From NCBI RefSeq assembly GCF_007558725.1, contig NZ_VLPL01000002.1, positions 124,001 through 188,000 on the forward strand: a stretch of DNA of 64,000 nt, in the 5' to 3' direction. Made by a program: the position numbers and the translations under genes. Of this stretch, positions 1 to 64,000 are shown piece after piece. The notes beneath the pieces are model-generated. The model was not told the DNA's origin and did no database searches. It saw nothing but the letters and a program-made list of their open reading frames with translations. Source of the stretch: Fluviicola chungangensis. GTDB lineage: Bacteria; Bacteroidota; Bacteroidia; Flavobacteriales_D; Crocinitomicaceae. Every line of letters begins with the position of its first letter. The stretch's first letter is position 1.

Positions 1-596
1 AAATCCGGAATGCGTTGAAGCTGGTGCCTGAAAACTGGACAATCCGGCAGCTGGAAACAAAAGCAATGCTTGCGGTAACCGCAAAAAGTTTGGCGGCAGG
101 AAAAACGGTCGGTTGGTTCCAGGACTGTTGTGAGTTTGGGCCGCGTGCCCTGGGACATCGCTGTATCCTGGCACATCCGGGAATCGAAGGATTGGGGGAT
201 CACATCAACGCAAACATTAAATTCAGGGAAGATTTCCGCCCGTTTGCCCCGGCTGTTCTCCCTGAATTGGCTTCAAAGTATTTTCGTTCGGGAAGGAAAA
301 GTCCGTACATGATTTTGATTGATCACACCAAACCCGAGTACCTGGAAGAGTTGAAAAATGTGACTCACGTAAATGGAACAGCACGTGTACAAACGGTAGA
401 TAAAAATTGGAATCCCCTGTTCTACCGGTTGATCCGGGCTTTCCAGGAAGAAAGCGGCACAGGAGTTTTACTCAATACCAGCTTTAACAAAAAAGGCATG
501 CCGATCGTGGAAACTCCGGAAGAAGCAGTGGCCTTATTCCGGGAATCCGCCTTGGATGTATTGGTTCTGAATGATACGCTGGTCAGTAAGAAGTAG
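1..596 (+). CDS. Carbamoyltransferase, C-terminal part (5'-truncated by window)
   Basis: The reading frame is open from the first bases of the window, so only the last ~198 residues are present. The motif CEFGPRALGHRCIL and the later LLNTSFNKKGMPIVETPEEA stretch are typical of the C-terminal domain of NodU/CmcH/TobZ carbamoyltransferases, which transfer a carbamoyl group from carbamoyl phosphate to hydroxyls of antibiotics, Nod factors or glycans. The N-terminal Kae1-like domain lies upstream and is not visible, so the substrate cannot be judged. In Bacteroidota such genes often sit in surface-polysaccharide clusters, but no glycan genes follow here. The gene ends 3 nt before the convergent DUF2207 gene. 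Family call is firm, substrate unknown. Confidence 0.88.
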   Translation, partial: IRNALKLVPENWTIRQLETKAMLAVTAKSLAAGKTVGWFQDCCEFGPRALGHRCILAHPGIEGLGDHINANIKFREDFRPFAPAVLPELASKYFRSGRKSPYMILIDHTKPEYLEELKNVTHVNGTARVQTVDKNWNPLFYRLIRAFQEESGTGVLLNTSFNKKGMPIVETPEEAVALFRESALDVLVLNDTLVSKK

Positions 597-598
597 TT

Positions 599-2335
599 TT
601 ACCAACCGCCACCTCCGCCACCTCCGCCGCCACCTCCGGAAAATCCACCACCGCCCGAGAAAGATCCTCCGGAAGAAGAGCTCGGTGGTGTAGCAGATGA
701 AGAGATTGCAGAAGAAAAACTGTTCGAATTAAAATGAGAGAATCCGTACATTCCCATTCCGGCATACCAGTAACCGGTCATTCCGTAACCCCTTTGCAAT
801 TCCACCGGATTAAACTGACCTTCCCATTCTTTGGCTAAACCTAAAACAATGGCATAGGGAAGAAGCCGCTCGAATGTTTCGAAATTGAGGTCCGGAGGAT
901 TGTTGAATTGAATGCGTTTTTTATCAGCGTATTGAATGAAGAGTTTCAACCCCAATATGTGATCCATGACTTTCCGGCCCTGCGGTGTCGGTTGCTCCAG
1001 CAAATACCCGAAAAGCAAGTTGATCCCGATGCCAAGTACCGCCATAACTCCAATAAGCACATAAGATCCTCCAAACAGGAATTTCAGACCAAAGGCCAAA
1101 AGAATGAATCCGAATAAATACAGGTATTGGGTTCCGTTAATGTGTGCATTTAGTTTCCGGTATTTCTCCTTATGACTTTCGGCAATGTTTCTTTGCAGGT
1201 CATCCATACCCTTTTTCAAGTGGGCATTGTATGTGTTCTCGTAAAACGTAAAGGAGTCTTTATTTGAGAAAAATGCCTGATACACCTGGTTTTCTGCTGA
1301 GGTTAAATTCTGTTTCGGGTCCTCGGATTTGGTAAACGTATATTGGGGTGAACCTTGCTTGTTTTCTTGTTTGATTTTCATCCAGCCTTTTGTTCCCAAA
1401 GAAGCGATTTGCCCGGTGAATGCAGTAGAAGTAACTACTCCCCGGTTCATAACCGCGTATACATCTGCCGGTGAAAATCCTTCGGGAGCGTCGTATTGCG
1501 GCATAATGGTTCCCGGTTTCGGATCGCGGCCATAACGATGCCATAAAAGCAGGCTGCGCAGTACCATAAAAAACACCATGAATAAGAGTAATACCCACAG
1601 TGCATGGGATTTGACCCAATACAGGAAATTATCCATGGGAGTAGGATATGTCAATTTGTTTTTGTCCCAGGAAGCCGCAAAAGTTAATCCTTCGTTCCAT
1701 AATAGCCCCTTGGTTCTGTAGACCAATTCATTGTCTTTAGTCTGAACCACGGAAAAATTCTTTCCGGCAGCTCCCGCTGTTCCCGTATATGCGGTGAATT
1801 TGTTGAATGCGATTCCGGCAGGCAACTGCACGGTTGCGCGCAAAGAATCGATAGTAAATAACCAGCCGTTCCCGTTGGTGTTCCAGTACAATTCGTCGAC
1901 ATCTTTTAAAAGGCGCAACACGTGATTTACTTCGTAAGTAAATTCATAAGTGTGCTTTCCTATGGATAAGGTGGTTTCTTTGCTTCCGAAATAGGTTCGA
2001 AGGCCATTATCCATGTTTTCTGTGTGATAATCTTCAGTCTCACCGTCGCGTTTCAGAGAGATGAAGTTAAAATCCACATCTGTTCTTCCTCCTTCATAAT
2101 CGTAACTCAAAGGGATATCGCGGTAAATTCCATGATTGATTTGGTCTAAACCGCAGTAAATCGTAATCCGTTCTGTAATACGCATACTGCAATTTTGCTG
2201 CACCTGGTATACGGCATCGAAATAAATGATGCGTTCTCTTTCTTCATTCTGGGCACTTGCCTGAACGCTTAGCACCAGGAGTAAACCTGTAAAGAGGGAT
2301 CGAAGAATCTTAAATGGGGTATTTAGGGATCTCAT
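599..2335 (-). CDS. DUF2207 domain membrane protein with Gly-rich C-terminus
   Basis: A 578-aa protein from the ATG at 2335. The frame is open further upstream to 2512, but that extension lies inside lemA and has no signal peptide, whereas the chosen start gives MRSLNTPFKILRSLFTGLLL, a good Sec signal ending near SVQASAQ. An extracytoplasmic beta-rich DUF2207 domain (about residues 30-240) is followed by a membrane segment (about 250-270), a cytoplasmic region, two more helices near 405-450, and a serine/glycine tail ending in a run of eleven glycines and W, a hallmark of the family. The gene overlaps the lemA stop by 26 nt, and LemA/DUF2207 pairing is common in bacteria. Biochemical function is unknown; roles in envelope stability are only proposed. 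Confidence 0.85.
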   Translation of the reverse strand: MRSLNTPFKILRSLFTGLLLVLSVQASAQNEERERIIYFDAVYQVQQNCSMRITERITIYCGLDQINHGIYRDIPLSYDYEGGRTDVDFNFISLKRDGETEDYHTENMDNGLRTYFGSKETTLSIGKHTYEFTYEVNHVLRLLKDVDELYWNTNGNGWLFTIDSLRATVQLPAGIAFNKFTAYTGTAGAAGKNFSVVQTKDNELVYRTKGLLWNEGLTFAASWDKNKLTYPTPMDNFLYWVKSHALWVLLLFMVFFMVLRSLLLWHRYGRDPKPGTIMPQYDAPEGFSPADVYAVMNRGVVTSTAFTGQIASLGTKGWMKIKQENKQGSPQYTFTKSEDPKQNLTSAENQVYQAFFSNKDSFTFYENTYNAHLKKGMDDLQRNIAESHKEKYRKLNAHINGTQYLYLFGFILLAFGLKFLFGGSYVLIGVMAVLGIGINLLFGYLLEQPTPQGRKVMDHILGLKLFIQYADKKRIQFNNPPDLNFETFERLLPYAIVLGLAKEWEGQFNPVELQRGYGMTGYWYAGMGMYGFSHFNSNSFSSAISSSATPPSSSSGGSFSGGGGFSGGGGGGGGGGGW

Positions 2336-2834
2336 GTTGTTCGGATTTTGCTTGAACGTAATTGCGTTTGGTGTGTTGATTGCTTTTGGCGAACCAACTG
2401 TATGGAATTTTTTCCTGCAGGGAGTTATACGCTTCCACAGTACCGTTGTAAAATTGCCGGGAGTAAAGCAGGTGATTTTGTGTTTCTGTGATCTGAAAAA
2501 GCAGTTTTTCAAAAGTTTGATCGGCTTTCAAATCAGGATAAGCTTCCTTAATCGCGTTGATTTTAGTTAAAATTTGCGGAAACTGATCGTCTTTGTCCCA
2601 AATTCCCGTTCGCTTCTCTGCAAGTTCTTCCAATAAAACAGCTTCGTGTTTGGCATAACCGGCTGCAATCTGAACCAGCTTCGGAATCAATTCATGACGC
2701 TTCAGCAATTGCACATCCATGTCTGCGAAAGCCGCGTCCACCAGGTTCCGGGAGCGGATCAGCTGATTGCGTAGAATCAGGAAAATTAGAAGAACGGCGA
2801 ATAAAAGAGCGCCGCCGGTAAGTAAGAAAATCAT
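2310..2834 (-). CDS. lemA: LemA family protein
   Basis: A 174-aa protein with an N-terminal membrane anchor (about residues 3-21) followed by the helical LemA core. The RNQLIRSRNLVDAAFADMDV and LLKRHELIPKLV segments are diagnostic. LemA proteins are membrane-anchored helical bundles facing outward or toward the cytoplasm depending on species; their role is undefined. Length matches the family (about 180-190 aa). It is the first gene of a two-gene unit with the DUF2207 gene, whose start codon lies inside the 3' end of lemA, which suggests translational coupling. Confidence 0.88.
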   Translation of the reverse strand: MIFLLTGGALLFAVLLIFLILRNQLIRSRNLVDAAFADMDVQLLKRHELIPKLVQIAAGYAKHEAVLLEELAEKRTGIWDKDDQFPQILTKINAIKEAYPDLKADQTFEKLLFQITETQNHLLYSRQFYNGTVEAYNSLQEKIPYSWFAKSNQHTKRNYVQAKSEQHEIPKYPI

Positions 2835-2857
2835 ACCGAAAAGTACTACAAATAATC

Positions 2858-2898
2858 AAAAAGCCCCTTAAAAAATGGATAGACATCTTTTAAGGGGC
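2858..2898 (-). terminator. Rho-independent terminator of the VWA gene
   Basis: Perfect 11-bp stem (2863-2873 with 2888-2898, GCCCCTTAAAA arms) and a 14-nt loop. On the minus strand it is followed by five Ts (2862-2858). It lies 24 nt past the stop of the VWA gene and just before lemA. Confidence 0.85.
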
Positions 2899-2921
2899 AG
2901 TGTGAGATGTGATGTGTGTCC

Positions 2922-5180
2922 TTATGGTTCTGTGCGTAATTGCTCAAAAACACTCACATATTCCTCTAATTTTTCAAACAATCCTTTCAAATCGCCCGGA
3001 ATGGCTTGCGGGAAGAGCTTTTGGATTTGCGTAACCCCTTCTTTGGCGGCTTTTTCGGCTCCCGCTTTATCTCCGGAAGTGAATTTTTCGGCCATTAGTT
3101 TCATGCTTTGGTTTACGATCGCTACAGCCATCATGCGCTTGTGATTCATGTCAAGCGTCATATCCAGCAAACCGGTTGCCGTGCTCCATTCAGGGGACAG
3201 TTCTTTTTCCACCACTTTTTGCTTCTTACTCACCGGATCGGTATAGGTTAAGCGAGCGAGTACTTTTTGTTGCTCGATTGCCGGAGTGGAATGGATGATA
3301 TCCATTTTCACGAGAGCCATTTTTTGTAAACCCGGGAACAAGTGGTCGATGTCAACCGTTACTTTTCCTGCATTTACTTTCGCATTTTGATATCCCAGCA
3401 ATTGGCGGTAAACAATTTGATCATTGAACAGGATTTCGAGTTTGACATCTGTCCCGATCGGATCAATAATCCCATCAAAGGTTTTTAAGAATGCCTGGTT
3501 GTAGTGTGAAGGATCTCCGGCCATCTGCAAAGTTCCGCCTCCGATGGTTGCCAATTGTTCCAACAGGGCCGCATTGTAATCATAGCCAACACCGATTGCC
3601 GAAATTTGCAACCCTTTTGCAGCATAAGTTTTTGCCAGGTTTACAGATAGTTCGGGTTCATCACCGCCATAACCGTCCGAAAGTAAGATCAGGCGATTGA
3701 CCATGTTTGGTTTTTTATTGGCTTCCAACTGCTTGAGTCCCTCTTCGAAACCAATGGAAATAGTGGTTCCTCCCATCGGCTGCAAAGCACGGATAATATC
3801 ACAAATAGCTGTTTTGTTGGTGATGAATTGAGAAGGCAGGGGTTTGTACACCTGATCGTCGAAAGCCACAATGCCGATTCGGTCTTGCGAAGACATCCGG
3901 CCGATCAATTCAATGAGGGTGTTTTTCAACAATTCGAGCCTGTTGTCATTCGACATGGACCCGGAAACATCGATTACAAGCAGGAGGTTCTTTGGAACGA
4001 ATGCTTTTTTGTTTTTGGCGTTCACTTTAAAACCAACTTCCAGGACAGCTTCCTTGGAAGAAGCATTGAATTTATTCCCCCATTTTAGGAACAGGTCGAC
4101 CTCGTTATCACTTGAAGGGTATTGAGCTGTTACAAAATCGTTGACGTCCAAAGCTACCAAATCCTTTACCCGCGGAATGAAGGATTCGATGTTTTCCAGG
4201 CGTGGATCGGGAATGTAATTAATCGTTTTTCCCATAGTGGCAAATCCTTTCATTCTGCTTAAATCCAATACACTTGCATCACGTTGAAAAGTAAAATCAA
4301 CCACGTATTTAGTTTTTAAAGGAAGCATGAATACAACTTTCCCGCTTGCGTCTGTTTTCCCTTTATATTTGATCGAACTGCCGACCGATTTCAAATAAAC
4401 TGGCTCGTTGGCAATTGGATAACCACCTTTGCGAATGGTTAAATCAACAGTCGCATGGGAACTGCTTGGTTTAATTCCGGAGGGAAGGATTTGAACCGTA
4501 TACTTTCCTTCCTTTTTTTCTGTAAATGCCTTTTTTTCATAAGTGAGGAAAGCTGTTCGTGCCATAGATTCATCTCCAAAATCTGCCCAATCCATGGAAT
4601 TGATATCAGCTACGTCAATTTCGTAATCGTTTTTATTCGGAACAAGAAAAATGCATTCTCCGCTGGCATTGGTTGTGCCGGTGAATTGTTCCGCCAATGC
4701 GAAGCAGGTGAGACTTACCGGGACATTTGCCTGCGGTTTGTTTTCCCGGCTGGCCACGACGATTTTTAATGCACAATGTGCGGCGTCCGGACGGGGCATA
4801 GAAGGATATTTTTGAGGTGTTTTTTTAAACACGATGGTGGATCGATCCGGTAAGATGCGGTTTTCGCGTTCCCAAACTTCCAGGTCGTAGGTGATGTGGC
4901 TGCTTGCTGTTCCCTTCCCCCGGGATTCCACCCAAAGGCAATTATTCATCTCACCAATGGACCCGATCCACAATTCGCCATGATCAAAAACCAGGTCCAG
5001 TACTCCGGAAGCATTGGTTTTGTTTTCAATGCGTTCAAAAGTGGTCGATTCAACAAACCGGACAGAAAGGTTTGCGGCAGGTTGGTTTTGATTGGTTACA
5101 ACCTGTAAGTGATAATTGGTCTGGGCGCTGACTACAGGAAGGTAGCAAAGCGTTGCCAGCAGGAGTCGAATTGGTTTCAT
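2922..5180 (-). CDS. Secreted VWA-domain protein with N-terminal Ig-like repeats
   Basis: A 752-aa protein with a Sec signal (MKPIRLLLATLCYLPVVSAQ). Three consecutive ~110-residue modules (about 20-115, 135-230, 245-335) share a pattern of the type 'AN.PV.L..... GKT.ASGKV.F.LP', resembling carboxypeptidase-regulatory/Ig-like folds. They are followed by a von Willebrand factor A domain (about 395-590). The MIDAS motif DVSGSMS starts at D404, with further MIDAS residues in the GGTTIS and LLSDG stretches. A helical C-terminal segment follows. VWA domains bind metal and mediate protein-protein contacts. No T9SS sorting domain and no lipobox are present, so it is probably periplasmic. It is monocistronic, with its own terminator. 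Confidence 0.8.
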   Translation of the reverse strand: MKPIRLLLATLCYLPVVSAQTNYHLQVVTNQNQPAANLSVRFVESTTFERIENKTNASGVLDLVFDHGELWIGSIGEMNNCLWVESRGKGTASSHITYDLEVWERENRILPDRSTIVFKKTPQKYPSMPRPDAAHCALKIVVASRENKPQANVPVSLTCFALAEQFTGTTNASGECIFLVPNKNDYEIDVADINSMDWADFGDESMARTAFLTYEKKAFTEKKEGKYTVQILPSGIKPSSSHATVDLTIRKGGYPIANEPVYLKSVGSSIKYKGKTDASGKVVFMLPLKTKYVVDFTFQRDASVLDLSRMKGFATMGKTINYIPDPRLENIESFIPRVKDLVALDVNDFVTAQYPSSDNEVDLFLKWGNKFNASSKEAVLEVGFKVNAKNKKAFVPKNLLLVIDVSGSMSNDNRLELLKNTLIELIGRMSSQDRIGIVAFDDQVYKPLPSQFITNKTAICDIIRALQPMGGTTISIGFEEGLKQLEANKKPNMVNRLILLSDGYGGDEPELSVNLAKTYAAKGLQISAIGVGYDYNAALLEQLATIGGGTLQMAGDPSHYNQAFLKTFDGIIDPIGTDVKLEILFNDQIVYRQLLGYQNAKVNAGKVTVDIDHLFPGLQKMALVKMDIIHSTPAIEQQKVLARLTYTDPVSKKQKVVEKELSPEWSTATGLLDMTLDMNHKRMMAVAIVNQSMKLMAEKFTSGDKAGAEKAAKEGVTQIQKLFPQAIPGDLKGLFEKLEEYVSVFEQLRTEP

Positions 5181-5325
5181 AAGTTTTGGAAAATGGGTTT
5201 GTCTAAATCAAACTCCGGATTCTCGGATTGGTTACAATTTTGCTTTCCCGAGGCATGTTCGCGATATTAAGAATAACCCTTTGCTGAAAAGGAATTCCGA
5301 AGGATTTATTCTGTAAAATTTGTCG

Positions 5326-5469
5326 TCAGTGAACCGCGCTTTTTGCGTTTGGATTCAAGCCGCATTTCTCGCAGCCCGACTGCTTTTTCCGCTGAGAGGT
5401 CAAGTAGAACCGGCGAATCAAATAGAAAATCGCTGCGGAAACGGTTACGATGACTAAAACGATTTGCAT
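5326..5469 (-). CDS. FeoB-associated Cys-rich membrane protein (47 aa)
   Basis: A small gene whose ATG at 5469 overlaps the feoB stop by one base (TGATG). The product begins MQIVLVIVTVSAAIFYLIRR, a single membrane helix, followed by a basic stretch and a GCEKCGLN cysteine motif, ending at a TGA at 5326-5328. This layout (one helix, then a short Cys-rich tail, directly after feoB) is that of the FeoB-associated Cys-rich proteins (Pfam FeoB_associated). It is thought to assist FeoB in iron(II) transport, perhaps like FeoC, but its mechanism is not established. Only two cysteines are present, fewer than in many homologues. Translational coupling with feoB supports it being real despite its size. 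Confidence 0.8.
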   Translation of the reverse strand: MQIVLVIVTVSAAIFYLIRRFYLTSQRKKQSGCEKCGLNPNAKSAVH

Positions 5470-7412
5470 CAGCTAAATAGATTAAAAGTGATATACGCGC
5501 CAAAATAGGCCAAAACCCCCATATACCCAACTTGGATGATGGGCCATTTCCAGGATTTTGTTTCCCGTTTGACAACCGCAAGGGTAGCCATACATTGCAT
5601 TGCAAAGACATAAAAGACCAATAGCGAGAGTCCGCTGGCTAAAGTATAGGTTGGGGTTCCGTCCGTCCGTTTTTGAGCTTTCAGTTTATCTATCAATTGC
5701 TTGGGATTATCGTCTGCTTCGTGCACGGAATAAATGGTGGCCAGCGATCCGACAAATACTTCGCGGGCAGCAAAAGAGGTGAGTAATGAGATTCCCATTT
5801 TCCAATCATACCCCAAGGGTTCAATGACGGGTTCAATGAATTTTCCGAGGTGTCCCATGTAGGAATGCTCCAGTTTGACGGAAGCTACCTTGCTTTCATA
5901 ATCGGCCATTACTTCTTCGGTTTGAGCACGCGGTGCAGGAACTGTTTTTGCATACTTTTCCATGTCTTTTCCGGGACCAAAGCTTGCCAAAGCCCACAGG
6001 ATAATAGAAATGGCCAAGATGATTTTTCCTGCGTCCAGAACGAAAATTTTCACTTTTTGAAAGACCTCAATCCCCACATTTCCCCAGCGGGGACTTTTAT
6101 ATGGAGGCATTTCCAACAGGAAAACGCTCAATTCCTTCTTTTTGAAAAATTGTTTGATTATCCAGGCAACAAGCAAGGCAGAAACAACGCCAAGCAGATA
6201 CAATCCGAAAAGGACCAATCCCTGGAGATTCAGAAATCCGGCCAGCGTTTTCGAAGGAATGACCAATGCAATTAACAAGGTGTAGACGGGTAAGCGGGCG
6301 GAACAGCTGATCAGGGGTGCGACCAGAATCGTTGTCAGCCGTTCCTGCCAGGAGCTGATCGTTCGGGTAGCCATAATTCCCGGGATTGCACATGCCGCAC
6401 TTGATAACAAAGGGACCACACTTTTCCCGTTGAGTCCGAATGGACGCATCAGTTTGTCCGTAATAAAGACCACGCGTGCCATGTAACCCGTTTCTTCCAG
6501 GATGGCAAGCATGAAAAAGAGCAATGCAATTTGGGGAATGAAGATCAAAACGCCGCCGATTCCGGGAATTACTCCATCAACTATCAGGGAAGTAAACACT
6601 CCTTCCGGCATCATTGTCCCCAACCAGGAGGCTAGCGATGAGGTGCCCAGATCGATCCAATCCATCGGATAGGATGCCAGCGTAAAAACAGTTTGAAAGA
6701 TAGCCAGCAGGATCACCAGGAAAATCAGGTAACCAAAAACCGGGTGGATGAGCCATTTGTCCAGTTTCGTGGAAAAGTCTGCTTCCGATACGTTCTTATT
6801 CACCACCTCTTTTACCAGTTCTTTTATGCGCTTAAAGCGGACGTTGGTATCGGCTATCTGGCCTTGAAAATCATCTTTTGCCTTTAAGGTATCCAGCCTG
6901 GTTTCACGCGGAACACTTTCTTCTGCCATCCATGCTTTCAGCTCCGTAAGACCGGTTCCGATCCGTGCATTGGTGCGAATGATTTTCGCGTCCGGGAATG
7001 CTTCTTGCAAAACAGCGGAGTTGATCTCAAAACCATTTCTCGCTGCAACGTCGGTCATATTCAGGACCAATGCAGTATTGAAACCAAGATCGTATATTTG
7101 AGTAAACAGTAAAAGGTTACGTTCTAAGTTGGTGCTGTCTAACACCACAATGGTTTTTTCTGGAAAATTAGGGTCTTTGGTATTGGAAATGACATTGTAT
7201 ACTACTTCTTCATCCTTGCTTCGCGGATATATACTGTACGTACCGGGGAAATCAATTAATTCCAGCTCCTTTCCGTCAACAGTCAAAAAACCGGAATGCT
7301 TGTCGACGGTTACTCCAGGGAAATTCCCTACATGCTGACGTAACCCCGTCAGTCTGTTAAACAGGGAACTTTTCCCTGTATTGGGATTTCCGAAAAGAGC
7401 GATTTTTTTCAT
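5469..7412 (-). CDS. feoB: Ferrous iron transporter FeoB
   Basis: A 647-aa inner-membrane iron(II) permease. The N-terminal GTPase domain shows G1 GNPNTGKS (residues 8-15), G3 DFPG (54-57) and G4 NMTD (118-121). It is followed by the helical GDI-like segment and then the polytopic channel core with two gate regions: the first around EETGYMARVVF, and the C-terminal half with FAAREVFVGSLATIYSV. Length is at the short end for FeoB (usually 650-770), which is normal for Bacteroidota. The start codon shares one base with the feoA stop (TAATG), so feoA-feoB-Cys-rich protein is a tightly coupled operon. Specificity for Fe2+ is inferred from the family. Confidence 0.95.
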   Translation of the reverse strand: MKKIALFGNPNTGKSSLFNRLTGLRQHVGNFPGVTVDKHSGFLTVDGKELELIDFPGTYSIYPRSKDEEVVYNVISNTKDPNFPEKTIVVLDSTNLERNLLLFTQIYDLGFNTALVLNMTDVAARNGFEINSAVLQEAFPDAKIIRTNARIGTGLTELKAWMAEESVPRETRLDTLKAKDDFQGQIADTNVRFKRIKELVKEVVNKNVSEADFSTKLDKWLIHPVFGYLIFLVILLAIFQTVFTLASYPMDWIDLGTSSLASWLGTMMPEGVFTSLIVDGVIPGIGGVLIFIPQIALLFFMLAILEETGYMARVVFITDKLMRPFGLNGKSVVPLLSSAACAIPGIMATRTISSWQERLTTILVAPLISCSARLPVYTLLIALVIPSKTLAGFLNLQGLVLFGLYLLGVVSALLVAWIIKQFFKKKELSVFLLEMPPYKSPRWGNVGIEVFQKVKIFVLDAGKIILAISIILWALASFGPGKDMEKYAKTVPAPRAQTEEVMADYESKVASVKLEHSYMGHLGKFIEPVIEPLGYDWKMGISLLTSFAAREVFVGSLATIYSVHEADDNPKQLIDKLKAQKRTDGTPTYTLASGLSLLVFYVFAMQCMATLAVVKRETKSWKWPIIQVGYMGVLAYFGAYITFNLFS

Positions 7413-7630
7413 TACTCGACTTCGATCAGGTTGGCTTCAGAAAGACGCATGGATAAAGTGTAACCCGAAATGTCCACAGCGATCGGGTCTCCGAAAGGTG
7501 CTTTGAACAGGACTTCCACTTGTTTCCCGGGATAAAGTCCCATTTCCAGTAACTTGGGTTTGAGCTCACCTTCGGCAATGCCGAGCACCGTCATTTTTTT
7601 ATGCATGGGAATCTGTGCAAGTGTTTTCAT
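7412..7630 (-). CDS. feoA: Ferrous iron transport protein FeoA
   Basis: A 72-aa SH3-like cytoplasmic protein that partners FeoB. The ATG at 7630 is chosen: MKTLAQIPMHKKMTVLGI begins the FeoA fold, while the open frame upstream overlaps xseB and has no FeoA similarity. The conserved LLEMGLYPGKQVEVL and DPIAVDISGYTLSMR segments are clear. Its stop overlaps the feoB start. A -7 promoter element (TAATTTTG) is centred about 36 nt upstream. No Fur box was confidently recognised. Confidence 0.92.
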   Translation of the reverse strand: MKTLAQIPMHKKMTVLGIAEGELKPKLLEMGLYPGKQVEVLFKAPFGDPIAVDISGYTLSMRLSEANLIEVE

Positions 7631-7662
7631 GGAATCGAATGGATGTTGAAAATTTTGTGAAG

Positions 7663-7670
7663 CAAAATTA
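7663..7670 (-). promoter_or_regulatory. Candidate -7 element of feoAB
   Basis: TAATTTTG on the minus strand is an exact match to the Bacteroidota TAnnTTTG element, 32 nt upstream of the feoA ATG. No convincing -33 TTG was found at the usual spacing. Confidence 0.5.
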
Positions 7671-7713
7671 GTAGAAGTAACTGATAGATTCCATACCGTG
7701 TTTGTGGTATATC

Positions 7714-7920
7714 TTACTGGTCGGATTTGAGATCGTTCAGGATCTGCTGCACGTCGTTTTCGGTGGATGTCAGCTTGTTTTTGCACATTTGGATCAAAGC
7801 AGCGGCGCGTTTCACTTTTTCAGAGAGCAGGTCCACGGAAATCTCTCCGGATTCGATGTCCGCAATGATTTGCTGTAATTCTTCGTAAGCTTTTTCGTAT
7901 GTTACTGCTTCTTCTTTCAC
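7714..7920 (-). CDS. xseB: Exodeoxyribonuclease VII small subunit
   Basis: A 68-aa helical hairpin protein. The pattern YEKAYEELQQIIADIESGEI followed by a second helix is diagnostic of XseB, which coats the coiled-coil arm of XseA in the exonuclease VII complex that degrades single-stranded DNA from both ends. The start is a GTG at 7920; no in-frame ATG lies nearby, and a TAAATTTG promoter element ends exactly 4 nt before it, which supports this start. The gene sits between xseA (upstream) and feoA (downstream), same strand, 74 nt after the xseA stop. Confidence 0.9.
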   Translation of the reverse strand: MKEEAVTYEKAYEELQQIIADIESGEISVDLLSEKVKRAAALIQMCKNKLTSTENDVQQILNDLKSDQ

Positions 7921-7924
7921 AATG

Positions 7925-7932
7925 CAAATTTA
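7925..7932 (-). promoter_or_regulatory. -7 promoter element abutting xseB
   Basis: TAAATTTG on the minus strand matches TAnnTTTG exactly, with only 4 nt between it and the GTG start of xseB. If used, the transcript would begin at or near the start codon. A TGACGT-N14-ACGTCA inverted repeat (7958-7983) lies 25 nt further upstream. Confidence 0.5.
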
Positions 7933-7994
7933 CGGAAAAAAAGGAATTTGGGTACCGTGACGTAATATTGCGTTATAACGTCAAATTTAAGGGG

Positions 7995-9425
7995 TCACTT
8001 CACGTCCGCATCCAGCTGTTGTGCTTCCGTCACAATTTTCAATGCTTCTCCGCTCTTGGCCAGGTTTTTTGCTGAAAGCACTCCTTTTTCATTGGTAACG
8101 ATGGCATAACCGCGTTGCATGACTGTCAAAGGGTCGAGTAATTTCAGGTGGAATTCTGCCTGTTCCAGTTTCGTTGCTTCGGACTCAAGAATCCGGGGAA
8201 GGACACGGATCAACTGATTTTCCTGGTTGTGAAGAGTTTGTTTGCGGCTGTTTACCAGGGACTTGCTGTGAATCTGGAGCAGATTAACGGTATTGGTTAA
8301 TCGGTTTTGCTGAACATCGAACAGGTAAGAAGAAGAAGAACGTATTTGATTACGAAGTTCCAACAACACCTGGTTCGAATGAGTCATTTTGTGCTTTACC
8401 CGGAACTCAAAGTCCTTCACGGTATTTAGGAATATATTCCTTTCAGATTGAAGGGCGGTTTGAACTTCTTGCCGAAAAGTGCGGGTTAACTGTCCGAACT
8501 GATTGTTTACTCCCTGTATGAAATGCTGGATTTGTTTGGGAAGTTTCCATAAAATCTCATCCAATGGTTCATCGAGTTCTTCAAAAATGCGAAGCAGGAA
8601 ATAAGCCATGTCGGAAGGAGTAATCCCGTTCCGGAAAGCGATCATTTCGCACACGGTGAGGTTGGTCGAGTGACCGATACCTGTTAACACCGGAAGCGGA
8701 AAGGTTGCAATGGCTTTTGCCAGATCGTAATTGTTATAGCAATGCATCCCGATTTCACCGCCGCCACCCCGGATGATCACAACCGCATCAAAATGCTGCT
8801 TTACTTTCTCTATGCGCTTCAATTGATTTTGAATGGAAGTAATGGCGGCGTCACCTTGCAGCGTTGCTTCAAACAGGAATGTGTTGAAGTGATAACGCTT
8901 GGGGTGTCCGTTCAGCAAGGTCACAAAATCGGAATAGCCTTTGCTGTCGGCTTGGGAAATGATGGCTAAACGTTTGGGGACCAATGCCATTTCCAGGTTT
9001 TGGTTGGCATTCAGGATTCCTTCTTTGTTCAGACGTTCAAGAGTTTCCTGGCGTTCACGTTGCAAAGCACCCAGTGTATAATTCGGATCAATATCGATGA
9101 TTTCCAGCCCGATATTGTAGAGCGGGTGATAAGTGATCTTCACGTGGAACAGGAGTTCCATTCCGTCGTGCAACGGTTCTTTAACGATCTCAAAGAATTT
9201 TTGCTGGATGCGTTCGAAGTGCTGTTTCCAAATCGTGCCGCGCATTTCAACGATGATGGATTCGTCTTCTTTCTGGACCAACTCCGGGTAACAGTGTCCT
9301 TTGCGGGTTTGGTTGAGTTTGTGCATTTCGGCAGTTACCCAATAGGTGCGCGAATAGCGTTCGGCAATCGTTTTTCGGATTGATTCTGCGACTTGTTTGA
9401 GGGTAAAATGCTGCGGGCTTTCCAT
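7995..9425 (-). CDS. xseA: Exodeoxyribonuclease VII large subunit
   Basis: A 476-aa catalytic subunit. The N-terminal OB-fold (about 5-105) binds ssDNA. The catalytic core contains the conserved ALVPKRLAIISQADSKGYSDF, VVIIRGGGGEIG and GIGHSTN motifs (about 155-265). A long helical arm (about 280-420) and the C-terminal segment with DPLTVMQRGYAIV complete the protein. Length is slightly above the usual 400-450. XseA with XseB removes single-stranded DNA during repair. The gene begins with ATG at 9425, with a near-match to the -7 element (TATTTTTA) 4 nt before it. Confidence 0.95.
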   Translation of the reverse strand: MESPQHFTLKQVAESIRKTIAERYSRTYWVTAEMHKLNQTRKGHCYPELVQKEDESIIVEMRGTIWKQHFERIQQKFFEIVKEPLHDGMELLFHVKITYHPLYNIGLEIIDIDPNYTLGALQRERQETLERLNKEGILNANQNLEMALVPKRLAIISQADSKGYSDFVTLLNGHPKRYHFNTFLFEATLQGDAAITSIQNQLKRIEKVKQHFDAVVIIRGGGGEIGMHCYNNYDLAKAIATFPLPVLTGIGHSTNLTVCEMIAFRNGITPSDMAYFLLRIFEELDEPLDEILWKLPKQIQHFIQGVNNQFGQLTRTFRQEVQTALQSERNIFLNTVKDFEFRVKHKMTHSNQVLLELRNQIRSSSSYLFDVQQNRLTNTVNLLQIHSKSLVNSRKQTLHNQENQLIRVLPRILESEATKLEQAEFHLKLLDPLTVMQRGYAIVTNEKGVLSAKNLAKSGEALKIVTEAQQLDADVK

Positions 9426-9468
9426 TACCTAAAAATACAAAAAAGGAGAGTGTCCGGTAAGAAAACAG

Positions 9469-9681
9469 TTATTGATCCAGCAAATCTTCCTGTTCGCGTT
9501 TCTTTAAATAGTGTTTCCGAACCTGTAAAAAAGTAAGTCCATAAGCTGCTGTGAGAATAAATCCGGGGATACCCAGGATCATTCCTTTTCCATGATGTTT
9601 ATGACCGCCGAACTGGAAAAGAATGATTCCTGAAACCAGGAGGACCGATCCGATGATGAGACGGGTAACTATTTTTTTCAT
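9469..9681 (-). CDS. Small two-helix membrane protein
   Basis: 70 aa with two predicted membrane helices (about 5-24 and 33-54) separated by a short His-rich turn (GGHKHHGKG), ending in a charged tail. I do not recognise a family. It starts 8 nt after the stop of the preceding secreted protein gene, so it probably belongs to that operon. Confidence 0.6.
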   Translation of the reverse strand: MKKIVTRLIIGSVLLVSGIILFQFGGHKHHGKGMILGIPGFILTAAYGLTFLQVRKHYLKKREQEDLLDQ

Positions 9682-9689
9682 GGGTTGAC

Positions 9690-10733
9690 TTACTTGAATT
9701 GAAACGTGTATGTGGTTGTTTTTCCGGATTCCAGGTCGGTTTCCAATACCTTCAACGGAAGCCCGTGATTGTCGTAATAGAATAGTTGTTCGGTGGTTTT
9801 TCGCTCTTTTTCTTCCGGTATCGTTTTTGAATAGGTTTCCGTTCGGATTACTTTTCCCTCTTCGTTGTAATACAAATTCAGTCTGTTTCTGTAATCTCTT
9901 CTACTGATCAATTTTCCTTTGGGATTGGAGATATAGATGTAAGTCGATTGCGCATCGTCGCTGTATTTATAGGGATAATTCCCGTCCAATTGGTACTGAA
10001 TGTATTTATCTGGATTTTTTAAACGATCGGCTCTGAATATGGAGTCATCCGTGAATGATTTATCGATCAATGCTTCATAGTTTCCCAGAGTTATCACGGA
10101 ATTACCGTTTTGATCCGTTCTCCTGATTTTATAAGTAGCAGAAATACCATCCATTTTTCCATTTTCATCAAACGTAACGTGTTCGGAAATCTGCAAAGAA
10201 TCTCCTTTTTGAACATACCGTGACATTCTTTTTTCTGAAAACGAACTGCTTGCCTGGGTTTCAGTTTCGATAAGCAGAAGTGTGTCTTTTACGTAGGTAT
10301 AGGCATAAGTTGTTGTACTTAGCAGCTTGATTCCCTGGATAAAGTATTCCTTCTTGAAATTCATGGAATCGGTGTAGGTATAAACCGACTTACTTAATAT
10401 CATGGACGTGTCTTTTTCATCGTACATAATAAAGGCCGTTAGGTTTCCTGTTGAGTCAAACTCATTTTTGTGGCGTGTCCAGTCTATTCCATTGTAGTGA
10501 CAGTGTTCTATTCGTAACCCGGCATCATTGAAGGTTTGAATATCCTTTAACGGATTTCCGGCATAACTGCTCCAGGTTTGATTCCAGGTAGTGATCATTT
10601 GGTGATAACCCAATTCCTTGAATTTCTTCAACATGACAGAATCCATTTGGTCTTGACTGAAAGGTTGTGCAACTAGTTTTGCACTGAAAACCAGGGTAAA
10701 AAGAATGAAAAGTCCGGTTTTTATTATTTGCAT
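9690..10733 (-). CDS. Secreted protein of unknown function
   Basis: 347 aa with a clear Sec signal (MQIIKTGLFILFTLVFSAKLVAQ). The mature part has repeated short beta-strand pairs of the type 'YNEEGKVIRTETYS' and 'FDSTGNLTAFIMYD', loosely like YD/RHS or MORN-type repeats, but no catalytic motif is visible. There is no T9SS sorting domain and no lipobox. It probably forms an operon with the small membrane protein downstream (8 nt) and the 117-aa gene upstream (18 nt). Confidence 0.65.
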   Translation of the reverse strand: MQIIKTGLFILFTLVFSAKLVAQPFSQDQMDSVMLKKFKELGYHQMITTWNQTWSSYAGNPLKDIQTFNDAGLRIEHCHYNGIDWTRHKNEFDSTGNLTAFIMYDEKDTSMILSKSVYTYTDSMNFKKEYFIQGIKLLSTTTYAYTYVKDTLLLIETETQASSSFSEKRMSRYVQKGDSLQISEHVTFDENGKMDGISATYKIRRTDQNGNSVITLGNYEALIDKSFTDDSIFRADRLKNPDKYIQYQLDGNYPYKYSDDAQSTYIYISNPKGKLISRRDYRNRLNLYYNEEGKVIRTETYSKTIPEEKERKTTEQLFYYDNHGLPLKVLETDLESGKTTTYTFQFK

Positions 10734-10751
10734 ATCCAGGAAATGTAGTTA

Positions 10752-11105
10752 TTATTGATAATCGGAATTGTTTACGTTTAACTTTTCGAAAAGTGGATTC
10801 TTCGAAAGAATCTCATCCAGCTTCAGGATATCCGCCTGATTGTTTTCACCCATGAGAAAGAAGAAATCCCATACGGTGTCTCGTGAAAGCAGGACGACAC
10901 CTTGTTGGGATCTGAAAATAAAGGACCATTCGTCATTTTGCCAAATGTCTTTTAATTCGGTTAGTTTGAAACCGTTTTGTTCCAATATCAGAATCAGGTC
11001 CGTTTGCAATTCATCGGGTTGATCTTTTCCATCCAATTCGATCAGCAATTCATCGGAACCATAGCCCGGTCGAAGCTTGTAGCTGTATTTTATCGGATTC
11101 TCCAT
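10752..11105 (-). CDS. Hypothetical cytoplasmic protein
   Basis: 117 aa from the ATG at 11105 (MENPIKYSY). The longer frame upstream lies inside the VOC gene and is not used. It overlaps the 3' end of the VOC gene by 16 nt, which suggests translational coupling. No signal, membrane segment or known motif is evident; the composition is that of a small globular acidic protein. Confidence 0.6.
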   Translation of the reverse strand: MENPIKYSYKLRPGYGSDELLIELDGKDQPDELQTDLILILEQNGFKLTELKDIWQNDEWSFIFRSQQGVVLLSRDTVWDFFFLMGENNQADILKLDEILSKNPLFEKLNVNNSDYQ

Positions 11106-11464
11106 GGCGGATTCAAGCGATTTTCTCCTGCAAAAAACAGGATGAGTTGGTTTCCGTCCGGGTCTTTCAGATATGCTTCCCGCCAAAGCCAGGATTTGTC
11201 ATTGGGAAGTTCGTCGAAATCAATTCCTTTTTGGATGAGGTCCCTGACTTTTTGATCCAGGTCTTCGCATTCGAAATACACAGAAATTCCTGAACCGATT
11301 GGAAGCTGATCTGTCAAATGAACGGAGAAAGTGGAAGTCCCGTCCGGGCATTCAAAACGCGCATAATGATCTGATTTGACAATGAGTTTCAATCCCAAAG
11401 TTTGGTAAAATGCAATGGATTTTGGCATGTCAATGGAAGGAACCGTTAGTTGGTTTAAGTTCAT
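11090..11464 (-). CDS. VOC (glyoxalase/bleomycin-resistance) family protein
   Basis: 124 aa with a single VOC module: MNLNQLTVPSIDMPKSIAFY at the N-terminus, FYQTLGLKLI, and the C-terminal AYLKDPDGNQLILFFAG signature. VOC proteins use a metal site in a dimeric beta-alpha-beta fold for lyase, dioxygenase or binding roles; the substrate is not predictable. It lies 9 nt after the lipoprotein gene at 11474-12622 and overlaps the next gene, so it is part of an operon. Confidence 0.8.
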   Translation of the reverse strand: MNLNQLTVPSIDMPKSIAFYQTLGLKLIVKSDHYARFECPDGTSTFSVHLTDQLPIGSGISVYFECEDLDQKVRDLIQKGIDFDELPNDKSWLWREAYLKDPDGNQLILFFAGENRLNPPWRIR

Positions 11465-11473
11465 GCGTTTATG

Positions 11474-12622
11474 TTATTTGTAGACACCATCTCCATCTGT
11501 TTTTGTCATAAAGATACCTTCATTCCGGTTACCCGTCAGAATGTTATCATTCCCGTCTTTCAAAAGGTTTAGAGCATTTCCCCCGGTATAATCGTTAAAC
11601 TTTTTGAACCAAATCTGATTCCCGTTTTCGTCGGCTTTTACCAGGATTATTTTCGTTGCACCCGTGTTTATATCGTATACGGATCCACAGATGGTAAAAG
11701 TTCCGTCCGGGTTTTGCTTAACGGAATTTCCTGTTTCTGAAATACCAAATTGAGTATTTCCGTATTCTTTTTCCCAGATCACGTTACCCAAATGATCCGT
11801 TTTTATAAGCATGACCTGGGTTTGCTGAAAAGGAAGGTATTGCTGTCCACAGATTATTAACTCACCGGATGTTGTTTCAATCGTTGAAAATCCCCATTTC
11901 CAAATAGGACCTATATTCTTTGTCCATAATTGTTGCCCGGAAGCACTGACTTTCAGCAAGTAAAGCGCTCTGCCACTACCACCTGGATCTTCGTTAGTTC
12001 CCGTAACCAGGTATTCTCCGTTTTGGGTTTCCATTAGGTGATAAGCAGTTTCCTGGTCGGGATCGGCATAACTTGCTTCCCAGATCAAATTTCCATTTAC
12101 ATCCACTTTGATCAGGTAAATATCGCCAAATGTTCCGGCTCCGAAACCTTCCGTTCTTGCTGAAATCAACAAGTTCCCGTCAGAAGTTGCAATGATATTA
12201 TTCCCACGATCTGCCTCTGTTGTCCCATATGTTTTCGTCCAAATAGTGTCTCCGGAGGCATTTAATTTTGTCAATAAGACGTCCATGTTTTGGGACGCAT
12301 AATTTCTATAGGTATATCCGCAAACAAAAATTTCCCCGTTCTTCTGAGTAATTCCGCTTGCTGAACTCGTGTTTCCGGCGTTAAAATCCGTTCTCCAGAT
12401 CTGTGTCCCCGATTTGGTGATTTTTAGAACGGAAAGATCGGCCCCATTGTTCCCGCAGATCAATAAATTTCCGTCATCGGATAAACAGGTGGAATTATCT
12501 CTGATTCCAATATCCCCGGCAAATGTGTGGTAGTTTGCTGTAGGTTCGGAATTCGAATTCTTTTCTTTTTTACAAGCGGTCAAGGTCAGAAAGACCAATC
12601 CTATAAGACTTAATTGCTTCAT
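11474..12622 (-). CDS. Beta-propeller-like lipoprotein
   Basis: 382 aa. The signal ends in a lipobox LTLTAC (Cys at about residue 17), so it is membrane-anchored. The mature part contains about six imperfect ~50-residue repeats of the type 'D..LLTKLNASGDTIWTKTYG', each with a conserved 'G..IW.K.YG' ending, characteristic of seven-bladed propeller proteins common in Bacteroidota secretomes. No catalytic residues are recognised. It is the first gene of a likely operon with the VOC gene. Confidence 0.7.
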   Translation of the reverse strand: MKQLSLIGLVFLTLTACKKEKNSNSEPTANYHTFAGDIGIRDNSTCLSDDGNLLICGNNGADLSVLKITKSGTQIWRTDFNAGNTSSASGITQKNGEIFVCGYTYRNYASQNMDVLLTKLNASGDTIWTKTYGTTEADRGNNIIATSDGNLLISARTEGFGAGTFGDIYLIKVDVNGNLIWEASYADPDQETAYHLMETQNGEYLVTGTNEDPGGSGRALYLLKVSASGQQLWTKNIGPIWKWGFSTIETTSGELIICGQQYLPFQQTQVMLIKTDHLGNVIWEKEYGNTQFGISETGNSVKQNPDGTFTICGSVYDINTGATKIILVKADENGNQIWFKKFNDYTGGNALNLLKDGNDNILTGNRNEGIFMTKTDGDGVYK

Positions 12623-12671
12623 GAAATATGTTATTCAGGTTGTTGGAGATAAATATAAGCTATTTTGTGGT

Positions 12672-13457
12672 TTATCTTTTTCGTAAAACGATGGAATGAG
12701 GAACATGGAGCTCTTTTCTTTTTTGAAGAAAATCGGTTTGTGAAAGTCCGTTATACACCTCTTTGTCTCCGAAATTGTCTGTGCTGTCTTTGGATACGAC
12801 TAAAATTGCATACACTGTTTTGGAGGTGTCGTTGATTACCGGATTTATTTTTGCCAGGATAAAATCGTCGTTATACCCATACGAAACAACATCGGGTCCT
12901 AAAATAATGCCATAACAGGATGTGCAGCTTTTGGATTGATAACCGATTTGCAGGACCGGCTGGTCGAATGTTTCACTATCCCATACCCGGTAGTAACGGC
13001 CGGTTATGGGAGTATTTCTGTCTGAATCCGGGGTAGAAGTAGCGTAGAATGAGAAAACGGAAACACATACGATTACCGGTTTTAAGAATTGGAAGTTCCG
13101 GTTTTTTGCTTTTGCCGAATACCAATAGGAGAGTGGTAAGATGGACAATGCTATAAGATCGCTGTAATCGACTACCCGGGAAAATTCCGTGTGAAACAGT
13201 TGGTTGGTTAAAAGCAGGAAATCCGTTGAAAGGTCTGATTTCCAAAACACAAAGAATACTGTACTAAAAATGTAATTCAGTTGTATTCGTTTGGCATTGA
13301 ACAGGCCCAGGAAAATAGGAAAAATGAATAATCCTGCGAAATCACTGAGTTTTCCGGTGAGCCAATTCCCATACGTTTCTTTCAGGTAAAAATCGTTTAA
13401 TAGCAGGAGAAAAAGCCCGATAAGAAAACCCACAGAAGCAACTTTTGACTGTTTCAT
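12672..13457 (-). CDS. Polytopic membrane protein of unknown function
   Basis: 261 aa. At least four membrane segments are seen in the first 135 residues (about 8-22, 36-52, 64-75, 90-106, 120-136), followed by a ~120-residue soluble domain with a CTSC pair that may form a disulfide or bind metal. It was not assigned to a family. It lies 21 nt from the preceding gene on the same strand. Confidence 0.6.
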   Translation of the reverse strand: MKQSKVASVGFLIGLFLLLLNDFYLKETYGNWLTGKLSDFAGLFIFPIFLGLFNAKRIQLNYIFSTVFFVFWKSDLSTDFLLLTNQLFHTEFSRVVDYSDLIALSILPLSYWYSAKAKNRNFQFLKPVIVCVSVFSFYATSTPDSDRNTPITGRYYRVWDSETFDQPVLQIGYQSKSCTSCYGIILGPDVVSYGYNDDFILAKINPVINDTSKTVYAILVVSKDSTDNFGDKEVYNGLSQTDFLQKRKELHVPHSIVLRKR

Positions 13458-13478
13458 ATTCGTGTTTTTAAATGGAAT

Positions 13479-13997
13479 TTAGCGATTACCAATCTCTTTT
13501 TTCAAAAGAAGTTTGTTGTATTTTAATTGGGATTTGAATATCTCTTCATTTTTAAGATGCCAATTCTTTTCTGTTATAATTCGCTTTCTTTTTTTGTCTG
13601 CCATGCAAAAGGTTCCAAAATAATTGGTTCGGCCAATATATTCGTCACTGAACGTATAGTCGCGAATGTCGTATGATTGGTTGGTGCGCAGGTAAAACAG
13701 GTGTTTCCCGTTCAATATAAATAACGGATTTTTCAATAAAAGTATTCCGATGCTTTTAAAAATGGAATCGAGCAGCAATAAACCTCCCAAACACATTAAA
13801 AAGACAAACCCTAACGTAGCTTCATTTTTACTGTCGCGCATAAAAATGGCTATAACCACGAAAAAAAGGACGCACGCTATTTTCAAGATCAGAGAACTAT
13901 AATTTCGGACCTTGTTGTAATAAACACGTCTACCTTCATATGAAGTAAGATCTAGCTGATTGAGCCTTTTTGTTTCTTTAATGTGACTAAAGAACAT
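13479..13997 (-). CDS. Two-helix membrane protein, possible PH-like domain
   Basis: 172 aa with two membrane helices (about 33-51 and 60-82), then a basic soluble domain containing 'LNGKHLFYLRTNQSYDIRDYT', reminiscent of the bacterial PH-like (STM3941-type) domain. It starts 2 nt after the stop of the upstream SecD-like lipoprotein gene, so the two are almost certainly co-transcribed. Function unknown. Confidence 0.55.
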   Translation of the reverse strand: MFFSHIKETKRLNQLDLTSYEGRRVYYNKVRNYSSLILKIACVLFFVVIAIFMRDSKNEATLGFVFLMCLGGLLLLDSIFKSIGILLLKNPLFILNGKHLFYLRTNQSYDIRDYTFSDEYIGRTNYFGTFCMADKKRKRIITEKNWHLKNEEIFKSQLKYNKLLLKKEIGNR

Positions 13998-13999
13998 AT

Positions 14000-14725
14000 T
14001 TACTTAATTCCTGCATGAATCCTTGCGGCTAACTCTTCTGCTTCTTTCTTGGTAAAGTTTCCGCTGATTTCGGTTTCACCTCCTGTAATGGCATCGTTCA
14101 CCACCGGGCAGGAAAGCACGTGATCATCGATTGTAATAGCAATCGGCCGACCGATATTCTTGCGCGTCATAATTTCCCAATCGTGAGATCCCTGGTCGTT
14201 CATGGAAATCCGGATAACCGGCATCCCATTGTAGTCGGCTATAGCTGTTTCTACCGTTTCAATGTGTCTTCCATCTATTTTTGCTTTACCTCCGTCCGGA
14301 ATTTTGATTGCATACAAGGAATATGTTTTTGCTCCGCTTCCGTTATCAACACTTTCTGCTTTGAAAGACCACATGAAACGCAGGTCTTTTGGGAACAGGT
14401 TCTTAATTTCAGGAATTGCCAGCATGGCATCTACTTTAGACAGATCTTCTTCGTAGACATAGCCAATCATGAATTCAGATGCATGAACCAGCCCGCGCAA
14501 ACCTCTCGGATCTATTTTTAACATGCTCTCTTTTCCTTTTGAAACAGTGGTGTCGTTACCATGCATTGGATTGCAGGCTGCCTGCCAGTATGGGTAAATC
14601 TCCTGGATGTTGTAAGTCTCAAAGAACTGCAGGTTTCCGGGTTTTGCGTTTTTCAGGTTGAGTGGTTTGGAGCCCGATCCGCAGGAAAAAATGATTGATA
14701 ACAGAAGTAAAGGGATGCATTTCAT
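14000..14725 (-). CDS. Lipoprotein resembling the SecD periplasmic (P1 head) domain
   Basis: 241 aa. The signal ends at a lipobox-like IFSC (Cys ~15). The C-terminal ~60 residues (IGRPIAITIDDHVLSCPVVN, then ITGGETEISGNFTKKEAEEL) match the end of the SecD first periplasmic domain, where the usual form is 'GKRLAIVLDGKVYSAPVI...I.GG.A.ISG.FT.EEA..LA'. The membrane part of SecD is absent and the protein is a lipoprotein, so it cannot act as a translocon motor by itself. A paralogue lies immediately upstream. It might bind or compete with Sec substrates, but that is only inference. Confidence 0.6.
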   Translation of the reverse strand: MKCIPLLLLSIIFSCGSGSKPLNLKNAKPGNLQFFETYNIQEIYPYWQAACNPMHGNDTTVSKGKESMLKIDPRGLRGLVHASEFMIGYVYEEDLSKVDAMLAIPEIKNLFPKDLRFMWSFKAESVDNGSGAKTYSLYAIKIPDGGKAKIDGRHIETVETAIADYNGMPVIRISMNDQGSHDWEIMTRKNIGRPIAITIDDHVLSCPVVNDAITGGETEISGNFTKKEAEELAARIHAGIK

Positions 14726-14742
14726 AACGCTACTATTTCTGC

Positions 14743-14750
14743 CAAAAATA
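14743..14750 (-). promoter_or_regulatory. Candidate -7 element for the lipoprotein gene 14000-14725
   Basis: TATTTTTG on the minus strand is an exact TAnnTTTG match, 17 nt upstream of the ATG, in the 58-nt gap between the two SecD-like lipoprotein genes. The second copy may thus have its own promoter. Confidence 0.45.
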
Positions 14751-14783
14751 CAAATGATTTGATTTGAATTACGAATGATTGTG

Positions 14784-15545
14784 CTAAGGCTTGGAAGTAT
14801 CAGAAACTGTTGCTTTTAATCTTCCGGCATTGATGCGGTCTGATACTTCTCCGGCTTGCTCCATGGTAAAGTTTTGGCTGAGTTTCATTTCACCTGAGAT
14901 TGTTTCCTGAACAAGCGGGCAGCTGACAACTTTTCCGTCGATCACTACTGCTATGTAACGGTTCTCATTTTTGCGGGTAAAGGCTTCCAGCTTTTGGGAT
15001 CCTTTTTTGGTCATAATCAGGTTTAGGTCCATGGTTGGGTGTTCCGCGTTGTCGGCTGGTACGGATTCAGAAACGTCGTGTGAATTTACGACTGCTTTTT
15101 TGTCTTTCGGAAGTTTGACGGCGTAGAGTAAATAGCCTTTAAAGTTTTCAAGGGGGTCTTCTTTTTCGTATTTCGACCACATGAACTGCAGGTCTTTCGG
15201 GAAGAGGTTCGCAACTTCCGGAATTGCCAGCATAGAGTCAACAGCCGGTATATCTTTCGTTTTAACCAAAGCGACGGCATGACTGTAGCCGGTGATCAGG
15301 ACGGATCTCAATCCTTTAAAGGCAATTTGTTCTGCCCATTCTTTCTCGGAACTGAAATGTGGCCGCTCGGTATCATTTTCAGCAGTCCATTTGAAGGCTT
15401 CAAGCCATTCTTCCCTGATATCGTCGATGTCGTAGGTTTCAAACAGCTCCAATGTAACTGGTGCATCGACTTTCTTCTGGGGAACCGCAGGTTCGTTTCC
15501 ACAAGAAGAGAGGATTACAAGTATTAGCAGAGGAAGGAATTTCAT
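14784..15545 (-). CDS. Lipoprotein resembling the SecD periplasmic (P1 head) domain, paralogue
   Basis: 253 aa with lipobox LSSC (Cys ~15). The same layout as the neighbour: an N-terminal 'LELFETYDIDDI' strand, a central variable part with FPKDLQFMWS (also in the paralogue), and a C-terminal SecD-like portion 'GSQKLEAFTRKNENRYIAVV' then 'VSCPLVQETISGEMKLSQNF'. The residues 'G..KLE.FTR.N..R.IAVVIDGKV' agree well with SecD P1. The pair evidently arose by tandem duplication followed by strong divergence. Function unknown; outer- or inner-membrane-anchored periplasmic location is inferred. Confidence 0.62.
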   Translation of the reverse strand: MKFLPLLILVILSSCGNEPAVPQKKVDAPVTLELFETYDIDDIREEWLEAFKWTAENDTERPHFSSEKEWAEQIAFKGLRSVLITGYSHAVALVKTKDIPAVDSMLAIPEVANLFPKDLQFMWSKYEKEDPLENFKGYLLYAVKLPKDKKAVVNSHDVSESVPADNAEHPTMDLNLIMTKKGSQKLEAFTRKNENRYIAVVIDGKVVSCPLVQETISGEMKLSQNFTMEQAGEVSDRINAGRLKATVSDTSKP

Positions 15546-15620
15546 TGGTCAAAGTTTGATTGTGAAAATCATTGGTTAATTGCAAATGCTGAATTCTTAT
15601 CGTTGACCAAGCTTAAATGT

Positions 15621-15977
15621 TTACCCGGTTTGTCCAAAAGTAAGCAAATTATTATCCGGGTCGAGGATGGAAAATTCGCGCTGTCCCCAGGGTTTGTCTT
15701 CCAAATGACCGTTCGGGTGGATGGCTGCTGTATGCCGTTCTGAGAGTTTCAGATAATCGAGGTCAATATCATTCGATCGGATGTAAACTTGTCCATAGTT
15801 TTCCTTCGGATCGAGTTCTTTAAAAAGGAAAAAGTGAATTTCAATTCCCCCCTTTTCCATGATGAGGTAATCGGGGAAATCGACATTGCCAAATTCCTGG
15901 AAACCGAGTTTTTGATAGAACTCCCTGGTCGTTTGTTTGCTCCGCATGGGAAGTTTGGGATGTATGGACGTGAGCAT
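15621..15977 (-). CDS. VOC family protein, bleomycin-resistance type
   Basis: 118 aa. The opening 'SIHPKLPMRSKQTTREFYQKLG' and closing 'REFSILDPDNNLLTFGQ' are typical of the bleomycin-resistance branch of the VOC superfamily, small dimeric proteins that sequester glycopeptide-type drugs. Many chromosomal members are of unknown role. It stands alone between the lipoprotein pair and the AT-rich cassette. Confidence 0.8.
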   Translation of the reverse strand: MLTSIHPKLPMRSKQTTREFYQKLGFQEFGNVDFPDYLIMEKGGIEIHFFLFKELDPKENYGQVYIRSNDIDLDYLKLSERHTAAIHPNGHLEDKPWGQREFSILDPDNNLLTFGQTG

Positions 15978-16034
15978 TTTATTAATTACGAATTCCGAGT
16001 TGTGAATGATTGAAGCTAAGATAAGGAATTTTTT

Positions 16035-16051
16035 ACCGCAGATTCACAGAT
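16035..16051. repeat. Left copy of dispersed CCGCAGATT-type repeat
   Basis: ACCGCAGATTCACAGAT. It is related to the copies at 17533-17569, 17677-17706, 19793-19819 and 20022-20053, and lies in opposite orientation to 17533-17569, so that the AT-rich gene pair 16139-17361 is bracketed. The longer shared core is TTACC-GCA-GATTCA with small indels. Confidence 0.45.
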
Positions 16052-16138
16052 GTTTTGATGGGCGTTTACTTGTAGCCACTTTCTCCAGTGTCATTCCTGA
16101 TTTAATAACTTAAGTTGACATGATGATACTCATGTTAT

Positions 16139-16915
16139 TTATGATCTAAAATATTTAATTACTTCAGAATCTGCTTTACTTACTAATTCAGGTAACAAAT
16201 CTATAAGTTTATTTACTCCTTTTCTTAATATTAAATCTGCAAACTCTAATGCAAAGCATGTATAACCGATTTCGGCTTCATTTTGGTCTCCCATGCCTCT
16301 TTCATTACGCATTGTCATAATGGAAAATGCTGTTGAGTGAGTATAATTAGAATAGAATCGATACATTGCAGTTATAGGGGCACTACCAAAGTCAATCTCT
16401 CTAAGTATTTCAAAATGACTTTTGAGCATAGAAACTTGTCCTTTTAGGATTTTTTTTCGTTTATCTTTGTGAACTTTAGAGAAATAAGGATGTGTCTCCA
16501 AATCCGAAGCTCTTTTCGGCAGTACTTCTTCAAACTCTTTTAAATCTTCATTACAGAATTTCAGTTCTTTATAGAGAGCAAACTTTTCGCAGTCCCAATG
16601 AAAAATTGCCATTTTTAATTTAAAATCATCTTCTTCGGGGTCATTCGTTTTGGAACTCATATAATGATATACAGCAAAATTCTCCATTAAGGCTCTTGTT
16701 AAGGTTGCAATCGAAAAAAAATCCAGAAAGCCACTTTTATCGTTTGGGCATAGTTTTAAAATGCTCATACAATTTAGAAGCATTTTTGTATACAAATTAT
16801 GTGAAAATTGTATTTTGAATTCTACTGGAATATTTCTAGAGGATTCAGAGATTCTTACTGCATTTTCAGTAGAATTCATGAATTCCTTATATGCAATTTG
16901 GTATTCTTCAAACAT
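16139..16915 (-). CDS. AT-rich hypothetical protein, possibly DUF5677-like
   Basis: 258 aa, no signal peptide, mostly helical. A stretch near the C-terminus (YRFYSNYTHSTAFSIMTMRN) resembles the histidine-containing helix of DUF5677-type proteins, but I am not sure of the family. The gene is much richer in A+T than its neighbours: the 60 bases 16141-16200 hold only 14 G/C. It is paired with a four-helix membrane protein gene 32 nt upstream. Atypical composition and repeat-bracketed location suggest acquisition by transfer. Confidence 0.6.
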   Translation of the reverse strand: MFEEYQIAYKEFMNSTENAVRISESSRNIPVEFKIQFSHNLYTKMLLNCMSILKLCPNDKSGFLDFFSIATLTRALMENFAVYHYMSSKTNDPEEDDFKLKMAIFHWDCEKFALYKELKFCNEDLKEFEEVLPKRASDLETHPYFSKVHKDKRKKILKGQVSMLKSHFEILREIDFGSAPITAMYRFYSNYTHSTAFSIMTMRNERGMGDQNEAEIGYTCFALEFADLILRKGVNKLIDLLPELVSKADSEVIKYFRS

Positions 16916-16947
16916 GGTAATTATAAAATGCGGGGTGTATAGGTGAT

Positions 16948-17361
16948 CTATTCTTGTTCAACTTGCAATTTGCAAACAAAACAAAAGATGACGATTGATA
17001 GAACAAAAAGAGTCATTTGTATTATTATGTGCCATAGTTGAACAGTATCGCTTGTGTAGATCAATGCAAGAATAATTAGACTTGGCACTAATCCCAATAA
17101 AATTAAAAGTGCGATTAATGCCCCAACATTATAGTGATAAACATCTGTGCCGTTTTTCCCAAGTTTTACTATGAAATGTGTTAATCTGATTATTGATTGT
17201 CCAAAGACGACGGCAGCAGTTAACGCCCATTCAGGTTGCTCAAAAATCTTTGATAAGTTTTTTTCGTTTGCAAAGATTAATGTCATAACTAAAAAGGGGA
17301 GAATGATAAAACTTAATTCACCCAGTATGTAACCAAATACTTGGACTTTTTTATTTTCCAT
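16948..17361 (-). CDS. AT-rich four-helix membrane protein
   Basis: 137 aa with four predicted membrane helices (about 9-29, 45-65, 79-101, 110-131). No family recognised. It is low in G+C like the following gene (18 G/C in 16981-17040), from which it is separated by 32 nt. The pair looks like one transcription unit and one acquired cassette. Confidence 0.6.
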   Translation of the reverse strand: MENKKVQVFGYILGELSFIILPFLVMTLIFANEKNLSKIFEQPEWALTAAVVFGQSIIRLTHFIVKLGKNGTDVYHYNVGALIALLILLGLVPSLIILALIYTSDTVQLWHIIIQMTLFVLSIVIFCFVCKLQVEQE

Positions 17362-17532
17362 TTTGATAGTTTAGTATTCAAGGCAAACCTAACAAGCTTC
17401 ATTCAAATGATCAACCGTATTTACCACATTTTTTACTGAGAATCAATCGTGTAACACAATTATTAGCTGGTCCGATATTAGCTGATCCGAAGAACAAATG
17501 GCTATCCCTATCTTTAGTTTTCCCTCGCCTCT

Positions 17533-17569
17533 CTGAATCTTTGCGGGTAATTGCATCTGCGAAATTCTT
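17533..17569. repeat. Dispersed repeat copy, right flank of AT-rich cassette
   Basis: It contains GAATCTTTGCGGGTAATTGC followed by ATCTGCGAA. Its reverse complement aligns with indels to the left copy at 16035-16051, forming an imperfect inverted pair around the AT-rich genes. Confidence 0.45.
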
Positions 17570-17676
17570 ATAATTACCGGGAGAAAAGAGAATCTGGATT
17601 ATCCTCCTCCCGACGAGTTCCTGCCCAGAGAGGGAAGGAGCAAGCCTCTTTATTCTTCCTTTCTTTACGGTTTATT

Positions 17677-17706
17677 AAATCCGCGTAATCCGCGCAATCT
17701 GCGTGA
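17677..17706. repeat. Dispersed repeat copy upstream of metG promoter
   Basis: Three successive units AATCCGCGT / AATCCGCGC / AATCTGCGT with 9-10 nt spacing, ending 11 nt before the metG -7 element. It is similar to the copy directly upstream of the ClC gene promoter (20022-20053). Confidence 0.5.
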
Positions 17707-17717
17707 GCTTTATTTCC

Positions 17718-17725
17718 TATTTTTG
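17718..17725 (+). promoter_or_regulatory. -7 promoter element abutting metG
   Basis: TATTTTTG is an exact TAnnTTTG match with 4 nt between it and the metG ATG at 17730, predicting a leaderless or nearly leaderless transcript. No -33 TTG is visible at the usual distance. Confidence 0.5.
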
Positions 17726-17729
17726 TGTC

Positions 17730-19787
17730 ATGAATAAATCGAAATTTACCGTAACAGCTGCGCTCCCATATGCGAACGGACCCCTTCATTTAGGACACGT
17801 TGCCGGTGTTTACCTGCCTGCTGACATTTTTGTGCGCTTCCTGCGTTCGAACGGACACGATGTTGCTTTCATTTGTGGGTCGGATGAACACGGCGCTGCG
17901 ATCACCTTGCGCGCGAAAAAAGAGGGAATCACCCCGCGTGAGATCGTAGACAAGTACAATAAGATTATCGGTGATTCATTCAAACAGTTCAATATCTCCT
18001 TCGATATTTTTCACCGGACCTCAGCCCAAATTCACATCGAAACGGCACAGGATTTCTTCAAGGTGTTGGAGAAGAAAGGGAAGTTTATCGAAGAAACGAC
18101 AGAACAATATTACGACGAAGAATACCAGCAATTTTTAGCTGACAGATACATCACAGGAGAATGCCCGAATTGTGGAAACCCGAATGCTTACGGAGATCAA
18201 TGCGAGAAATGCGGGTCGGATTTGAGCCCGACGGATTTGAAGAATCCTGTTTCCACTTTGAGCGGATTGAAACCGGTTTTGAGAACAACTTCTCACTGGT
18301 TCCTGCCAATGGACCGTCACGAAGAATGGCTGCGTCCGTGGATCAAGGAAGGAATCCTGGATGGTAAAAAACAGCACGACCCGAAAACGTGGAGAAACCA
18401 GGTGATTGGTCAGTGTATGTCTTGGATTGACGGCGGATTACACCCGCGTGCCATGACCCGCGACCTGGACTGGGGAGTTCCCGTTCCACTTCCGGGAGCA
18501 GACGGAAAGGTATTGTATGTGTGGCTGGATGCACCGATCGGGTATATTTCTGCTACCAAGCAATGGGCTCTGGATAACGGAAAGGACTGGAAGGATTACT
18601 GGTGCAACGAAGACCGTAAATTGGTCCACTTCATCGGGAAAGACAACATCGTATTCCACGCCATCATTTTCCCGATCCTGTTGAAAGATCACGGTGGATT
18701 CATTTTGCCTGACAACGTACCGGCTTACGAATTTCTTAACCTGGAAGGTGACAAATTCTCCACTTCCCGCAATTGGGCTGTTTGGTTACATGAATACCTG
18801 GAAAGATACCCGGACAAAATCGATGAATTAAAATATACACTGACCTGTATTGCTCCCGAAACGAAGGATGCAGAGTTTACCTGGAAAGAATACCAGGCAC
18901 GTGTGAACAACGAATTGGCAGATATCCTGGGGAATTTCATCAACCGTGCATTGGTGCTGACTCAAAAATATTACGAAGGGAAGGTTCCTGCATGTGGTGA
19001 ATTGACACCGGAAGATCAACAAGTGCTTGACGATATGAAAGCCATTCCGCAACGCATTGCAAACCTGGTTTATCAGTATAAATTGCGTGATGCGCAGGCA
19101 GAAGCCATGTTGTTGGCGCGTATCGGAAACAAATACCTGGCGGACAACGAACCGTGGAAGTTGGTGAAAACCGATCCGAAACGTGTGGAAACAATTATGA
19201 ATATTGCGTTGCAAATTACGGCAAATCTTGGTTTGGTGTTGGATCCGTTCTTGCCCGAAACGGCTGCCAAAATTCGCGGATTTGTCGGAACACAACCGCA
19301 ATCCTGGGATAAAGCAGGAAGCATTTTATTGAATGCAGGTGACCAGACGAATACCCCAACGATTTTATTCCAAAAAATCGATGACGAATTCGTAGCAAAA
19401 GAAGTCGAATATTTGCACGCCTCACAACCGCAAGCTGCAACGAATTTCCCTCCGCAAAAAGAGGAAACTTCGTTTGATGATTTCACGAAAATGGATATCC
19501 GATTGGGAACGATTACCGATGCGATCCGTGTTCCGAAGGCAGATAAGTTATTGCAACTGACAGTCCATACCGGAATTGATACACGCACGATCGTTTCCGG
19601 GATAGCCGAACATTATACTCCGGAAGAAATCATCGGGAAAACGGTGGCAGTTTTGATGAACCTGGCCCCAAGGAAGATCCGTGGAGTAGAATCCCAGGGA
19701 ATGATCTTGATGGCAGAAAACGAAGATGGAAAACTGAGCTTCATGATCCCTGAAAAAGGATTCGAGGCCGGCGGAGAGATTCGTTAA
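17730..19787 (+). CDS. metG: Methionyl-tRNA synthetase
   Basis: 685 aa from the ATG at 17730 (MNKSKFTVTAALPYANGPLH). The open frame begins 9 codons earlier but would run through the promoter element. Class I catalytic core with HLGH (residues 20-23) and the KMSKS-equivalent KFSTS (342-346), a zinc knuckle with CPNCGN and CEKCGS (about 145-163), an anticodon-binding helical domain (about 400-545), and a C-terminal EMAP/Trbp111-type tRNA-binding domain (about 580-685, TKMDIRLGTI and MILMAENEDG). It charges tRNA(Met) with methionine in the cytosol. Length and domain order are standard for Bacteroidota MetG. Confidence 0.97.
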   Translation: MNKSKFTVTAALPYANGPLHLGHVAGVYLPADIFVRFLRSNGHDVAFICGSDEHGAAITLRAKKEGITPREIVDKYNKIIGDSFKQFNISFDIFHRTSAQIHIETAQDFFKVLEKKGKFIEETTEQYYDEEYQQFLADRYITGECPNCGNPNAYGDQCEKCGSDLSPTDLKNPVSTLSGLKPVLRTTSHWFLPMDRHEEWLRPWIKEGILDGKKQHDPKTWRNQVIGQCMSWIDGGLHPRAMTRDLDWGVPVPLPGADGKVLYVWLDAPIGYISATKQWALDNGKDWKDYWCNEDRKLVHFIGKDNIVFHAIIFPILLKDHGGFILPDNVPAYEFLNLEGDKFSTSRNWAVWLHEYLERYPDKIDELKYTLTCIAPETKDAEFTWKEYQARVNNELADILGNFINRALVLTQKYYEGKVPACGELTPEDQQVLDDMKAIPQRIANLVYQYKLRDAQAEAMLLARIGNKYLADNEPWKLVKTDPKRVETIMNIALQITANLGLVLDPFLPETAAKIRGFVGTQPQSWDKAGSILLNAGDQTNTPTILFQKIDDEFVAKEVEYLHASQPQAATNFPPQKEETSFDDFTKMDIRLGTITDAIRVPKADKLLQLTVHTGIDTRTIVSGIAEHYTPEEIIGKTVAVLMNLAPRKIRGVESQGMILMAENEDGKLSFMIPEKGFEAGGEIR

Positions 19788-19792
19788 AGGTT

Positions 19793-19819
19793 CCCGCAGA
19801 TTTCGTTAATTGTGCAGAT
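19793..19819. repeat. Dispersed repeat copy after metG
   Basis: It begins CCCGCAGATTTCGTTAATTG and ends in GCAGAT, starting 5 nt after the metG stop. It is inverted with respect to the copy at 20022-20053; the two bracket an AT-rich, hairpin-containing 200-nt spacer. Confidence 0.45.
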
Positions 19820-19876
19820 AAACTATTTTGGAGGGTGTGAGTGATTTTTATAGCTTATTTACTTTTCTGATAATAT

Positions 19877-19896
19877 TACTATTTAAGTGAATAGTA
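19877..19896 (+). other. Hairpin in metG-clc spacer
   Basis: A perfect 7-bp stem TACTATT/AATAGTA with a 6-nt loop. No T-tract follows, so a terminator role is not supported. Confidence 0.3.
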
Positions 19897-19968
19897 TTGA
19901 AATTGACCAGAATTCCTAATTTTAAGTTTGAAATCTTGAGATAGGTAATTACTTGTTTATGATGTTTT

Positions 19969-19994
19969 AAACACTTGATTATTAAGTGTTTTTT
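19969..19994 (+). terminator. Candidate terminator downstream of metG
   Basis: An 8-bp stem AAACACTT/AAGTGTTT with a 7-nt loop, running into six Ts (19989-19994) on the plus strand. It lies 180 nt after the metG stop and before the ClC promoter. Confidence 0.55.
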
Positions 19995-20021
19995 GATTGT
20001 TTTATAATATATAGCTGTGAA

Positions 20022-20053
20022 AATCTGCGTTATCCCCGTTATCTGCGGGAGAT
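20022..20053. repeat. Dispersed repeat copy upstream of ClC promoter
   Basis: Units AATCTGCGTTATCCCCG and TTATCTGCGGGAGAT, ending 7 nt before the -7 element of the ClC gene. Its placement mirrors the copy upstream of the metG promoter. Confidence 0.45.
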
Positions 20054-20060
20054 AAGTTAG

Positions 20061-20068
20061 TAGATTTG
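20061..20068 (+). promoter_or_regulatory. -7 promoter element abutting the ClC gene
   Basis: TAGATTTG is an exact TAnnTTTG match, with exactly 4 nt to the ATG at 20073, as at metG. Confidence 0.5.
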
Positions 20069-20072
20069 CGGT

Positions 20073-21350
20073 ATGACAGAAAGAGAACGGATCATCCTGT
20101 ATAATGATGTGAAACTGGTCATCGTTTCGATGGGAACAACTTTGATCTGCTGCATTTTGGCTTTTGTGCTGAAGTGGCTGACCGAACTGTTTCAGCATCG
20201 TCTTTTTACATTTGTTACAGGAACCAACCTTATCTGGTTCCTTGTGCTGCCGACTTGTGGGATTACCACAATTTACTTTCTGCGCAAGTACCTTTTTCTG
20301 AACCGCAAGAACAAGGGAATTACCGAAATTTATAAAACCCTGGACCATCGAAAGGACCATCTGCCCCTGTTCAAAGTCCCTTCTCATTTGATAAATGGAT
20401 TTTTTACAGTGGTCTTTGGCGGATCGACCGGAATTGAAGTGTCGACGGTTGTTGCAACGGCAACAGTGGGGAATGAGGCTTACAAGCGCGATTTTTCTGC
20501 CAAGATGTATAAGCGCGAATTGGTCAGTGCAGGAGTAGTTGCAGGAGTAGGGGTGCTGTTTGAAAGTCCGTTGGTGGGAATATTCTTTGCGCTTGAGGTC
20601 ATTGCACGAAAGATGAACAAATCTCTTTTGATCAGTTGCCTTTCAGCCGGATTGGTGACCTGGATGTTTATTCTGAGTCAGGATAGTAAGCCGTTACTGT
20701 CTTTTGAAGTTCAGCATTGGGCCTGGGAAGCATTGCCATTCTTTGCCCTGTTGAGTTTATTCGGGGCGTTACTTTCGGTTTATTTTACCATCCTGGTTAT
20801 CCGCGTCAAGGACTTTTTCGCACGTATTCCGAATAATTTCCTGCGTGTGAACCTGGGAGCATTGTTGGTAGGTTTTGCGATTTTATGCCTTCCTTTTCTT
20901 TATGGGGATAGTTATCACGGACTCACGGATTTAATCAACCAGGTATTGGACAAAGAACCGGTTTCCCTTCTGATTTTAGCTTTGTTGATCCTGATCAAAC
21001 CATTGGTAGCGGCACTTACTTTAGGTGCCGGCGGAGATGGCGGCGTATTTGCTCCGAGCATTGTTGCAGGAGCTGTTCTGGGCTTATTTTTTGCGCTGAT
21101 CTGCAATCAAATTTTCCACACGGAATTGATCCCGCTTAATTTTGCTTTGGCAGGAGTTGCGGCTACGCTTTCATCTGCTATTTCAGCCCCGTTTACTGCA
21201 TTGATCCTGGTTTGTAACCTGGTCCCTAACGGTTATTCACTGTTTATCCCATTGTTCATCAGCAGTTTTCTGGCACAGCGTATCGCGCGATTCATTCTTC
21301 CGTATAATGTGTATACCTATGGGGGATTGGAGAATCCATCGGGAAAGTAG
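20073..21350 (+). CDS. ClC-family chloride channel/transporter
   Basis: 425 aa, about ten or more membrane segments, no C-terminal CBS domains. The gating-glutamate loop is FGGSTGIEVSTV with Glu122, a variant of the canonical GxEGP in which the Pro is replaced. The inner proton-glutamate position (E203 of the E. coli exchanger) aligns with Val176 in FFALEVIAR; Glu175 matches E202. The GSGIP-like motif is replaced by NKGIT. The GAGGDGGVFAPSIVAGA segment (helix N region) is well conserved. Loss of the inner Glu is typical of ClC channels rather than H+/Cl- exchangers, so passive anion conduction is plausible. The gene is monocistronic; the next gene is convergent. Confidence 0.88.
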   Translation: MTERERIILYNDVKLVIVSMGTTLICCILAFVLKWLTELFQHRLFTFVTGTNLIWFLVLPTCGITTIYFLRKYLFLNRKNKGITEIYKTLDHRKDHLPLFKVPSHLINGFFTVVFGGSTGIEVSTVVATATVGNEAYKRDFSAKMYKRELVSAGVVAGVGVLFESPLVGIFFALEVIARKMNKSLLISCLSAGLVTWMFILSQDSKPLLSFEVQHWAWEALPFFALLSLFGALLSVYFTILVIRVKDFFARIPNNFLRVNLGALLVGFAILCLPFLYGDSYHGLTDLINQVLDKEPVSLLILALLILIKPLVAALTLGAGGDGGVFAPSIVAGAVLGLFFALICNQIFHTELIPLNFALAGVAATLSSAISAPFTALILVCNLVPNGYSLFIPLFISSFLAQRIARFILPYNVYTYGGLENPSGK

Positions 21351-21354
21351 CCTG

Positions 21355-21495
21355 CTATTCTTCATCTGTTTCCTGATCAAGCAGTCCCGTTTCAGAGAAT
21401 TTATGCTTCAGGTACCGAATGAGCTGAATAATAAATATGGTTATCGAATAGGTGGCTGCAATGGCCATTAGTCCAAATACCCAATAGCTGATCAT
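21355..21495 (-). CDS. 46-aa single-helix membrane protein, coupled to DUF2236 gene
   Basis: The ATG at 21495 overlaps the TGA of the upstream gene in an ATGA arrangement. The product (MISYWVFGLMAIAATYSITI at the start, then a second half of the helix and a charged C-terminus) has one membrane segment of about 22 residues. The frame is open further upstream, but that region lies inside the DUF2236 gene. It may be an accessory subunit of the membrane-associated neighbours; no family recognised. Confidence 0.55.
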   Translation of the reverse strand: MISYWVFGLMAIAATYSITIFIIQLIRYLKHKFSETGLLDQETDEE

Positions 21496-22691
21496 CTGCC
21501 GGTAATTGTTTTTCTCCCGTGACTTTCCAGGTACGCATTCACCACCTTCGTTTGGGCTTTGCGGTTGCGCTTTACGGACCGCTGATAACTTTTCGTGGAA
21601 AGGTGTACGAATGGTTGTCCCAGATTTACAAAGAACCGCTGAATAGGAGGGAAAATCCGCCAGATTGTTTTGGGCAGCTGCATGGTCTCGCAGGAGGCTT
21701 TTCCGAGAAAGTACCAATTGTAGCCCAAATGGGTTTTATATACAAGTTTCTTTTGCCAGTTTTTATCCGGGAAAGGTCCGTCGAGGGGTTCGAGAGTCAA
21801 TGCTAAGGCAAGCGCGAGAGTGTCTTCGTCTGCCGGAGCCTGCGTGATGGTCCAGGCGTAAATCGCACGAATGGCTTCCGATTCGGATTCCGGGAAATAA
21901 GATTCGGGTGTTCCCAATAAGTAACCAACGTATTTCCAAAAATGGAACAAGCCCCGAATTTCTTCTTGGGTAGGTTTCATTCCAAGCTTGCGAATACCGT
22001 CCAAAAAGATGATCGAAAAACCCAGGTTGGTTGCAAGCATGTCCCATTGGTTGAGCGGTGCTCCCCAATCGCTTTCCCGCCATTTTCCTTCGTCGAGAAT
22101 GCTTACCCGTGCATAGGCATGCATCAGGCGGATCTTCAAACATTCTTTTAGGCCGTTTTGGGTACTTGTAATGGCATTTTCCCCAACGATCCTAACCCAG
22201 AATTCAGTTGTTTCTGTTAAGCGCTTAGCAGCGCCCTTTTTTAATGCTCCTGTAAAAACGAGCGGTTTGTTGATCGCGGAAGATTCGTAACCGCCCATCA
22301 AACAGTAATTGCGCAAAACCATTAACCCGATAGAACCCGATCTTCTGCAGAGTGCGGCTCCTTTTTCCAACCATTCCGGATTTAACCAGGAAGGTTTGTG
22401 AGTGATCTGAATGATGATTTGATGAAGGGATTCCGGAACATCTTTTCCCTTTTCACCATCCAACAGTTGCGTGATCCATTGGTCAGCCTGTTTAAAGCCG
22501 TGGACCTGGTACACTTCCCGGATAACACGGTCTGCGAGCTCGTCTGTTTCAAAAAGCCGGGGAATAAACTGTTCGATCGCTGCCTTTGCGGGAAAATTAC
22601 CGGTTAGTTTTTCTGCAAGTTTCTTCCCGTTTCCGCTTTTCCAGTATATCGAAAATCCGGGTGAAGGATAGTAAAACCGGGTAGGCGTCAT
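21492..22691 (-). CDS. DUF2236 / MpaB-type oxygenase family protein
   Basis: 399 aa. The 'RLMHAYARVSI' motif with 'WGAPLNQWDMLATNLGFS' downstream corresponds to the RxxHAxVR motif and following helices of the DUF2236 family, which includes the rubber oxygenase Lcp and MpaB'. These proteins bind haem b or act as oxidases/oxygenases; the physiological substrate here is unknown. No signal peptide. Its start overlaps the DUF1003 gene stop by 4 nt (ATGA) and its stop overlaps the 46-aa gene, making a three-gene coupled operon. Confidence 0.8.
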   Translation of the reverse strand: MTPTRFYYPSPGFSIYWKSGNGKKLAEKLTGNFPAKAAIEQFIPRLFETDELADRVIREVYQVHGFKQADQWITQLLDGEKGKDVPESLHQIIIQITHKPSWLNPEWLEKGAALCRRSGSIGLMVLRNYCLMGGYESSAINKPLVFTGALKKGAAKRLTETTEFWVRIVGENAITSTQNGLKECLKIRLMHAYARVSILDEGKWRESDWGAPLNQWDMLATNLGFSIIFLDGIRKLGMKPTQEEIRGLFHFWKYVGYLLGTPESYFPESESEAIRAIYAWTITQAPADEDTLALALALTLEPLDGPFPDKNWQKKLVYKTHLGYNWYFLGKASCETMQLPKTIWRIFPPIQRFFVNLGQPFVHLSTKSYQRSVKRNRKAQTKVVNAYLESHGRKTITGR

Positions 22692-23389
22692 TCGTCTTTC
22701 TCTTTATGCTTCGAAAGCAGATCCTTCATTGTGTCCAGCTGCATTTTTTGCATTTCCAATAGCTCCTGTTGCTGGTGAATGATGAGGTGATCGATTTTGT
22801 CGTGCAGCAACCGGATCTCCACTTCGGATTTCAGGTTGATCATATAATCTTTCTTTGCACGTTCCCTGTCTTTTTCTTCCTGCCTGTTCTGGCTCATCAT
22901 AATTACCGGCGCCTGCAAAGCTGCCAGGCAGGACAGGATCAGGTTTAAGAGAATGAAAGGATAGGGATCAAAGCCTTTGTTAAGGAGGAAGAACGCATTG
23001 AACGCTATCCAGAGCAGTAAAAAGGCCATAAAAGAAATGATGAAGGTCCAGCTTCCGCCAAAGGTTGCTACTTTATCTGCTACGCGCTGGCCCAGTGTAT
23101 CCGGATCGGCCTGGTCTTCCAATTGGTCCGAAAGCAGTTTTTTCTCGTTGAGCGAGGCCAGGACTGTTTTGTCCAGGTCGGATAATTCACCCAATTGATC
23201 CTGCATCATGTCGGAAAGGTATTTTTCCCGGTAGTTGTTCAGTTCGCTGATAGACAAGTGGCATGTTTCATTGAAGTCAGGATTTTCTTTTTGGATAAGT
23301 TCCAATATAGAACCCCGGATGGTCCGTGCTGAAATGCGTTCCGAAAGCGGAAATTCTGTGTTCGAAAGATCGCTGCGAAAAGTACCCAT
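22688..23389 (-). CDS. DUF1003 membrane protein
   Basis: 233 aa. After an N-terminal soluble segment, the signature 'LGQRVADKVATFGGSWTFII' leads into two membrane helices (about 118-136 and 145-165) and the conserved 'QAPVIMMSQNRQEEKDRERA' stretch, then a coiled-coil tail. This is the DUF1003 fold; function unknown. First gene of the ATGA-coupled operon with the DUF2236 and 46-aa genes. Confidence 0.85.
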   Translation of the reverse strand: MGTFRSDLSNTEFPLSERISARTIRGSILELIQKENPDFNETCHLSISELNNYREKYLSDMMQDQLGELSDLDKTVLASLNEKKLLSDQLEDQADPDTLGQRVADKVATFGGSWTFIISFMAFLLLWIAFNAFFLLNKGFDPYPFILLNLILSCLAALQAPVIMMSQNRQEEKDRERAKKDYMINLKSEVEIRLLHDKIDHLIIHQQQELLEMQKMQLDTMKDLLSKHKEKDE

Positions 23390-23435
23390 AATTACATCAA
23401 ATTTTTAGGGGTGAATTTACGCAGAAGAAATCGAT

Positions 23436-23472
23436 TAAACTAAAAATGCCTCGATCCGTGGACTGAGGCATT
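23436..23472 (-). terminator. Terminator of the 201-aa secreted protein gene
   Basis: An 8-bp stem AATGCCTC/GAGGCATT (23445-23452 with 23465-23472), followed on the minus strand by TTT and AGTTTAA. It lies 21 nt after the stop at 23493. Confidence 0.75.
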
Positions 23473-23492
23473 CATTTTATTGGTAAAAGCAA

Positions 23493-24098
23493 TTACTTTA
23501 TGTTTTTCAGGATATATGCTGCAAGCATTTTTGCAGCCTTCGCATAAGATTCGGAGATGCGGGTACCGGTGTCGTAATCGTATCCGCCGAATTGAGATCC
23601 CGGTACATCCGGCTGCTTCAATTTAGCCATCACTTTGGATTCATTATCTGATTCAACAAAAATGTACTCAAAAGCAACCGCAGCGTTTCTGCGCACAACC
23701 CCAATATTGAACCCGGGTTCAATGAATGTTGTTTTTATAATCAGGGTATACTTTGCTTTCTCATTGTTCTGAGCGATGTGAATCTTTCCTGTCAAACCTT
23801 TATCAAACAATTCTTCGAATTTATTGGGGAACCGTTCTTTTTTGTCGCGTTCCCACGATTTTTCCCAGGTATCACCCCTTCCGGCTTCCTTTTCGTTGTA
23901 TTCTTTGATTTTCTTGTTTTTGTATTCGGATTCGCTTGAGAATCCACCCACTTGAAAATCAGAGAAATCATACTTGATATTTAATTCGGTTTCTCCTTTC
24001 AAAAAGGAAAGATCCCCTGATTCCGTGCGGATCTTTTGGGCCATGGCAGTTAAATTAAACCCGGCAATCAACACGAACGCTAGTTTTAGTTTTTTCAT
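23493..24098 (-). CDS. Secreted hypothetical protein
   Basis: 201 aa with a Sec signal (MKKLKLAFVLIAGFNLTAMAQ). The mature part is charged and probably alpha/beta; a C-terminal helix 'ESYAKAAKMLAAYILKNIK' is notable. No lipobox, no T9SS domain, no recognised family. It has its own candidate promoter (TAAATTTG, 24125-24132) and terminator. Confidence 0.6.
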   Translation of the reverse strand: MKKLKLAFVLIAGFNLTAMAQKIRTESGDLSFLKGETELNIKYDFSDFQVGGFSSESEYKNKKIKEYNEKEAGRGDTWEKSWERDKKERFPNKFEELFDKGLTGKIHIAQNNEKAKYTLIIKTTFIEPGFNIGVVRRNAAVAFEYIFVESDNESKVMAKLKQPDVPGSQFGGYDYDTGTRISESYAKAAKMLAAYILKNIK

Positions 24099-24124
24099 AA
24101 AAGATTTTTTAGGATATTAAATTA

Positions 24125-24132
24125 CAAATTTA
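24125..24132 (-). promoter_or_regulatory. Candidate -7 element of the 201-aa gene
   Basis: TAAATTTG on the minus strand, exact TAnnTTTG, 26 nt upstream of the ATG at 24098 and just past the PhoH stop. Confidence 0.45.
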
Positions 24133-24136
24133 GGGT

Positions 24137-25462
24137 TTAAAGCAAATCATTTGCAAGATTCGCCAGCTCGGAGCGTTCTCCTTTTTCCAGGCGGACATGT
24201 GCAAACAGGTTTTGACCTTTCAACCGGTCGATGAGGTAAGCCAAACCGTTACTGTTCTCATCGAGGTATGGTGTATCGATCTGGTGAACGTCACCCGTGA
24301 AAACAATTTTAGTTCCTTCTCCGGCACGGGTAATGATGGTTTTCACTTCGTGCGGAGTCAGGTTTTGTGCTTCGTCGACGATGAACAAAATATTGGATAA
24401 GCTTCTCCCGCGGATAAAGGCAAGAGGAGTAATTAAGATCCGGCCGCTTTCCTCCATTTCTACAATGTGCTTGTGTCTTTTTTCATTTTCCCCGAATTGG
24501 GATTTGATGAATTTCAAATTGTCCCAAAGCGGTTCCATATACGGACCAATCTTGTCTTTTGCATCACCCGGGAGGAACCCGATTTCCTTGTTGGATAAAG
24601 GAACCAGCGGGCGGGCGAGAATGATCTGTTGAAAGAGTTTGTGCTGTTCCAATGCTGCTGCCAATGCCAATAGGGTTTTTCCTGTCCCGGCCACACCCTG
24701 CAAGGCAACCAGTTTGATGTTGTTGTTCATCAATGCATTGATGGCAAAAGCCTGTTCTGCATTTTTGGGTTTGATCCCGGAAGTATACTCTTTTTCTACC
24801 CGCTGAAGAGTGTCGGTGTGCGGATCGAAATAAGCCAGCCCGGAACTTTTCCCGTTTTTGAGGATGTAGTATCCATTGGCCACCTTCTGATTGCCCAAAA
24901 TACCATCTTCATCGATCGTTCCTTTCAGGAATAATTGCTTGATGGTCTCGGATTCGATGCCTTCAATCGTAGAACTGGAGGTTTGTTCCAATTCGTTGGA
25001 ATGCACTTTACCTGTTTCGTAATCTTCTGCAAGGATTCCGAGCGCCTTTGCTTTGATGCGCAGGTTGATATCTTTTGTGACCAGGATTACTTCCTTTTTG
25101 GGTTCTTGCTCTTTTACTGCAAGGGTTGCATTGATAATTTTGTGGTCATTCTTTCCGGAACCATATACGGCCTCCGCATCTACTCCTTTCGGTTGTGAAT
25201 CAAGCAGTACTTTGAATGCACCTAAATTTGGTCCCAGGGTAATCCATTGTTGTAAGCCTCCGTTTGCCGAGATTTTGTCAATGAAACGAATTACTTCACG
25301 GGCTGAGAAATTTTTGGTGTCATTTCCGATTTTGAATTTGTCCAATTCTTCCAAAACTGTAATTGGAATAGCGACATCATGTCTTTCGAAATGCATGATC
25401 GCGTCGTGGTCGTGTAATAGTACAGAAGTATCTAATACGAATAGTTTATTCTTTTTAGCCAT
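24137..25462 (-). CDS. PIN-PhoH ATPase (PhoH-like protein)
   Basis: 441 aa combining an N-terminal PIN nuclease domain (about 7-145; acidic residues D11, E38/E39 and D131 visible, the last in VTKDINLR) and a C-terminal PhoH superfamily-1 helicase-like ATPase with Walker A GVAGTGKT (256-263) and Walker B FIVDEAQN (360-367). Proteins of this architecture (PhoH2 type, YlaK-like) have RNA unwinding and ribonuclease activity in vitro and are often linked to toxin-antitoxin or stress roles. It is cytoplasmic and appears monocistronic. Intact key residues suggest it is active. Confidence 0.88.
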   Translation of the reverse strand: MAKKNKLFVLDTSVLLHDHDAIMHFERHDVAIPITVLEELDKFKIGNDTKNFSAREVIRFIDKISANGGLQQWITLGPNLGAFKVLLDSQPKGVDAEAVYGSGKNDHKIINATLAVKEQEPKKEVILVTKDINLRIKAKALGILAEDYETGKVHSNELEQTSSSTIEGIESETIKQLFLKGTIDEDGILGNQKVANGYYILKNGKSSGLAYFDPHTDTLQRVEKEYTSGIKPKNAEQAFAINALMNNNIKLVALQGVAGTGKTLLALAAALEQHKLFQQIILARPLVPLSNKEIGFLPGDAKDKIGPYMEPLWDNLKFIKSQFGENEKRHKHIVEMEESGRILITPLAFIRGRSLSNILFIVDEAQNLTPHEVKTIITRAGEGTKIVFTGDVHQIDTPYLDENSNGLAYLIDRLKGQNLFAHVRLEKGERSELANLANDLL

Positions 25463-25544
25463 GCTGAAGTATTTCTATTAAAGTACTTCTTTCCCAAATC
25501 TGTTACACCTTGAAAGAATCAAACTTATTGACAAAGATTTGTGA

Positions 25545-25573
25545 TTAAAAAAGGGAGCTTTTAACTCCCTTTT
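25545..25573 (-). terminator. Terminator of T9SS protein A
   Basis: A 9-bp stem AAAAGGGAG/CTCCCTTTT (25549-25557 with 25565-25573), 7-nt loop, and a minus-strand T run. It lies 10 nt past the stop at 25584. Confidence 0.8.
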
Positions 25574-25583
25574 AATCTTTTCT

Positions 25584-28500
25584 TTATCGTTCTATCACAA
25601 AGCGCTTCAGTGTTTTAGCGCCCAATGAGTGCAGTTCGAGGTTGTAGACTCCCATGGCAAGTTTTCCACAGTCTATTTTCGTTTGACCCGGTACCAGGGT
25701 GGAAGCTGAAATAATTCTTCCTGTTTGGTCCAGGATGCGTGCTTCAATCAATTGACTGGAGCTATTCTCAATAGTTAGGAAATCAGTTGCCGGATTCGGA
25801 TAAACCGTTACCACCTGGTTCAACAATTCAGAGATTGAGTTCGGTTGCCCGGTAGACAAACGGTTATCCCGGTTGGACCTGGTGGTATTGAAATCCTGCG
25901 CCATTTTGGTACTTGAACATATGCTCGGAGCATCAACCGTAACTTCATAGTACAAACCATCTGTTGATGTTACGTTGCCATCGGTAAAGGTAAACAGGTT
26001 ATTCGGCATGGTTTGAAGAGTTGTCCATCCAGCCGCATCCGTATGTTTTCTCAATACGAAGTTCGGGTAGTTAAAGCCTTCGTAGTTGTCCCAGAATAAG
26101 TTGATATCGCTTCCCAATCCATGGCTGATCACCAGGTGGATCGTTTTGTGTGTTAAACTTAATTCGGATTCGTTCCCGCAATCATCCACAGAGGAGATTT
26201 TGTATCTCCAGGAACGCACATTCGGAGATGCCACCAGATCGTTGTAAATAGATTCGTCTGTGTAAAGCACGGAACCAACCAATTGGTATAGACCGGCCTG
26301 GGAAGTTTCCCGGTAGATATTGAAGTGATCAATACCGGTTGTAATCGGCTTTTCCCAGACAACCAGGTTCGTATTGGTCGTGGAATCAACCGTAACCAAA
26401 CAGATTTCAACCGGGTCCGGTAATGTTGATTCTACCGTTCCACCCAAAACAGTAACACAACCCGAAGCTCCGGTTACGGAAACGGAATAAGCTCCCGGGC
26501 TCAGATTGGAAATGTTTTGAGTTGTTGCACCGTTTGTCCACAAATAATCGGTTGGATTTCCGGAGATTACTGTTAATTGAATCTGTCCGTCGCCCGAGCA
26601 GGAAGATGGAATGATGGTATCAATTGCCAGCGTTGGTCCGAAATTATTGGATACCAGTGCAGCAGCATTGAATGTACATCCGTTTGCATCAGTTATGGTA
26701 CAATTATAAGTTCCGGCACCAATATTTGTCAGCGTGGCACTATTGGTACCGACAGCTGCTCCCTGGCCATCTGTCCAGGTATACGTGAACGGGGAAGTTC
26801 CTCCGTTGAACGAGGCGACCACTTGTCCGTTTGTTGCAGAACAAGCCGGTTGTGTCACCATCATTTGGTTCAGCATGATTTGTTGTGGTTCATCTATTGT
26901 ATAGGTTGCAGTAGAGACACACCCGATTGCATCTGTGATCGTTAATTCGTATGGTCCGCCGGTTAATCCGGTAATATCCTCGGAAGTTTCGCCGTTTGAC
27001 CAGGCATACACCAATGGAGCGGCTCCTCCGGCAACGGTAACGTTAATGGAACCATTGTTTGTTCCGTAACAGGATGCTCCAGCCGTAACGCCGGTTTGGG
27101 AAAGCCCGTTGGAACCCACCATGGAAGTAGACGTAGCAAGACATCCGTTTGCATCTGTTACGGAAACCAGGTACTGACCAGGAGCCAGGTCGGAAACACT
27201 TGATTGGGTAGAACCGGTACTCCAGTAGATGGAATAAGGCGACTGCCCGTTCGTAATTGCTACCGAAGCGGTTCCTGTATTTTGATTACAGTTTGAAGTG
27301 GTTGTCGTAACGTTCAGATCAGGAGTTTGATTGATTGTAAATGGCAGGGTCGCTGAGCTGGTACAACCGAATTGGTTCGTTTTCGTATAACTTACGACTA
27401 TTGTTGAGTTTGTCGGATAGGAAGGATAAAAGGTATTGTTGAGAATCCCTGTTCCCGACCAGGTCCCGCCGTTTGGTATTACCCAGTTATTCAAATTGAT
27501 CGGATTTGCGTTTTCACAAACGGCATTGACAGGATTGGTAAAGTTGATAGTCGGTTTTGGGTTTACCGTAATTGGAATCAGAGTAGTACCGCACGAAATA
27601 CCATTATCAAATAGTTCAAATTGCAAATCAACGATAGTCGGTGAACTAACATCGTTTGTATTGTTGATGTTTAGTGAGAAGCCCAGTGTTCCTGCACCAA
27701 AGACATTGATTGCCGAGTTCGGAATAATACCCACGTTTTGTGAAACACAAGTCATGGTTAAACCTTGTTGACTGAAGTTCGGGTCCAGGCAGTAAATGGA
27801 GTTGCTCGCTGAATTATTGAATACGGAAGATTCACACATGACAAATACATCGTAATCTTCAATGTTTGCCAATTGATTGTATTCTTTTACGTAGAATTTC
27901 CCCCCGTCGATATAAGCAATGACATAAATCCCGTTGTATACTTCCATTCTTAAGCAAGTAGCCGTAGATGGTGCCAAAGTTGATCCGCTGGAAATGGTAC
28001 TGACTGTAGGGGTTACTGCCGATACATTGGTCACTTTCTTAAAGAAACAGGAAGTCGTCTTGTAGAATATATAAGCATCGGAAAAGTATGTGTCAAAGTC
28101 GAAGTCAGCGACTGCTCCGCTGCTGCTGACAATGGTCTGTGTGCCGAAAGTTGTTCCATTGAATGAACGCAATCTTAATGGGTATGGTGATGATGTAACA
28201 GACCAAACAGAACTGGTAACAGTAGCACCATTGGTTTTGTCGATCAGCATTTTGTAAGCACCGTCCATGTTATCCAATGTGTTGTTGGAGTAGGCCGCAC
28301 CATTCACAGAAACATCCATTGGAATATAATCGGACATATCGGCTTCTTCATGAATAACATACGTAGTATTTCCATCTACACAAGAACTTAATCGGCCGGC
28401 AAAACTGGTTTGTTCCAAGTTTGGGCTGGCACCTCCAAAAACAGCACTTGTTGACAAATTGACTGTTATAAGTGCGTTATCCGGAAAATAACCGGTTGCC

Positions 28501-28973
28501 TGTTCATTTTCATTGAAAAATGTTAGGACCAGCTGACCCGAAGAATTTGCTTTCAGGGAATAATCATCGTTGTAATTGAGTATGTTGTAACCACCTGCAT
28601 AGTTCTGATAAATCCATGAAGTACCGTTGAATTTATAGATATATAAATATTGATCCAATATGGCTGTTCCCTGTTTTGATTTTACAGCAAAAACGGGAGT
28701 GGTTTCACCAATTATCAATAGATCAAGGCCGGAAGACGTTCCCGGAATGGTTGCACCCGACATGGAGACCCATGACGAGGTAATCGGGCTCCATTTATAA
28801 ACAGTTACCACTCCTGCGTTAAGCGCAGCGGCATATAAATTCCCACCGGGAGTAGTTTCTATATCCACTTCAGTGGCATTGGCAATTCCGGTTGAACTTC
28901 CAATATAATTCCATCCCTGAGAGAAGGAAAAGGTTGAAACAAAAACAACTAGTAGCGTGAGTAGTTTTTTCAT
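25584..28973 (-). CDS. T9SS-exported SprB-repeat adhesin (paralogue A)
   Basis: 1129 aa. Sec signal MKKLLTLLVVFVSTFSFSQG. An N-terminal beta-propeller-like region (about 20-370), an Ig-like region, then about five SprB-type repeats (about 550-840; repeated 'C.G.NNG.I.V.V.GG..P..Y.WSNG' and 'Y..TITDANGC' motifs). Two FN3-like modules follow, the first with 'HFNIYRETSQAG'. The linker AQDFNTTRSNRDNR begins near residue 1025, and the C-terminal type A sorting domain has VYPNPATDFL and ends in KRFVIER. It should be secreted by T9SS and attached to the surface. SprB-repeat proteins serve in gliding or adhesion. Paralogues B and C lie next to it. Confidence 0.88.
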   Translation of the reverse strand: MKKLLTLLVVFVSTFSFSQGWNYIGSSTGIANATEVDIETTPGGNLYAAALNAGVVTVYKWSPITSSWVSMSGATIPGTSSGLDLLIIGETTPVFAVKSKQGTAILDQYLYIYKFNGTSWIYQNYAGGYNILNYNDDYSLKANSSGQLVLTFFNENEQATGYFPDNALITVNLSTSAVFGGASPNLEQTSFAGRLSSCVDGNTTYVIHEEADMSDYIPMDVSVNGAAYSNNTLDNMDGAYKMLIDKTNGATVTSSVWSVTSSPYPLRLRSFNGTTFGTQTIVSSSGAVADFDFDTYFSDAYIFYKTTSCFFKKVTNVSAVTPTVSTISSGSTLAPSTATCLRMEVYNGIYVIAYIDGGKFYVKEYNQLANIEDYDVFVMCESSVFNNSASNSIYCLDPNFSQQGLTMTCVSQNVGIIPNSAINVFGAGTLGFSLNINNTNDVSSPTIVDLQFELFDNGISCGTTLIPITVNPKPTINFTNPVNAVCENANPINLNNWVIPNGGTWSGTGILNNTFYPSYPTNSTIVVSYTKTNQFGCTSSATLPFTINQTPDLNVTTTTSNCNQNTGTASVAITNGQSPYSIYWSTGSTQSSVSDLAPGQYLVSVTDANGCLATSTSMVGSNGLSQTGVTAGASCYGTNNGSINVTVAGGAAPLVYAWSNGETSEDITGLTGGPYELTITDAIGCVSTATYTIDEPQQIMLNQMMVTQPACSATNGQVVASFNGGTSPFTYTWTDGQGAAVGTNSATLTNIGAGTYNCTITDANGCTFNAAALVSNNFGPTLAIDTIIPSSCSGDGQIQLTVISGNPTDYLWTNGATTQNISNLSPGAYSVSVTGASGCVTVLGGTVESTLPDPVEICLVTVDSTTNTNLVVWEKPITTGIDHFNIYRETSQAGLYQLVGSVLYTDESIYNDLVASPNVRSWRYKISSVDDCGNESELSLTHKTIHLVISHGLGSDINLFWDNYEGFNYPNFVLRKHTDAAGWTTLQTMPNNLFTFTDGNVTSTDGLYYEVTVDAPSICSSTKMAQDFNTTRSNRDNRLSTGQPNSISELLNQVVTVYPNPATDFLTIENSSSQLIEARILDQTGRIISASTLVPGQTKIDCGKLAMGVYNLELHSLGAKTLKRFVIER

Positions 28974-29004
28974 AAGGATTTTTATGTTAGCAATTCATAA
29001 GCAG

Positions 29005-29012
29005 CAAAGGTA
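29005..29012 (-). promoter_or_regulatory. Candidate -7 element of T9SS protein A
   Basis: TACCTTTG on the minus strand, 31 nt upstream of the ATG; a second exact match, TATATTTG, lies at 29015-29022. The short leader suggests one of them is used. Confidence 0.4.
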
Positions 29013-29095
29013 ACCAAATATAGTTTGGACATTTAAAGATACTCGTGTCTTGCAGTTCTCTTTGAGTGTTTTCGGTCTTTCTACAAATGGTTGGT

Positions 29096-29134
29096 AAAAA
29101 AAGTGTCCCGATTCACCTAAATGAACCGGGACAC
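29096..29134 (-). terminator. Terminator of T9SS protein B
   Basis: An 8-bp stem GTGTCCCG/CGGGACAC (29103-29110 with 29127-29134), extended by four more pairs after one mismatch, followed by seven Ts on the minus strand. It lies 23 nt after the stop at 29158. Confidence 0.85.
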
Positions 29135-29157
29135 CTGAATTACTAAATCAATATAGT

Positions 29158-32100
29158 TTAATATTTACACATACGTTTGATGACTTTCGAATGAGCAGAA
29201 CGGATCTCAACCAGGTAGATACCGGCTTGAAGATCATTCAATTGGATGGAAATTTTGGATTGAGCGCTTGTCGTCATGCTCACAGCTTTCCCGGAAAGAT
29301 CTGTTATTCGGTACGTAATGGTTTGGTTCCCGTCCTGGACGAAAGTCACCTCTCCGTGAGTAGGGTTCGGATAGAAGGTTATTCCATTCAAATAGTTCTC
29401 GTCTACTCCGTTGGATGAAGCTCCGTCTACTCCGTCTCCGGCTGCAAATTGCCCGCGCTCACGGTTGGAGCGTGTGGTGTTGAAATCCTGTGCTTTTTCA
29501 GCTGTACACGGTGAGTTCAACACCATTTCAATGTAATAATCCACTCCGGTTGATCCTGCCGGGGGAGTATCGTTGTAGAAAGAAGTTCCCAATGCGATTG
29601 TCGGGCTGACAGCAAGCCAGTCTACCTGGTCGGTTTTTCTCCAGACAACATAGCCATTGACGTTTCCTGAACCTTCGTAATCATCCCACAGGACATCAAA
29701 GGACCCGTTTCCGACATTCAAAATGGTATTCAGGTGCAGTGTTTTGTGTTCGATAGAGATCGGACCTTCTGCTCCGCAAGCATTTACCGCGGAAAGTTTA
29801 TAACGCCAGGAGCGGTTCATCGGTGAAGCAACAACATCATTGAAGTAAGATAAACTGCCTGCATCGACTGTATCGATCAACTGGTAATTTCCTGCCAGGT
29901 CGGATTCCCTGTAAATGTTGTAGTGATCAATACCGGAGGTTTCGGTCCTTTCCCAAACAACCAGGTTGGTTGTTGTCAGGGTATCAACCGTCACCAGGCA
30001 AATCGGTTGTGCCAATGGAGCTTTCGATCCGACAAAAATTGTTTTTTCGGAGTAACAGGGTTGTGCCAGCGTACCACTTATGGCTGTAATGGTGTAAGAT
30101 CCTTCGGCCAGGTTGAAATTGCTTTGAGTGGCTGCCCCGTTCGACCAGGACCAGGAAGTTGGGAGGTTTCCCCCGTTCGGATCAGTTACGAAATCAACAG
30201 AAATACCACCTGTACTTTGATTGCAGTCTGTCTTTAAAACAGTAGTGTTGATATCCGCTGCAAAATGGTCGTCCAACTGGTACATGAATTGCTTGATACA
30301 ACCGTTTCCATCTGTTACCTTTAAGGTATATGATCCGTGTCCGACACCGTTTAAGGTAGGACCGGTCTGGCCAGTACCTATCCAGTCGTAAACAGGGGAT
30401 GAAGCGCTTACAGAGGCAAGAATTCCACCGTCAGTAGCACCGCAAGTCGGCTCAAAACCGAACAAGTTTGCTGTGATAGGAGCCGGTTCTGTGATGGTAT
30501 AAGAACCGGAAACCTGGCATCCGTTGTTATCCCATACGTTTACGGAATAAGATCCGGGAGCCAAATTGGCAATAGAGGATGTTCCATAACCATTGGACCA
30601 AAGGAACTGATAAGCATTCGGGTTCACGATGCTGATCGAAATGGATCCGTTATTCAGGCCGTGACATGTCACGTTGTTAATCGTTGGTGTGATCGTTACT
30701 CCAGTTGCTTCAACAGATGTAACCCCGGTGAGGTGACAATTGTAATCGTCCGTTGTGCTGTAATAATAAGGTCCCGGTGCTAAATTGGAAATGGTAGTGG
30801 TTGTTTCACCCGTCGACCATTCCAGGGTATAGTTTGTTGAAGCACCTGCTGTGAAGGTAACTGTTGCAGTTCCGGTTGAAGAACCGCAAGCACTCGGTGT
30901 AGAAACAACAGAAGTACTCCCGAGAGCCGGAAATGTTAAGGATGCGGATGCGGTAACCATACACCCGTTGATTTCGTCATTTAATGTAATGGACCCGCCT
31001 GTAAATCCAACGGACACAACAGTTCCGTCGATGGTTGTTCCCTGCACGGGATTTCCGTTGATCTTGAAGGTTCCGTGATCGTAGTAGTTAACGTAATTCG
31101 AAAGATCGATCAAATTGTCGTTGCTGCATAAATTCAGGGGATTGGAAGAAAAAGTCACTACCGGAGCAGAAATTGCTCCGACAAGGATATTGGGCAATGT
31201 AACAGGAGTAATACTGTAGCCATCGAACAACTGGAATTGAATATTTGCGTTTCCTCCTGAAGGAATATACCCATAGATCGCATATTTGGTTACCGACGGG
31301 GAAACCGAATTATCAAAATAGATCAATTGTGCGGTCATTCCGGTAATGGTCCCGCTTCCATCTGTCAAGTTCAGAAGTTTTAGCGGGCCATCCTTATTGT
31401 CATCATAAAACTCCAGCGCATGATAGATCAGGTTTTGGCTATTGAAACAGGTTCCACCGGTGGGAACGATTGAAGCAGGATTGATTTCCGGTTTGGTATT
31501 GCAGACTTTGTAATAGTAATAGCCGTCATTTTGATAGTTGATGGCCAGATGTTCTCCGTTTTGGCCCAATGACAGCATGAACAAATCATTCAAGCCGGCT
31601 GTAAGCGGGATTTGAATTCCGAGCGTATCCCAGGTTCCCGTTCCCCAGTCTTTCTTGAAAACATAGGAATCTCCCAAAGAGCCGTTTCCGGCGGCACTAA
31701 AATTCGAAAGTATGAAGGAGTAACTCGCATTTTGGGTAGTGGCAGAACGGATCGTATCAAAGTTAAAGAACAGAGAAGGATCCGTTGTTGTATTTAATTG
31801 CACATTTCCGGTCCCCGATAGTGACTTTTCGTAAGTCTTTTGGTCACTGTAGTTTCGCATGAGGATGCTGGGCTGGCTTTGTCCGTTCCCAACGAGGAAG
31901 TAACTTCCGGAGATGAAGTTGGTTCCGGTATTTGTTTTTAACCGCCCGTCGTTTGCTCCGCTTGAATTGTAATAAGTCAGGGCATACGGATTCGTGATGG
32001 GTGCAACTGCCAGGCGATTGTTGGCCGCTCCCGAAATCCCGTAGTAAATAGAACTCGATGAAAAATAGATCAGGAATTTTCCGGATGTACTGAATCCCGG

Positions 32101-32634
32101 ATCAAGCAGGCTGTTTACTCCATATTCGGAGTCCCAGGTGTTGGTAGTTGTGTTAAAGGTACAAATACTTGTATTCGTATTTTCCGTAAACATCACGACG
32201 ATTGTTCCCGATACCGGATCCGCTTTAAATTCCCACGACCCGGGCCCGATGGTAGCAATCAATGAGTTATACCCCACAATTGTATTAGTCGTAAAATCAA
32301 ACATGTGTACAAACAAACCGCCAAAACCGCCGGTTACGAAATAGGCCTTGTTGCCGATCACTTCCCCTTCGATGCGTGTCATAGCTGAAATGGGAGTGTT
32401 TTCGGCATCCAGCCAGATCCAGTTCCCAATTTCCGGATTATACATCGTAACACGGATGTAGTTCCCGATCGAATCACTGAAATGGTATAGTTTGCCCTGG
32501 TACATAAGTGATTTCACTTGTCCGGCAGACACATAAGGATCGGCAGGTAGTGCTGAAGACCAGTCATAGGTTTGTCCCTGCGCGTTTACAACACTTAGCA
32601 GAAGAACAATTAAGAACAATAACTTTTTCATCAT
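29158..32634 (-). CDS. T9SS-exported SprB-repeat adhesin (paralogue B)
   Basis: 1158 aa when started at the ATG at 32634 (MMKKLLFLIVLLLSVVNAQG signal); the open frame upstream runs into the terminator of paralogue C and is rejected. An N-terminal propeller-like part (about 25-390), an Ig-like segment with a 'CSNDNLIDLSNYVNYYDHG' motif, and about five SprB-type repeats (about 600-900, 'TCHGLNNGSISISI', 'YSVNVWDNNGC'). Then two FN3-like modules ('HYNIYRESDLAG'), the linker AQDFNTTRSNRERG (about residue 1048) and a type A sorting domain (FYPNPTHGEVTF, ending KRMCKY). The C-terminal quarter is closer to paralogue C than to A. Confidence 0.88.
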   Translation of the reverse strand: MMKKLLFLIVLLLSVVNAQGQTYDWSSALPADPYVSAGQVKSLMYQGKLYHFSDSIGNYIRVTMYNPEIGNWIWLDAENTPISAMTRIEGEVIGNKAYFVTGGFGGLFVHMFDFTTNTIVGYNSLIATIGPGSWEFKADPVSGTIVVMFTENTNTSICTFNTTTNTWDSEYGVNSLLDPGFSTSGKFLIYFSSSSIYYGISGAANNRLAVAPITNPYALTYYNSSGANDGRLKTNTGTNFISGSYFLVGNGQSQPSILMRNYSDQKTYEKSLSGTGNVQLNTTTDPSLFFNFDTIRSATTQNASYSFILSNFSAAGNGSLGDSYVFKKDWGTGTWDTLGIQIPLTAGLNDLFMLSLGQNGEHLAINYQNDGYYYYKVCNTKPEINPASIVPTGGTCFNSQNLIYHALEFYDDNKDGPLKLLNLTDGSGTITGMTAQLIYFDNSVSPSVTKYAIYGYIPSGGNANIQFQLFDGYSITPVTLPNILVGAISAPVVTFSSNPLNLCSNDNLIDLSNYVNYYDHGTFKINGNPVQGTTIDGTVVSVGFTGGSITLNDEINGCMVTASASLTFPALGSTSVVSTPSACGSSTGTATVTFTAGASTNYTLEWSTGETTTTISNLAPGPYYYSTTDDYNCHLTGVTSVEATGVTITPTINNVTCHGLNNGSISISIVNPNAYQFLWSNGYGTSSIANLAPGSYSVNVWDNNGCQVSGSYTITEPAPITANLFGFEPTCGATDGGILASVSASSPVYDWIGTGQTGPTLNGVGHGSYTLKVTDGNGCIKQFMYQLDDHFAADINTTVLKTDCNQSTGGISVDFVTDPNGGNLPTSWSWSNGAATQSNFNLAEGSYTITAISGTLAQPCYSEKTIFVGSKAPLAQPICLVTVDTLTTTNLVVWERTETSGIDHYNIYRESDLAGNYQLIDTVDAGSLSYFNDVVASPMNRSWRYKLSAVNACGAEGPISIEHKTLHLNTILNVGNGSFDVLWDDYEGSGNVNGYVVWRKTDQVDWLAVSPTIALGTSFYNDTPPAGSTGVDYYIEMVLNSPCTAEKAQDFNTTRSNRERGQFAAGDGVDGASSNGVDENYLNGITFYPNPTHGEVTFVQDGNQTITYRITDLSGKAVSMTTSAQSKISIQLNDLQAGIYLVEIRSAHSKVIKRMCKY

Positions 32635-32655
32635 TGTAGAATTAAATAGTGTCAG

Positions 32656-32692
32656 AAAAAAAATCATTGCACCTGAATGGAACAATGATTTT
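32656..32692 (-). terminator. Terminator of T9SS protein C
   Basis: A 10-bp stem AAAATCATTG/CAATGATTTT with a 13-nt loop, continuing into a T-run on the minus strand. It separates paralogues C and B. Confidence 0.75.
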
Positions 32693-32715
32693 ATATGTTG
32701 TTATGTTCGGGCAGC

Positions 32716-35103
32716 TTAAAGTTTAACTACCCGTTTGATGATTTTAATATCATTCAATTTCAGTTCTACCAGGTACACTCCTGCATTCAATTGGCTGAGG
32801 TCAAGAACTGTATTTGCCTGGTTGCTTTGACTTGTTTGCATCAATTGACCGGATAGGGAAAGAATGTTGTACGTAATTTTCTCGTGACCATCCTGTACAA
32901 AAGTCAATTTATCAGAAGTCGGGTTCGGGTACATTCCGATTGCATTCAGGTAATTTTCGCCGATTCCGTTGGATGAGGCGTCACCCACTCCTTCTCCTGC
33001 TGCAAACTGACCTCTTTCGCGATTGGACCTTACGGTATTAAAGTCTTGTGCTTTTTCGGCCGAACAGAACTCAGTTAATAAAAATTCAACCATGTAGTCC
33101 AATCCGGGAGTAGTGTAATCTACCCCATCTGTAAAAGTCAAAGTGGAACTTGGAACTGTTCCTGCTTGTTCCCAACCGTTCGCTGTGGTATATCTCCATA
33201 CAATGTAATCCGTAAATGCAGTCGTTCCTTCGTATGCATTCCAGTTGACCTGCACAGAATTGCTTCCCAAATCCAACAGATCAAGGTGGATTGTACGGTG
33301 TGCAATACTTAAGGGGCTTTCTTCACCACATACGTTTACAGCGCCGATTTTATAGCTCCATGAGCGTTCCGACGGAGATGCAATCACATCATTGAACAGG
33401 GAAATGTTGTCGAAGTCTACGGTATCAATTAATACGTATTCTCCTTGTGTGGAGGTTTCGCGGTAAATAGTATAATGGTCAATTCCTACTGTTTGCACTT
33501 TTTCCCAAACCAAGAGGTTGGTTGTGGTAAGGCTGTCTACTGTGATGATACACAAATCCTGTCTCAAGGGTTTTACAACCGGGATATTCCAGCCTTTAAT
33601 CGCCTTGCATCCGGTATTGGCTACCGTTAGCGTACAAACATAGTTTGCAGCAGGAACATCCGTTAAGTGTTGCGTGGTTGCTCCATTAGACCAAACAATA
33701 GACTGAACCGGATCTCCGGACCAAATCCAAAAATCGGTAAAGATTTTTCCGTCGTTTCCGCCACAGGCAGCCGGAATTACGTTTCCGGAAATATCTGCCG
33801 AGTTATTTTCACTTAAATAAACCGGTTTAATGGCCATACAATTATTTGCATCCGTTACGGTAGCGGAATATATACCAAACGATAAGTTGGAATTGATCTC
33901 TCCGGTGGTACCGTTTGACCAGATTGTTGTATAAGGTGCAGTTCCTCCGCTGATTGCATATACTTCGACTTCCCCGTCGTTTGAACCACAAGTTGGCTGT
34001 ACGTTATAATCCGCTTGAAAAGTTAATTTTTCCGGTTGTGCAACCGTAATTGCCTTTGAGATCATACAATTGTTGGCGTCCGTTGCATAGACAGTGTAGG
34101 TTCCTGCCAATAATCCGGTAACAGATGTACCCGTATGACCCGAAGTCCAAACATAAGTTACCGGAGTTGTTAAACCGGTTTGGGAAATCGTAATTGCCCC
34201 GTTTGCCTGGCTGTAGCAGGTTACGTCGGTTACGGTCTCATTGATTGAAACCCCCGCCGGATCAATTCCAAATGCTGCTGAAGTAGCACAATGATTGGTA
34301 TCAGTAAGGTAATACATGTATTGTCCTGCAGCCAGGGTGGATATGCTGGCTGTTCCGGTAACACCATTGGACCAGCTTTGGCTCAGAACGGGTGCTCCGC
34401 CGGTAACCGTAGCAACAGCCGCTCCTGTTGAAGTTCCGCAGGAAGTTGGTGTAGTGGCAATGGAAACGGAAGGAGAGATAAACAAATTAAGAGTCAGGAA
34501 ATCGTATGCCGGACAAACACCCTCGGAATACGTGTAGTTGATACCAACTACGTCGTTCGCAGTGTATCCCTGATCGAGCATATTGAATTCGGCATTCGGA
34601 TAGATCATTCCGTCATTATCAAACACTCCGCCGGCAGGACTAACGAACTGATTGAGATCAACTGTTCCTTCACTGGAACAGATTTGCGCATTATTTACGA
34701 AGGTAATTGTCGGAGTTTCCCCGATAACAACCGTTGGAAGCGTAAGGAATGCCGTGCCGATACCATCGCTTACTTCCAGGGTAATCACTACTGATCCTGA
34801 AACCGGAGTACCGTTTGTTGCATACAGGTAAGTATTCAGTGTAGCAACACCGGAAGTGGTTGCAGCATACATACCGGCATCAGGAATAATGGACTGATTG
34901 GAGGAAGTTATTGATACAATGGTAATGGGATCACCATCGATATCCGTTATTTCTAAGGGCTGAAAAAGAGCGGTTTCCCAGTTGTTTCCAGAGCAAAGTT
35001 GTGGATTGAGAACAGTTTGAGATAAGTTTAGTCCCGGTAATGTGTTTACTGCAAAAGACACAGAACACATCAGTATTCCGACAGTGGTAGCTAATATTCT
35101 CAT
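32716..35103 (-). CDS. T9SS-exported SprB-repeat adhesin (paralogue C)
   Basis: 795 aa, the shortest of the three. The signal MRILATTVGILMCSVSFAVN is followed directly by a cadherin/Ig-like region (about 20-210) instead of the large propeller of A and B. Then about four SprB-type repeats (about 215-500; 'VTCYSQANGAITIS', 'YTVYATDANNC'), two FN3-like modules ('HYTIYRETSTQGEY'), the linker AQDFNTVRSNRERG (about residue 685) and a type A sorting domain (MYPNPTSDKLTF, ending KRVVKL). It shares with B a nearly identical linker of the type GQFAAGEGVGDASSNG. A surface adhesin role is inferred. Confidence 0.88.
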   Translation of the reverse strand: MRILATTVGILMCSVSFAVNTLPGLNLSQTVLNPQLCSGNNWETALFQPLEITDIDGDPITIVSITSSNQSIIPDAGMYAATTSGVATLNTYLYATNGTPVSGSVVITLEVSDGIGTAFLTLPTVVIGETPTITFVNNAQICSSEGTVDLNQFVSPAGGVFDNDGMIYPNAEFNMLDQGYTANDVVGINYTYSEGVCPAYDFLTLNLFISPSVSIATTPTSCGTSTGAAVATVTGGAPVLSQSWSNGVTGTASISTLAAGQYMYYLTDTNHCATSAAFGIDPAGVSINETVTDVTCYSQANGAITISQTGLTTPVTYVWTSGHTGTSVTGLLAGTYTVYATDANNCMISKAITVAQPEKLTFQADYNVQPTCGSNDGEVEVYAISGGTAPYTTIWSNGTTGEINSNLSFGIYSATVTDANNCMAIKPVYLSENNSADISGNVIPAACGGNDGKIFTDFWIWSGDPVQSIVWSNGATTQHLTDVPAANYVCTLTVANTGCKAIKGWNIPVVKPLRQDLCIITVDSLTTTNLLVWEKVQTVGIDHYTIYRETSTQGEYVLIDTVDFDNISLFNDVIASPSERSWSYKIGAVNVCGEESPLSIAHRTIHLDLLDLGSNSVQVNWNAYEGTTAFTDYIVWRYTTANGWEQAGTVPSSTLTFTDGVDYTTPGLDYMVEFLLTEFCSAEKAQDFNTVRSNRERGQFAAGEGVGDASSNGIGENYLNAIGMYPNPTSDKLTFVQDGHEKITYNILSLSGQLMQTSQSNQANTVLDLSQLNAGVYLVELKLNDIKIIKRVVKL

Positions 35104-35214
35104 TATGTAGCGTTTTAATTTAGAAAGTTAAAATTAAGGAAACTATTAGAATAGAACTCATTGGAATAAATAATTTCCAAGTTAGAGTGTGTAGCTTACA
35201 AAGTATCGGTTGTT

Positions 35215-36576
35215 TTATGCGAATAAAGCTTTTAAAACTTCGTCAATTCTGGAACATGGCACCAGTTCGATCTTGAAATTGGATTGTTCGATTCCCTTGT
35301 TGTGTTTCGAAATAATGATCTTTTCAAATCCCAGTTTTTCCGCTTCGCGGATGCGCTGATCGATTCGGTTCACCGGACGGATTTCCCCGGACAAACCCAC
35401 TTCAGCGGAACAACAAATTGAACGGTCAATGGCAATGTCCGCATTACTGGATAATACGGCTGCTACCACTGCCAGGTCAATGGCTGGATCGTCTACGCGG
35501 ATTCCTCCTGCGATGTTCAGAAAGACGTCCTTTGCACCTAATTTAAAGCCACAGCGCTTTTCCATTACGGCAAGCAGCATGTTTAATCTGCGCAAATCGA
35601 ATCCCGTAGATGAACGTTGCGGCGTTCCATAAGCGGCGGTACTTACCAGGGCCTGGACCTCAATTAATAAAGGTCTTAGTCCTTCCAGGGTTGCAGCAAT
35701 CGAAACACCACTCAATTTACTGTCACCGGCGGAGATCAGAATTTCCGACGGGTTCTCTACCGTTCTTAAGCCCGAACCGTTCATTTCGTAAATCCCCAGT
35801 TCATTGGTGCTTCCGAAGCGATTTTTAATCCCCCGAAGCAAGCGATAAACATGGTGCTGGTCGCCTTCAAACTGCAATACAGCATCCACCATGTGTTCCA
35901 GTACTTTCGGACCTGCAAGCGACCCTTCTTTGGTGATATGACCGATCAGGAAGACCGGAACTTCAGTCATTTTTGCATAGCGTAGCAGCTGAGCCGTACA
36001 TTCGCGGATTTGGGAAATACTTCCAGGTGCGCTTTCGATCTGGGAACTGAATAGGGTTTGGATGGAATCCACGATCAATAGTTCGGGACTGGTTTCTTCC
36101 GCTTGTTTGAAAATGTTTTGGATGTTTGTTTCGGTCAAAATGAAACAGGAATCATTCTTTTGACCGATGCGTTCGGCACGCATTTTTATTTGCTGTTCGC
36201 TTTCCTCTCCTGAAACATACAACACACGTAACGATGTTTGTACGGCCAATTGGAGTAATAAAGTGGACTTTCCGATTCCCGGTTCACCGCCAAAAAGGAT
36301 GAGTGATCCCGGGACCAAGCCGTCTCCCAATACGCGGTTGATCTCGCTGTCCGGAAGAACAATTCTTCGCTGTCCGTTTGAAACAATTTCCTGCAGAACC
36401 TGCGCCTTGGCGGTCCGACCGGATGAAGTAGAGAAAGCAATGACCTGCGGCAATTGTTTTTCAACCAACTCTTCAACAAAGGTGTTCCATTCCCCGCAGG
36501 AAGGGCATTTCCCTAACCATTTTGGAGTTTCGTACCCACAATTTTGACAGAAAAAAGCTGATTTGATCTTTGCCAT
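35215..36576 (-). CDS. radA: DNA repair protein RadA (Sms)
   Basis: 453 aa. The N-terminal zinc finger has C10/C13 and C24/C27 (CQNCGY, CPSCGEW). A RecA-like ATPase follows with Walker A GGEPGIGKST (96-105) and the RadA-specific KNRFG motif (251-255), then a Lon-like C-terminal domain (about 275-450). RadA promotes branch migration and processing of recombination intermediates. Length is typical. Its promoter element abuts the start codon and the terminator of the upstream T9SS protease gene. Confidence 0.96.
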   Translation of the reverse strand: MAKIKSAFFCQNCGYETPKWLGKCPSCGEWNTFVEELVEKQLPQVIAFSTSSGRTAKAQVLQEIVSNGQRRIVLPDSEINRVLGDGLVPGSLILFGGEPGIGKSTLLLQLAVQTSLRVLYVSGEESEQQIKMRAERIGQKNDSCFILTETNIQNIFKQAEETSPELLIVDSIQTLFSSQIESAPGSISQIRECTAQLLRYAKMTEVPVFLIGHITKEGSLAGPKVLEHMVDAVLQFEGDQHHVYRLLRGIKNRFGSTNELGIYEMNGSGLRTVENPSEILISAGDSKLSGVSIAATLEGLRPLLIEVQALVSTAAYGTPQRSSTGFDLRRLNMLLAVMEKRCGFKLGAKDVFLNIAGGIRVDDPAIDLAVVAAVLSSNADIAIDRSICCSAEVGLSGEIRPVNRIDQRIREAEKLGFEKIIISKHNKGIEQSNFKIELVPCSRIDEVLKALFA

Positions 36577-36580
36577 AGTA

Positions 36581-36588
36581 CAAAATTA
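36581..36588 (-). promoter_or_regulatory. -7 promoter element abutting radA
   Basis: TAATTTTG on the minus strand, exact TAnnTTTG, 4 nt before the radA ATG. The upstream -33 region falls inside the terminator hairpin of the preceding gene (36590-36621). Confidence 0.5.
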
Positions 36589-36621
36589 AAAAAAGCTGTC
36601 CGCCTAAGCAGACAGCTTTTT
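36588..36621 (-). terminator. Terminator of T9SS protease
   Basis: A perfect 11-bp stem AAAAAGCTGTC/GACAGCTTTTT (36590-36600 with 36611-36621), 10-nt loop and a minus-strand T run. It lies 17 nt past the stop at 36639. Confidence 0.85.
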
Positions 36622-36638
36622 ATTTATTGCTAAATTGT

Positions 36639-38912
36639 TTATTTAATGATCAATTGTTTTGTACTGGTACCAAGCGCATTCTTCATTTGTACGAAATAAA
36701 CACCTGATGACAAATCAGAGATACTCATATTGGAAGAAGTCCCGTAAGTACTCATCTGCTTGACAATTGCTCCCTGGGCAGTTATCAGTGTGATTTCTTT
36801 AAGTGAATTATCGTTGCTTAGCCCGAACTCAACCAAATCAGTAGCCGGGTTAGGGTACAAGCTCCATGATTCCTGCAGATCATGAACTTCCTTCAGCCCG
36901 GATGTACCCACACAAATAATAGAAGTGTGACTGTTTCCAAATCCTGCATCTGCCGTGGTTAATTCGGCCAGCGTATCGGAACCCGATATCAGTTCGTAAT
37001 GTCCGGCGGGATTTCCGGACATCCCATCTCCGAAATCGTCAGTAATGATGAAGTGATAGCATCCATCTGCCAGGCAGAAAGAAGCGTTATAAGTTGCTCC
37101 GGTCCCGCTCGCTAAATCAGCATATGGCCCGCCGGTATAGAATGTTACATTCTCAGCCGTATTTGTCAGTGCCCAGGTTATTTCACTTCCCCAGCGATCC
37201 GTCGTCAAAGACAGGTCAACAATGGTTGGATTTACAATAATGGTGAAATTGGATTCTATGGTGTCATTGTTGTTGTTTTCATCTGTTCCTGTATTAGGAC
37301 CGGAAACGTATGTATTGAAAACGTGAGCTCCGCCTGCAAGGGTAGCAGAAGGTAAAGCAATGACCTGGCTTTGGTATTGATTTAATGAACCCGTCCATGC
37401 ATAAGTCTGACTAAAATCACCGTCATAACCATAATGGACGGTTGCACTTGTTAGCGCAGTGCTGCCATTGTTTATCAATGTGAATGATGGAGAAACCGAA
37501 GCTGAACAAATTGTTCCCGAAGCTCCTGAAATAGTAGATAATGCAGCATCTAATGCAACCCCCGGACCAGCCGGATCAACACCGTCAATGGTTAAGCTGC
37601 CTGTATTTGACGGATCCAGCCAAAATTTAAGTTGAGATGCATTTGTACCGCCACCTAACCAGGAAGTATATAGTTTTCCGTATTCATCGGACAAATTTGA
37701 TCCTCCGCACACAGAAGCACCTCCGTGCAATTGACCAACTGTTCTGTGATTTTGGTCAAATAAAGGGGATCCTGATGAACCTCCTTCTGTTACTCCGTTG
37801 TCCCAACTTGTCACACCCCAATGGCTGTCAGGAAGACCGCCATTAAATGTGGTGGAGATCAAAGGCGTGTTTTCAAAGGATATTTTTTTGATATCGCCGG
37901 CAGGATGGTGAATTCCAACTGCAGATGTTGCAGGAATGTCTGTAGCGTTAAACCCATTGTAATAAACACCCCAAGCTGGGTCCGGAGCAGAATTCAGTTC
38001 CGTTAAAGTAAAATCGGATGGGGAATAATTTGCTTTTAATACCCCACCGTTTATGTTCATAGTTGTCGGACCGTTATTCGAGGTGTTATTTGCAGTAGCA
38101 CAAATTGCCGTAGCAGGAGTTCGTTCCCATTTGAAACGAAATACCCAGCTTCCGGGTGAAGTACCACAGTGGTTCGCAGAAAGGAAATAAGGAATGATTG
38201 TTCCTGAAGTATTGTTGATTAAGGATCCGGTACAAAAACCTCCGCCGTTCACCATCATTGCAACGGAATTTCGCTGATTTTCCCATCCTGCTCCAATTGG
38301 GCAGTTCACATCGTACTCACAGTTTCCGGAACTGCCAAGTGCTTTCACTTCTGATTCCAGGTCAAAGTAACCATGGACCACAGTTCCCAAATGCAATTGG
38401 GAAGTCCCAGCTTCTTCTGCCGGCTCCTGCAACTCAATGATAACGACATCGTCATGAATTAATTCTGTTCCAAGCATGTGGTTCTCATTGTTGTTCAAAC
38501 TGGTATGAGCACCTATAAATTCTTTCTTTTCGCCATCCGACAAGTAAAGCCGGGCATTTTTGGAAAGTTGAAATTGATCGAAAATCAAGTTGATCGATAA
38601 TGCACCGGCTGAATTTATTTTTAGTTGGCGAACGACAGTTCCATTAGGTAAAACCTTGATTTCAGCAGTTGACATAAAATCAATATTAACGGGCAACTCT
38701 TTTCCGAAGCGCATTTCTTTTTCCAAGGTGCTTCCTCTTCTGATCATTTCATTGGTTGCTTCGATCTCGTTGTCCACAGAGACCATTTGAATCCCTTCCT
38801 TGGGCATTCCGACCTTATCTTTCCAGGAAAGAGGTGTTCCGATTTGCTGCACTTGGGAAATTCCGGAGAAGGAAATACACAACAATGCAACACTGAGTAG
38901 TTTTTTGTTCAT
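36639..38912 (-). CDS. T9SS-exported trypsin-like serine protease (lysyl endopeptidase type)
   Basis: 757 aa. Sec signal (MNKKLLSVALLCISFSGISQ), a propeptide-like region (about 25-190), then an S1-fold protease like Achromobacter lysyl endopeptidase. The catalytic triad is His248 (FLSANHCGTS), Asp300 (YSPSDFTL) and Ser380 (EGGSSGSPLF). Cysteine pairs typical of the family are present (CEYDVNCPIG, FCTGSL, CGG). A CARDB-like domain (about 455-565) is followed by a 'CLADGCYHFIITDDFGDG' jelly-roll-like domain and a type A sorting domain (SLYPNPATDLVEF, ending KQLIIK). The Lys-specific S1 pocket was not verified. It lies 21 nt after the redoxin gene, probably co-transcribed. Confidence 0.87.
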   Translation of the reverse strand: MNKKLLSVALLCISFSGISQVQQIGTPLSWKDKVGMPKEGIQMVSVDNEIEATNEMIRRGSTLEKEMRFGKELPVNIDFMSTAEIKVLPNGTVVRQLKINSAGALSINLIFDQFQLSKNARLYLSDGEKKEFIGAHTSLNNNENHMLGTELIHDDVVIIELQEPAEEAGTSQLHLGTVVHGYFDLESEVKALGSSGNCEYDVNCPIGAGWENQRNSVAMMVNGGGFCTGSLINNTSGTIIPYFLSANHCGTSPGSWVFRFKWERTPATAICATANNTSNNGPTTMNINGGVLKANYSPSDFTLTELNSAPDPAWGVYYNGFNATDIPATSAVGIHHPAGDIKKISFENTPLISTTFNGGLPDSHWGVTSWDNGVTEGGSSGSPLFDQNHRTVGQLHGGASVCGGSNLSDEYGKLYTSWLGGGTNASQLKFWLDPSNTGSLTIDGVDPAGPGVALDAALSTISGASGTICSASVSPSFTLINNGSTALTSATVHYGYDGDFSQTYAWTGSLNQYQSQVIALPSATLAGGAHVFNTYVSGPNTGTDENNNNDTIESNFTIIVNPTIVDLSLTTDRWGSEITWALTNTAENVTFYTGGPYADLASGTGATYNASFCLADGCYHFIITDDFGDGMSGNPAGHYELISGSDTLAELTTADAGFGNSHTSIICVGTSGLKEVHDLQESWSLYPNPATDLVEFGLSNDNSLKEITLITAQGAIVKQMSTYGTSSNMSISDLSSGVYFVQMKNALGTSTKQLIIK

Positions 38913-38933
38913 CGTTTATTTTATTTGGAGAGT

Positions 38934-39581
38934 TTACTTTTTAACACGTTTAATACTGCAACCTCTTGGTGGGGTAGTATTAACAACAATTTCCTTCCCC
39001 GAAGCGTTTGCTTCGATTGCGTTTTTCAGGTAGCTTTCGTCCGAACTGCGTTTACCGTCCTCTTTGTTGTCGATTGCCCCGGTATATACCAGTTCCATTT
39101 TATTGTTCAAAAGAAAAATGTGCGGAGTTGTTCTGGCCCCGAATGCATCGGCAAGCTGAGAGTTTTTATCTATCAGGTAAGGCATGGAGTATCCTTTTTC
39201 TTTGGCCCGTTTTTGCATGGCTTCCGGGGAATCGTCGCTATTTCTTTTTGCCTCATTGGAGTTGACCAAAACCATGTTGTATCCATGAGCGGCAGCAAAC
39301 CTGTTCAGATCGTTGTATTGTTTTTCCCAACCTTCAAAATGGTCGCTTCCTACTACAAAAGGACAGGTGTTGCAGGAGAAAACAACCAGCAGCCCCTTCT
39401 CTCCGCCTGATGTGCCCAATTGCATCATCTTGCCATCCAGGTTTTCCATTTTATAGTCCAACATGGGAACAATCTCACCGATCGGAAGTGTTTTCAGCTC
39501 TTCACTTTGTGCAAAAGAAAAGGCAGTCACCAAAAGAAAAATTCCGGAGATGGTATTTTTAATTGTACGGGAGAATAACAT
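38934..39581 (-). CDS. Secreted thioredoxin-like (redoxin) protein
   Basis: 215 aa from the ATG at 39581. The start chosen gives a signal peptide MLFSRTIKNTISGIFLLVTA; the longer frame overlaps the divergent gene's promoter region. A thioredoxin/peroxiredoxin-like fold of the PRX_like1 type with the active-site motif CNTCPF (C70/C73), 'VLVNSNE', and 'GARTTPHIFLLN', in which the cis-Pro loop is TTP. It likely acts as a periplasmic thiol oxidoreductase. It precedes the T9SS protease by 21 nt, and that protease is cysteine-rich, so assistance in its folding is conceivable but unproven. Confidence 0.82.
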   Translation of the reverse strand: MLFSRTIKNTISGIFLLVTAFSFAQSEELKTLPIGEIVPMLDYKMENLDGKMMQLGTSGGEKGLLVVFSCNTCPFVVGSDHFEGWEKQYNDLNRFAAAHGYNMVLVNSNEAKRNSDDSPEAMQKRAKEKGYSMPYLIDKNSQLADAFGARTTPHIFLLNNKMELVYTGAIDNKEDGKRSSDESYLKNAIEANASGKEIVVNTTPPRGCSIKRVKK

Positions 39582-39633
39582 ATTCAGTTGAAATATTTTA
39601 CATTTATCTGCCAATTTACGCTTTATTCCCAAT

Positions 39634-40848
39634 ATGAAAAAATCTTTAATCATTCTTTTTACGTTAATCAGCATTTCTGTTTACGCTCAGAATTTTGAAA
39701 TTTCGCCATTGAAACAGCCTTATTATGACATACTTGAGTGGAAAGGGATCGGTGCGCTGGCACTTAGCCGTGACCCGTCACTGACCCAGAAACAAGTTGA
39801 TCTGACAATGGTTTCGGGAGACAGTAAGAGTGCATGGCAGCAGGTCTATAATCCGATGGCAAAGGAAACATTCTTTATTTCAGAAGATGGTGGGAAATAT
39901 GCTTACTTTCTTGAAAACCTGGAATTGAAAGACAACAAAGTTTTTATTCATCAGTTGAGTGCTGCGGGGAATATCAAAGTCATGAACCTGAATTTTCTCG
40001 CTCCCATAAAACGCTTGGGAGGTTTCAGCCCGTCGGATTTATACTTAACGGATATCATTACAACCGAGAAGGCACTGCTTTGGATGTTCAGGCACCGCGA
40101 CAAGGAAAAACTGACAACTATCGCGGTTTCCATGACCCATCACAACTTCAACATGTATGCTTTTATCGTGTCAGAAAATGTGATCAGTTCTTCCAAAATA
40201 GAAGACCAGATCTCGTGGTACATTGCCGGGGAAAAAGGGGAGAATATTCTCTTTGCTGCCCGTTTGCATGCCGGTAAGGAAGCCGGTTGGAGAGTAAAGG
40301 AGTACAATCCGAAAGGTCAGATGGTAGGAGAACAGGTACTGGAACAGCGGGGAACGAATTTCATTGCACATACACGCGTAGGTTTTGGAAGAAGGGGAAG
40401 CGCCCTTCTGAAACGAAGTGAACCCAATGAAAAGGGAACGCTGGTCTTTGCCAACGGGGATTATTATGTCGGTGGGATAGAGCTGGACGGCACAACGGCA
40501 AATCTGATCAGTTACAAGTTGCAGGGAAAAGAGTGGAGCAAAGTCTGTTCATCCGCCTGTGCGGCATACAATGCCAAAAAAGACTTAGAGGTGGGGTGTT
40601 TCCGGATGGATGAAGGAATTGGCTGGTATGTGAATTCTTCCAAATCCGAAGGACATTTCCACAGCTTTGCTTCCGGCACAGGTGTTGTATCGGGGAGCAT
40701 TGATCAGGCAACTTCTAATCCCAGTCGTTTGCTTACTGCGGAATTTCCAAGTAAATTTGTAGTTGAATTGAACACAAAATGGCTGGTTTTCGACACAAAA
40801 CAATTGCCGACAAAAAACAGTTTAACCTTCGAATATAAGCAAAAATGA
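39634..40848 (+). CDS. Secreted protein of unknown function
   Basis: 404 aa with a Sec signal (MKKSLIILFTLISISVYAQ). The rest has regular beta strands suggestive of a propeller and no recognised motif, no lipobox and no sorting domain. It overlaps the uridine kinase start by 4 nt (ATGA), forming the head of a three-gene coupled operon with a sensor kinase. A periplasmic ligand-sensing partner role is a guess from context. Confidence 0.6.
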   Translation: MKKSLIILFTLISISVYAQNFEISPLKQPYYDILEWKGIGALALSRDPSLTQKQVDLTMVSGDSKSAWQQVYNPMAKETFFISEDGGKYAYFLENLELKDNKVFIHQLSAAGNIKVMNLNFLAPIKRLGGFSPSDLYLTDIITTEKALLWMFRHRDKEKLTTIAVSMTHHNFNMYAFIVSENVISSSKIEDQISWYIAGEKGENILFAARLHAGKEAGWRVKEYNPKGQMVGEQVLEQRGTNFIAHTRVGFGRRGSALLKRSEPNEKGTLVFANGDYYVGGIELDGTTANLISYKLQGKEWSKVCSSACAAYNAKKDLEVGCFRMDEGIGWYVNSSKSEGHFHSFASGTGVVSGSIDQATSNPSRLLTAEFPSKFVVELNTKWLVFDTKQLPTKNSLTFEYKQK

Positions 40849-41462
40849 TTATTGGAATTTGTGGAGGCAGCGGATCCGGAAAGACAACACTTTTAAAACG
40901 TCTAGCGTCATTTTATGGGGAACTTCACCCCACGGTTTTTTCCATGGATAATTATTATCTGCCGATTGATCAGCAGATCCTGGATGAAAATGGTCATGTC
41001 AATTTCGATTTGCCGACCGCATTGGATAAGGAACGTTTGGTAGCTGATCTGAAGGACCTGAAAGAAGGAAAATCGATTGAAGTGAAGGAGTATCATTTCA
41101 ATGCACCACCCAATAAAAATGTACTGATCACATTGGATCCTTCTCCTATTATTATTGTTGAAGGCTTGTTTTTGTTTCAATATTCAGAGGTTTATCAATT
41201 ATTGGATTTCTCCATATTTATGGATGTTGATCCGGATGTCCAATTGGACAGAAGATTGTACCGGGATCTGGAGACCAGGGGATATTCGCGCGAAGAAATT
41301 ATGTACCAGTGGAAGCATCATGTGATCCCTTGCTATGAGAAATACCTTAAACCATACATGCACCTGGCAGATTTTGTCTTTGAAAATGATCAGCAGGCAG
41401 ATTTGGAATTTGAAAGGCTCATTCACATGCTGACTCCCAAATTATTATGTTTAAAAGAATAA
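40845..41462 (+). CDS. udk: Uridine kinase
   Basis: 205 aa P-loop kinase. Walker A GGSGSGKT (7-14), the DNYYLPID segment of uridine kinases, NFDLPTALD (the FD.P.A.D motif), 'YHFNAPP', and 'PIIIVEGLFLF'. It phosphorylates uridine/cytidine with ATP or GTP in pyrimidine salvage. Length matches the family (about 200-215). Both ends overlap neighbours (4 nt with the secreted protein gene, 16 nt with the kinase gene), an unusual coupling for a salvage enzyme. Confidence 0.9.
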   Translation: MIIGICGGSGSGKTTLLKRLASFYGELHPTVFSMDNYYLPIDQQILDENGHVNFDLPTALDKERLVADLKDLKEGKSIEVKEYHFNAPPNKNVLITLDPSPIIIVEGLFLFQYSEVYQLLDFSIFMDVDPDVQLDRRLYRDLETRGYSREEIMYQWKHHVIPCYEKYLKPYMHLADFVFENDQQADLEFERLIHMLTPKLLCLKE

Positions 41463-44400
41463 TTCAATTTTTTGCAAGAAGAGGATATGCCTTGTTATTG
41501 AGTGCATGTTTTTTGTTGTTAGCCGGATTGTTATTCAATTTAAAAAAATCCGGCTCGGAAGATATTGAATCGTTTCAACGTGTTTTTTTATCCCAGGTTG
41601 CGAAAGCCAAAGATCAGCTGCGATGGATTCCTAAAGATTGGAAAGAGCTGAGTAAAGGTGATTTTTCAAAAAAATATAACCACCTGGAGAATACCCTTTT
41701 TGTACATGTTTATCAGGGTGATTCGCTGGTGTTTTGGAATACCAACAAATGTCCGGTAAACCGTTTTGCAGATTTGCATTTTCCCTCGCAAGGAGTTATC
41801 CAATTGCAAAATGGATGGTATTATTCCCAATTGCAGAAATCCGGGTCGGATATTTTCGTGGTTACCTTTGGCATTAAACGTGTTTTCCCAATTACCAATG
41901 CTCAGTTGAAAGACTATTTTTTCAGACCCTTCCCTCCGGTCCATGGCACGGTTTCGTTGGTTACCGAAAAGAACCATACGGTTTTTGATGAAAGAGGGGA
42001 AGGTGTTTTTGGTATCGGAGAGGTGAACCAAAGTCCGGATAACGAGCGGTTGCTGACACTTATTTTTACGGACGTCCTGGCCATTCTTTTCCTGATTTTT
42101 TTTCGGATCAACCGGTCCTTAAAGACCAATACAGCACGATGGGCCTTTGTATTTGGCATTCTTTTGCTGCGCTACCTGTCCTTGCGTTTCGACTGGTTTG
42201 AGTGGATGGCGAACACCTCTTTATTTGATCCGGGCCTGATGGCTTTGAATAACTGGATACCGGATTTCGGGGAAATTCTAGTCTGGTTTGTTTCTTTGCT
42301 TATGATTTTCCCTTCCCTGGGGAAATTGGTCCGTCAGGCAAACAACAAGTACATAGTCTACCTTTTGTTGCTCCTGGTGCCGGTTTTGATGATGGTATAT
42401 CCGCAACTTATCAAGTTAATCATTGTCAATTCTACCATTCCGATTCATTTAAGCGAACTTTTGAAACTGAATGTCTTCTCCATTGTTTTTATTTTCCTGA
42501 TCGGGTTGAGTTCTCTGTTCCTGATCCAATTTTACCAGTTGGTCATGGAGAAATGGAGGGCTATGAATCCGGGTAAAGTGGAAAGATTCGGAGTGTTGAC
42601 TGCCCTGTTTTCTTCGGTGATTATTGCAAACGAATGGATTTTCAGGCTGCATGGGTTTTGGATTATCTGGATGTTTGCCCTGTTGACTGTTTCCCTGATC
42701 GTGAGTTTCCGTTTTAACGGGACATGGAACTTTACCTTTTACCTTTTGGCAACCTTTCTTGTTTCTTTTGGGATTACCATGAATCTCGAAATGGAAGCTA
42801 AAAAGAAGGAGCGGGAGGAACGGTTACTTTTTGCCAACCAGCTGGCGGATGATCGCGATATCAATGCAGAAGTTGATTTTACACGGGCGAAAGAGAAATT
42901 GATTACGGAACCATTCCTGAAACGCTTATTCCATCACGATACCAAACCCAGTTTTTCCGAATTAAAGGAAGCAATGGAATACCAGGTTTTTAAAGGTTAT
43001 TGGGACCGGTATGATGTTGATTTTTATTATTACCTGGAAGACAGTTTGGGAGTTCGACTGAATGGGATGTACAAAAAACAATTGGACGAATTGATTGAAA
43101 GGCATGGACTTCGTTCCGAAATTGATTCCAGTTTGTACTATGTGAAGGATTATACCAGCCAGTTTAATTACGTATTTTCCCTGCCTATTGAGAGAAACGG
43201 GGTAAAGGTAGCTTTTTACGGTACCATGAAATCGAAACGGATTCCGGAGAAGATCGGTTTCCCAAGGTTGCTGATTTCGAAACAAACGGCGGTTTTTGAA
43301 TCCCTTGAACGGTATTCGATCGCGAAATATTTTAATAACCACCTGGTATTGAATTATGGAGCCTACAGTTATCCGACAAGTCTCCGGATCCTGGGTGATA
43401 ATGAAGAGCAGGGGCATCAATGGTATGAAAAAGACGGTTTTGAGCATTTGATTTTTAAGAAATCCATGACGGATGCGATTATTTTGAGTAAAACCATCCC
43501 CTCCTGGTTATCCTATTTGACCACAACTTCCATTTTATTGGTTTGCTTCGGTGCGATGCTGACACTTGTTTTATTATTGAAGCAATTAAATCAGGTAAGG
43601 GTTTCCAATGGAATTTCCATGATCACGAAGATCCAATTGGTTCTAATCGGTTTGATTGTGATCTCCCTGGGTGGATTCAGTATTGCGAGTACGACCATGT
43701 TGAGCGGTCAGTATCGCAGTTATTCCACGGACCAGATCCGTGAGAAAGAGAAATCAGTGATCAATGACATCAATTCCAGACAACGGTTTACTTCTGAAAA
43801 GTTTAGTGACAAAAACCAAGAGGAATTGGATTACCAGTTAAGAAGGTGGTCGAAAGTTTTCCTGGCAGACATTAATTTGTACCAATCGGACGGAATTTTG
43901 GCGGGAACTTCGCGAACTAAGATTTACAACATGGGCTTGCTGAGTGAACAAATGAATCCAAAAGCATTGTATGAATTGCAGTTCAGCATGCGTTCCGAAT
44001 TTATCCACGAGGAAAATATCGGCTCATTGGTATATTTATCCGGGTACGTGCCCGTATTCAATCACGAAAATGAATTGTTGGGGTATTTGAACATCCTTCA
44101 TTTTGACCAGCGAAATGTTTTCGAAGAACAGTTAAGGCAATTTTTTGTGGCAATCCTGAATGTATTTATGCTTCTGTTGGTTTTATCCATCCTTGTTGCG
44201 TTACTGGTTTCTTCCTGGCTTACAGGCCCATTGATGTTATTGAGAAAAAGCTTTTCCCAGTTTGAATTGGGAAAAAACAGTTCCCAGATTAATTACAAAG
44301 CGCAGGATGAGATCGGTTCGTTGGTTGCAGAATACAACCATAAATTGAACGAACTGGCTGAAGCAGCGGCTAAATTGGCACAATCGGAGCGGGAAAGTGC

Positions 44401-45067
44401 CTGGAGGGAAATGGCCAAGCAGGTTGCGCATGAGATCAAAAACCCGCTGACACCGATGAAGCTGAGTATTCAGCACCTGCAACGTGTTTTTGATCCCAAT
44501 GATCCGAAGGCAGCTGAGCGGATTGAGCGGGTTACGGGTTCTTTGATCGAACAAATAGATGCATTGACGCATATTGCGAATGAGTTCTCCAATTTTGCCA
44601 AACTTCCTCAGCCGGTCATTGCTGAAATTGATCTGATAAGCTTAATTGAAGCGGTTGCTGCATTATTTGACAGCGATACGAGTATACAAGTCGAATGGGA
44701 ATTAACCGGGCCTGAATCGAAGATTTTGATCCCCGGAGATAAGGAAATGTTATTGCGTGTATTGAACAATGTGGTTTCAAACGGAATTCAGGCTGCCACT
44801 CTGACTCCTGCGCATATCGTGATTTCCGTCGAAGCTAATGAAAACCTGGTTTTTATCCGGGTTAAGGATAACGGGACCGGGATTCCAGAAGACCAGATCC
44901 AAACGATATTTGAACCGTATTTTACCACGAAGTCCAATGGAACCGGTTTGGGTCTGGCAATGGTAAAGCAAATCGTGGAAACGCATCATGGCTCGATTGA
45001 AATCGAAAAGACATCTTCGGAAGGAACGACGGTGTTGATTACGCTTCCGAGATTGAAAAATGAGTAG
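41447..45067 (+). CDS. Large multi-pass sensor histidine kinase (NtrY-like C-terminus)
   Basis: 1206 aa. TM1 (about 13-30), a periplasmic domain (about 31-200), a block of some eight membrane helices (about 203-450), and a second soluble domain (about 455-690). Then two more helices (about 690-760), a Cache-like domain (about 765-885), a last helix (about 890-917) and a HAMP (about 918-970). The HisKA domain has the phospho-acceptor His995 in [15 protein letters not shown], and the HATPase domain has [18 protein letters not shown] and GTGLGLAM. The '[10 protein letters not shown]' H-box is that of NtrY-type kinases. No response regulator gene is adjacent. Its start overlaps udk by 16 nt. Confidence 0.87.
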
Positions 45068-45095
45068 AAGCGCGATTTATCGCGCTTCTACTTTA
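45064..45095. terminator. Terminator containing the sensor kinase stop codon
   Basis: A perfect 13-bp stem GTAGAAGCGCGAT/ATCGCGCTTCTAC with a 2-nt spacer (45077-45078). The TAG stop of the kinase (45065-45067) is inside the left arm. Weak T-tract on the plus strand (CTTTAAT) and an interrupted one (CATTTTTC) on the minus strand, so it may serve both this gene and the convergent T9SS gene at 45110. Confidence 0.7.
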
Positions 45096-45109
45096 ATACC
45101 GAACCATTT

Positions 45110-47044
45110 TTATTGGATGACAAATCGGATCACCTTAGTACGCGATTGCAGGTAGTAAGAACCCGTTCCCAAAATGCTTAAATCAATTTGTTTGCTGATT
45201 CCGGCAACAACCTGTTCTTTTCTTACCACGTTTCCGATGATATCTACGATCTTCAGTTCCTGGGAAACAGAAGACTGAATGGTTAAATTTCCTGTAGTCG
45301 GATTAGGGAATACGGAAAGGTTGTCAATTTGATCGAACTCTTCCAATCCAACGGTGGTGATGTCGATGCACGAAGACTGCTTTGAACAGGATCCCAAGCT
45401 GGAAATGACCGCATAACTTCCATTTTGAGTTGCTTCATAATACGAATCGGTTGCACCCGGAATCGGGGTGTTCCCGTTTGTACAATCCACCCATTGGTAT
45501 CCGTCTGCACCCAGGTCGGCAACGAGTGTCAACCCGATTTGCTGAATCTGGGAATCGATATCATCCTGGAAGGTCAATTCCGTAGTAATGATACTATCAC
45601 AATTGGAAACACCGCTGAGTGTATCGATATACGTTCCGTTTAATGTATAAATATGTGTTCCTACCTGGTAGCTCTCGCCAAAACATTTGTGAACGGTTCT
45701 GGTCAGGTACGCAGGAGTATGGAAAACGATCTGGATGGAATCGTAACTCTGGCAGCCGTTGTTGTCTGTTGTTTGGACATGATAGGTTGTCGTTACGGAT
45801 GGCGATACTACTAATGAATCGGCTGTTGAATTGTCATCCCAGACTGCGCTGTATAGGGTGTCCACTGTTAGTTCGGACCATTCTCCGTTACAAACAATTG
45901 TTGCAGTAGCCTGCAGGTTGGCTACCGGAAGCGCTCCTACGTTGAAAGTAATGGAGTCCGTATTTGTGAAACCACAGAGATCGGTTATGGCTACATGATA
46001 TTCGAGTGTGTCGGAAGGAAAAGCAATGGGTTGGAGGATGGTATCGGAGGAGATTTCCGTTCCGGTCCACTGAATGTCAAAAGGTGCCTGCCCGCCCAAA
46101 ATTGTCAGGGGCAGGATAGCTGAATCACCCATACAAATGAAATAATCATCAGCCATGTTTGTGATGAAAGAACCCAACTGATATGTTGGAGCGGGATCTA
46201 CATTGTTTTTGGAATAGTACCAAAAATCAGGATACCCGTAATGAATGTTGTTGAGATAATTTCCTGGATAGGTATTTTGATCACATCCGTTGCAATAGCG
46301 CATATCCAGGTAGGTGAAATGCTGGCCAATTTGGGAAGTGGAGGGGCCAAAGTAATAACCATCCGTATTGTCCTGGTACATTTCGAGGACATATTGAGTA
46401 TCCTGAGTTAACCAAATGGGTGATGACAGGTCCTGGTAGCTGTATTGAGCAGCCGGCCCGCTTACTTGCATTTGTCTTAAAATGGCCTGTGTGGTAACAT
46501 CAAAAAGAGTGATGTAGCGGATTGATCCATTGGGTTCGTTTTTTCCAAAAGCGGTGACAAGCAAGTCTTCATTTGCTGCAAAGCGGATTCCGCGCTGCGA
46601 GTTTGTTACACCACCTGTTGCTCCTCCGCTGACGCTGTCAGTACACGATTGCGGCCCGATGAAGGTTCCGTTAATGGCGGATATGGATGGGGCAGAAGCG
46701 TTCCCATAATTCAGATAAATCGTTTTTCCGCCATTTGCCGGAATCGAGTCTACTTTTACCCAAATTTGGGTTGCTGCTGTGTTTATATCGGATTCAATCC
46801 AGTAATTTAAAAGATCTCCGCCGTTGCACTCGGTTGAAAACCGGATATCGTCACCGTTTGCCAACATGTCCCCAGTTGAAATGGGTGTTTGCGTATCAAT
46901 GGTCAATTTTATTTGGTAGTTAGTAACCAGATTACCCGAGTGTTCCAGAATGGTAATCGGCTGACTGTGATTCCAGCCCGGGATTTGAGATATTCCTGAA
47001 AAGGAGATGAACAGCAGTGAGAAAAGGATTAGCGAATGTTTCAT
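45110..47044 (-). CDS. T9SS-exported protein with DUF2341 domain
   Basis: 644 aa. Sec signal (MKHSLILFSLLFISFSGISQ), then a DUF2341-type domain (about 22-125; 'PITILEHSGNLVTNYQIKLT', 'WVKVDSIPANGGKTIYLNYG'), a beta-sandwich region (about 130-300), Ig-like modules with 'C.GDSA.LPLTILGG..PF.I.W' patterns, a CFGESY repeat, and a type A sorting domain (SVFPNPTTGNLTI, ending VIRFVIQ). DUF2341 domains occur in secreted carbohydrate- or surface-binding proteins. It is probably surface-attached. It converges with the sensor kinase gene. Confidence 0.85.
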   Translation of the reverse strand: MKHSLILFSLLFISFSGISQIPGWNHSQPITILEHSGNLVTNYQIKLTIDTQTPISTGDMLANGDDIRFSTECNGGDLLNYWIESDINTAATQIWVKVDSIPANGGKTIYLNYGNASAPSISAINGTFIGPQSCTDSVSGGATGGVTNSQRGIRFAANEDLLVTAFGKNEPNGSIRYITLFDVTTQAILRQMQVSGPAAQYSYQDLSSPIWLTQDTQYVLEMYQDNTDGYYFGPSTSQIGQHFTYLDMRYCNGCDQNTYPGNYLNNIHYGYPDFWYYSKNNVDPAPTYQLGSFITNMADDYFICMGDSAILPLTILGGQAPFDIQWTGTEISSDTILQPIAFPSDTLEYHVAITDLCGFTNTDSITFNVGALPVANLQATATIVCNGEWSELTVDTLYSAVWDDNSTADSLVVSPSVTTTYHVQTTDNNGCQSYDSIQIVFHTPAYLTRTVHKCFGESYQVGTHIYTLNGTYIDTLSGVSNCDSIITTELTFQDDIDSQIQQIGLTLVADLGADGYQWVDCTNGNTPIPGATDSYYEATQNGSYAVISSLGSCSKQSSCIDITTVGLEEFDQIDNLSVFPNPTTGNLTIQSSVSQELKIVDIIGNVVRKEQVVAGISKQIDLSILGTGSYYLQSRTKVIRFVIQ

Positions 47045-47107
47045 AAGTAAATTTTTTTGCGAAGATACTAAATTCCGGTTTCAGGATAATGATGTGAGCA
47101 GGTGACA

Positions 47108-47141
47108 TAAAAAAACCGATTCGTCAGCTGACGAACCGGTT
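47108..47141 (-). terminator. Terminator of PA-domain T9SS gene
   Basis: A near-perfect palindromic hairpin (47114-47141): AACCG, one mismatch, then TTCGTCAG/CTGACGAA, mismatch, CGGTT. A minus-strand T-run follows. It lies 21 nt past the stop at 47163. Confidence 0.8.
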
Positions 47142-47162
47142 CCCAATTTTGTTGAATGTTGA

Positions 47163-48863
47163 TTATTTGGACACAACCACGTTAAAGCGGCTTGTAGTAC
47201 CGTTTGAATAATCAAGTGTAAATACGTAAGTACCAGCGTTCATTCCCGCAACAGAAGTTTGGAATTGACCGTTTTCAATTTTAACTTGTTGAGTAGAAAC
47301 CTGACGACCAGCCATGTCTACAATTTTCAATGTTGCATTACCTGCAGCATTTACTTTTACAGTAATGGTTTCTTTTGCCGGAACAGGGAATGCAGAAGCA
47401 TCTACCAATTCGTTTTCAGACACACTCAAGGTTGCTCCCGTTCTGATCGCAATAGAAGGAACAGGTAAACCAACGAATCCTGCAGGAGTAAAGTCACCTA
47501 CATCGGATCTGTTAGGGAAACGAACTAAATCATCAGAATCAATTTGTTGATCGTAATGATCTCTTTCGCTATATGCCATGAATAATTTCGGTTGGAAATT
47601 CTCAATACACAATAAATATTGCTGATCATTAGTGAATCGGTAGTAAGATGTTCCCTGATCACCACCTGTTAAAGGCATAAAGATTGTTTCTCCTGCAAGC
47701 GGATCTCCATTGGAAGGATACGTAAACTGACCAAAAGCAACCTGGCTTAAGATATCAAACGATCCGTTTGAAATAGTAAAGTCTGCATCATCCCATGTGT
47801 ACAAAGACCAAAACGCTTCGAAATCGTCCAAGTGAACTGTTGCAGAGTCAGCTGTGCTAACAAAGAATCCACCAAAGTAAACACCATCCATTGCCACTCT
47901 TCCTGCATTCGTGTTTTTAAACGCGATACAAGATTCGAATTCTGTTGTTGGTAAAGTTGCAGGGCGTACATATGTTTGTTTAGTAACGACAGTAGTATCC
48001 AAACTGCATAGTGACCACAATGAATCACTTAATGAGAAGTAATTGGTATTGGTGTTGTCACTTGTGTAATCGTCTGTTGCCCCGGAACTTACACTGTAAG
48101 TAATTTCATAATCTCCAGCCTGGTGAGTTGCAGGAGAGTAAGTTGTAAGTGTGAAAAACATAGAGTCTCCTGCAACGATAGACGCCGGAGAAGAGTTTAC
48201 GTTGTGAACTTCTGTACCATCGCGGTTAATCGTAGCATTCAAAACAATATTTGTCAAATCATTTTGTCCCTGGTTGAAAACCCATGCTCCAAGAGGAACA
48301 GAGAATTCAGTTCCGTTTTGTGCTAAAGAAATTGGCAAAGACCCGACATTTGCTCTCATTGAACCGATATCAGTTAGCGCTAAATCGTTAGCAAAAAAAC
48401 CGGATTTGTTTCCGATGTAGAATTTAACCGGACCACCCGTCATAGTTGCGCGAACGGATGCACCATCAGCCTGGGAAATCATAACAGCCGGAATGCTAAT
48501 CGGTCCTGTAGGTGTTCCTCCCATAGTAATCGGAGCTGTAGCAACATTGTTCACAATAATTACACCAACTGCCCCAGCAGCAGCAGCATTTTCAACCTTC
48601 ACGGTAAAATTACAGGAACCGCGATAAATGACGGCAATTTTACCTGATACTGAGTTGCTTATCGTAGTACAACCCAATGTATCGGAAGCAACAGCAATTG
48701 TATCATGTACAAAATTACCGGGAATGCTCATATCCATTCCCCAGCCACTTGCCTGAGTAAAGGAATAAACCGTAGGGTTTGGAGATGTTTGATTACAAAT
48801 CACCTGCCCGAAAGAATAGGTCGTTGCTACAAACAGTCCAAAACTGAGTAAAAGTTTTTTCAT
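47163..48863 (-). CDS. T9SS-exported protein with PA domain
   Basis: 566 aa. Sec signal (MKKLLLSFGLFVATTYSFGQ). The N-terminal part contains a protease-associated (PA) domain (about 45-155; 'GKIAVIYRGSCNFTVKVENA' and 'IPAVMISQADGASV'), then beta-sandwich/CARDB-like modules (about 165-290) and a region with 'FGGFFVSTADSATVHLDDFE', ending in a type A sorting domain ('FPVPAKETITVKV', last residues FNVVVSK). PA domains usually accompany peptidases, but no peptidase domain or catalytic motif is visible here. Function unknown; surface location inferred. Confidence 0.85.
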   Translation of the reverse strand: MKKLLLSFGLFVATTYSFGQVICNQTSPNPTVYSFTQASGWGMDMSIPGNFVHDTIAVASDTLGCTTISNSVSGKIAVIYRGSCNFTVKVENAAAAGAVGVIIVNNVATAPITMGGTPTGPISIPAVMISQADGASVRATMTGGPVKFYIGNKSGFFANDLALTDIGSMRANVGSLPISLAQNGTEFSVPLGAWVFNQGQNDLTNIVLNATINRDGTEVHNVNSSPASIVAGDSMFFTLTTYSPATHQAGDYEITYSVSSGATDDYTSDNTNTNYFSLSDSLWSLCSLDTTVVTKQTYVRPATLPTTEFESCIAFKNTNAGRVAMDGVYFGGFFVSTADSATVHLDDFEAFWSLYTWDDADFTISNGSFDILSQVAFGQFTYPSNGDPLAGETIFMPLTGGDQGTSYYRFTNDQQYLLCIENFQPKLFMAYSERDHYDQQIDSDDLVRFPNRSDVGDFTPAGFVGLPVPSIAIRTGATLSVSENELVDASAFPVPAKETITVKVNAAGNATLKIVDMAGRQVSTQQVKIENGQFQTSVAGMNAGTYVFTLDYSNGTTSRFNVVVSK

Positions 48864-48984
48864 AACATAAGTAAATTAAAGATGGACTAAATGTAAAGAA
48901 AATTTAACAAACAAAAAATTTTTGTTTTTATAAATGCATTATTACAAAGCTGATTTTGAGTGATTAGTTACTTTGAGGATACAA

Positions 48985-49020
48985 AACAAAAAAGGCCTCT
49001 ATCAGAATAGAAGCCCTTTT
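48985..49020 (-). terminator. Terminator of the sdh operon
   Basis: A hairpin with arms AAAAAGGCCTCTAT and ATAGAAGCCCTTTT (two mismatched positions), followed on the minus strand by a T-rich stretch. It lies 19 nt past the sdhB stop at 49040. Confidence 0.7.
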
Positions 49021-49039
49021 CAAATAGATGAGGATGTTA

Positions 49040-49804
49040 TTACTCTGCGGAAACCATCGCTTTTAAGTATTCGCGGTTCATACGTGCAATGTTCTCTAAA
49101 GAAATCTCTTTCGGGCACTCGACCGCACAAGCGCCGGTGTTAGTACAATTTCCGAATCCTTCTTCGTCCATTTGTTTTACCATGTTTAAAACGCGCTGCT
49201 GTGCTTCCACCTGTCCTTGCGGCAATAATGCCAGTTGGGATACTTTTGCGGATACGAACAACATGGCAGAAGCATTTTTACAGCTTGCTACACATGCTCC
49301 GCATCCGATACAGGTCGCAGCTTCAAAAGCTTTGTCTGCTTCCGCTTTCCCGATCGGAATAGCGTTTGCATCCATTGTGCGCCCGGAAGTGTTCACAGAA
49401 ACGAATCCTCCGGCTTGCTGAATGCGGTCAAATGCCGAACGGTCTACGACCAAATCCTTGATTACCGGGAACGCTTTTGCTCTCCAAGGCTCCACGTAGA
49501 TTGTTTCACCGTCTTTGAATTTACGCATATGCAGCTGACAGGTTGTTACTGCGCGGTCCGGACCATGAGCTTCTCCGTTGATGTACAACGAACACATTCC
49601 GCAAATTCCTTCACGGCAATCGTGGTCGAATGCGATCGGCTCTTTGCGCTCATTTACTAATTGCTCGTTCAATTGGTCCAGCATTTCAAGGAATGAACTG
49701 TCTGTTGAAACATTGTCCAATTTGTATGTTTCCATACTTCCTTTCGAATTCGCGTTCTTCTGACGCCAAATCTTCAGGTTTATATTAATTGTTTTTGATG
49801 CCAT
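49040..49804 (-). CDS. sdhB: Succinate dehydrogenase/fumarate reductase iron-sulfur subunit
   Basis: 254 aa. The N-terminal plant-type [2Fe-2S] domain has Cys63, Cys68, Cys71 and Cys89 (CREGICGMC...C). The C-terminal ferredoxin domain has [11 protein letters not shown] (165-175) and CTNTGAC...C (220-230), giving the [4Fe-4S] and [3Fe-4S] clusters. It carries electrons from SdhA to the quinone site in the membrane. Its start is separated from the sdhA stop by 468 nt, entirely occupied by a four-helix-bundle element, whereas sdhC-sdhA spacing is only 18 nt. Confidence 0.95.
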
Positions 49805-49807
49805 AAC

Positions 49808-49834
49808 TTTTTAGTTATTAGTCGTTAGTTAGTA
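49808..49834. repeat. Inverted heptamer repeat, sdhB-proximal flank
   Basis: Successive 7-nt units TTTTTAG TTATTAG TCGTTAG on the plus strand, continuing as related units to about 49842. It matches 21 of 27 positions with the reverse complement of 50239-50265. It ends 3 nt before the sdhB start codon. Confidence 0.6.
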
Positions 49835-49878
49835 GTGCTTAGTTCGACCATCTAACTGACAACTTATTATTACAATTT

Positions 49879-50238
49879 CTATTTCAATTTAATCAATAAC
49901 GCATTTATCATTTTTCCCAATTCAGCGATTTCATTTTCAAGCTGCGAAATTAGTTTTTCATCTTTTGTTAAACCGAGTTCTCTGGATAGAATCAGTTGCG
50001 TATCTAATTCATACAAAGAACCTCTGGAAATTTTAAGGAAATTGATATAACTCGCTGTACTTTTTCCAAATCCTTCTGCTATATTGCTCGGTACTGATAC
50101 TGAGCATCGTCTCATCTGACTTGTAATTCCATACTGTTCTTGTGCTGGGAAATCTGAAGTCAATGTATAAATGTCTTTACTTAGAGCGATTCCGCGCTGC
50201 CAAATTAACAAATCCTTATACGACTTAACCTCCGACAT
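49879..50238 (-). CDS. Four-helix bundle protein (S23 / 23S rRNA IVS type)
   Basis: 119 aa from the ATG at 50238 (MSEVKSYKDLLIWQRGIALS); a TTG two codons earlier is possible. The signature 'YKDLLIWQR.I.L..DIY', 'YGITSQMRRCSVSVPSNIAE' and 'GSLYELDTQL' identifies the four-helix-bundle family, first described as the ORF in intervening sequences of 23S rRNA genes and common in Bacteroidota. It is thought to be a homopentameric helical protein that may bind RNA/DNA; the function is not established. Its location between sdhA and sdhB, with inverted heptamer repeats on both sides, suggests insertion of a mobile unit into the operon in the direction of transcription. Confidence 0.88.
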   Translation of the reverse strand: MSEVKSYKDLLIWQRGIALSKDIYTLTSDFPAQEQYGITSQMRRCSVSVPSNIAEGFGKSTASYINFLKISRGSLYELDTQLILSRELGLTKDEKLISQLENEIAELGKMINALLIKLK

Positions 50239-50265
50239 TACCAACTAATCCCTAATCCCTAAAAA
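50239..50265. repeat. Inverted heptamer repeat, sdhA-proximal flank
   Basis: On the minus strand it reads TTTTTAG GGATTAG GGATTAG and then TTGGTA, directly before the four-helix gene ATG. A preceding GGATTAG unit (50266-50272) joins it to the sdhA TAG stop codon (50273-50275). Confidence 0.6.
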
Positions 50266-50272
50266 CTAATCC

Positions 50273-52285
50273 CTATTTATAATTTCTCGCTGCGATCTTA
50301 ATATACTCGTAATTCAGCACTTCTTTGTGTAACTCGGATTGGTTGATGTCCATTCCTTTGTATTCCCATGCTCCAACAAAGTTGAAATTTTCGTCGTCAC
50401 GCAGTGTTTCACCTTCAGCATCCTGGTATTCCTCACGGAAGTGACCTCCACATGATTCGTTACGCTGCAGAGCATCTCGTGCCATTAATTGGCCCAATTC
50501 CATGAAGTCAGCCACACGAAGTGCTTTCTCCAATTCCGGGTTCAATTCGTTTGCATCTCCTGGAACGTATACTTCTTTGTAGAACTCTTCACGTAAGGCG
50601 GCAATTTCTGAAATGGCTTCGGTTAAACCTTGTGCATTGCGGGCCATTCCTACTTTGTTCCACATGATATGTCCCAAACGCTTGTGGAAATGATCTACTG
50701 TTTTGGATCCGTTATTGTTCAGGAATCGGGAGATCATGTCCTTTACATGGTTTTCAGCCTCCTCGAATTCAGGTAAATCTGTAGAGATTTTTCCGGTACG
50801 GATATCGCCCGCCAAATAATCGGAAACCGTATACGGAAGCACGAAATATCCGTCAGCCAGTCCCTGCATCAATGCTGAAGCTCCCAAACGGTTTGCACCA
50901 TGATCGGAGAAGTTTGCCTCACCGGCTACGAAACATCCCGGGATTGTAGATTGCAGGTTGTAATCGACCCAAACGCCTCCCATGGTGTAGTGAACCGCCG
51001 GATAAATCTTCATTGGAGTTTCATACGGGTTCTCGTCTGTAATTTTTTCATACATCTGAAACAGGTTTCCGTATTTTTCTTCTACCCATTTTTTACCCAA
51101 TTGGATAATTTCTTCTTCACTTGGGTTGTGGTTTCCGGAAGCATAAGCCGTTTGTTTTCCTTTCGCTTGGATCTCGGATGAGAAATCCAGGTAAACACCC
51201 TCCATCGTGTCGTTTGCCTCAATACCGTAACCGGCATCACAACGCTCTTTTGCGGCGCGGGAAGCAACGTCACGCGGAACCAGGTTTCCGAAGGCCGGGT
51301 AACGGCGTTCCAGGTAATAATCTCTATCTTCTTCTGCAATCTGTGTAGGTTTCAATTGTCCTGCACGAATTGCTTCAGCATCTTCTTTTTTCTTCGGTAC
51401 CCAAATACGGCCGGAGTTACGCAATGACTCGGACATCAAGGTCAATTTGGATTGATTGGTCCCATGAACCGGGATACAAGTAGGGTGGATTTGCACGTAA
51501 CAAGGATTTGCAAAGTAAGCTCCGCGTTTGTGAGCCTTCCAGGCAGCTGTTACGTTCGATCCCATTGCATTGGTTGAAAGGAAGTATACATTTCCGTATC
51601 CGCCTGTACATAAAATGACTGCGTGAGCCGAATGACGCTCGATTTCGCCGGTAATTAAGTTACGGGCAATGATTCCGCGAGCCTTTCCGTCTACTTTTAC
51701 CAAATCCAGCATTTCATGACGGTTATACATCTGTACGCGCCCCAATCCGATTTGGCGGGAAATTGCCGAATAAGCACCCAATAGCAATTGCTGACCTGTT
51801 TGTCCTGCTGCGTAGAATGTACGCTGTAGCTGTGTTCCACCGAACGAACGGTTGTCAAGCAAACCTCCGTACTCGCGTGCGAACGGAACGCCCTGTGCAA
51901 CACATTGGTCGATGATGTTTCCGGAAACTTCCGCTAAACGGTGTACGTTAGCTTCACGAGCACGGTAGTCACCACCTTTGATTGTATCATAAAATAAGCG
52001 GTAAACAGAATCACCGTCATTTTGATAGTTTTTTGCTGCGTTAATACCACCTTGTGCTGCAATCGAGTGCGCACGACGTGGAGAATCCTGAAAACAAAAT
52101 GCTTTCACGTTGTACCCCATTTCTCCCAGGGATGCTGCTGCGGAAGCTCCGGCCAAACCTGTTCCAACAACAATTACATCGATTTTCGGGCGGTTATTTG
52201 GAGCAACTAAACGCAGGTGGTCTTTGTAGTCGGTCCATTTTTTTGAAATGTGACCTTCTGGTATTTTTGAATCTAGAATAGACAT
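50273..52285 (-). CDS. sdhA: Succinate dehydrogenase/fumarate reductase flavoprotein subunit
   Basis: 670 aa. FAD-binding GTGLAG (41-46); His73 in [10 protein letters not shown] is the expected covalent FAD attachment site; substrate-site motif 'HPTCIPVHG'; capping domain and helical C-terminus ([18 protein letters not shown] with the conserved Arg/His region). It oxidises succinate to fumarate at the cytoplasmic face. Length and sequence type match the Bacteroidota three-subunit SdhCAB/FrdCAB complex. Its stop codon TAG forms the edge of the heptamer repeats of the downstream element. Confidence 0.96.
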
Positions 52286-52303
52286 AAAGTACTTTTTTGG
52301 ATA

Positions 52304-53224
52304 TTATCTTCTTAAATAAATAACAACTGGAATAATCGCAAATAAGAACGGAACTACGATTGCGAATGCCTGACCTACAAATCGGATAAGTCCGTTGTAT
52401 TTTCGGTGGTTCAATCCCAAAGACTGGAACGCAGAACCGAAACCATGCCACAAGTGGAACATGAGAACAAACATGGAAATAACATATAAAATAACTGCGA
52501 CAAGAGCTAAGTCGTTTGCTTTTCCACCTTGCTCGGTGTGACCGAAGAAATTCATCACCACTGTGTGCAGATCACGCACACCTTCCGCTTTGTGCAGGTT
52601 GGTATTCATATCGATCAATTCGGTATCTTGGGTTTTTACTAATTCTTGTGAATTACCGGATTCAACATCCTTTGCAGCTACTTCCAGGTAGTTACCGTTG
52701 GTAGTCAACGCTGATTTTATAGTGATTTTACGGGTTACCGGAGCACCTGTCATCGGATCCTGCCCGATCTGCATATCTGTAGTATTCTCTACGTAATGCA
52801 AAGGAACTGTTTCAGCGACCTTTTGTTTCCACCAGAAATTTGCCATGTGCGTAACAATGAACACCAAAATGATCGTACCCAAAATGGCCATGTAACGGGA
52901 CGGGGTACTTGAATTGGTACCTGGTCTGTTGTAAGCATAGTTTTTCGGACGTGCTTTTTTGTTTTGTACAGCTAAGTACAAGCCAATGCATGCGTGAGCC
53001 AGAATGGAGAAGTACGTGACATACGCCAGGATCTTGATAAAGATGTTGTGGCCCATGAAGTAAGCATACTCGTTGAAAGCGCGCCTTCCTTCCTCTCCTG
53101 TTTTAGTGATTAGCTGCATGTTACCCAGCAAGTGTCCGACAAGAAAGGTAATTAGAAATAGCCCGGTAAGCGCCATCCAATACTTCTTTGCTAATGAGGA
53201 CGTAAATATTCCAGATTTACTCAT
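52304..53224 (-). CDS. sdhC: Succinate dehydrogenase cytochrome b subunit
   Basis: 306 aa membrane anchor of the b558 type with about five helices (about 14-30, 60-80, 105-127, 230-250, 275-300). Conserved heme-ligand type histidines appear in 'LVGHLLGN', 'HACIGLYLA', 'HMANFWWK' and 'MFHLWHGFGSAFQ'. A long loop between helices 3 and 4 (about 135-220, starting VPLHYVENTT) lengthens the protein beyond the usual ~220-250 residues. It anchors SdhAB and passes electrons to menaquinone. First gene of the operon, with a TAAATTTG promoter element 29 nt upstream. Confidence 0.92.
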   Translation of the reverse strand: MSKSGIFTSSLAKKYWMALTGLFLITFLVGHLLGNMQLITKTGEEGRRAFNEYAYFMGHNIFIKILAYVTYFSILAHACIGLYLAVQNKKARPKNYAYNRPGTNSSTPSRYMAILGTIILVFIVTHMANFWWKQKVAETVPLHYVENTTDMQIGQDPMTGAPVTRKITIKSALTTNGNYLEVAAKDVESGNSQELVKTQDTELIDMNTNLHKAEGVRDLHTVVMNFFGHTEQGGKANDLALVAVILYVISMFVLMFHLWHGFGSAFQSLGLNHRKYNGLIRFVGQAFAIVVPFLFAIIPVVIYLRR

Positions 53225-53253
53225 AGTATTTTTAAAAATTGTTTCAAACGTTA

Positions 53254-53261
53254 CAAATTTA
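53254..53261 (-). promoter_or_regulatory. Candidate -7 element of the sdh operon
   Basis: TAAATTTG on the minus strand, exact TAnnTTTG, 29 nt upstream of the sdhC ATG. Confidence 0.5.
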
Positions 53262-53349
53262 ATAGCTAGAACAACCCGAATGAAGCTTTGCTCTTATTTA
53301 GAAACAATATAGATTAGTTTAGAAAAGTGAGAATGAATGGGGTCCGGAA

Positions 53350-53379
53350 CCAAAAAAGCAGCAATCGGGCCGCTTTTTC
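53350..53379 (-). terminator. Terminator of the sugar transporter gene
   Basis: On the minus strand AAAAAGCGGC, a 6-nt loop and GCTGCTTTTT pair over 10 positions (one G-U), running into a T-tract. It lies 20 nt after the stop at 53399. Confidence 0.75.
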
Positions 53380-53398
53380 AAAATTATAATTGGGGAAT

Positions 53399-55165
53399 TT
53401 AATGGCTTCCCACGTCGCTGTCAAGGGAAATTCCCTGTTTTTTCAGCAATTTATTGACGAAGATTGCAAAGAAAGTAATATACGCGAAACAAATGGCCCC
53501 GACAATGAACGAAGGTTGGATCTCAATAATGTCTGATAATTTTCCCTGGATCGGTGGGATCAATGCTCCGCCCAAAATCATCATGACCAGGAACCCGGAA
53601 CCTTGCGCCTGGTATTTTCCCAACCCGGCAAGAGAAAGTGAGAAGATACACGACCACATGGTGGAGCAGAAAAGTCCGGCGCTTAAGAATGCATAGATGG
53701 CAACCGTTCCTGAAGTTGTTAGCCCTGTAAGCACACAAATAAATCCGAGTGTTCCGAAAAGTGCAAGAGAGAAAGCAGGTTTATCGTTTGTAACATAGAA
53801 GGCTGCAATTTGGAATAGAACACACACAATATACCAGTAGAGCATATCGATGCGGTATCCGGAGAGTTTGAAAATTCCTAAAATGATGCAGAAAGCAACC
53901 AGTGGCACAATAAATCTCAGGATCATTTTTGCCTGTTTGGAAAGATTGAATGCATTGATTGAACCAGACCAGCGCCCGATCATCATACTTCCCCAATACA
54001 TAGCAATGAATGGTGTTGTTTCGGAAGAAGAGAGTTCTCCAAAAGCAGGTTGTTTCAATAATTCGCTCAGGTTACTGCCTATTGCGACTTCCACACCGAC
54101 ATAAACAAAGATGGCGAGCATTCCCAAACTTAATTGCGGATATTTCATTGCTCCCCAGCCGCTTTCATTCTTTTTAGCCGAACGGTTTGCAACTAAAATT
54201 CCTCCCAGAACTACCAATATTCCTCCGGAAAGCCAAAGCATACGTTTTTGCTCAAGCGGAGTTTGAATAGTATGAATCTCTTTTTGGATCCGGACTTTTG
54301 TTTCTTCCTGCGCAGGTGTCAGGTTTTCAATGGGTTTGTTGTCTTCTCCCAGGATCAGTTGTTCCAGGTCGCCTTTTAGTTCTGTTAGTTGTTTGGCTTC
54401 ATCGGAACGATAACTATTAAAAACAGGTGCAAAACACGCGATCAATAAACCGGTCACTACCAGCATCATGACCATCGTTTTCTTTGCTTTTTCACTTTCA
54501 GGTATTACTGAATCCATTTTGCCTGCCGGAACTTTCTTTGAAAAACCAAACAATGCAGCAACGCCAAGGAACAAGCATCCCACACAGGCATACAAAATGA
54601 TTACCTTGCTCAGGCTCAATTCCGAGATCATTTCATCACTGACAGCTGCTGAACTTCCAAAAAGGGCCAATGAGACCACAACCGGTCCGATCGTTGTACC
54701 GAAACTGTTGATTCCGCCTCCCAAATTGATCCGGTTACTTCCGGTCTTTTCATCACCCAGTGAAATCATAAACGGATTGGCTGCGGTTTGTTGTAAAGAG
54801 AATCCTAATGCTACAATAAATAAACCGAATAACATAGCCGCAAAGACATTCAGGTAAACGGAGACAATCATCATTGCAGCTCCTAAAGCAGAGAAAAGTA
54901 ATCCGTTGACAATACTTTTTTTGTATCCCCACGTTGAAACCAGGTCCTGACGTGTTATCGTGCTGAAGACAAATAATCCGAGCGCTCCCAGGTAATATGC
55001 CCCGTAAAAAGCAAAATCAATCAGCTGGCTCTGGAATTGGTCGAGGTCAAAATAGTGTTTACAAAAAGGGATGAAAATACTATTCCCTGCCGCAATGAAT
55101 CCCCAGAAGAAGAACACAGTAGTTAATGTGGAAAGTGCTCCGTAGTTTGTTTTTGTAGTTTGCAT
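53399..55165 (-). CDS. Sugar MFS transporter (FucP/GluP family) with extra central domain
   Basis: 588 aa. The N-terminus 'LTTVFFFWGFIAAGNSIFIP' and 'QTAANPFMISLGDEKTGSNR' are those of the FucP-type sugar:H+ symporters (fucose, glucose/galactose). These usually have 12 helices and 410-440 residues. Here the central loop is replaced by an insertion of about 100 residues (about 225-335) with two additional hydrophobic segments (VMMLVVTGLLIACFAPVF and MLWLSGGILVVLGGILVA) around a charged helical stretch (KQLTELKGDLEQLI...), which would add a periplasmic helical domain. Substrate unknown. Monocistronic, with its own terminator. Confidence 0.85.
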   Translation of the reverse strand: MQTTKTNYGALSTLTTVFFFWGFIAAGNSIFIPFCKHYFDLDQFQSQLIDFAFYGAYYLGALGLFVFSTITRQDLVSTWGYKKSIVNGLLFSALGAAMMIVSVYLNVFAAMLFGLFIVALGFSLQQTAANPFMISLGDEKTGSNRINLGGGINSFGTTIGPVVVSLALFGSSAAVSDEMISELSLSKVIILYACVGCLFLGVAALFGFSKKVPAGKMDSVIPESEKAKKTMVMMLVVTGLLIACFAPVFNSYRSDEAKQLTELKGDLEQLILGEDNKPIENLTPAQEETKVRIQKEIHTIQTPLEQKRMLWLSGGILVVLGGILVANRSAKKNESGWGAMKYPQLSLGMLAIFVYVGVEVAIGSNLSELLKQPAFGELSSSETTPFIAMYWGSMMIGRWSGSINAFNLSKQAKMILRFIVPLVAFCIILGIFKLSGYRIDMLYWYIVCVLFQIAAFYVTNDKPAFSLALFGTLGFICVLTGLTTSGTVAIYAFLSAGLFCSTMWSCIFSLSLAGLGKYQAQGSGFLVMMILGGALIPPIQGKLSDIIEIQPSFIVGAICFAYITFFAIFVNKLLKKQGISLDSDVGSH

Positions 55166-55265
55166 GGATTGCTTTTTCGAGTTCTGTGGTCGAAAATAAG
55201 CAGAATTCCTAAATGATTCGTGAAATTTTCAAGTTCCGCTGCCGAAGAAGATAAAGGAAGGGTTT

Positions 55266-55928
55266 TTAGTTCTTCTCTTCCATCAATTGCTGAACATCCT
55301 GGATCAGTTTGTCCACTTCTTTTGGGTTGGTTCCATCGTAATATCCGCGAATTCGCTTTTGAGTATCCACCAACACGAAATAATTGGTATGAATGAAATC
55401 AGAACCAACATCGCCCTGGTTTTGCGCTTCGGCAGGTTTCAATACAAAGAAACTTCTGCGAGCCAGTTTGTACAGGTCTTTTTTCTCGCCGGTCAGGAAA
55501 TGCCATTGCTTGGCGTCAGCACCGTGGCTATCTGCATAGATTTTCATTTGTGCCACGCTATCGGTTTCCGGGTCGACCGTAAAGCTCAGAATCTTGAAAT
55601 CCTCGTTTCCTTTGAACGCAGCTTGTACCCGCTGCATTTCCGCGTTCATTACCGGACAGATGGTTCCGCACGTGGTAAAGAAATATTCGGCAACATAGAT
55701 TTTACCTTTCAGGTCTTTGGATCCGTAAGGTTTACCTGTTTGATCGGTAAATGAGAATTCCTGGATGGTATGCCCGAAACCTTTCCTGCTGAGATCTTTA
55801 TCCACCATTTCGGATTCCACATCAATGGGATTGTAGATTTTCAGCGGTTTATCATCACCTGGGTTCGTTAAAAAATAGGCAATAACTACACCTGCAATAA
55901 AGATCAGAGCAACTATCAGGACACGCAT
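55266..55928 (-). CDS. SCO family protein (SCO1/SenC/PrrC)
   Basis: 220 aa with an N-terminal membrane anchor (about 2-20) and a thioredoxin-like domain. The copper-site residues are Cys87 and Cys91 (TTCGTICPV) and His180 (SDFIHTNYF). SCO proteins deliver copper to the CuA site of cytochrome oxidase or act as thiol oxidoreductases. It lies 44 nt downstream of the TonB-dependent receptor gene on the same strand, but has its own promoter element (TATTTTTG). Confidence 0.92.
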   Translation of the reverse strand: MRVLIVALIFIAGVVIAYFLTNPGDDKPLKIYNPIDVESEMVDKDLSRKGFGHTIQEFSFTDQTGKPYGSKDLKGKIYVAEYFFTTCGTICPVMNAEMQRVQAAFKGNEDFKILSFTVDPETDSVAQMKIYADSHGADAKQWHFLTGEKKDLYKLARRSFFVLKPAEAQNQGDVGSDFIHTNYFVLVDTQKRIRGYYDGTNPKEVDKLIQDVQQLMEEKN

Positions 55929-55940
55929 AGTGTTTTTTTA

Positions 55941-55948
55941 CAAAAATA
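55941..55948 (-). promoter_or_regulatory. Candidate -7 element of the SCO gene
   Basis: TATTTTTG on the minus strand, exact TAnnTTTG, 12 nt upstream of the ATG. Confidence 0.5.
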
Positions 55949-55972
55949 CGGCGGAAAGTCATTCGTTAAACA

Positions 55973-58384
55973 TTAATCCCCTCCTAATTTCAAGGTATAT
56001 TGAAGCATCACAGTTCTTGGAGCTTCGATTTTCAACGGTCTTAAAGAATAGGTTCTGTTTAATATATTACTTCCAATAAGTGCAAAACGGTGTTTGTCTT
56101 TCAATAAGTAGGAAATACGTGCATCGAAAATCCAGTTGCCAAAACGGTGATCGTTGTAATAATCCATATAACGGATATTCGGAATAAGGTTGATATTATT
56201 CGTCGTTTCCTCAAAATCCTTTATAACGGCATCCATATTGATAATTTTTGAATAGTACTTGGCACTGAATCCAATGGAGATTTTTTTAAGCAAAGTGTAT
56301 TCCATATCAATTTTCACATTGTGCAGAAAGCGATATTTCAAAATTCTGGAATTTGAATCCAATGAAGTGGTGTTGTAAGTGAATTTGCGGTTCAATGAGT
56401 CGGTAGCATAAAGATAATCCGGATTCAAGGTTTGTGGAACAATATAAGTGTATCCGCACAGGAATGTTAAATCACCCTTTTTGCCAACTGCAACTGTTCC
56501 GGCAAGAGAAGCATCTATTCCCCGGACTCTGGATTTCCCGGTATTCAAAAATTTAAATCCTGCCCCTTTTGACATTTCTTCCAAAGAGGAGAAAGTATGC
56601 CATATCCCGAACATGTATTCGATCGTGTTTTGGTATTCCTGCCAGAATCCGGCAACATCTATGAAGCTCATTACAGGACCGATCTTGAATCCTTGTTTGA
56701 TTCCAAACTCCGCATTCCAGCTTGTTTCGGGCCTTAACTCAGAATTGGGAAAAACTCCAAAGCTCCCCACTCCTGTTTGAATAAAGCGTTCGGTAATAGT
56801 CGGGAAACGGTATCCTTGCCCATAAGAGGCTCTAAGAAAAGTTGCTTTGTGGATTTTAAAATTGGAACCTGCCCGAAAAATGGGTTTCAAAGCAGTAATT
56901 GAGTCGTTTAATTGAAAATACTCTAAGCGCCCTCCAACTGAAAGTGTCAGGCGTTTCCACAATTTTTTTTCAGCCTGAGCATAAGCAGAAAGATTAAGCA
57001 TCTGATTCACAGGCGTACCGGAACCCCGATACATATTGGAATAAGAATGCGTATGTTGTGCTGTAATACCTCCAACAAAATCTACAGGAATGATTTGTTT
57101 GATAGATGTCTTGTATTGATAATCACCGTAAAGAACTGTGGATTGATTGTCCAGATTCGCAGTCATCTCATTCAATGTTCTTAACAGGCGTGTGCGTAAG
57201 GAGTGTTTACCACCGTTTTTGGTCGTAAAAAGAATATACGGATCGACATTAAAGATCATTTGTTTTTGAAGAAAAACAGCACCTGGATAAGCCCGATAAA
57301 GACCGGAAGTATCATCCAGCCATGCTAAAACCATATTGGTTTCGGCAAGCATAAAATTCCCGTTGATTCCATAAACCAACCCTTTAATATTTTTGGCTCT
57401 GCGGGATAAATTGAAATTAACGCGCGCTCTTTTACTAACCATTTGTTTGTTGTTGAAATTGGTTAGCGTATCTTTCCAGGCAAGTGTATCCTTGTATTCA
57501 GGAGGACCCATGTAACCGTGGTCGTAATTGAAGTTCCCGCCAAACACCAAATCCCATTGTTTGTATTTCCGGGAATGTAAAAATGTTGCTCCTGAAATTA
57601 GAGGAGTATCGTCATACCATTTTGTGCCTGACTGAGAAGGAGTACTGTATAAGCCTGAATATAAAATGACTTTAGTAAGTGGTTTTGAAGTAGGGTAGGC
57701 CGTACGGATATTGATAGATCCGGACAAAGCAGAGCTACCGGAAAGTACGGATGCAGCTCCCTTAATTACCTCAACCTGGCTGATGTTCTCAACCGGTATA
57801 AATCCCCACTCCGGCCTTCCTGCATCACCGGAAAGCATCGGCATGTCATCCACCATTACGGCAACTTTGGAACCAACACCAAAAGTAAATCCGCTTCCCC
57901 CGCGAATTTGAGGTTCTCCATCCAGGATATTTAAGCCGGGAGTCTGATCCAGGGCAGTCTCAATGCTTCTGGTATTTTTGCTTTCTATTAATCGTGGTTT
58001 TAATACTTCAATGGAAACTGTCTGATCTTCCAGGGGTTTATCAAATTTTCCAACTTTTACTTCTACTACATCCAATACGGTTGAAATCTCTTCCATCGGG
58101 ATGTCCAATTCAATTACCCCGTTTTCAGTCACATTGATCTGAATGGTATCCGTGTTCATGCCTTCCATGCGGCAAATCAGATTGTAAACCCCCACAGGAA
58201 GTTCCAAAACGAATTGACCATTCTCATCCGAGTTTGCTCCGTAAAGTTGATTGGTCTTTACAAAAACAGTTGCACCTACAACCGCTTCTCCTTGCAAGTC
58301 ACGAACTTTACCTGTAATCCGTCCTGTTTGGGCAAAAATGGAAGAAGATATTGAAAGTAGTAAGATGGAAAGCAAGTACTTCAT
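55973..58384 (-). CDS. TonB-dependent outer-membrane receptor
   Basis: 803 aa. Signal peptide (MKYLLSILLLSISSSIFAQ), a carboxypeptidase-regulatory-like domain (about 20-100, 'GRITGKVRDLQGEAVVGATV'), a plug (about 120-235, 'SIETALDQTPGLNILDGEPQ', 'VEVIKGAASVLSGSSALSGS') and a 22-strand barrel ending in a terminal strand 'VMLQYTLKLGGD'. Unlike SusC proteins it is short and has no SusD partner, so it is of the metal/cofactor-type class. The neighbouring SCO gene hints at metal (copper) but gives no proof of substrate. Confidence 0.9.
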   Translation of the reverse strand: MKYLLSILLLSISSSIFAQTGRITGKVRDLQGEAVVGATVFVKTNQLYGANSDENGQFVLELPVGVYNLICRMEGMNTDTIQINVTENGVIELDIPMEEISTVLDVVEVKVGKFDKPLEDQTVSIEVLKPRLIESKNTRSIETALDQTPGLNILDGEPQIRGGSGFTFGVGSKVAVMVDDMPMLSGDAGRPEWGFIPVENISQVEVIKGAASVLSGSSALSGSINIRTAYPTSKPLTKVILYSGLYSTPSQSGTKWYDDTPLISGATFLHSRKYKQWDLVFGGNFNYDHGYMGPPEYKDTLAWKDTLTNFNNKQMVSKRARVNFNLSRRAKNIKGLVYGINGNFMLAETNMVLAWLDDTSGLYRAYPGAVFLQKQMIFNVDPYILFTTKNGGKHSLRTRLLRTLNEMTANLDNQSTVLYGDYQYKTSIKQIIPVDFVGGITAQHTHSYSNMYRGSGTPVNQMLNLSAYAQAEKKLWKRLTLSVGGRLEYFQLNDSITALKPIFRAGSNFKIHKATFLRASYGQGYRFPTITERFIQTGVGSFGVFPNSELRPETSWNAEFGIKQGFKIGPVMSFIDVAGFWQEYQNTIEYMFGIWHTFSSLEEMSKGAGFKFLNTGKSRVRGIDASLAGTVAVGKKGDLTFLCGYTYIVPQTLNPDYLYATDSLNRKFTYNTTSLDSNSRILKYRFLHNVKIDMEYTLLKKISIGFSAKYYSKIINMDAVIKDFEETTNNINLIPNIRYMDYYNDHRFGNWIFDARISYLLKDKHRFALIGSNILNRTYSLRPLKIEAPRTVMLQYTLKLGGD

Positions 58385-58404
58385 AAATGTAGCTTTAAAA
58401 AGTG

Positions 58405-58433
58405 AACCACCATCCCGGCTAAGAATGGTGGTT
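58405..58433 (-). other. Hairpin between T9SS gene and TonB receptor gene
   Basis: A perfect 9-bp stem AACCACCAT/ATGGTGGTT with an 11-nt loop. On the minus strand it is followed by CACTTTTT, so it may terminate the 58456-60624 gene. A TAnnTTTG match (TACCTTTG, 58440-58447) just upstream would instead put it in the 5' leader of the receptor gene. Confidence 0.5.
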
Positions 58434-58455
58434 ACACGACAAAGGTATGTTTTTT

Positions 58456-60624
58456 TTATTTCTTAACGATGCGAACCGATTGAATACCTTGTTCCTGAGC
58501 TAATTGAAGAACGTAGATTCCATTTTCGAAAGAAGAAAGATCTATGGAATTAGCTGTAGCTGAAACAACACCGCTTAAAACAACTTGTCCTGAAACAGAA
58601 ACGACTTTAAATGAAGTATTTCCTGTAATATTTGACAAGGTCAATTTACCATCCGTTGGATTCGGGTAAACGGAAACGGTAGTGATTTGATTATCCGTTA
58701 ATCCTAAACATTCTTCTACGTTAATCGTATTTGTAGCTGTATTCGAACAGGTAGTTGTTCCGTCCGTGTAAGAATATGTGATCGTTTCAGTACCAACTCC
58801 AGCGGTTGCAGGATCAAAATTTCCTCCGCTCACACCTGTTCCGCTGTAGGTTCCTCCAGCCGGAGCACCACCTGCTAATGCAAATGCAGGATTGTAAACA
58901 CATACATCTGTGAAATTCGCCAAAGTAACATTTGGAAGAGCGTTTACTGTAACACTAAATGTTTCATCAGCCATCGGGCAAGAACCGGATGCAGCAATCG
59001 TATTTGTTACTGTATAACTTCCCGCTGTACTTGCAGACAAATCGATTTCTCCGGTGTTGGAATTGATCGTCAAACCTGCAGTTGAAGTGAATACTCCTCC
59101 ATTTGCGCCTGCACCAAATACCGGTGTCGGATCAGTTGCATCCGCACAATATGCTGTCTGGGCATAGGTAAACGAAGCATCCGGAGTAGTGGTAATGGTG
59201 ATGCTTAGGCTTGAAGAAGATCCTGAAGTAGGACAAGCGGCAGAACCTGTCGCATTGTAAGTTACCGTATAAGTTCCAACGGTACTTGCTGCAACATTGA
59301 TCTCACCTGTTGTGGTACTTGCAAATACCAAACCTGCAGGTGTAGCAGAGAATGTTCCCGGATCAGTTACTGTTGGTGTTTCATTCGCCCCACCTGCACA
59401 AATCGTGTTGGATGGATAAGCAAAAGTAGCATCTGCTGGAGGATTGATCGTAAGGCTAGTAGTTCCTGTGTTTGAACAAGTTCCATTATAAGTATTTGTT
59501 ACTGTATAAGTTCCTGGGGTACTTGCAGAAAGGTCAACAGCACCTGTACTTGAATTGATTACCAGTCCGCTTGTAGAAGAAAATGTACCGGCGTTCGTTG
59601 CTGTTGGAACAGGGTCTGTGTCAGCAGGACAATAAGTAGCCTGAGCATAGCTCAATGAAGCATCAGGCAATGCATTAACAGTAATTGTTACAGGAGTGGT
59701 AGTTTTTGATCCCCATTGGTTAGTCGCTGTTAAAATAGCGGTATAAGTTCCTGGAGTGTTATAAGTAACTACAGGGTTCGTAGCAGTACTTGAAGCAGGG
59801 CTTCCTCCTGTAAATGCCCAACTGTAAGAGGTTGGGAAATTGGTAGAAGTATTTGTAAAGGAGATTGAGCCTCCACTACAAACTGCAGTTGCAGAAGTTG
59901 TAAAAGAAGGTCTTGGAACATATACTAATTCCATGTCATCTACTGCCAAAGTATCACCCCCGTTTCCTCCTCCCGGAGTTTGGTTTGTAGTGAACGTTGT
60001 AATGATGTAAGCAGCATTTGACGGCGTTCCTACATAAGTGAATGGAATGGACAGACGTTGCCAGTTTCCTCCATTGTAGGAAATACTTGAAATAGCAGTA
60101 GCAACTGTATTGGCACCTGCAACATCATTCGGATCTTTATACCCGTTTGTATTATTATGAATCACACAGCTAACTCTTCCCAGCTTTGATGTAGTAACCG
60201 GTTTGTGTCTTACCCAAACTACCAAAGAATCCGGAGAATCAGTCATCGGATCTGAAAAGTTTACATCAGTAGTTACTGATTTGTTATGATTGGCTAAGTT
60301 TGTAGGTGTAATGCTCCCCATATTTATTTGACCTGTAGTAACGTTTCCGTTTGCTGCAACCCCAAATATACTGTTACACCAAATTCGAACAGCGTATGTT
60401 CCGGTTGATCCCGGTCGCACGTAAGTAACCCGATCCATTTGTTGGTTTGCTGCGCCGGCTAATCCACCACTGGCTGTCATAAAACTATTCCAGTTAATTG
60501 GTTCTTTAATCTCTGGCGATGAAGGTCCTTCCCATTGTTCGAAATCGCTGTTTCCTACCTGGGTTTGAGCGGATACCTGTAGAGTAAGTGTGAATAAAGA
60601 TAAACTGAGTACTATTTTTCTCAT
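58456..60624 (-). CDS. T9SS-exported protein with PCMD and PKD domains
   Basis: 722 aa. Signal MRKIVLSLSLFTLTLQVSAQ, then a PCMD-type jelly-roll domain (about 22-235, 'GNSDFEQWEG', 'WQRLSIPFTYVG', 'GGDTLAVDDMELVY'), a PKD domain (about 240-320, 'ATNPVVTYNTPGTYTAILTA'), and three ~80-residue repeats (about 320-570) with 'DASF.Y....YC', 'G.F....GL.I.S.TG.IDLSAS' and 'GTYTVT'. An Ig-like module with 'GGTYSGTGVSGGNFDPATAG' and a type A sorting domain (SVYPNPTDGKLTL, ending VRIVKK) follow. PCMD domains occur in putative carbohydrate-active surface proteins. Divergent from the M42 peptidase gene. Confidence 0.86.
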   Translation of the reverse strand: MRKIVLSLSLFTLTLQVSAQTQVGNSDFEQWEGPSSPEIKEPINWNSFMTASGGLAGAANQQMDRVTYVRPGSTGTYAVRIWCNSIFGVAANGNVTTGQINMGSITPTNLANHNKSVTTDVNFSDPMTDSPDSLVVWVRHKPVTTSKLGRVSCVIHNNTNGYKDPNDVAGANTVATAISSISYNGGNWQRLSIPFTYVGTPSNAAYIITTFTTNQTPGGGNGGDTLAVDDMELVYVPRPSFTTSATAVCSGGSISFTNTSTNFPTSYSWAFTGGSPASSTATNPVVTYNTPGTYTAILTATNQWGSKTTTPVTITVNALPDASLSYAQATYCPADTDPVPTATNAGTFSSTSGLVINSSTGAVDLSASTPGTYTVTNTYNGTCSNTGTTSLTINPPADATFAYPSNTICAGGANETPTVTDPGTFSATPAGLVFASTTTGEINVAASTVGTYTVTYNATGSAACPTSGSSSSLSITITTTPDASFTYAQTAYCADATDPTPVFGAGANGGVFTSTAGLTINSNTGEIDLSASTAGSYTVTNTIAASGSCPMADETFSVTVNALPNVTLANFTDVCVYNPAFALAGGAPAGGTYSGTGVSGGNFDPATAGVGTETITYSYTDGTTTCSNTATNTINVEECLGLTDNQITTVSVYPNPTDGKLTLSNITGNTSFKVVSVSGQVVLSGVVSATANSIDLSSFENGIYVLQLAQEQGIQSVRIVKK

Positions 60625-60670
60625 AGTCTGTTGATTTAAGATTCTGTGTTGAATCTGGTTTAATGTAAAA

Positions 60671-60678
60671 CAAATTTA
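60671..60678 (-). promoter_or_regulatory. Candidate -7 element of the PCMD/PKD T9SS gene
   Basis: TAAATTTG on the minus strand, exact TAnnTTTG, 46 nt upstream of the ATG at 60624. Confidence 0.45.
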
Positions 60679-60920
60679 GTGATTTATTTAATCGAAGTTG
60701 CTTTTAGCTCAGATGATCGTAAACAAAAGATTGTTAGATAAATACGTTTCTGCTTGTTTGAAGAATTAAAGACATGTGCCTGGGTTAAACCTGAATTTTA
60801 TAAACACCACCCGGATCGTTTGTCGGGTGAGTTTTGCTACTAAATCGGTTCATTTACTGCTTAACAGTTATTTGCTGATTCTTTAAACTTCGGAATGAAC
60901 CAATCCACCCGGATTTCTAT

Positions 60921-60928
60921 TATTTTTG
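60921..60928 (+). promoter_or_regulatory. Candidate -7 element of the M42 peptidase gene
   Basis: TATTTTTG, exact TAnnTTTG, 16 nt upstream of the ATG at 60945. Confidence 0.5.
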
Positions 60929-60944
60929 AGGCAAACTCAAAGAA

Positions 60945-61988
60945 ATGAATAAAAAACTCTTAGCCGAAATATGTAAAACTCCCGGTGCTCCCGGACACGA
61001 AGACCGCGTTAGAAAATTGGTGCTGCGCGAAATAGAATCCTTGTGTGACAAAGTGGAAGTGGACAATATGGGGAATGTGTATGGGATCCGGAAAGGTAAA
61101 TCCGACCAATCTGTCATGGTGGGAGCACACATGGATGAAATCGGCTTCATGGTTACTTATATCGATGACAAAGGCTTCATCCGTTTTACCACTCTGGGAG
61201 GTTTCGACCCGAAAACACTCACGGCTCAGCGTGTCATTATTCATGGAAAAGAGGATGTGATTGGAGTAATGGCTTCCAAACCAATCCATGTGATGACCCA
61301 GGACGAACGGAACAAGGTGGCGAAACTGACAGATTATTTTGTAGATACAGGCTTACCGGCTGAAAAAGTGAAAGAATTGGTTTCTATCGGCGATGTGATT
61401 ACACGCGAAAGAGAATTTATTGAAATGGGGGACTGTTTCAACAGCAAATCGTTGGATAACCGCCTGGCTGTTTTCATCGCGATCGAAGTACTTAAACTGT
61501 TGAAAGGAAAAGAACTTCCGAATGACGTGTACATGGTGTTTACTGTTCAGGAAGAGGTTGGCATCCGAGGAGCAAATGTGGCAAGTTTGAATATTAAACC
61601 GACATTCGGTTTTGGGCTGGATACAACAATTGCTTTTGACCTGCCGGGTGCAGCAGCACATGAACAAATTACAAAGCTGGGAGAAGGAACTGCGATTAAA
61701 ATTATGGATGCATCCACGATTTGCGATTCGCGCATGGTCCGTTACATGAAAGAAGTGGCAGACAGGAATAAAATTAAATGGCAGCCTGAAATCCTGACCG
61801 CAGGCGGAACGGATACTGCAGGAATTCAACGGATGTCTCCGGGAGGTTCTATTGCAGGAGCTGTTTCCATTCCGACCAGGCATTTGCACCAGGTTATTGA
61901 AATGGCTCATAAGGACGACATCCAGTCGAGTATTGATTTACTGGCTTCATGTTTGTTAGAGTTGAACCGGTTTCGTTTAGAATATTAA
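60945..61988 (+). CDS. M42 family metallopeptidase (glutamyl/leucyl aminopeptidase type)
   Basis: 347 aa. The two-metal site motifs of family M42 are present: GAHMDEIGFM (metal His/Asp), SLDNRLAVF (bridging Asp), VQEEVGIRGA (catalytic Glu pair) and IPTRHLHQVIE (last metal His). M42 enzymes form tetrahedral dodecamers that release N-terminal residues from peptides in the cytoplasm. Length is typical (about 340-370). It is followed after 13 nt by the EEP-family gene, so they are probably co-transcribed. Confidence 0.93.
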   Translation: MNKKLLAEICKTPGAPGHEDRVRKLVLREIESLCDKVEVDNMGNVYGIRKGKSDQSVMVGAHMDEIGFMVTYIDDKGFIRFTTLGGFDPKTLTAQRVIIHGKEDVIGVMASKPIHVMTQDERNKVAKLTDYFVDTGLPAEKVKELVSIGDVITREREFIEMGDCFNSKSLDNRLAVFIAIEVLKLLKGKELPNDVYMVFTVQEEVGIRGANVASLNIKPTFGFGLDTTIAFDLPGAAAHEQITKLGEGTAIKIMDASTICDSRMVRYMKEVADRNKIKWQPEILTAGGTDTAGIQRMSPGGSIAGAVSIPTRHLHQVIEMAHKDDIQSSIDLLASCLLELNRFRLEY

Positions 61989-62001
61989 ATCAATACTCAG
62001 T

Positions 62002-63036
62002 ATGAAAAAAATTATTTTGTTTTCGATCCTTGTATCTGTTTGCTCGGTCAACGGATTTTCACAAAAGGGATCAAAGAAGGAAGCACTTCAGCCGTTTCAC
62101 GGCCGGGCGATTGTTTCCTATAACGTTGAAAATTTGTTTGATACTATTGACGAAAAAGGTGTCATTGATGAAGAGTTCCTGCCGGACGGAAAATTGAAAT
62201 GGAATTCCGAAAGATACCGTGTTAAGTTGGACCACCTGGTGGAAGCAATTACCATGAACCTTCCGGAAAATCCGGTAGTAATCGGGTTGGTGGAAATTGA
62301 GAATAAAGGAGTTTTAATGGATTTGAAGCATACAGGCCGTTTGGCTAAAACCAACTATGAGATAGCCCACAAAGATTCACCGGATGCACGTGGAATAGAT
62401 TGTGGCCTGCTTTACGATAAGAGCTGCTTTAAGTTGTTGAAGATGGAAAACCTGAAAGTTTCAATTGACTCCATTCCGGATTTTAAAACACGTGATATTT
62501 TATACGTAAAAGGACAATTGCAGGGAGGGAACATCATTCATCTGTTTGTGAATCATTGGCCGTCACGCCGAGGGGGAGAAAGTGAATCTGAGATCAGGAG
62601 AATCCAGGCTGCAAAAGTTGCACGCGCAAAAGTGGATGAGATCCTGAAAGCCGATCCAAAAGCGAATATCGTTCTGATGGGGGATTTTAATGACCATCCG
62701 GACAATGTTTCCGTTCGCGATGTCCTGAAAGCAAAAGCGGTTACCGATACCCAAGCGGATTTGGTAGATTTGTTCGAGGACGATCACAAAGCCGGTAAAG
62801 GAACCCATAATTTCAAAGGAGAATGGGGGGTTTTGGATCATTTTATTGTTTCAAAAGCACTTTTCGACGGAAGTAACGGAATCCAGCTTTCTCCCAATGA
62901 TGGTAAGATCGTTTACGAGGAGAAATTGCTTTTCACCCAGAAAGACGGAAGCAAAAAACCTTCTGCAACGTATGGTGGTCCGAATTATTACGGAGGATAT
63001 TCGGATCATTTACCGATCCAGCTGATTTTAAAATAA
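62002..63036 (+). CDS. Secreted endonuclease/exonuclease/phosphatase family protein
   Basis: 344 aa with a Sec signal (MKKIILFSILVSVCSVNGFSQ). EEP-fold motifs in order: YNVENLFDT, VEIENKGV (metal Glu), the NHWPSRRGGE loop, LMGDFNDHPDN (catalytic Asp/Asn) and YSDHLPIQL (catalytic Asp-His). It may act on nucleic acid or phosphoester substrates outside the cytoplasm. Bacteroidota homologues are often annotated as secreted endonucleases. It lies 13 nt after the M42 gene; the tandem repeat array begins 5 nt past its stop. Confidence 0.88.
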   Translation: MKKIILFSILVSVCSVNGFSQKGSKKEALQPFHGRAIVSYNVENLFDTIDEKGVIDEEFLPDGKLKWNSERYRVKLDHLVEAITMNLPENPVVIGLVEIENKGVLMDLKHTGRLAKTNYEIAHKDSPDARGIDCGLLYDKSCFKLLKMENLKVSIDSIPDFKTRDILYVKGQLQGGNIIHLFVNHWPSRRGGESESEIRRIQAAKVARAKVDEILKADPKANIVLMGDFNDHPDNVSVRDVLKAKAVTDTQADLVDLFEDDHKAGKGTHNFKGEWGVLDHFIVSKALFDGSNGIQLSPNDGKIVYEEKLLFTQKDGSKKPSATYGGPNYYGGYSDHLPIQLILK

Positions 63037-63383
63037 GAGAAAGCACTGCTTTCGATAAAAGACAAGCGTTAGCGCGGTCAAAAAAAGCACTGCTTTCGAT
63101 AAAAGACAAGCGTTAGCGCGGTCAAAAAAAAGCACTGCTTTCGATAAAAGACAAGCGTTAGCGCGGTCAAAAAAAAGCACTGCTTTCGATAAAAGACAAG
63201 CGTTAGCGCGGTCAAAAAATCACTGCTTTCGATAAAAAGCCGGTTATAATTGGGAATCATTAGTAATGCAGTAAAAAGATTTCTGTGTGAAACTTTAAAT
63301 CACATAAATTCAAGGGGAAGAAAGACCTAAAATGAAGCATATTTGTTCTTTAATTTGTATTTTCGGATTCACATCTGACAGGG
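63037..63383. other. Gap between the EEP gene and the RDD gene
   Basis: The first 200 nt are the tandem repeat array; the remaining ~145 nt (63238-63383) are AT-rich leader DNA before the RDD gene. A near-match to the -7 element (TTAATTTG, 63350-63357) lies about 26 nt before its ATG. No gene is supported; the minus-strand open frame across the repeats is an artefact of the 45-nt period. Confidence 0.5.
63041..63237. repeat. Tandem array, four full and one partial copy of a 43-45 bp unit
   Basis: Units start (at GCACTG) at 63043, 63087, 63132, 63177 and 63220 (the last lacks the initial G). Each reads GCACTGCTTTCGATAAAAGA then CAAGCGTTAGCGCGGTC plus an A-run of variable length, which accounts for the 43-45 nt spacing. 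Each unit contains two dyads: AAAGCA-C-TGCTTT and GAC-aa-GCG-ttag-CGC-g-GTC. Copies are otherwise identical, implying recent amplification or homogenisation. There are no spacers, so it is not a CRISPR array. Confidence 0.95.
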
Positions 63384-64000
63384 CATGAAAACAATTTCTT
63401 TTACAACATCGCAATTTGTTACGATCGACTATGAGCTTGCGAGTCCGGTTTACCGGGCAGTTGCAGCCTTTCTGGATGTGGTCTTTTTGCTGATTTATTT
63501 GTTGATAGCCAGTTATTTCATTTCATCCAATTTGCTGGACCTGGATATGAATTCCTTTCAAAACAGGTGGTCACTTTTAAGTATTTTCTTATTGCGCCTG
63601 CCTTGGTTATTGTATTCTCCTGTGATTGAGTATTTGACCAATGGAAGGTCGTTGGGAAAGCTCATTATGGGAATCCGTGTGGTGAAAAGTAATGGAGAAA
63701 CTGCCGGATTGAGAGAGTATTTTACACGATGGATCTTTCGAATCGTAGATATTTGGGTTGGTGGTTTCGGGTTCTTGGCGCTCCTGGTGGCCGGTACAAC
63801 TGAAAAAAGACAGCGAATAGGAGATATAATGGCCGATACGGTGGTTATAAAAGTAAAGGATACACAGATTTATAGTTTAAGGGATGTGCTTTCCATTAAG
63901 AACTCGGATAACCACGTTCCAACTTACCCGAATGTCATTCGCTTTTCAGATGAAGACATGCTCCTGATTAAGAATACGATCCTGCGCGTACAGCGATACC
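63384..64000 (+). CDS. RDD family membrane protein (3'-truncated by window)
   Basis: From the ATG at 63384 the frame is open to the window end (about 205 residues). The N-terminus MKTISFTTSQFVTIDYELAS is followed by 'PVYRAVAAFLDVVFLLIYLL', the RDD hallmark (Arg...Asp in the first helix), a second helix region, 'TNGRSLGKLIMGIRVV' (the conserved GkSlGK motif), a further helix, and 'QRIGDIMADTVVIK' (the RxxGDxxAxTvvi motif). RDD proteins are small polytopic membrane proteins of mostly unknown function; some are Na+/H+ antiporters. The hydrophilic C-terminal part continues beyond the window. Confidence 0.88.

Follow-up and report, generated by a model that had tools for sequence, protein, structure and literature searches.

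The window, by which we mean the whole 64 kb stretch of DNA analyzed here, carries the succinate dehydrogenase genes sdhA and sdhB on the minus strand, separated by a 468-nt gap (49805-50272) that contains a PF05635 gene and two inverted short arrays. In the direction of transcription, the features are as follows:

52304-53224, minus strand, gene labelled sdhC in the preliminary description, without a Pfam match at E 0.001
50273-52285, minus strand, upstream host gene sdhA, succinate dehydrogenase flavoprotein (FAD_binding_2 and Succ_DH_flav_C, E 1.3e-35)
50241-50275, minus strand, upstream arm (5' in gene sense), made of five TAG-N4 heptads, with the sdhA stop codon as its first TAG
49879-50238, minus strand, four-helix-bundle gene (PF05635/TIGR02436, S23/IVP), 119 aa from the ATG at 50238
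49808-49842, plus strand, downstream arm (3' in gene sense), with one TAG every 7 nt, five in all (CTA in gene sense), in the orientation opposite to that of the upstream arm
49040-49804, minus strand, downstream host gene sdhB, iron-sulfur subunit (Fer2_3, E 7.5e-25, and Fer4)

The small gene runs from the ATG at 50238 (alternative start, TTG at 50244) to a stop at 49879 and matches PF05635 with an E value of 1.4e-34 and 120.4 bits (curated cut-off 33.8) and TIGR02436 with an E value of 4.6e-35. These matches, together with a minus-strand orientation shared with sdhA and sdhB, bear out the preliminary description of a four-helix-bundle gene of the 23S rRNA IVS type lying in the direction of the operon. 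As for the sdhCAB operon named there, Pfam confirms sdhA and sdhB, whereas the sdhC call lacks a match at the threshold given above; likewise, the gap was said to be filled entirely by the gene and its arms, and both are present, but 36 nt separate the gene stop from the downstream arm. The four-helix-bundle ORF is the only one of at least 60 aa in the gap, which encodes no transposase or mobilising enzyme of its own. Because this copy sits between the protein genes sdhA and sdhB and not in 23S rRNA, we file it as IVS-type rather than as an rRNA IVS.

The heptad pattern of the arrays exceeds chance expectation. TAG triplets start at 49812, 49819, 49826, 49833, and 49840 on the plus strand of the downstream arm and at 50275, 50268, 50261, 50254, and 50247 on the minus strand of the upstream arm. 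The pattern TAG-N4-TAG-N4-TAG occurs six times in the 64 kb window against 0.10 expected, and all six occurrences fall inside the two arms, so that each arm holds exactly five TAGs at 7-nt spacing. The reported inverted match is exact: 49808-49834 agrees with the reverse complement of 50239-50265 at 21 of 27 positions, which places complementary terminal sequences around the ORF. The sdhA stop codon, previously noted to continue the heptamer pattern, is the first TAG of the upstream arm; in the nine relatives of the genus that lack the gene, the sdhA stop is TAA.

Comparison of the sdhA-sdhB junction among relatives reveals occupied and vacant sites. Within the genus, the junction could be resolved in 13 of 14 genomes (G003 was dropped because of a contig break), four with the gene and nine without. 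The nine gene-less junctions span 49-101 nt and mostly contain, by eye, some palindrome; again by eye, that of G002 holds a solo short-unit hairpin and that of G010 a relict downstream arm. The palindrome is often an unrelated one of the GTAGGGACGC...GCGTCCCTAC type (gene-less junctions among L035-L042, by eye), and in G004 it reads GTACGGGTGGGTCGCGACCCACCCGTAC (by eye); these unrelated palindromes in gene-less genomes suggest that hairpins of various kinds are drawn to the junction or tolerated there. Among 39 junctions from sister genera, 18 are empty (gap of at most 35 nt), seven bear the gene (six intact, with L266 decayed), and the other 14 differ in content, some gaps having arm-like remnants, recognised by eye, and one a C-terminal gene remnant (L295). 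In another of these 14 (G032, L260:867-1494), the junction holds an NTP_transf_2 nucleotidyltransferase gene and a HepT-like gene, a pair of known toxin-antitoxin type.

Phylogenetic trees of the encoded proteins, built on ≈120 columns and with several weak forks, place the four sdh-site copies of the genus in one clade (98/93). With six family copies added, nine of ten sdh-site proteins form one clade (99/96), joined by L102, a copy from another site. The tenth, from G102, belongs to a clade (100/92) whose other members occupy different sites, and it carries AGA-type units, as they do. This different placement indicates that the junction has been occupied at least twice, by independent insertions; the commoner insertion has probably been lost repeatedly, and relict arms persist, as judged by eye, at junctions without the gene. 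The empty alleles sought in close relatives thus exist, and with 18 of 39 sister-genus junctions empty and 7 of 39 gene-bearing, the locus shows both the occupied and the empty sites that mark a transposable element. We conclude that the window feature is very probably an insertion element; that it mobilises itself is doubtful.

To place this layout in the context of the family, we compared the reverse complement of the 5' flank with the 3' flank (200 nt each) at 266 PF05635 loci and scored each locus against mismatched locus pairs from its own set. The self-score exceeds the 95% cross-locus level at 186 of 266 loci and lies below it at 80; the passing loci make up 40 of 64 in the genus set, 35 of 56 in the set spanning order and phylum, 56 of 75 in the named set, and 55 of 71 in a set added from 22 genomes (the new set). 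These loci are mostly best-scoring matches and hence a non-random sample; the new set comprises 90 later loci, among more than 130 listed, minus 19 duplicates of named ones, and loci on short contigs (L079 and L091) or with short flanks (L154, L169, L171, L190, and L211) were dropped. Arms in direct orientation exceed their own 95% level at only 12 of 64 genus, 14 of 56 wider, and 13 of 75 named loci. An arm score above 24 is reached by 4.1% of 436 ordinary genes, drawn from 800 kb of two genus members and therefore a matched control for the genus set only, versus 67%, 63%, and 75% of the genus, wider, and named loci, respectively.

In the named set, the level is passed by 31 of 38 loci from Bacteroidota, assigned by a name list, and by 25 of the 37 remaining ones; the latter represent, besides other groups, Acidobacteria, CPR bins, Cyanobacteria, Planctomycetes, Alphaproteobacteria, Clostridia, and a Methanophagales archaeal bin. 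Three bins in this remainder (Ignavibacteriae, Rhodothermia, and Balneolaceae) are placed in Bacteroidota by some taxonomies, and a fourth locus is from an unnamed bacterium; with these four removed, 22 of 33 pass. PF05635 genes are found in 157 of the 198 phylum genomes sampled and in 84 of 150 in the order, reach 17 copies per genome in the 22 genomes chosen as carriers, and have no match in 14 well-known control genomes. Empty alleles exist and other family members are likewise flanked by inverted short units, so that neither of the two outcomes named beforehand as refuting occurred; this supports the earlier proposal that an IVS-like unit has landed between the genes of an operon. The window feature is an IVS-type S23 element outside rRNA, and its layout is general well beyond one locus.

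The window copy itself stands out by its heptad pattern and not by its arm alignment score, which at 24 falls just below 26, the 95% level of mismatched genus pairs. One of the five PF05635 copies in this genome (L004) passes that level. Three others (L002, L003, and L005, on contig C19), one of them truncated, lie within a span of ≈9 kb, and inverted-arm scoring finds no clear arms at any of the three.

The array units vary from locus to locus (GGATTAG, AGACTTA, CAATAGG, CCCTATT, and many others), and the preliminary assignment of nnnTTAG as the unit is therefore not specifically supported; AG is the commonest core. The constant feature, in gene sense, is the spacing of AG to AG in the 5' flanks and of CT to CT in the 3' flanks, which peaks at 7, 14, and 21 nt. 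We counted units at each of the 266 loci as the longest run of AG (5') or CT (3') at exact spacing. At 7 nt, runs of three, four, five, and six units are found in 28, 30, 43, and 11 5' arms and in 22, 26, 36, and 4 3' arms, respectively, with runs of one or two units only at 144 (5') and 167 (3') loci. At least three AGs in exact 7-nt register thus occur in the 5' arm of 122 of 266 loci, the others having other cores or degenerate units. The corresponding 8-nt runs number 15, 3, 12, and 2 (5') and 15, 7, 9, and 1 (3'); because three-unit runs are also frequent at 9 nt (17 and 7), those at 8 nt are probably due to chance. A spacing of 7 nt gives 94 (5') and 77 (3') runs of at least four units, against 17 and 19 for 8 nt, 2 and 5 for 6 nt, and 3 and 3 for 9 nt.

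Among AG runs of at least four units, five is the commonest number in both 7-nt and 8-nt arrays, the 8-nt counts being small (12 and 9), and because five persists at 8 nt, it is unit number, rather than array length, that seems to be kept. A geometric length distribution would place at most one third of the four-to-six class at five units, and the observed 7-nt shares of 43/84 (p 5e-4) and 36/66 (p 3e-4) exceed this limit, with p-values that are indicative since orthologous loci are included and are not fully independent. The named and new sets, which contain fewer orthologs, have five units in 32/54 (p 8e-5) and 23/43 (p 0.005). In the 71-locus set, where a mode at five was predicted beforehand, runs of three to six units number 7, 8, 9, and 1 (5') and 5, 5, 7, and 0 (3'), with the mode at five and a departure that is not significant alone (p 0.11 and 0.066). 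Counting units by any dinucleotide was abandoned: at least four units then appear in both arms of 127 of 266 loci, yet also in 102 of 600 mismatched pairs, and we therefore rely on AG-only counts. Five other core words show no peak at five at 7-nt spacing across the 266 loci; with 8-nt spacing, a GA/TC core has a slight secondary rise at five units.

An AlphaFold2 model of the window protein contains four helices (mean pLDDT 97.1), and its best fold matches are chains A-E of 2gsc, chains A-E of 2rld (S23 family of Bacteroides), and Avd of DGRs (4dwl and, in a reverse transcriptase ribonucleoprotein, 8ub7), which has the same fold with TM scores of 0.72-0.78. The 2gsc and 2rld entries contain five chains each, although a chain count in a crystal entry does not establish that the protein is pentameric in the cell; we take Avd and the S23-type relatives to be pentamers in solution. 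The window copy differs from Avd in its setting, which has sdhA and sdhB as neighbors and no adjoining reverse transcriptase. The TRAP 11-mer, a ring protein, reads repeated (G/U)AG triplets. The logic proposed to be shared with TRAP-type rings is a repeated short core with free spacers and a unit number tied to subunit number; the fold is unrelated, and binding by the window protein is something that we infer.

Because five units coincide with five chains, and five persists for 8-nt units, we propose by analogy, and with the balance of evidence roughly even, that the protein encoded by this IVS-type S23 element of a protein operon is a ring in which each subunit reads one repeat. The four-helix-bundle protein would assemble into a ring of five identical subunits, resembling its solved relatives, and this ring would recognise the array of its own element on single-stranded nucleic acid, each subunit contacting one AG unit, much as TRAP does with its triplets. 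Each strand, whether sense transcript, antisense transcript, or displaced DNA, would present an AG array at its 5' end and the complement at its 3' end, and, given this inverted arrangement, ring binding would compete with hairpin formation. The outcome of such a competition could govern how the element is expressed, whether it is removed from the host mRNA, or how it spreads. That the encoded protein binds the arrays is a serious prospect, if one that falls slightly short of an even chance, and we lean marginally toward action at the level of RNA rather than DNA. Within a genome, the arms of paralogs with similar proteins show only a weak resemblance (r 0.16, p 0.025; 164 pairs from 11 genomes), which is odd for a specific binder; the idea that arms and proteins of same-genome paralogs coevolve closely is weakened accordingly. 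Arms at orthologous sites score 32.7 against themselves (32 loci) versus 26.4 between species (116 pairs), although of the eight groups, which were chosen on the tree by eye, three lack a self advantage and a fourth has one of only 0.5. More broadly and more tentatively, PF05635 genes could belong to widespread compact elements, each with one pentameric-ring gene and two inverted five-unit AG-centered arrays, one unit per subunit, of which rRNA IVSs, and perhaps orphan heptamer arrays and hairpins, would be special or decayed cases. We found no established function for PF05635-family genes, and a unit count equal to the likely subunit count would offer this family a direct, testable substrate.

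The main alternative is that the two arrays form a stem in the transcript, that cleavage of this stem by RNase III frees the sdh mRNA of the segment, and that the protein does not read the repeats at all; we regard this as unlikely. It has a precedent in the Coxiella 23S rRNA IVS, which, according to the part of PMC4990558 drawn on here, ends in a 28-bp terminal stem, is excised by RNase III, and carries two or three GACAGAT heptamers, depending on strain, and one GACAGAA before the S23 ATG. The likeness extends to the same protein family, an ORF between complementary ends, and heptamers just before the ORF start, but the Coxiella element lies in rRNA and the window copy between protein-coding genes, and the Coxiella heptamers are described on the 5' side only and in one species, with no inverted, mostly five-unit arrays in that part of the paper. 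Predicted folds also speak for pairing, in that at least 10 pairs form between the 110-nt flanks of 43/64, 65/75, and 56/71 loci versus 57/150 control ORFs; this count covers flank-to-flank pairs and not only array-to-array ones, and the control is of random ORFs that are not G+C-matched. PF05635 genes between tandem neighbors are, moreover, mostly in sense rather than antisense to both (39 versus 12 in the genus, 55 versus 3 in the named set), a bias that is nevertheless expected for any operon gene, and the antisense strand is predicted to pair as well as the sense strand.

In the window copy, none of 21 predicted flank-to-flank pairs links the two arrays, the upstream array pairing with sdhB sequence instead, and in a shorter predicted fold it pairs with inner sequence. 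Differences between arms of the kind that G.U pairing would tolerate are not in excess (212 versus 255, p 0.05; p 0.165 against composition). An early signal against selection for a sense-RNA stem in the first 65 loci (78 versus 112, p 0.016) dissolved into inconsistency among sets (genus 51 versus 56, wide 27 versus 56, named 51 versus 91, new 83 versus 52) and is neutral overall. Register-specific pairing fared little better: 17 loci with arms of equal length gave p 0.07, and among 125 loci, any core allowed, in-register matching barely exceeds unit similarity (0.677 versus 0.666, p 0.014), a small effect. Spacer agreement between the two arms is 0.57 in register and 0.52 out of register, compared with 0.31 between loci; the arms are thus alike mainly because every locus has its own unit. 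A rule of constant stem length further predicts fewer units at 8 nt, but five stays commonest above three. Pure pairing therefore explains arm likeness less well than does an array of sites, although a stem that tolerates slipped registers is possible. The suggestion that the arms form a base-paired stem kept by selection consequently finds no specific support, and for the window copy, an RNA stem is possible, with two predicted folds that do not pair its arrays. Processing of the transcript at the arms, also suggested earlier, is a hypothesis.

A second alternative, which we consider improbable, places recognition at the level of DNA, with the ends or hairpins recognised in trans by a mobilising enzyme, RAYT-like or reverse transcriptase-based, and gene-less hairpins as non-autonomous relatives. 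The shared fold with Avd, the partner of a reverse transcriptase, fits this model, as does a survey of 400 kb of G002, where 40 intergenic inverted pairs include ≈8 gene-less hairpins (by eye) whose arms are of the 7-nt type and whose loops span 14-88 nt; several of these share arms with PF05635 copies of that genome, whose sdhA-sdhB junction itself holds such a hairpin. Their loops, however, are unrelated to each other, unlike MITE copies, and 400 kb of the genome of the window yielded 11 intergenic inverted pairs and a single such hairpin, plus one 8-nt array with an inverted partner, in a scan that misses degenerate arms, including those of the window itself. This inverted-repeat scan replaced a strict search for solo tandem arrays, which found zero 7-nt and two 8-nt arrays in 800 kb, a scarcity attributable to unit degeneracy. 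We consider that the gene-less hairpins may be decayed or non-autonomous forms of the element, or its hosts. Two further G002 loci are unusual in layout: L217:2962-3083 is an almost loopless gene-less hairpin of many AGAC-type units, whose core recurs in PF05635 copies that relatives carry at a different site, and L031 has a PF05635 gene between two solo hairpins rather than two arms, its array orientation reversed with respect to the gene. Finally, short arrays are prone to slippage, and an ordinary operon gene whose flanks gathered short repeats in this way during replication would account for units that are locus-specific and differ between orthologous sites, but slippage alone gives direct repeats and not inverted pairs around one gene family across phyla, ordinary genes have inverted arms in 4% of cases, and 7-nt run lengths peak at five rather than falling off, which makes this reading very improbable.

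Returning to the proposed ring-read arrays, the recurring layout would connect Avd of DGRs with the 23S IVSs through a single nucleic acid-binding logic and would be a possible origin of some unexplained bacterial heptamer repeats. Cyanobacterial STRRs are heptanucleotide repeats. Along with the TAACTGA arrays of Beggiatoaceae, Cyanobacteria, and Bacteroidetes (PMC4679880, in the parts seen), they resemble the present arrays in being 7-nt intergenic arrays from Cyanobacteria and Bacteroidetes; those parts of PMC4679880 draw no tie to PF05635, the terms 23S, S23, and four helix are absent from its main text, and the link is a conjecture. The resemblance of Avd to PF05635 is noted in the part of PMC10053308 drawn on here, and the family is named in a figure legend of PMC10910872, likewise seen in part; we recognised no description of inverted heptad arrays around PF05635 genes among the open-access papers searched. 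In one cyanobacterial genome (G373), long clean arrays of CCCTATT and ACACCCCT flank PF05635 copies (L167 and L307), and these may correspond to the cyanobacterial heptanucleotide STRRs.
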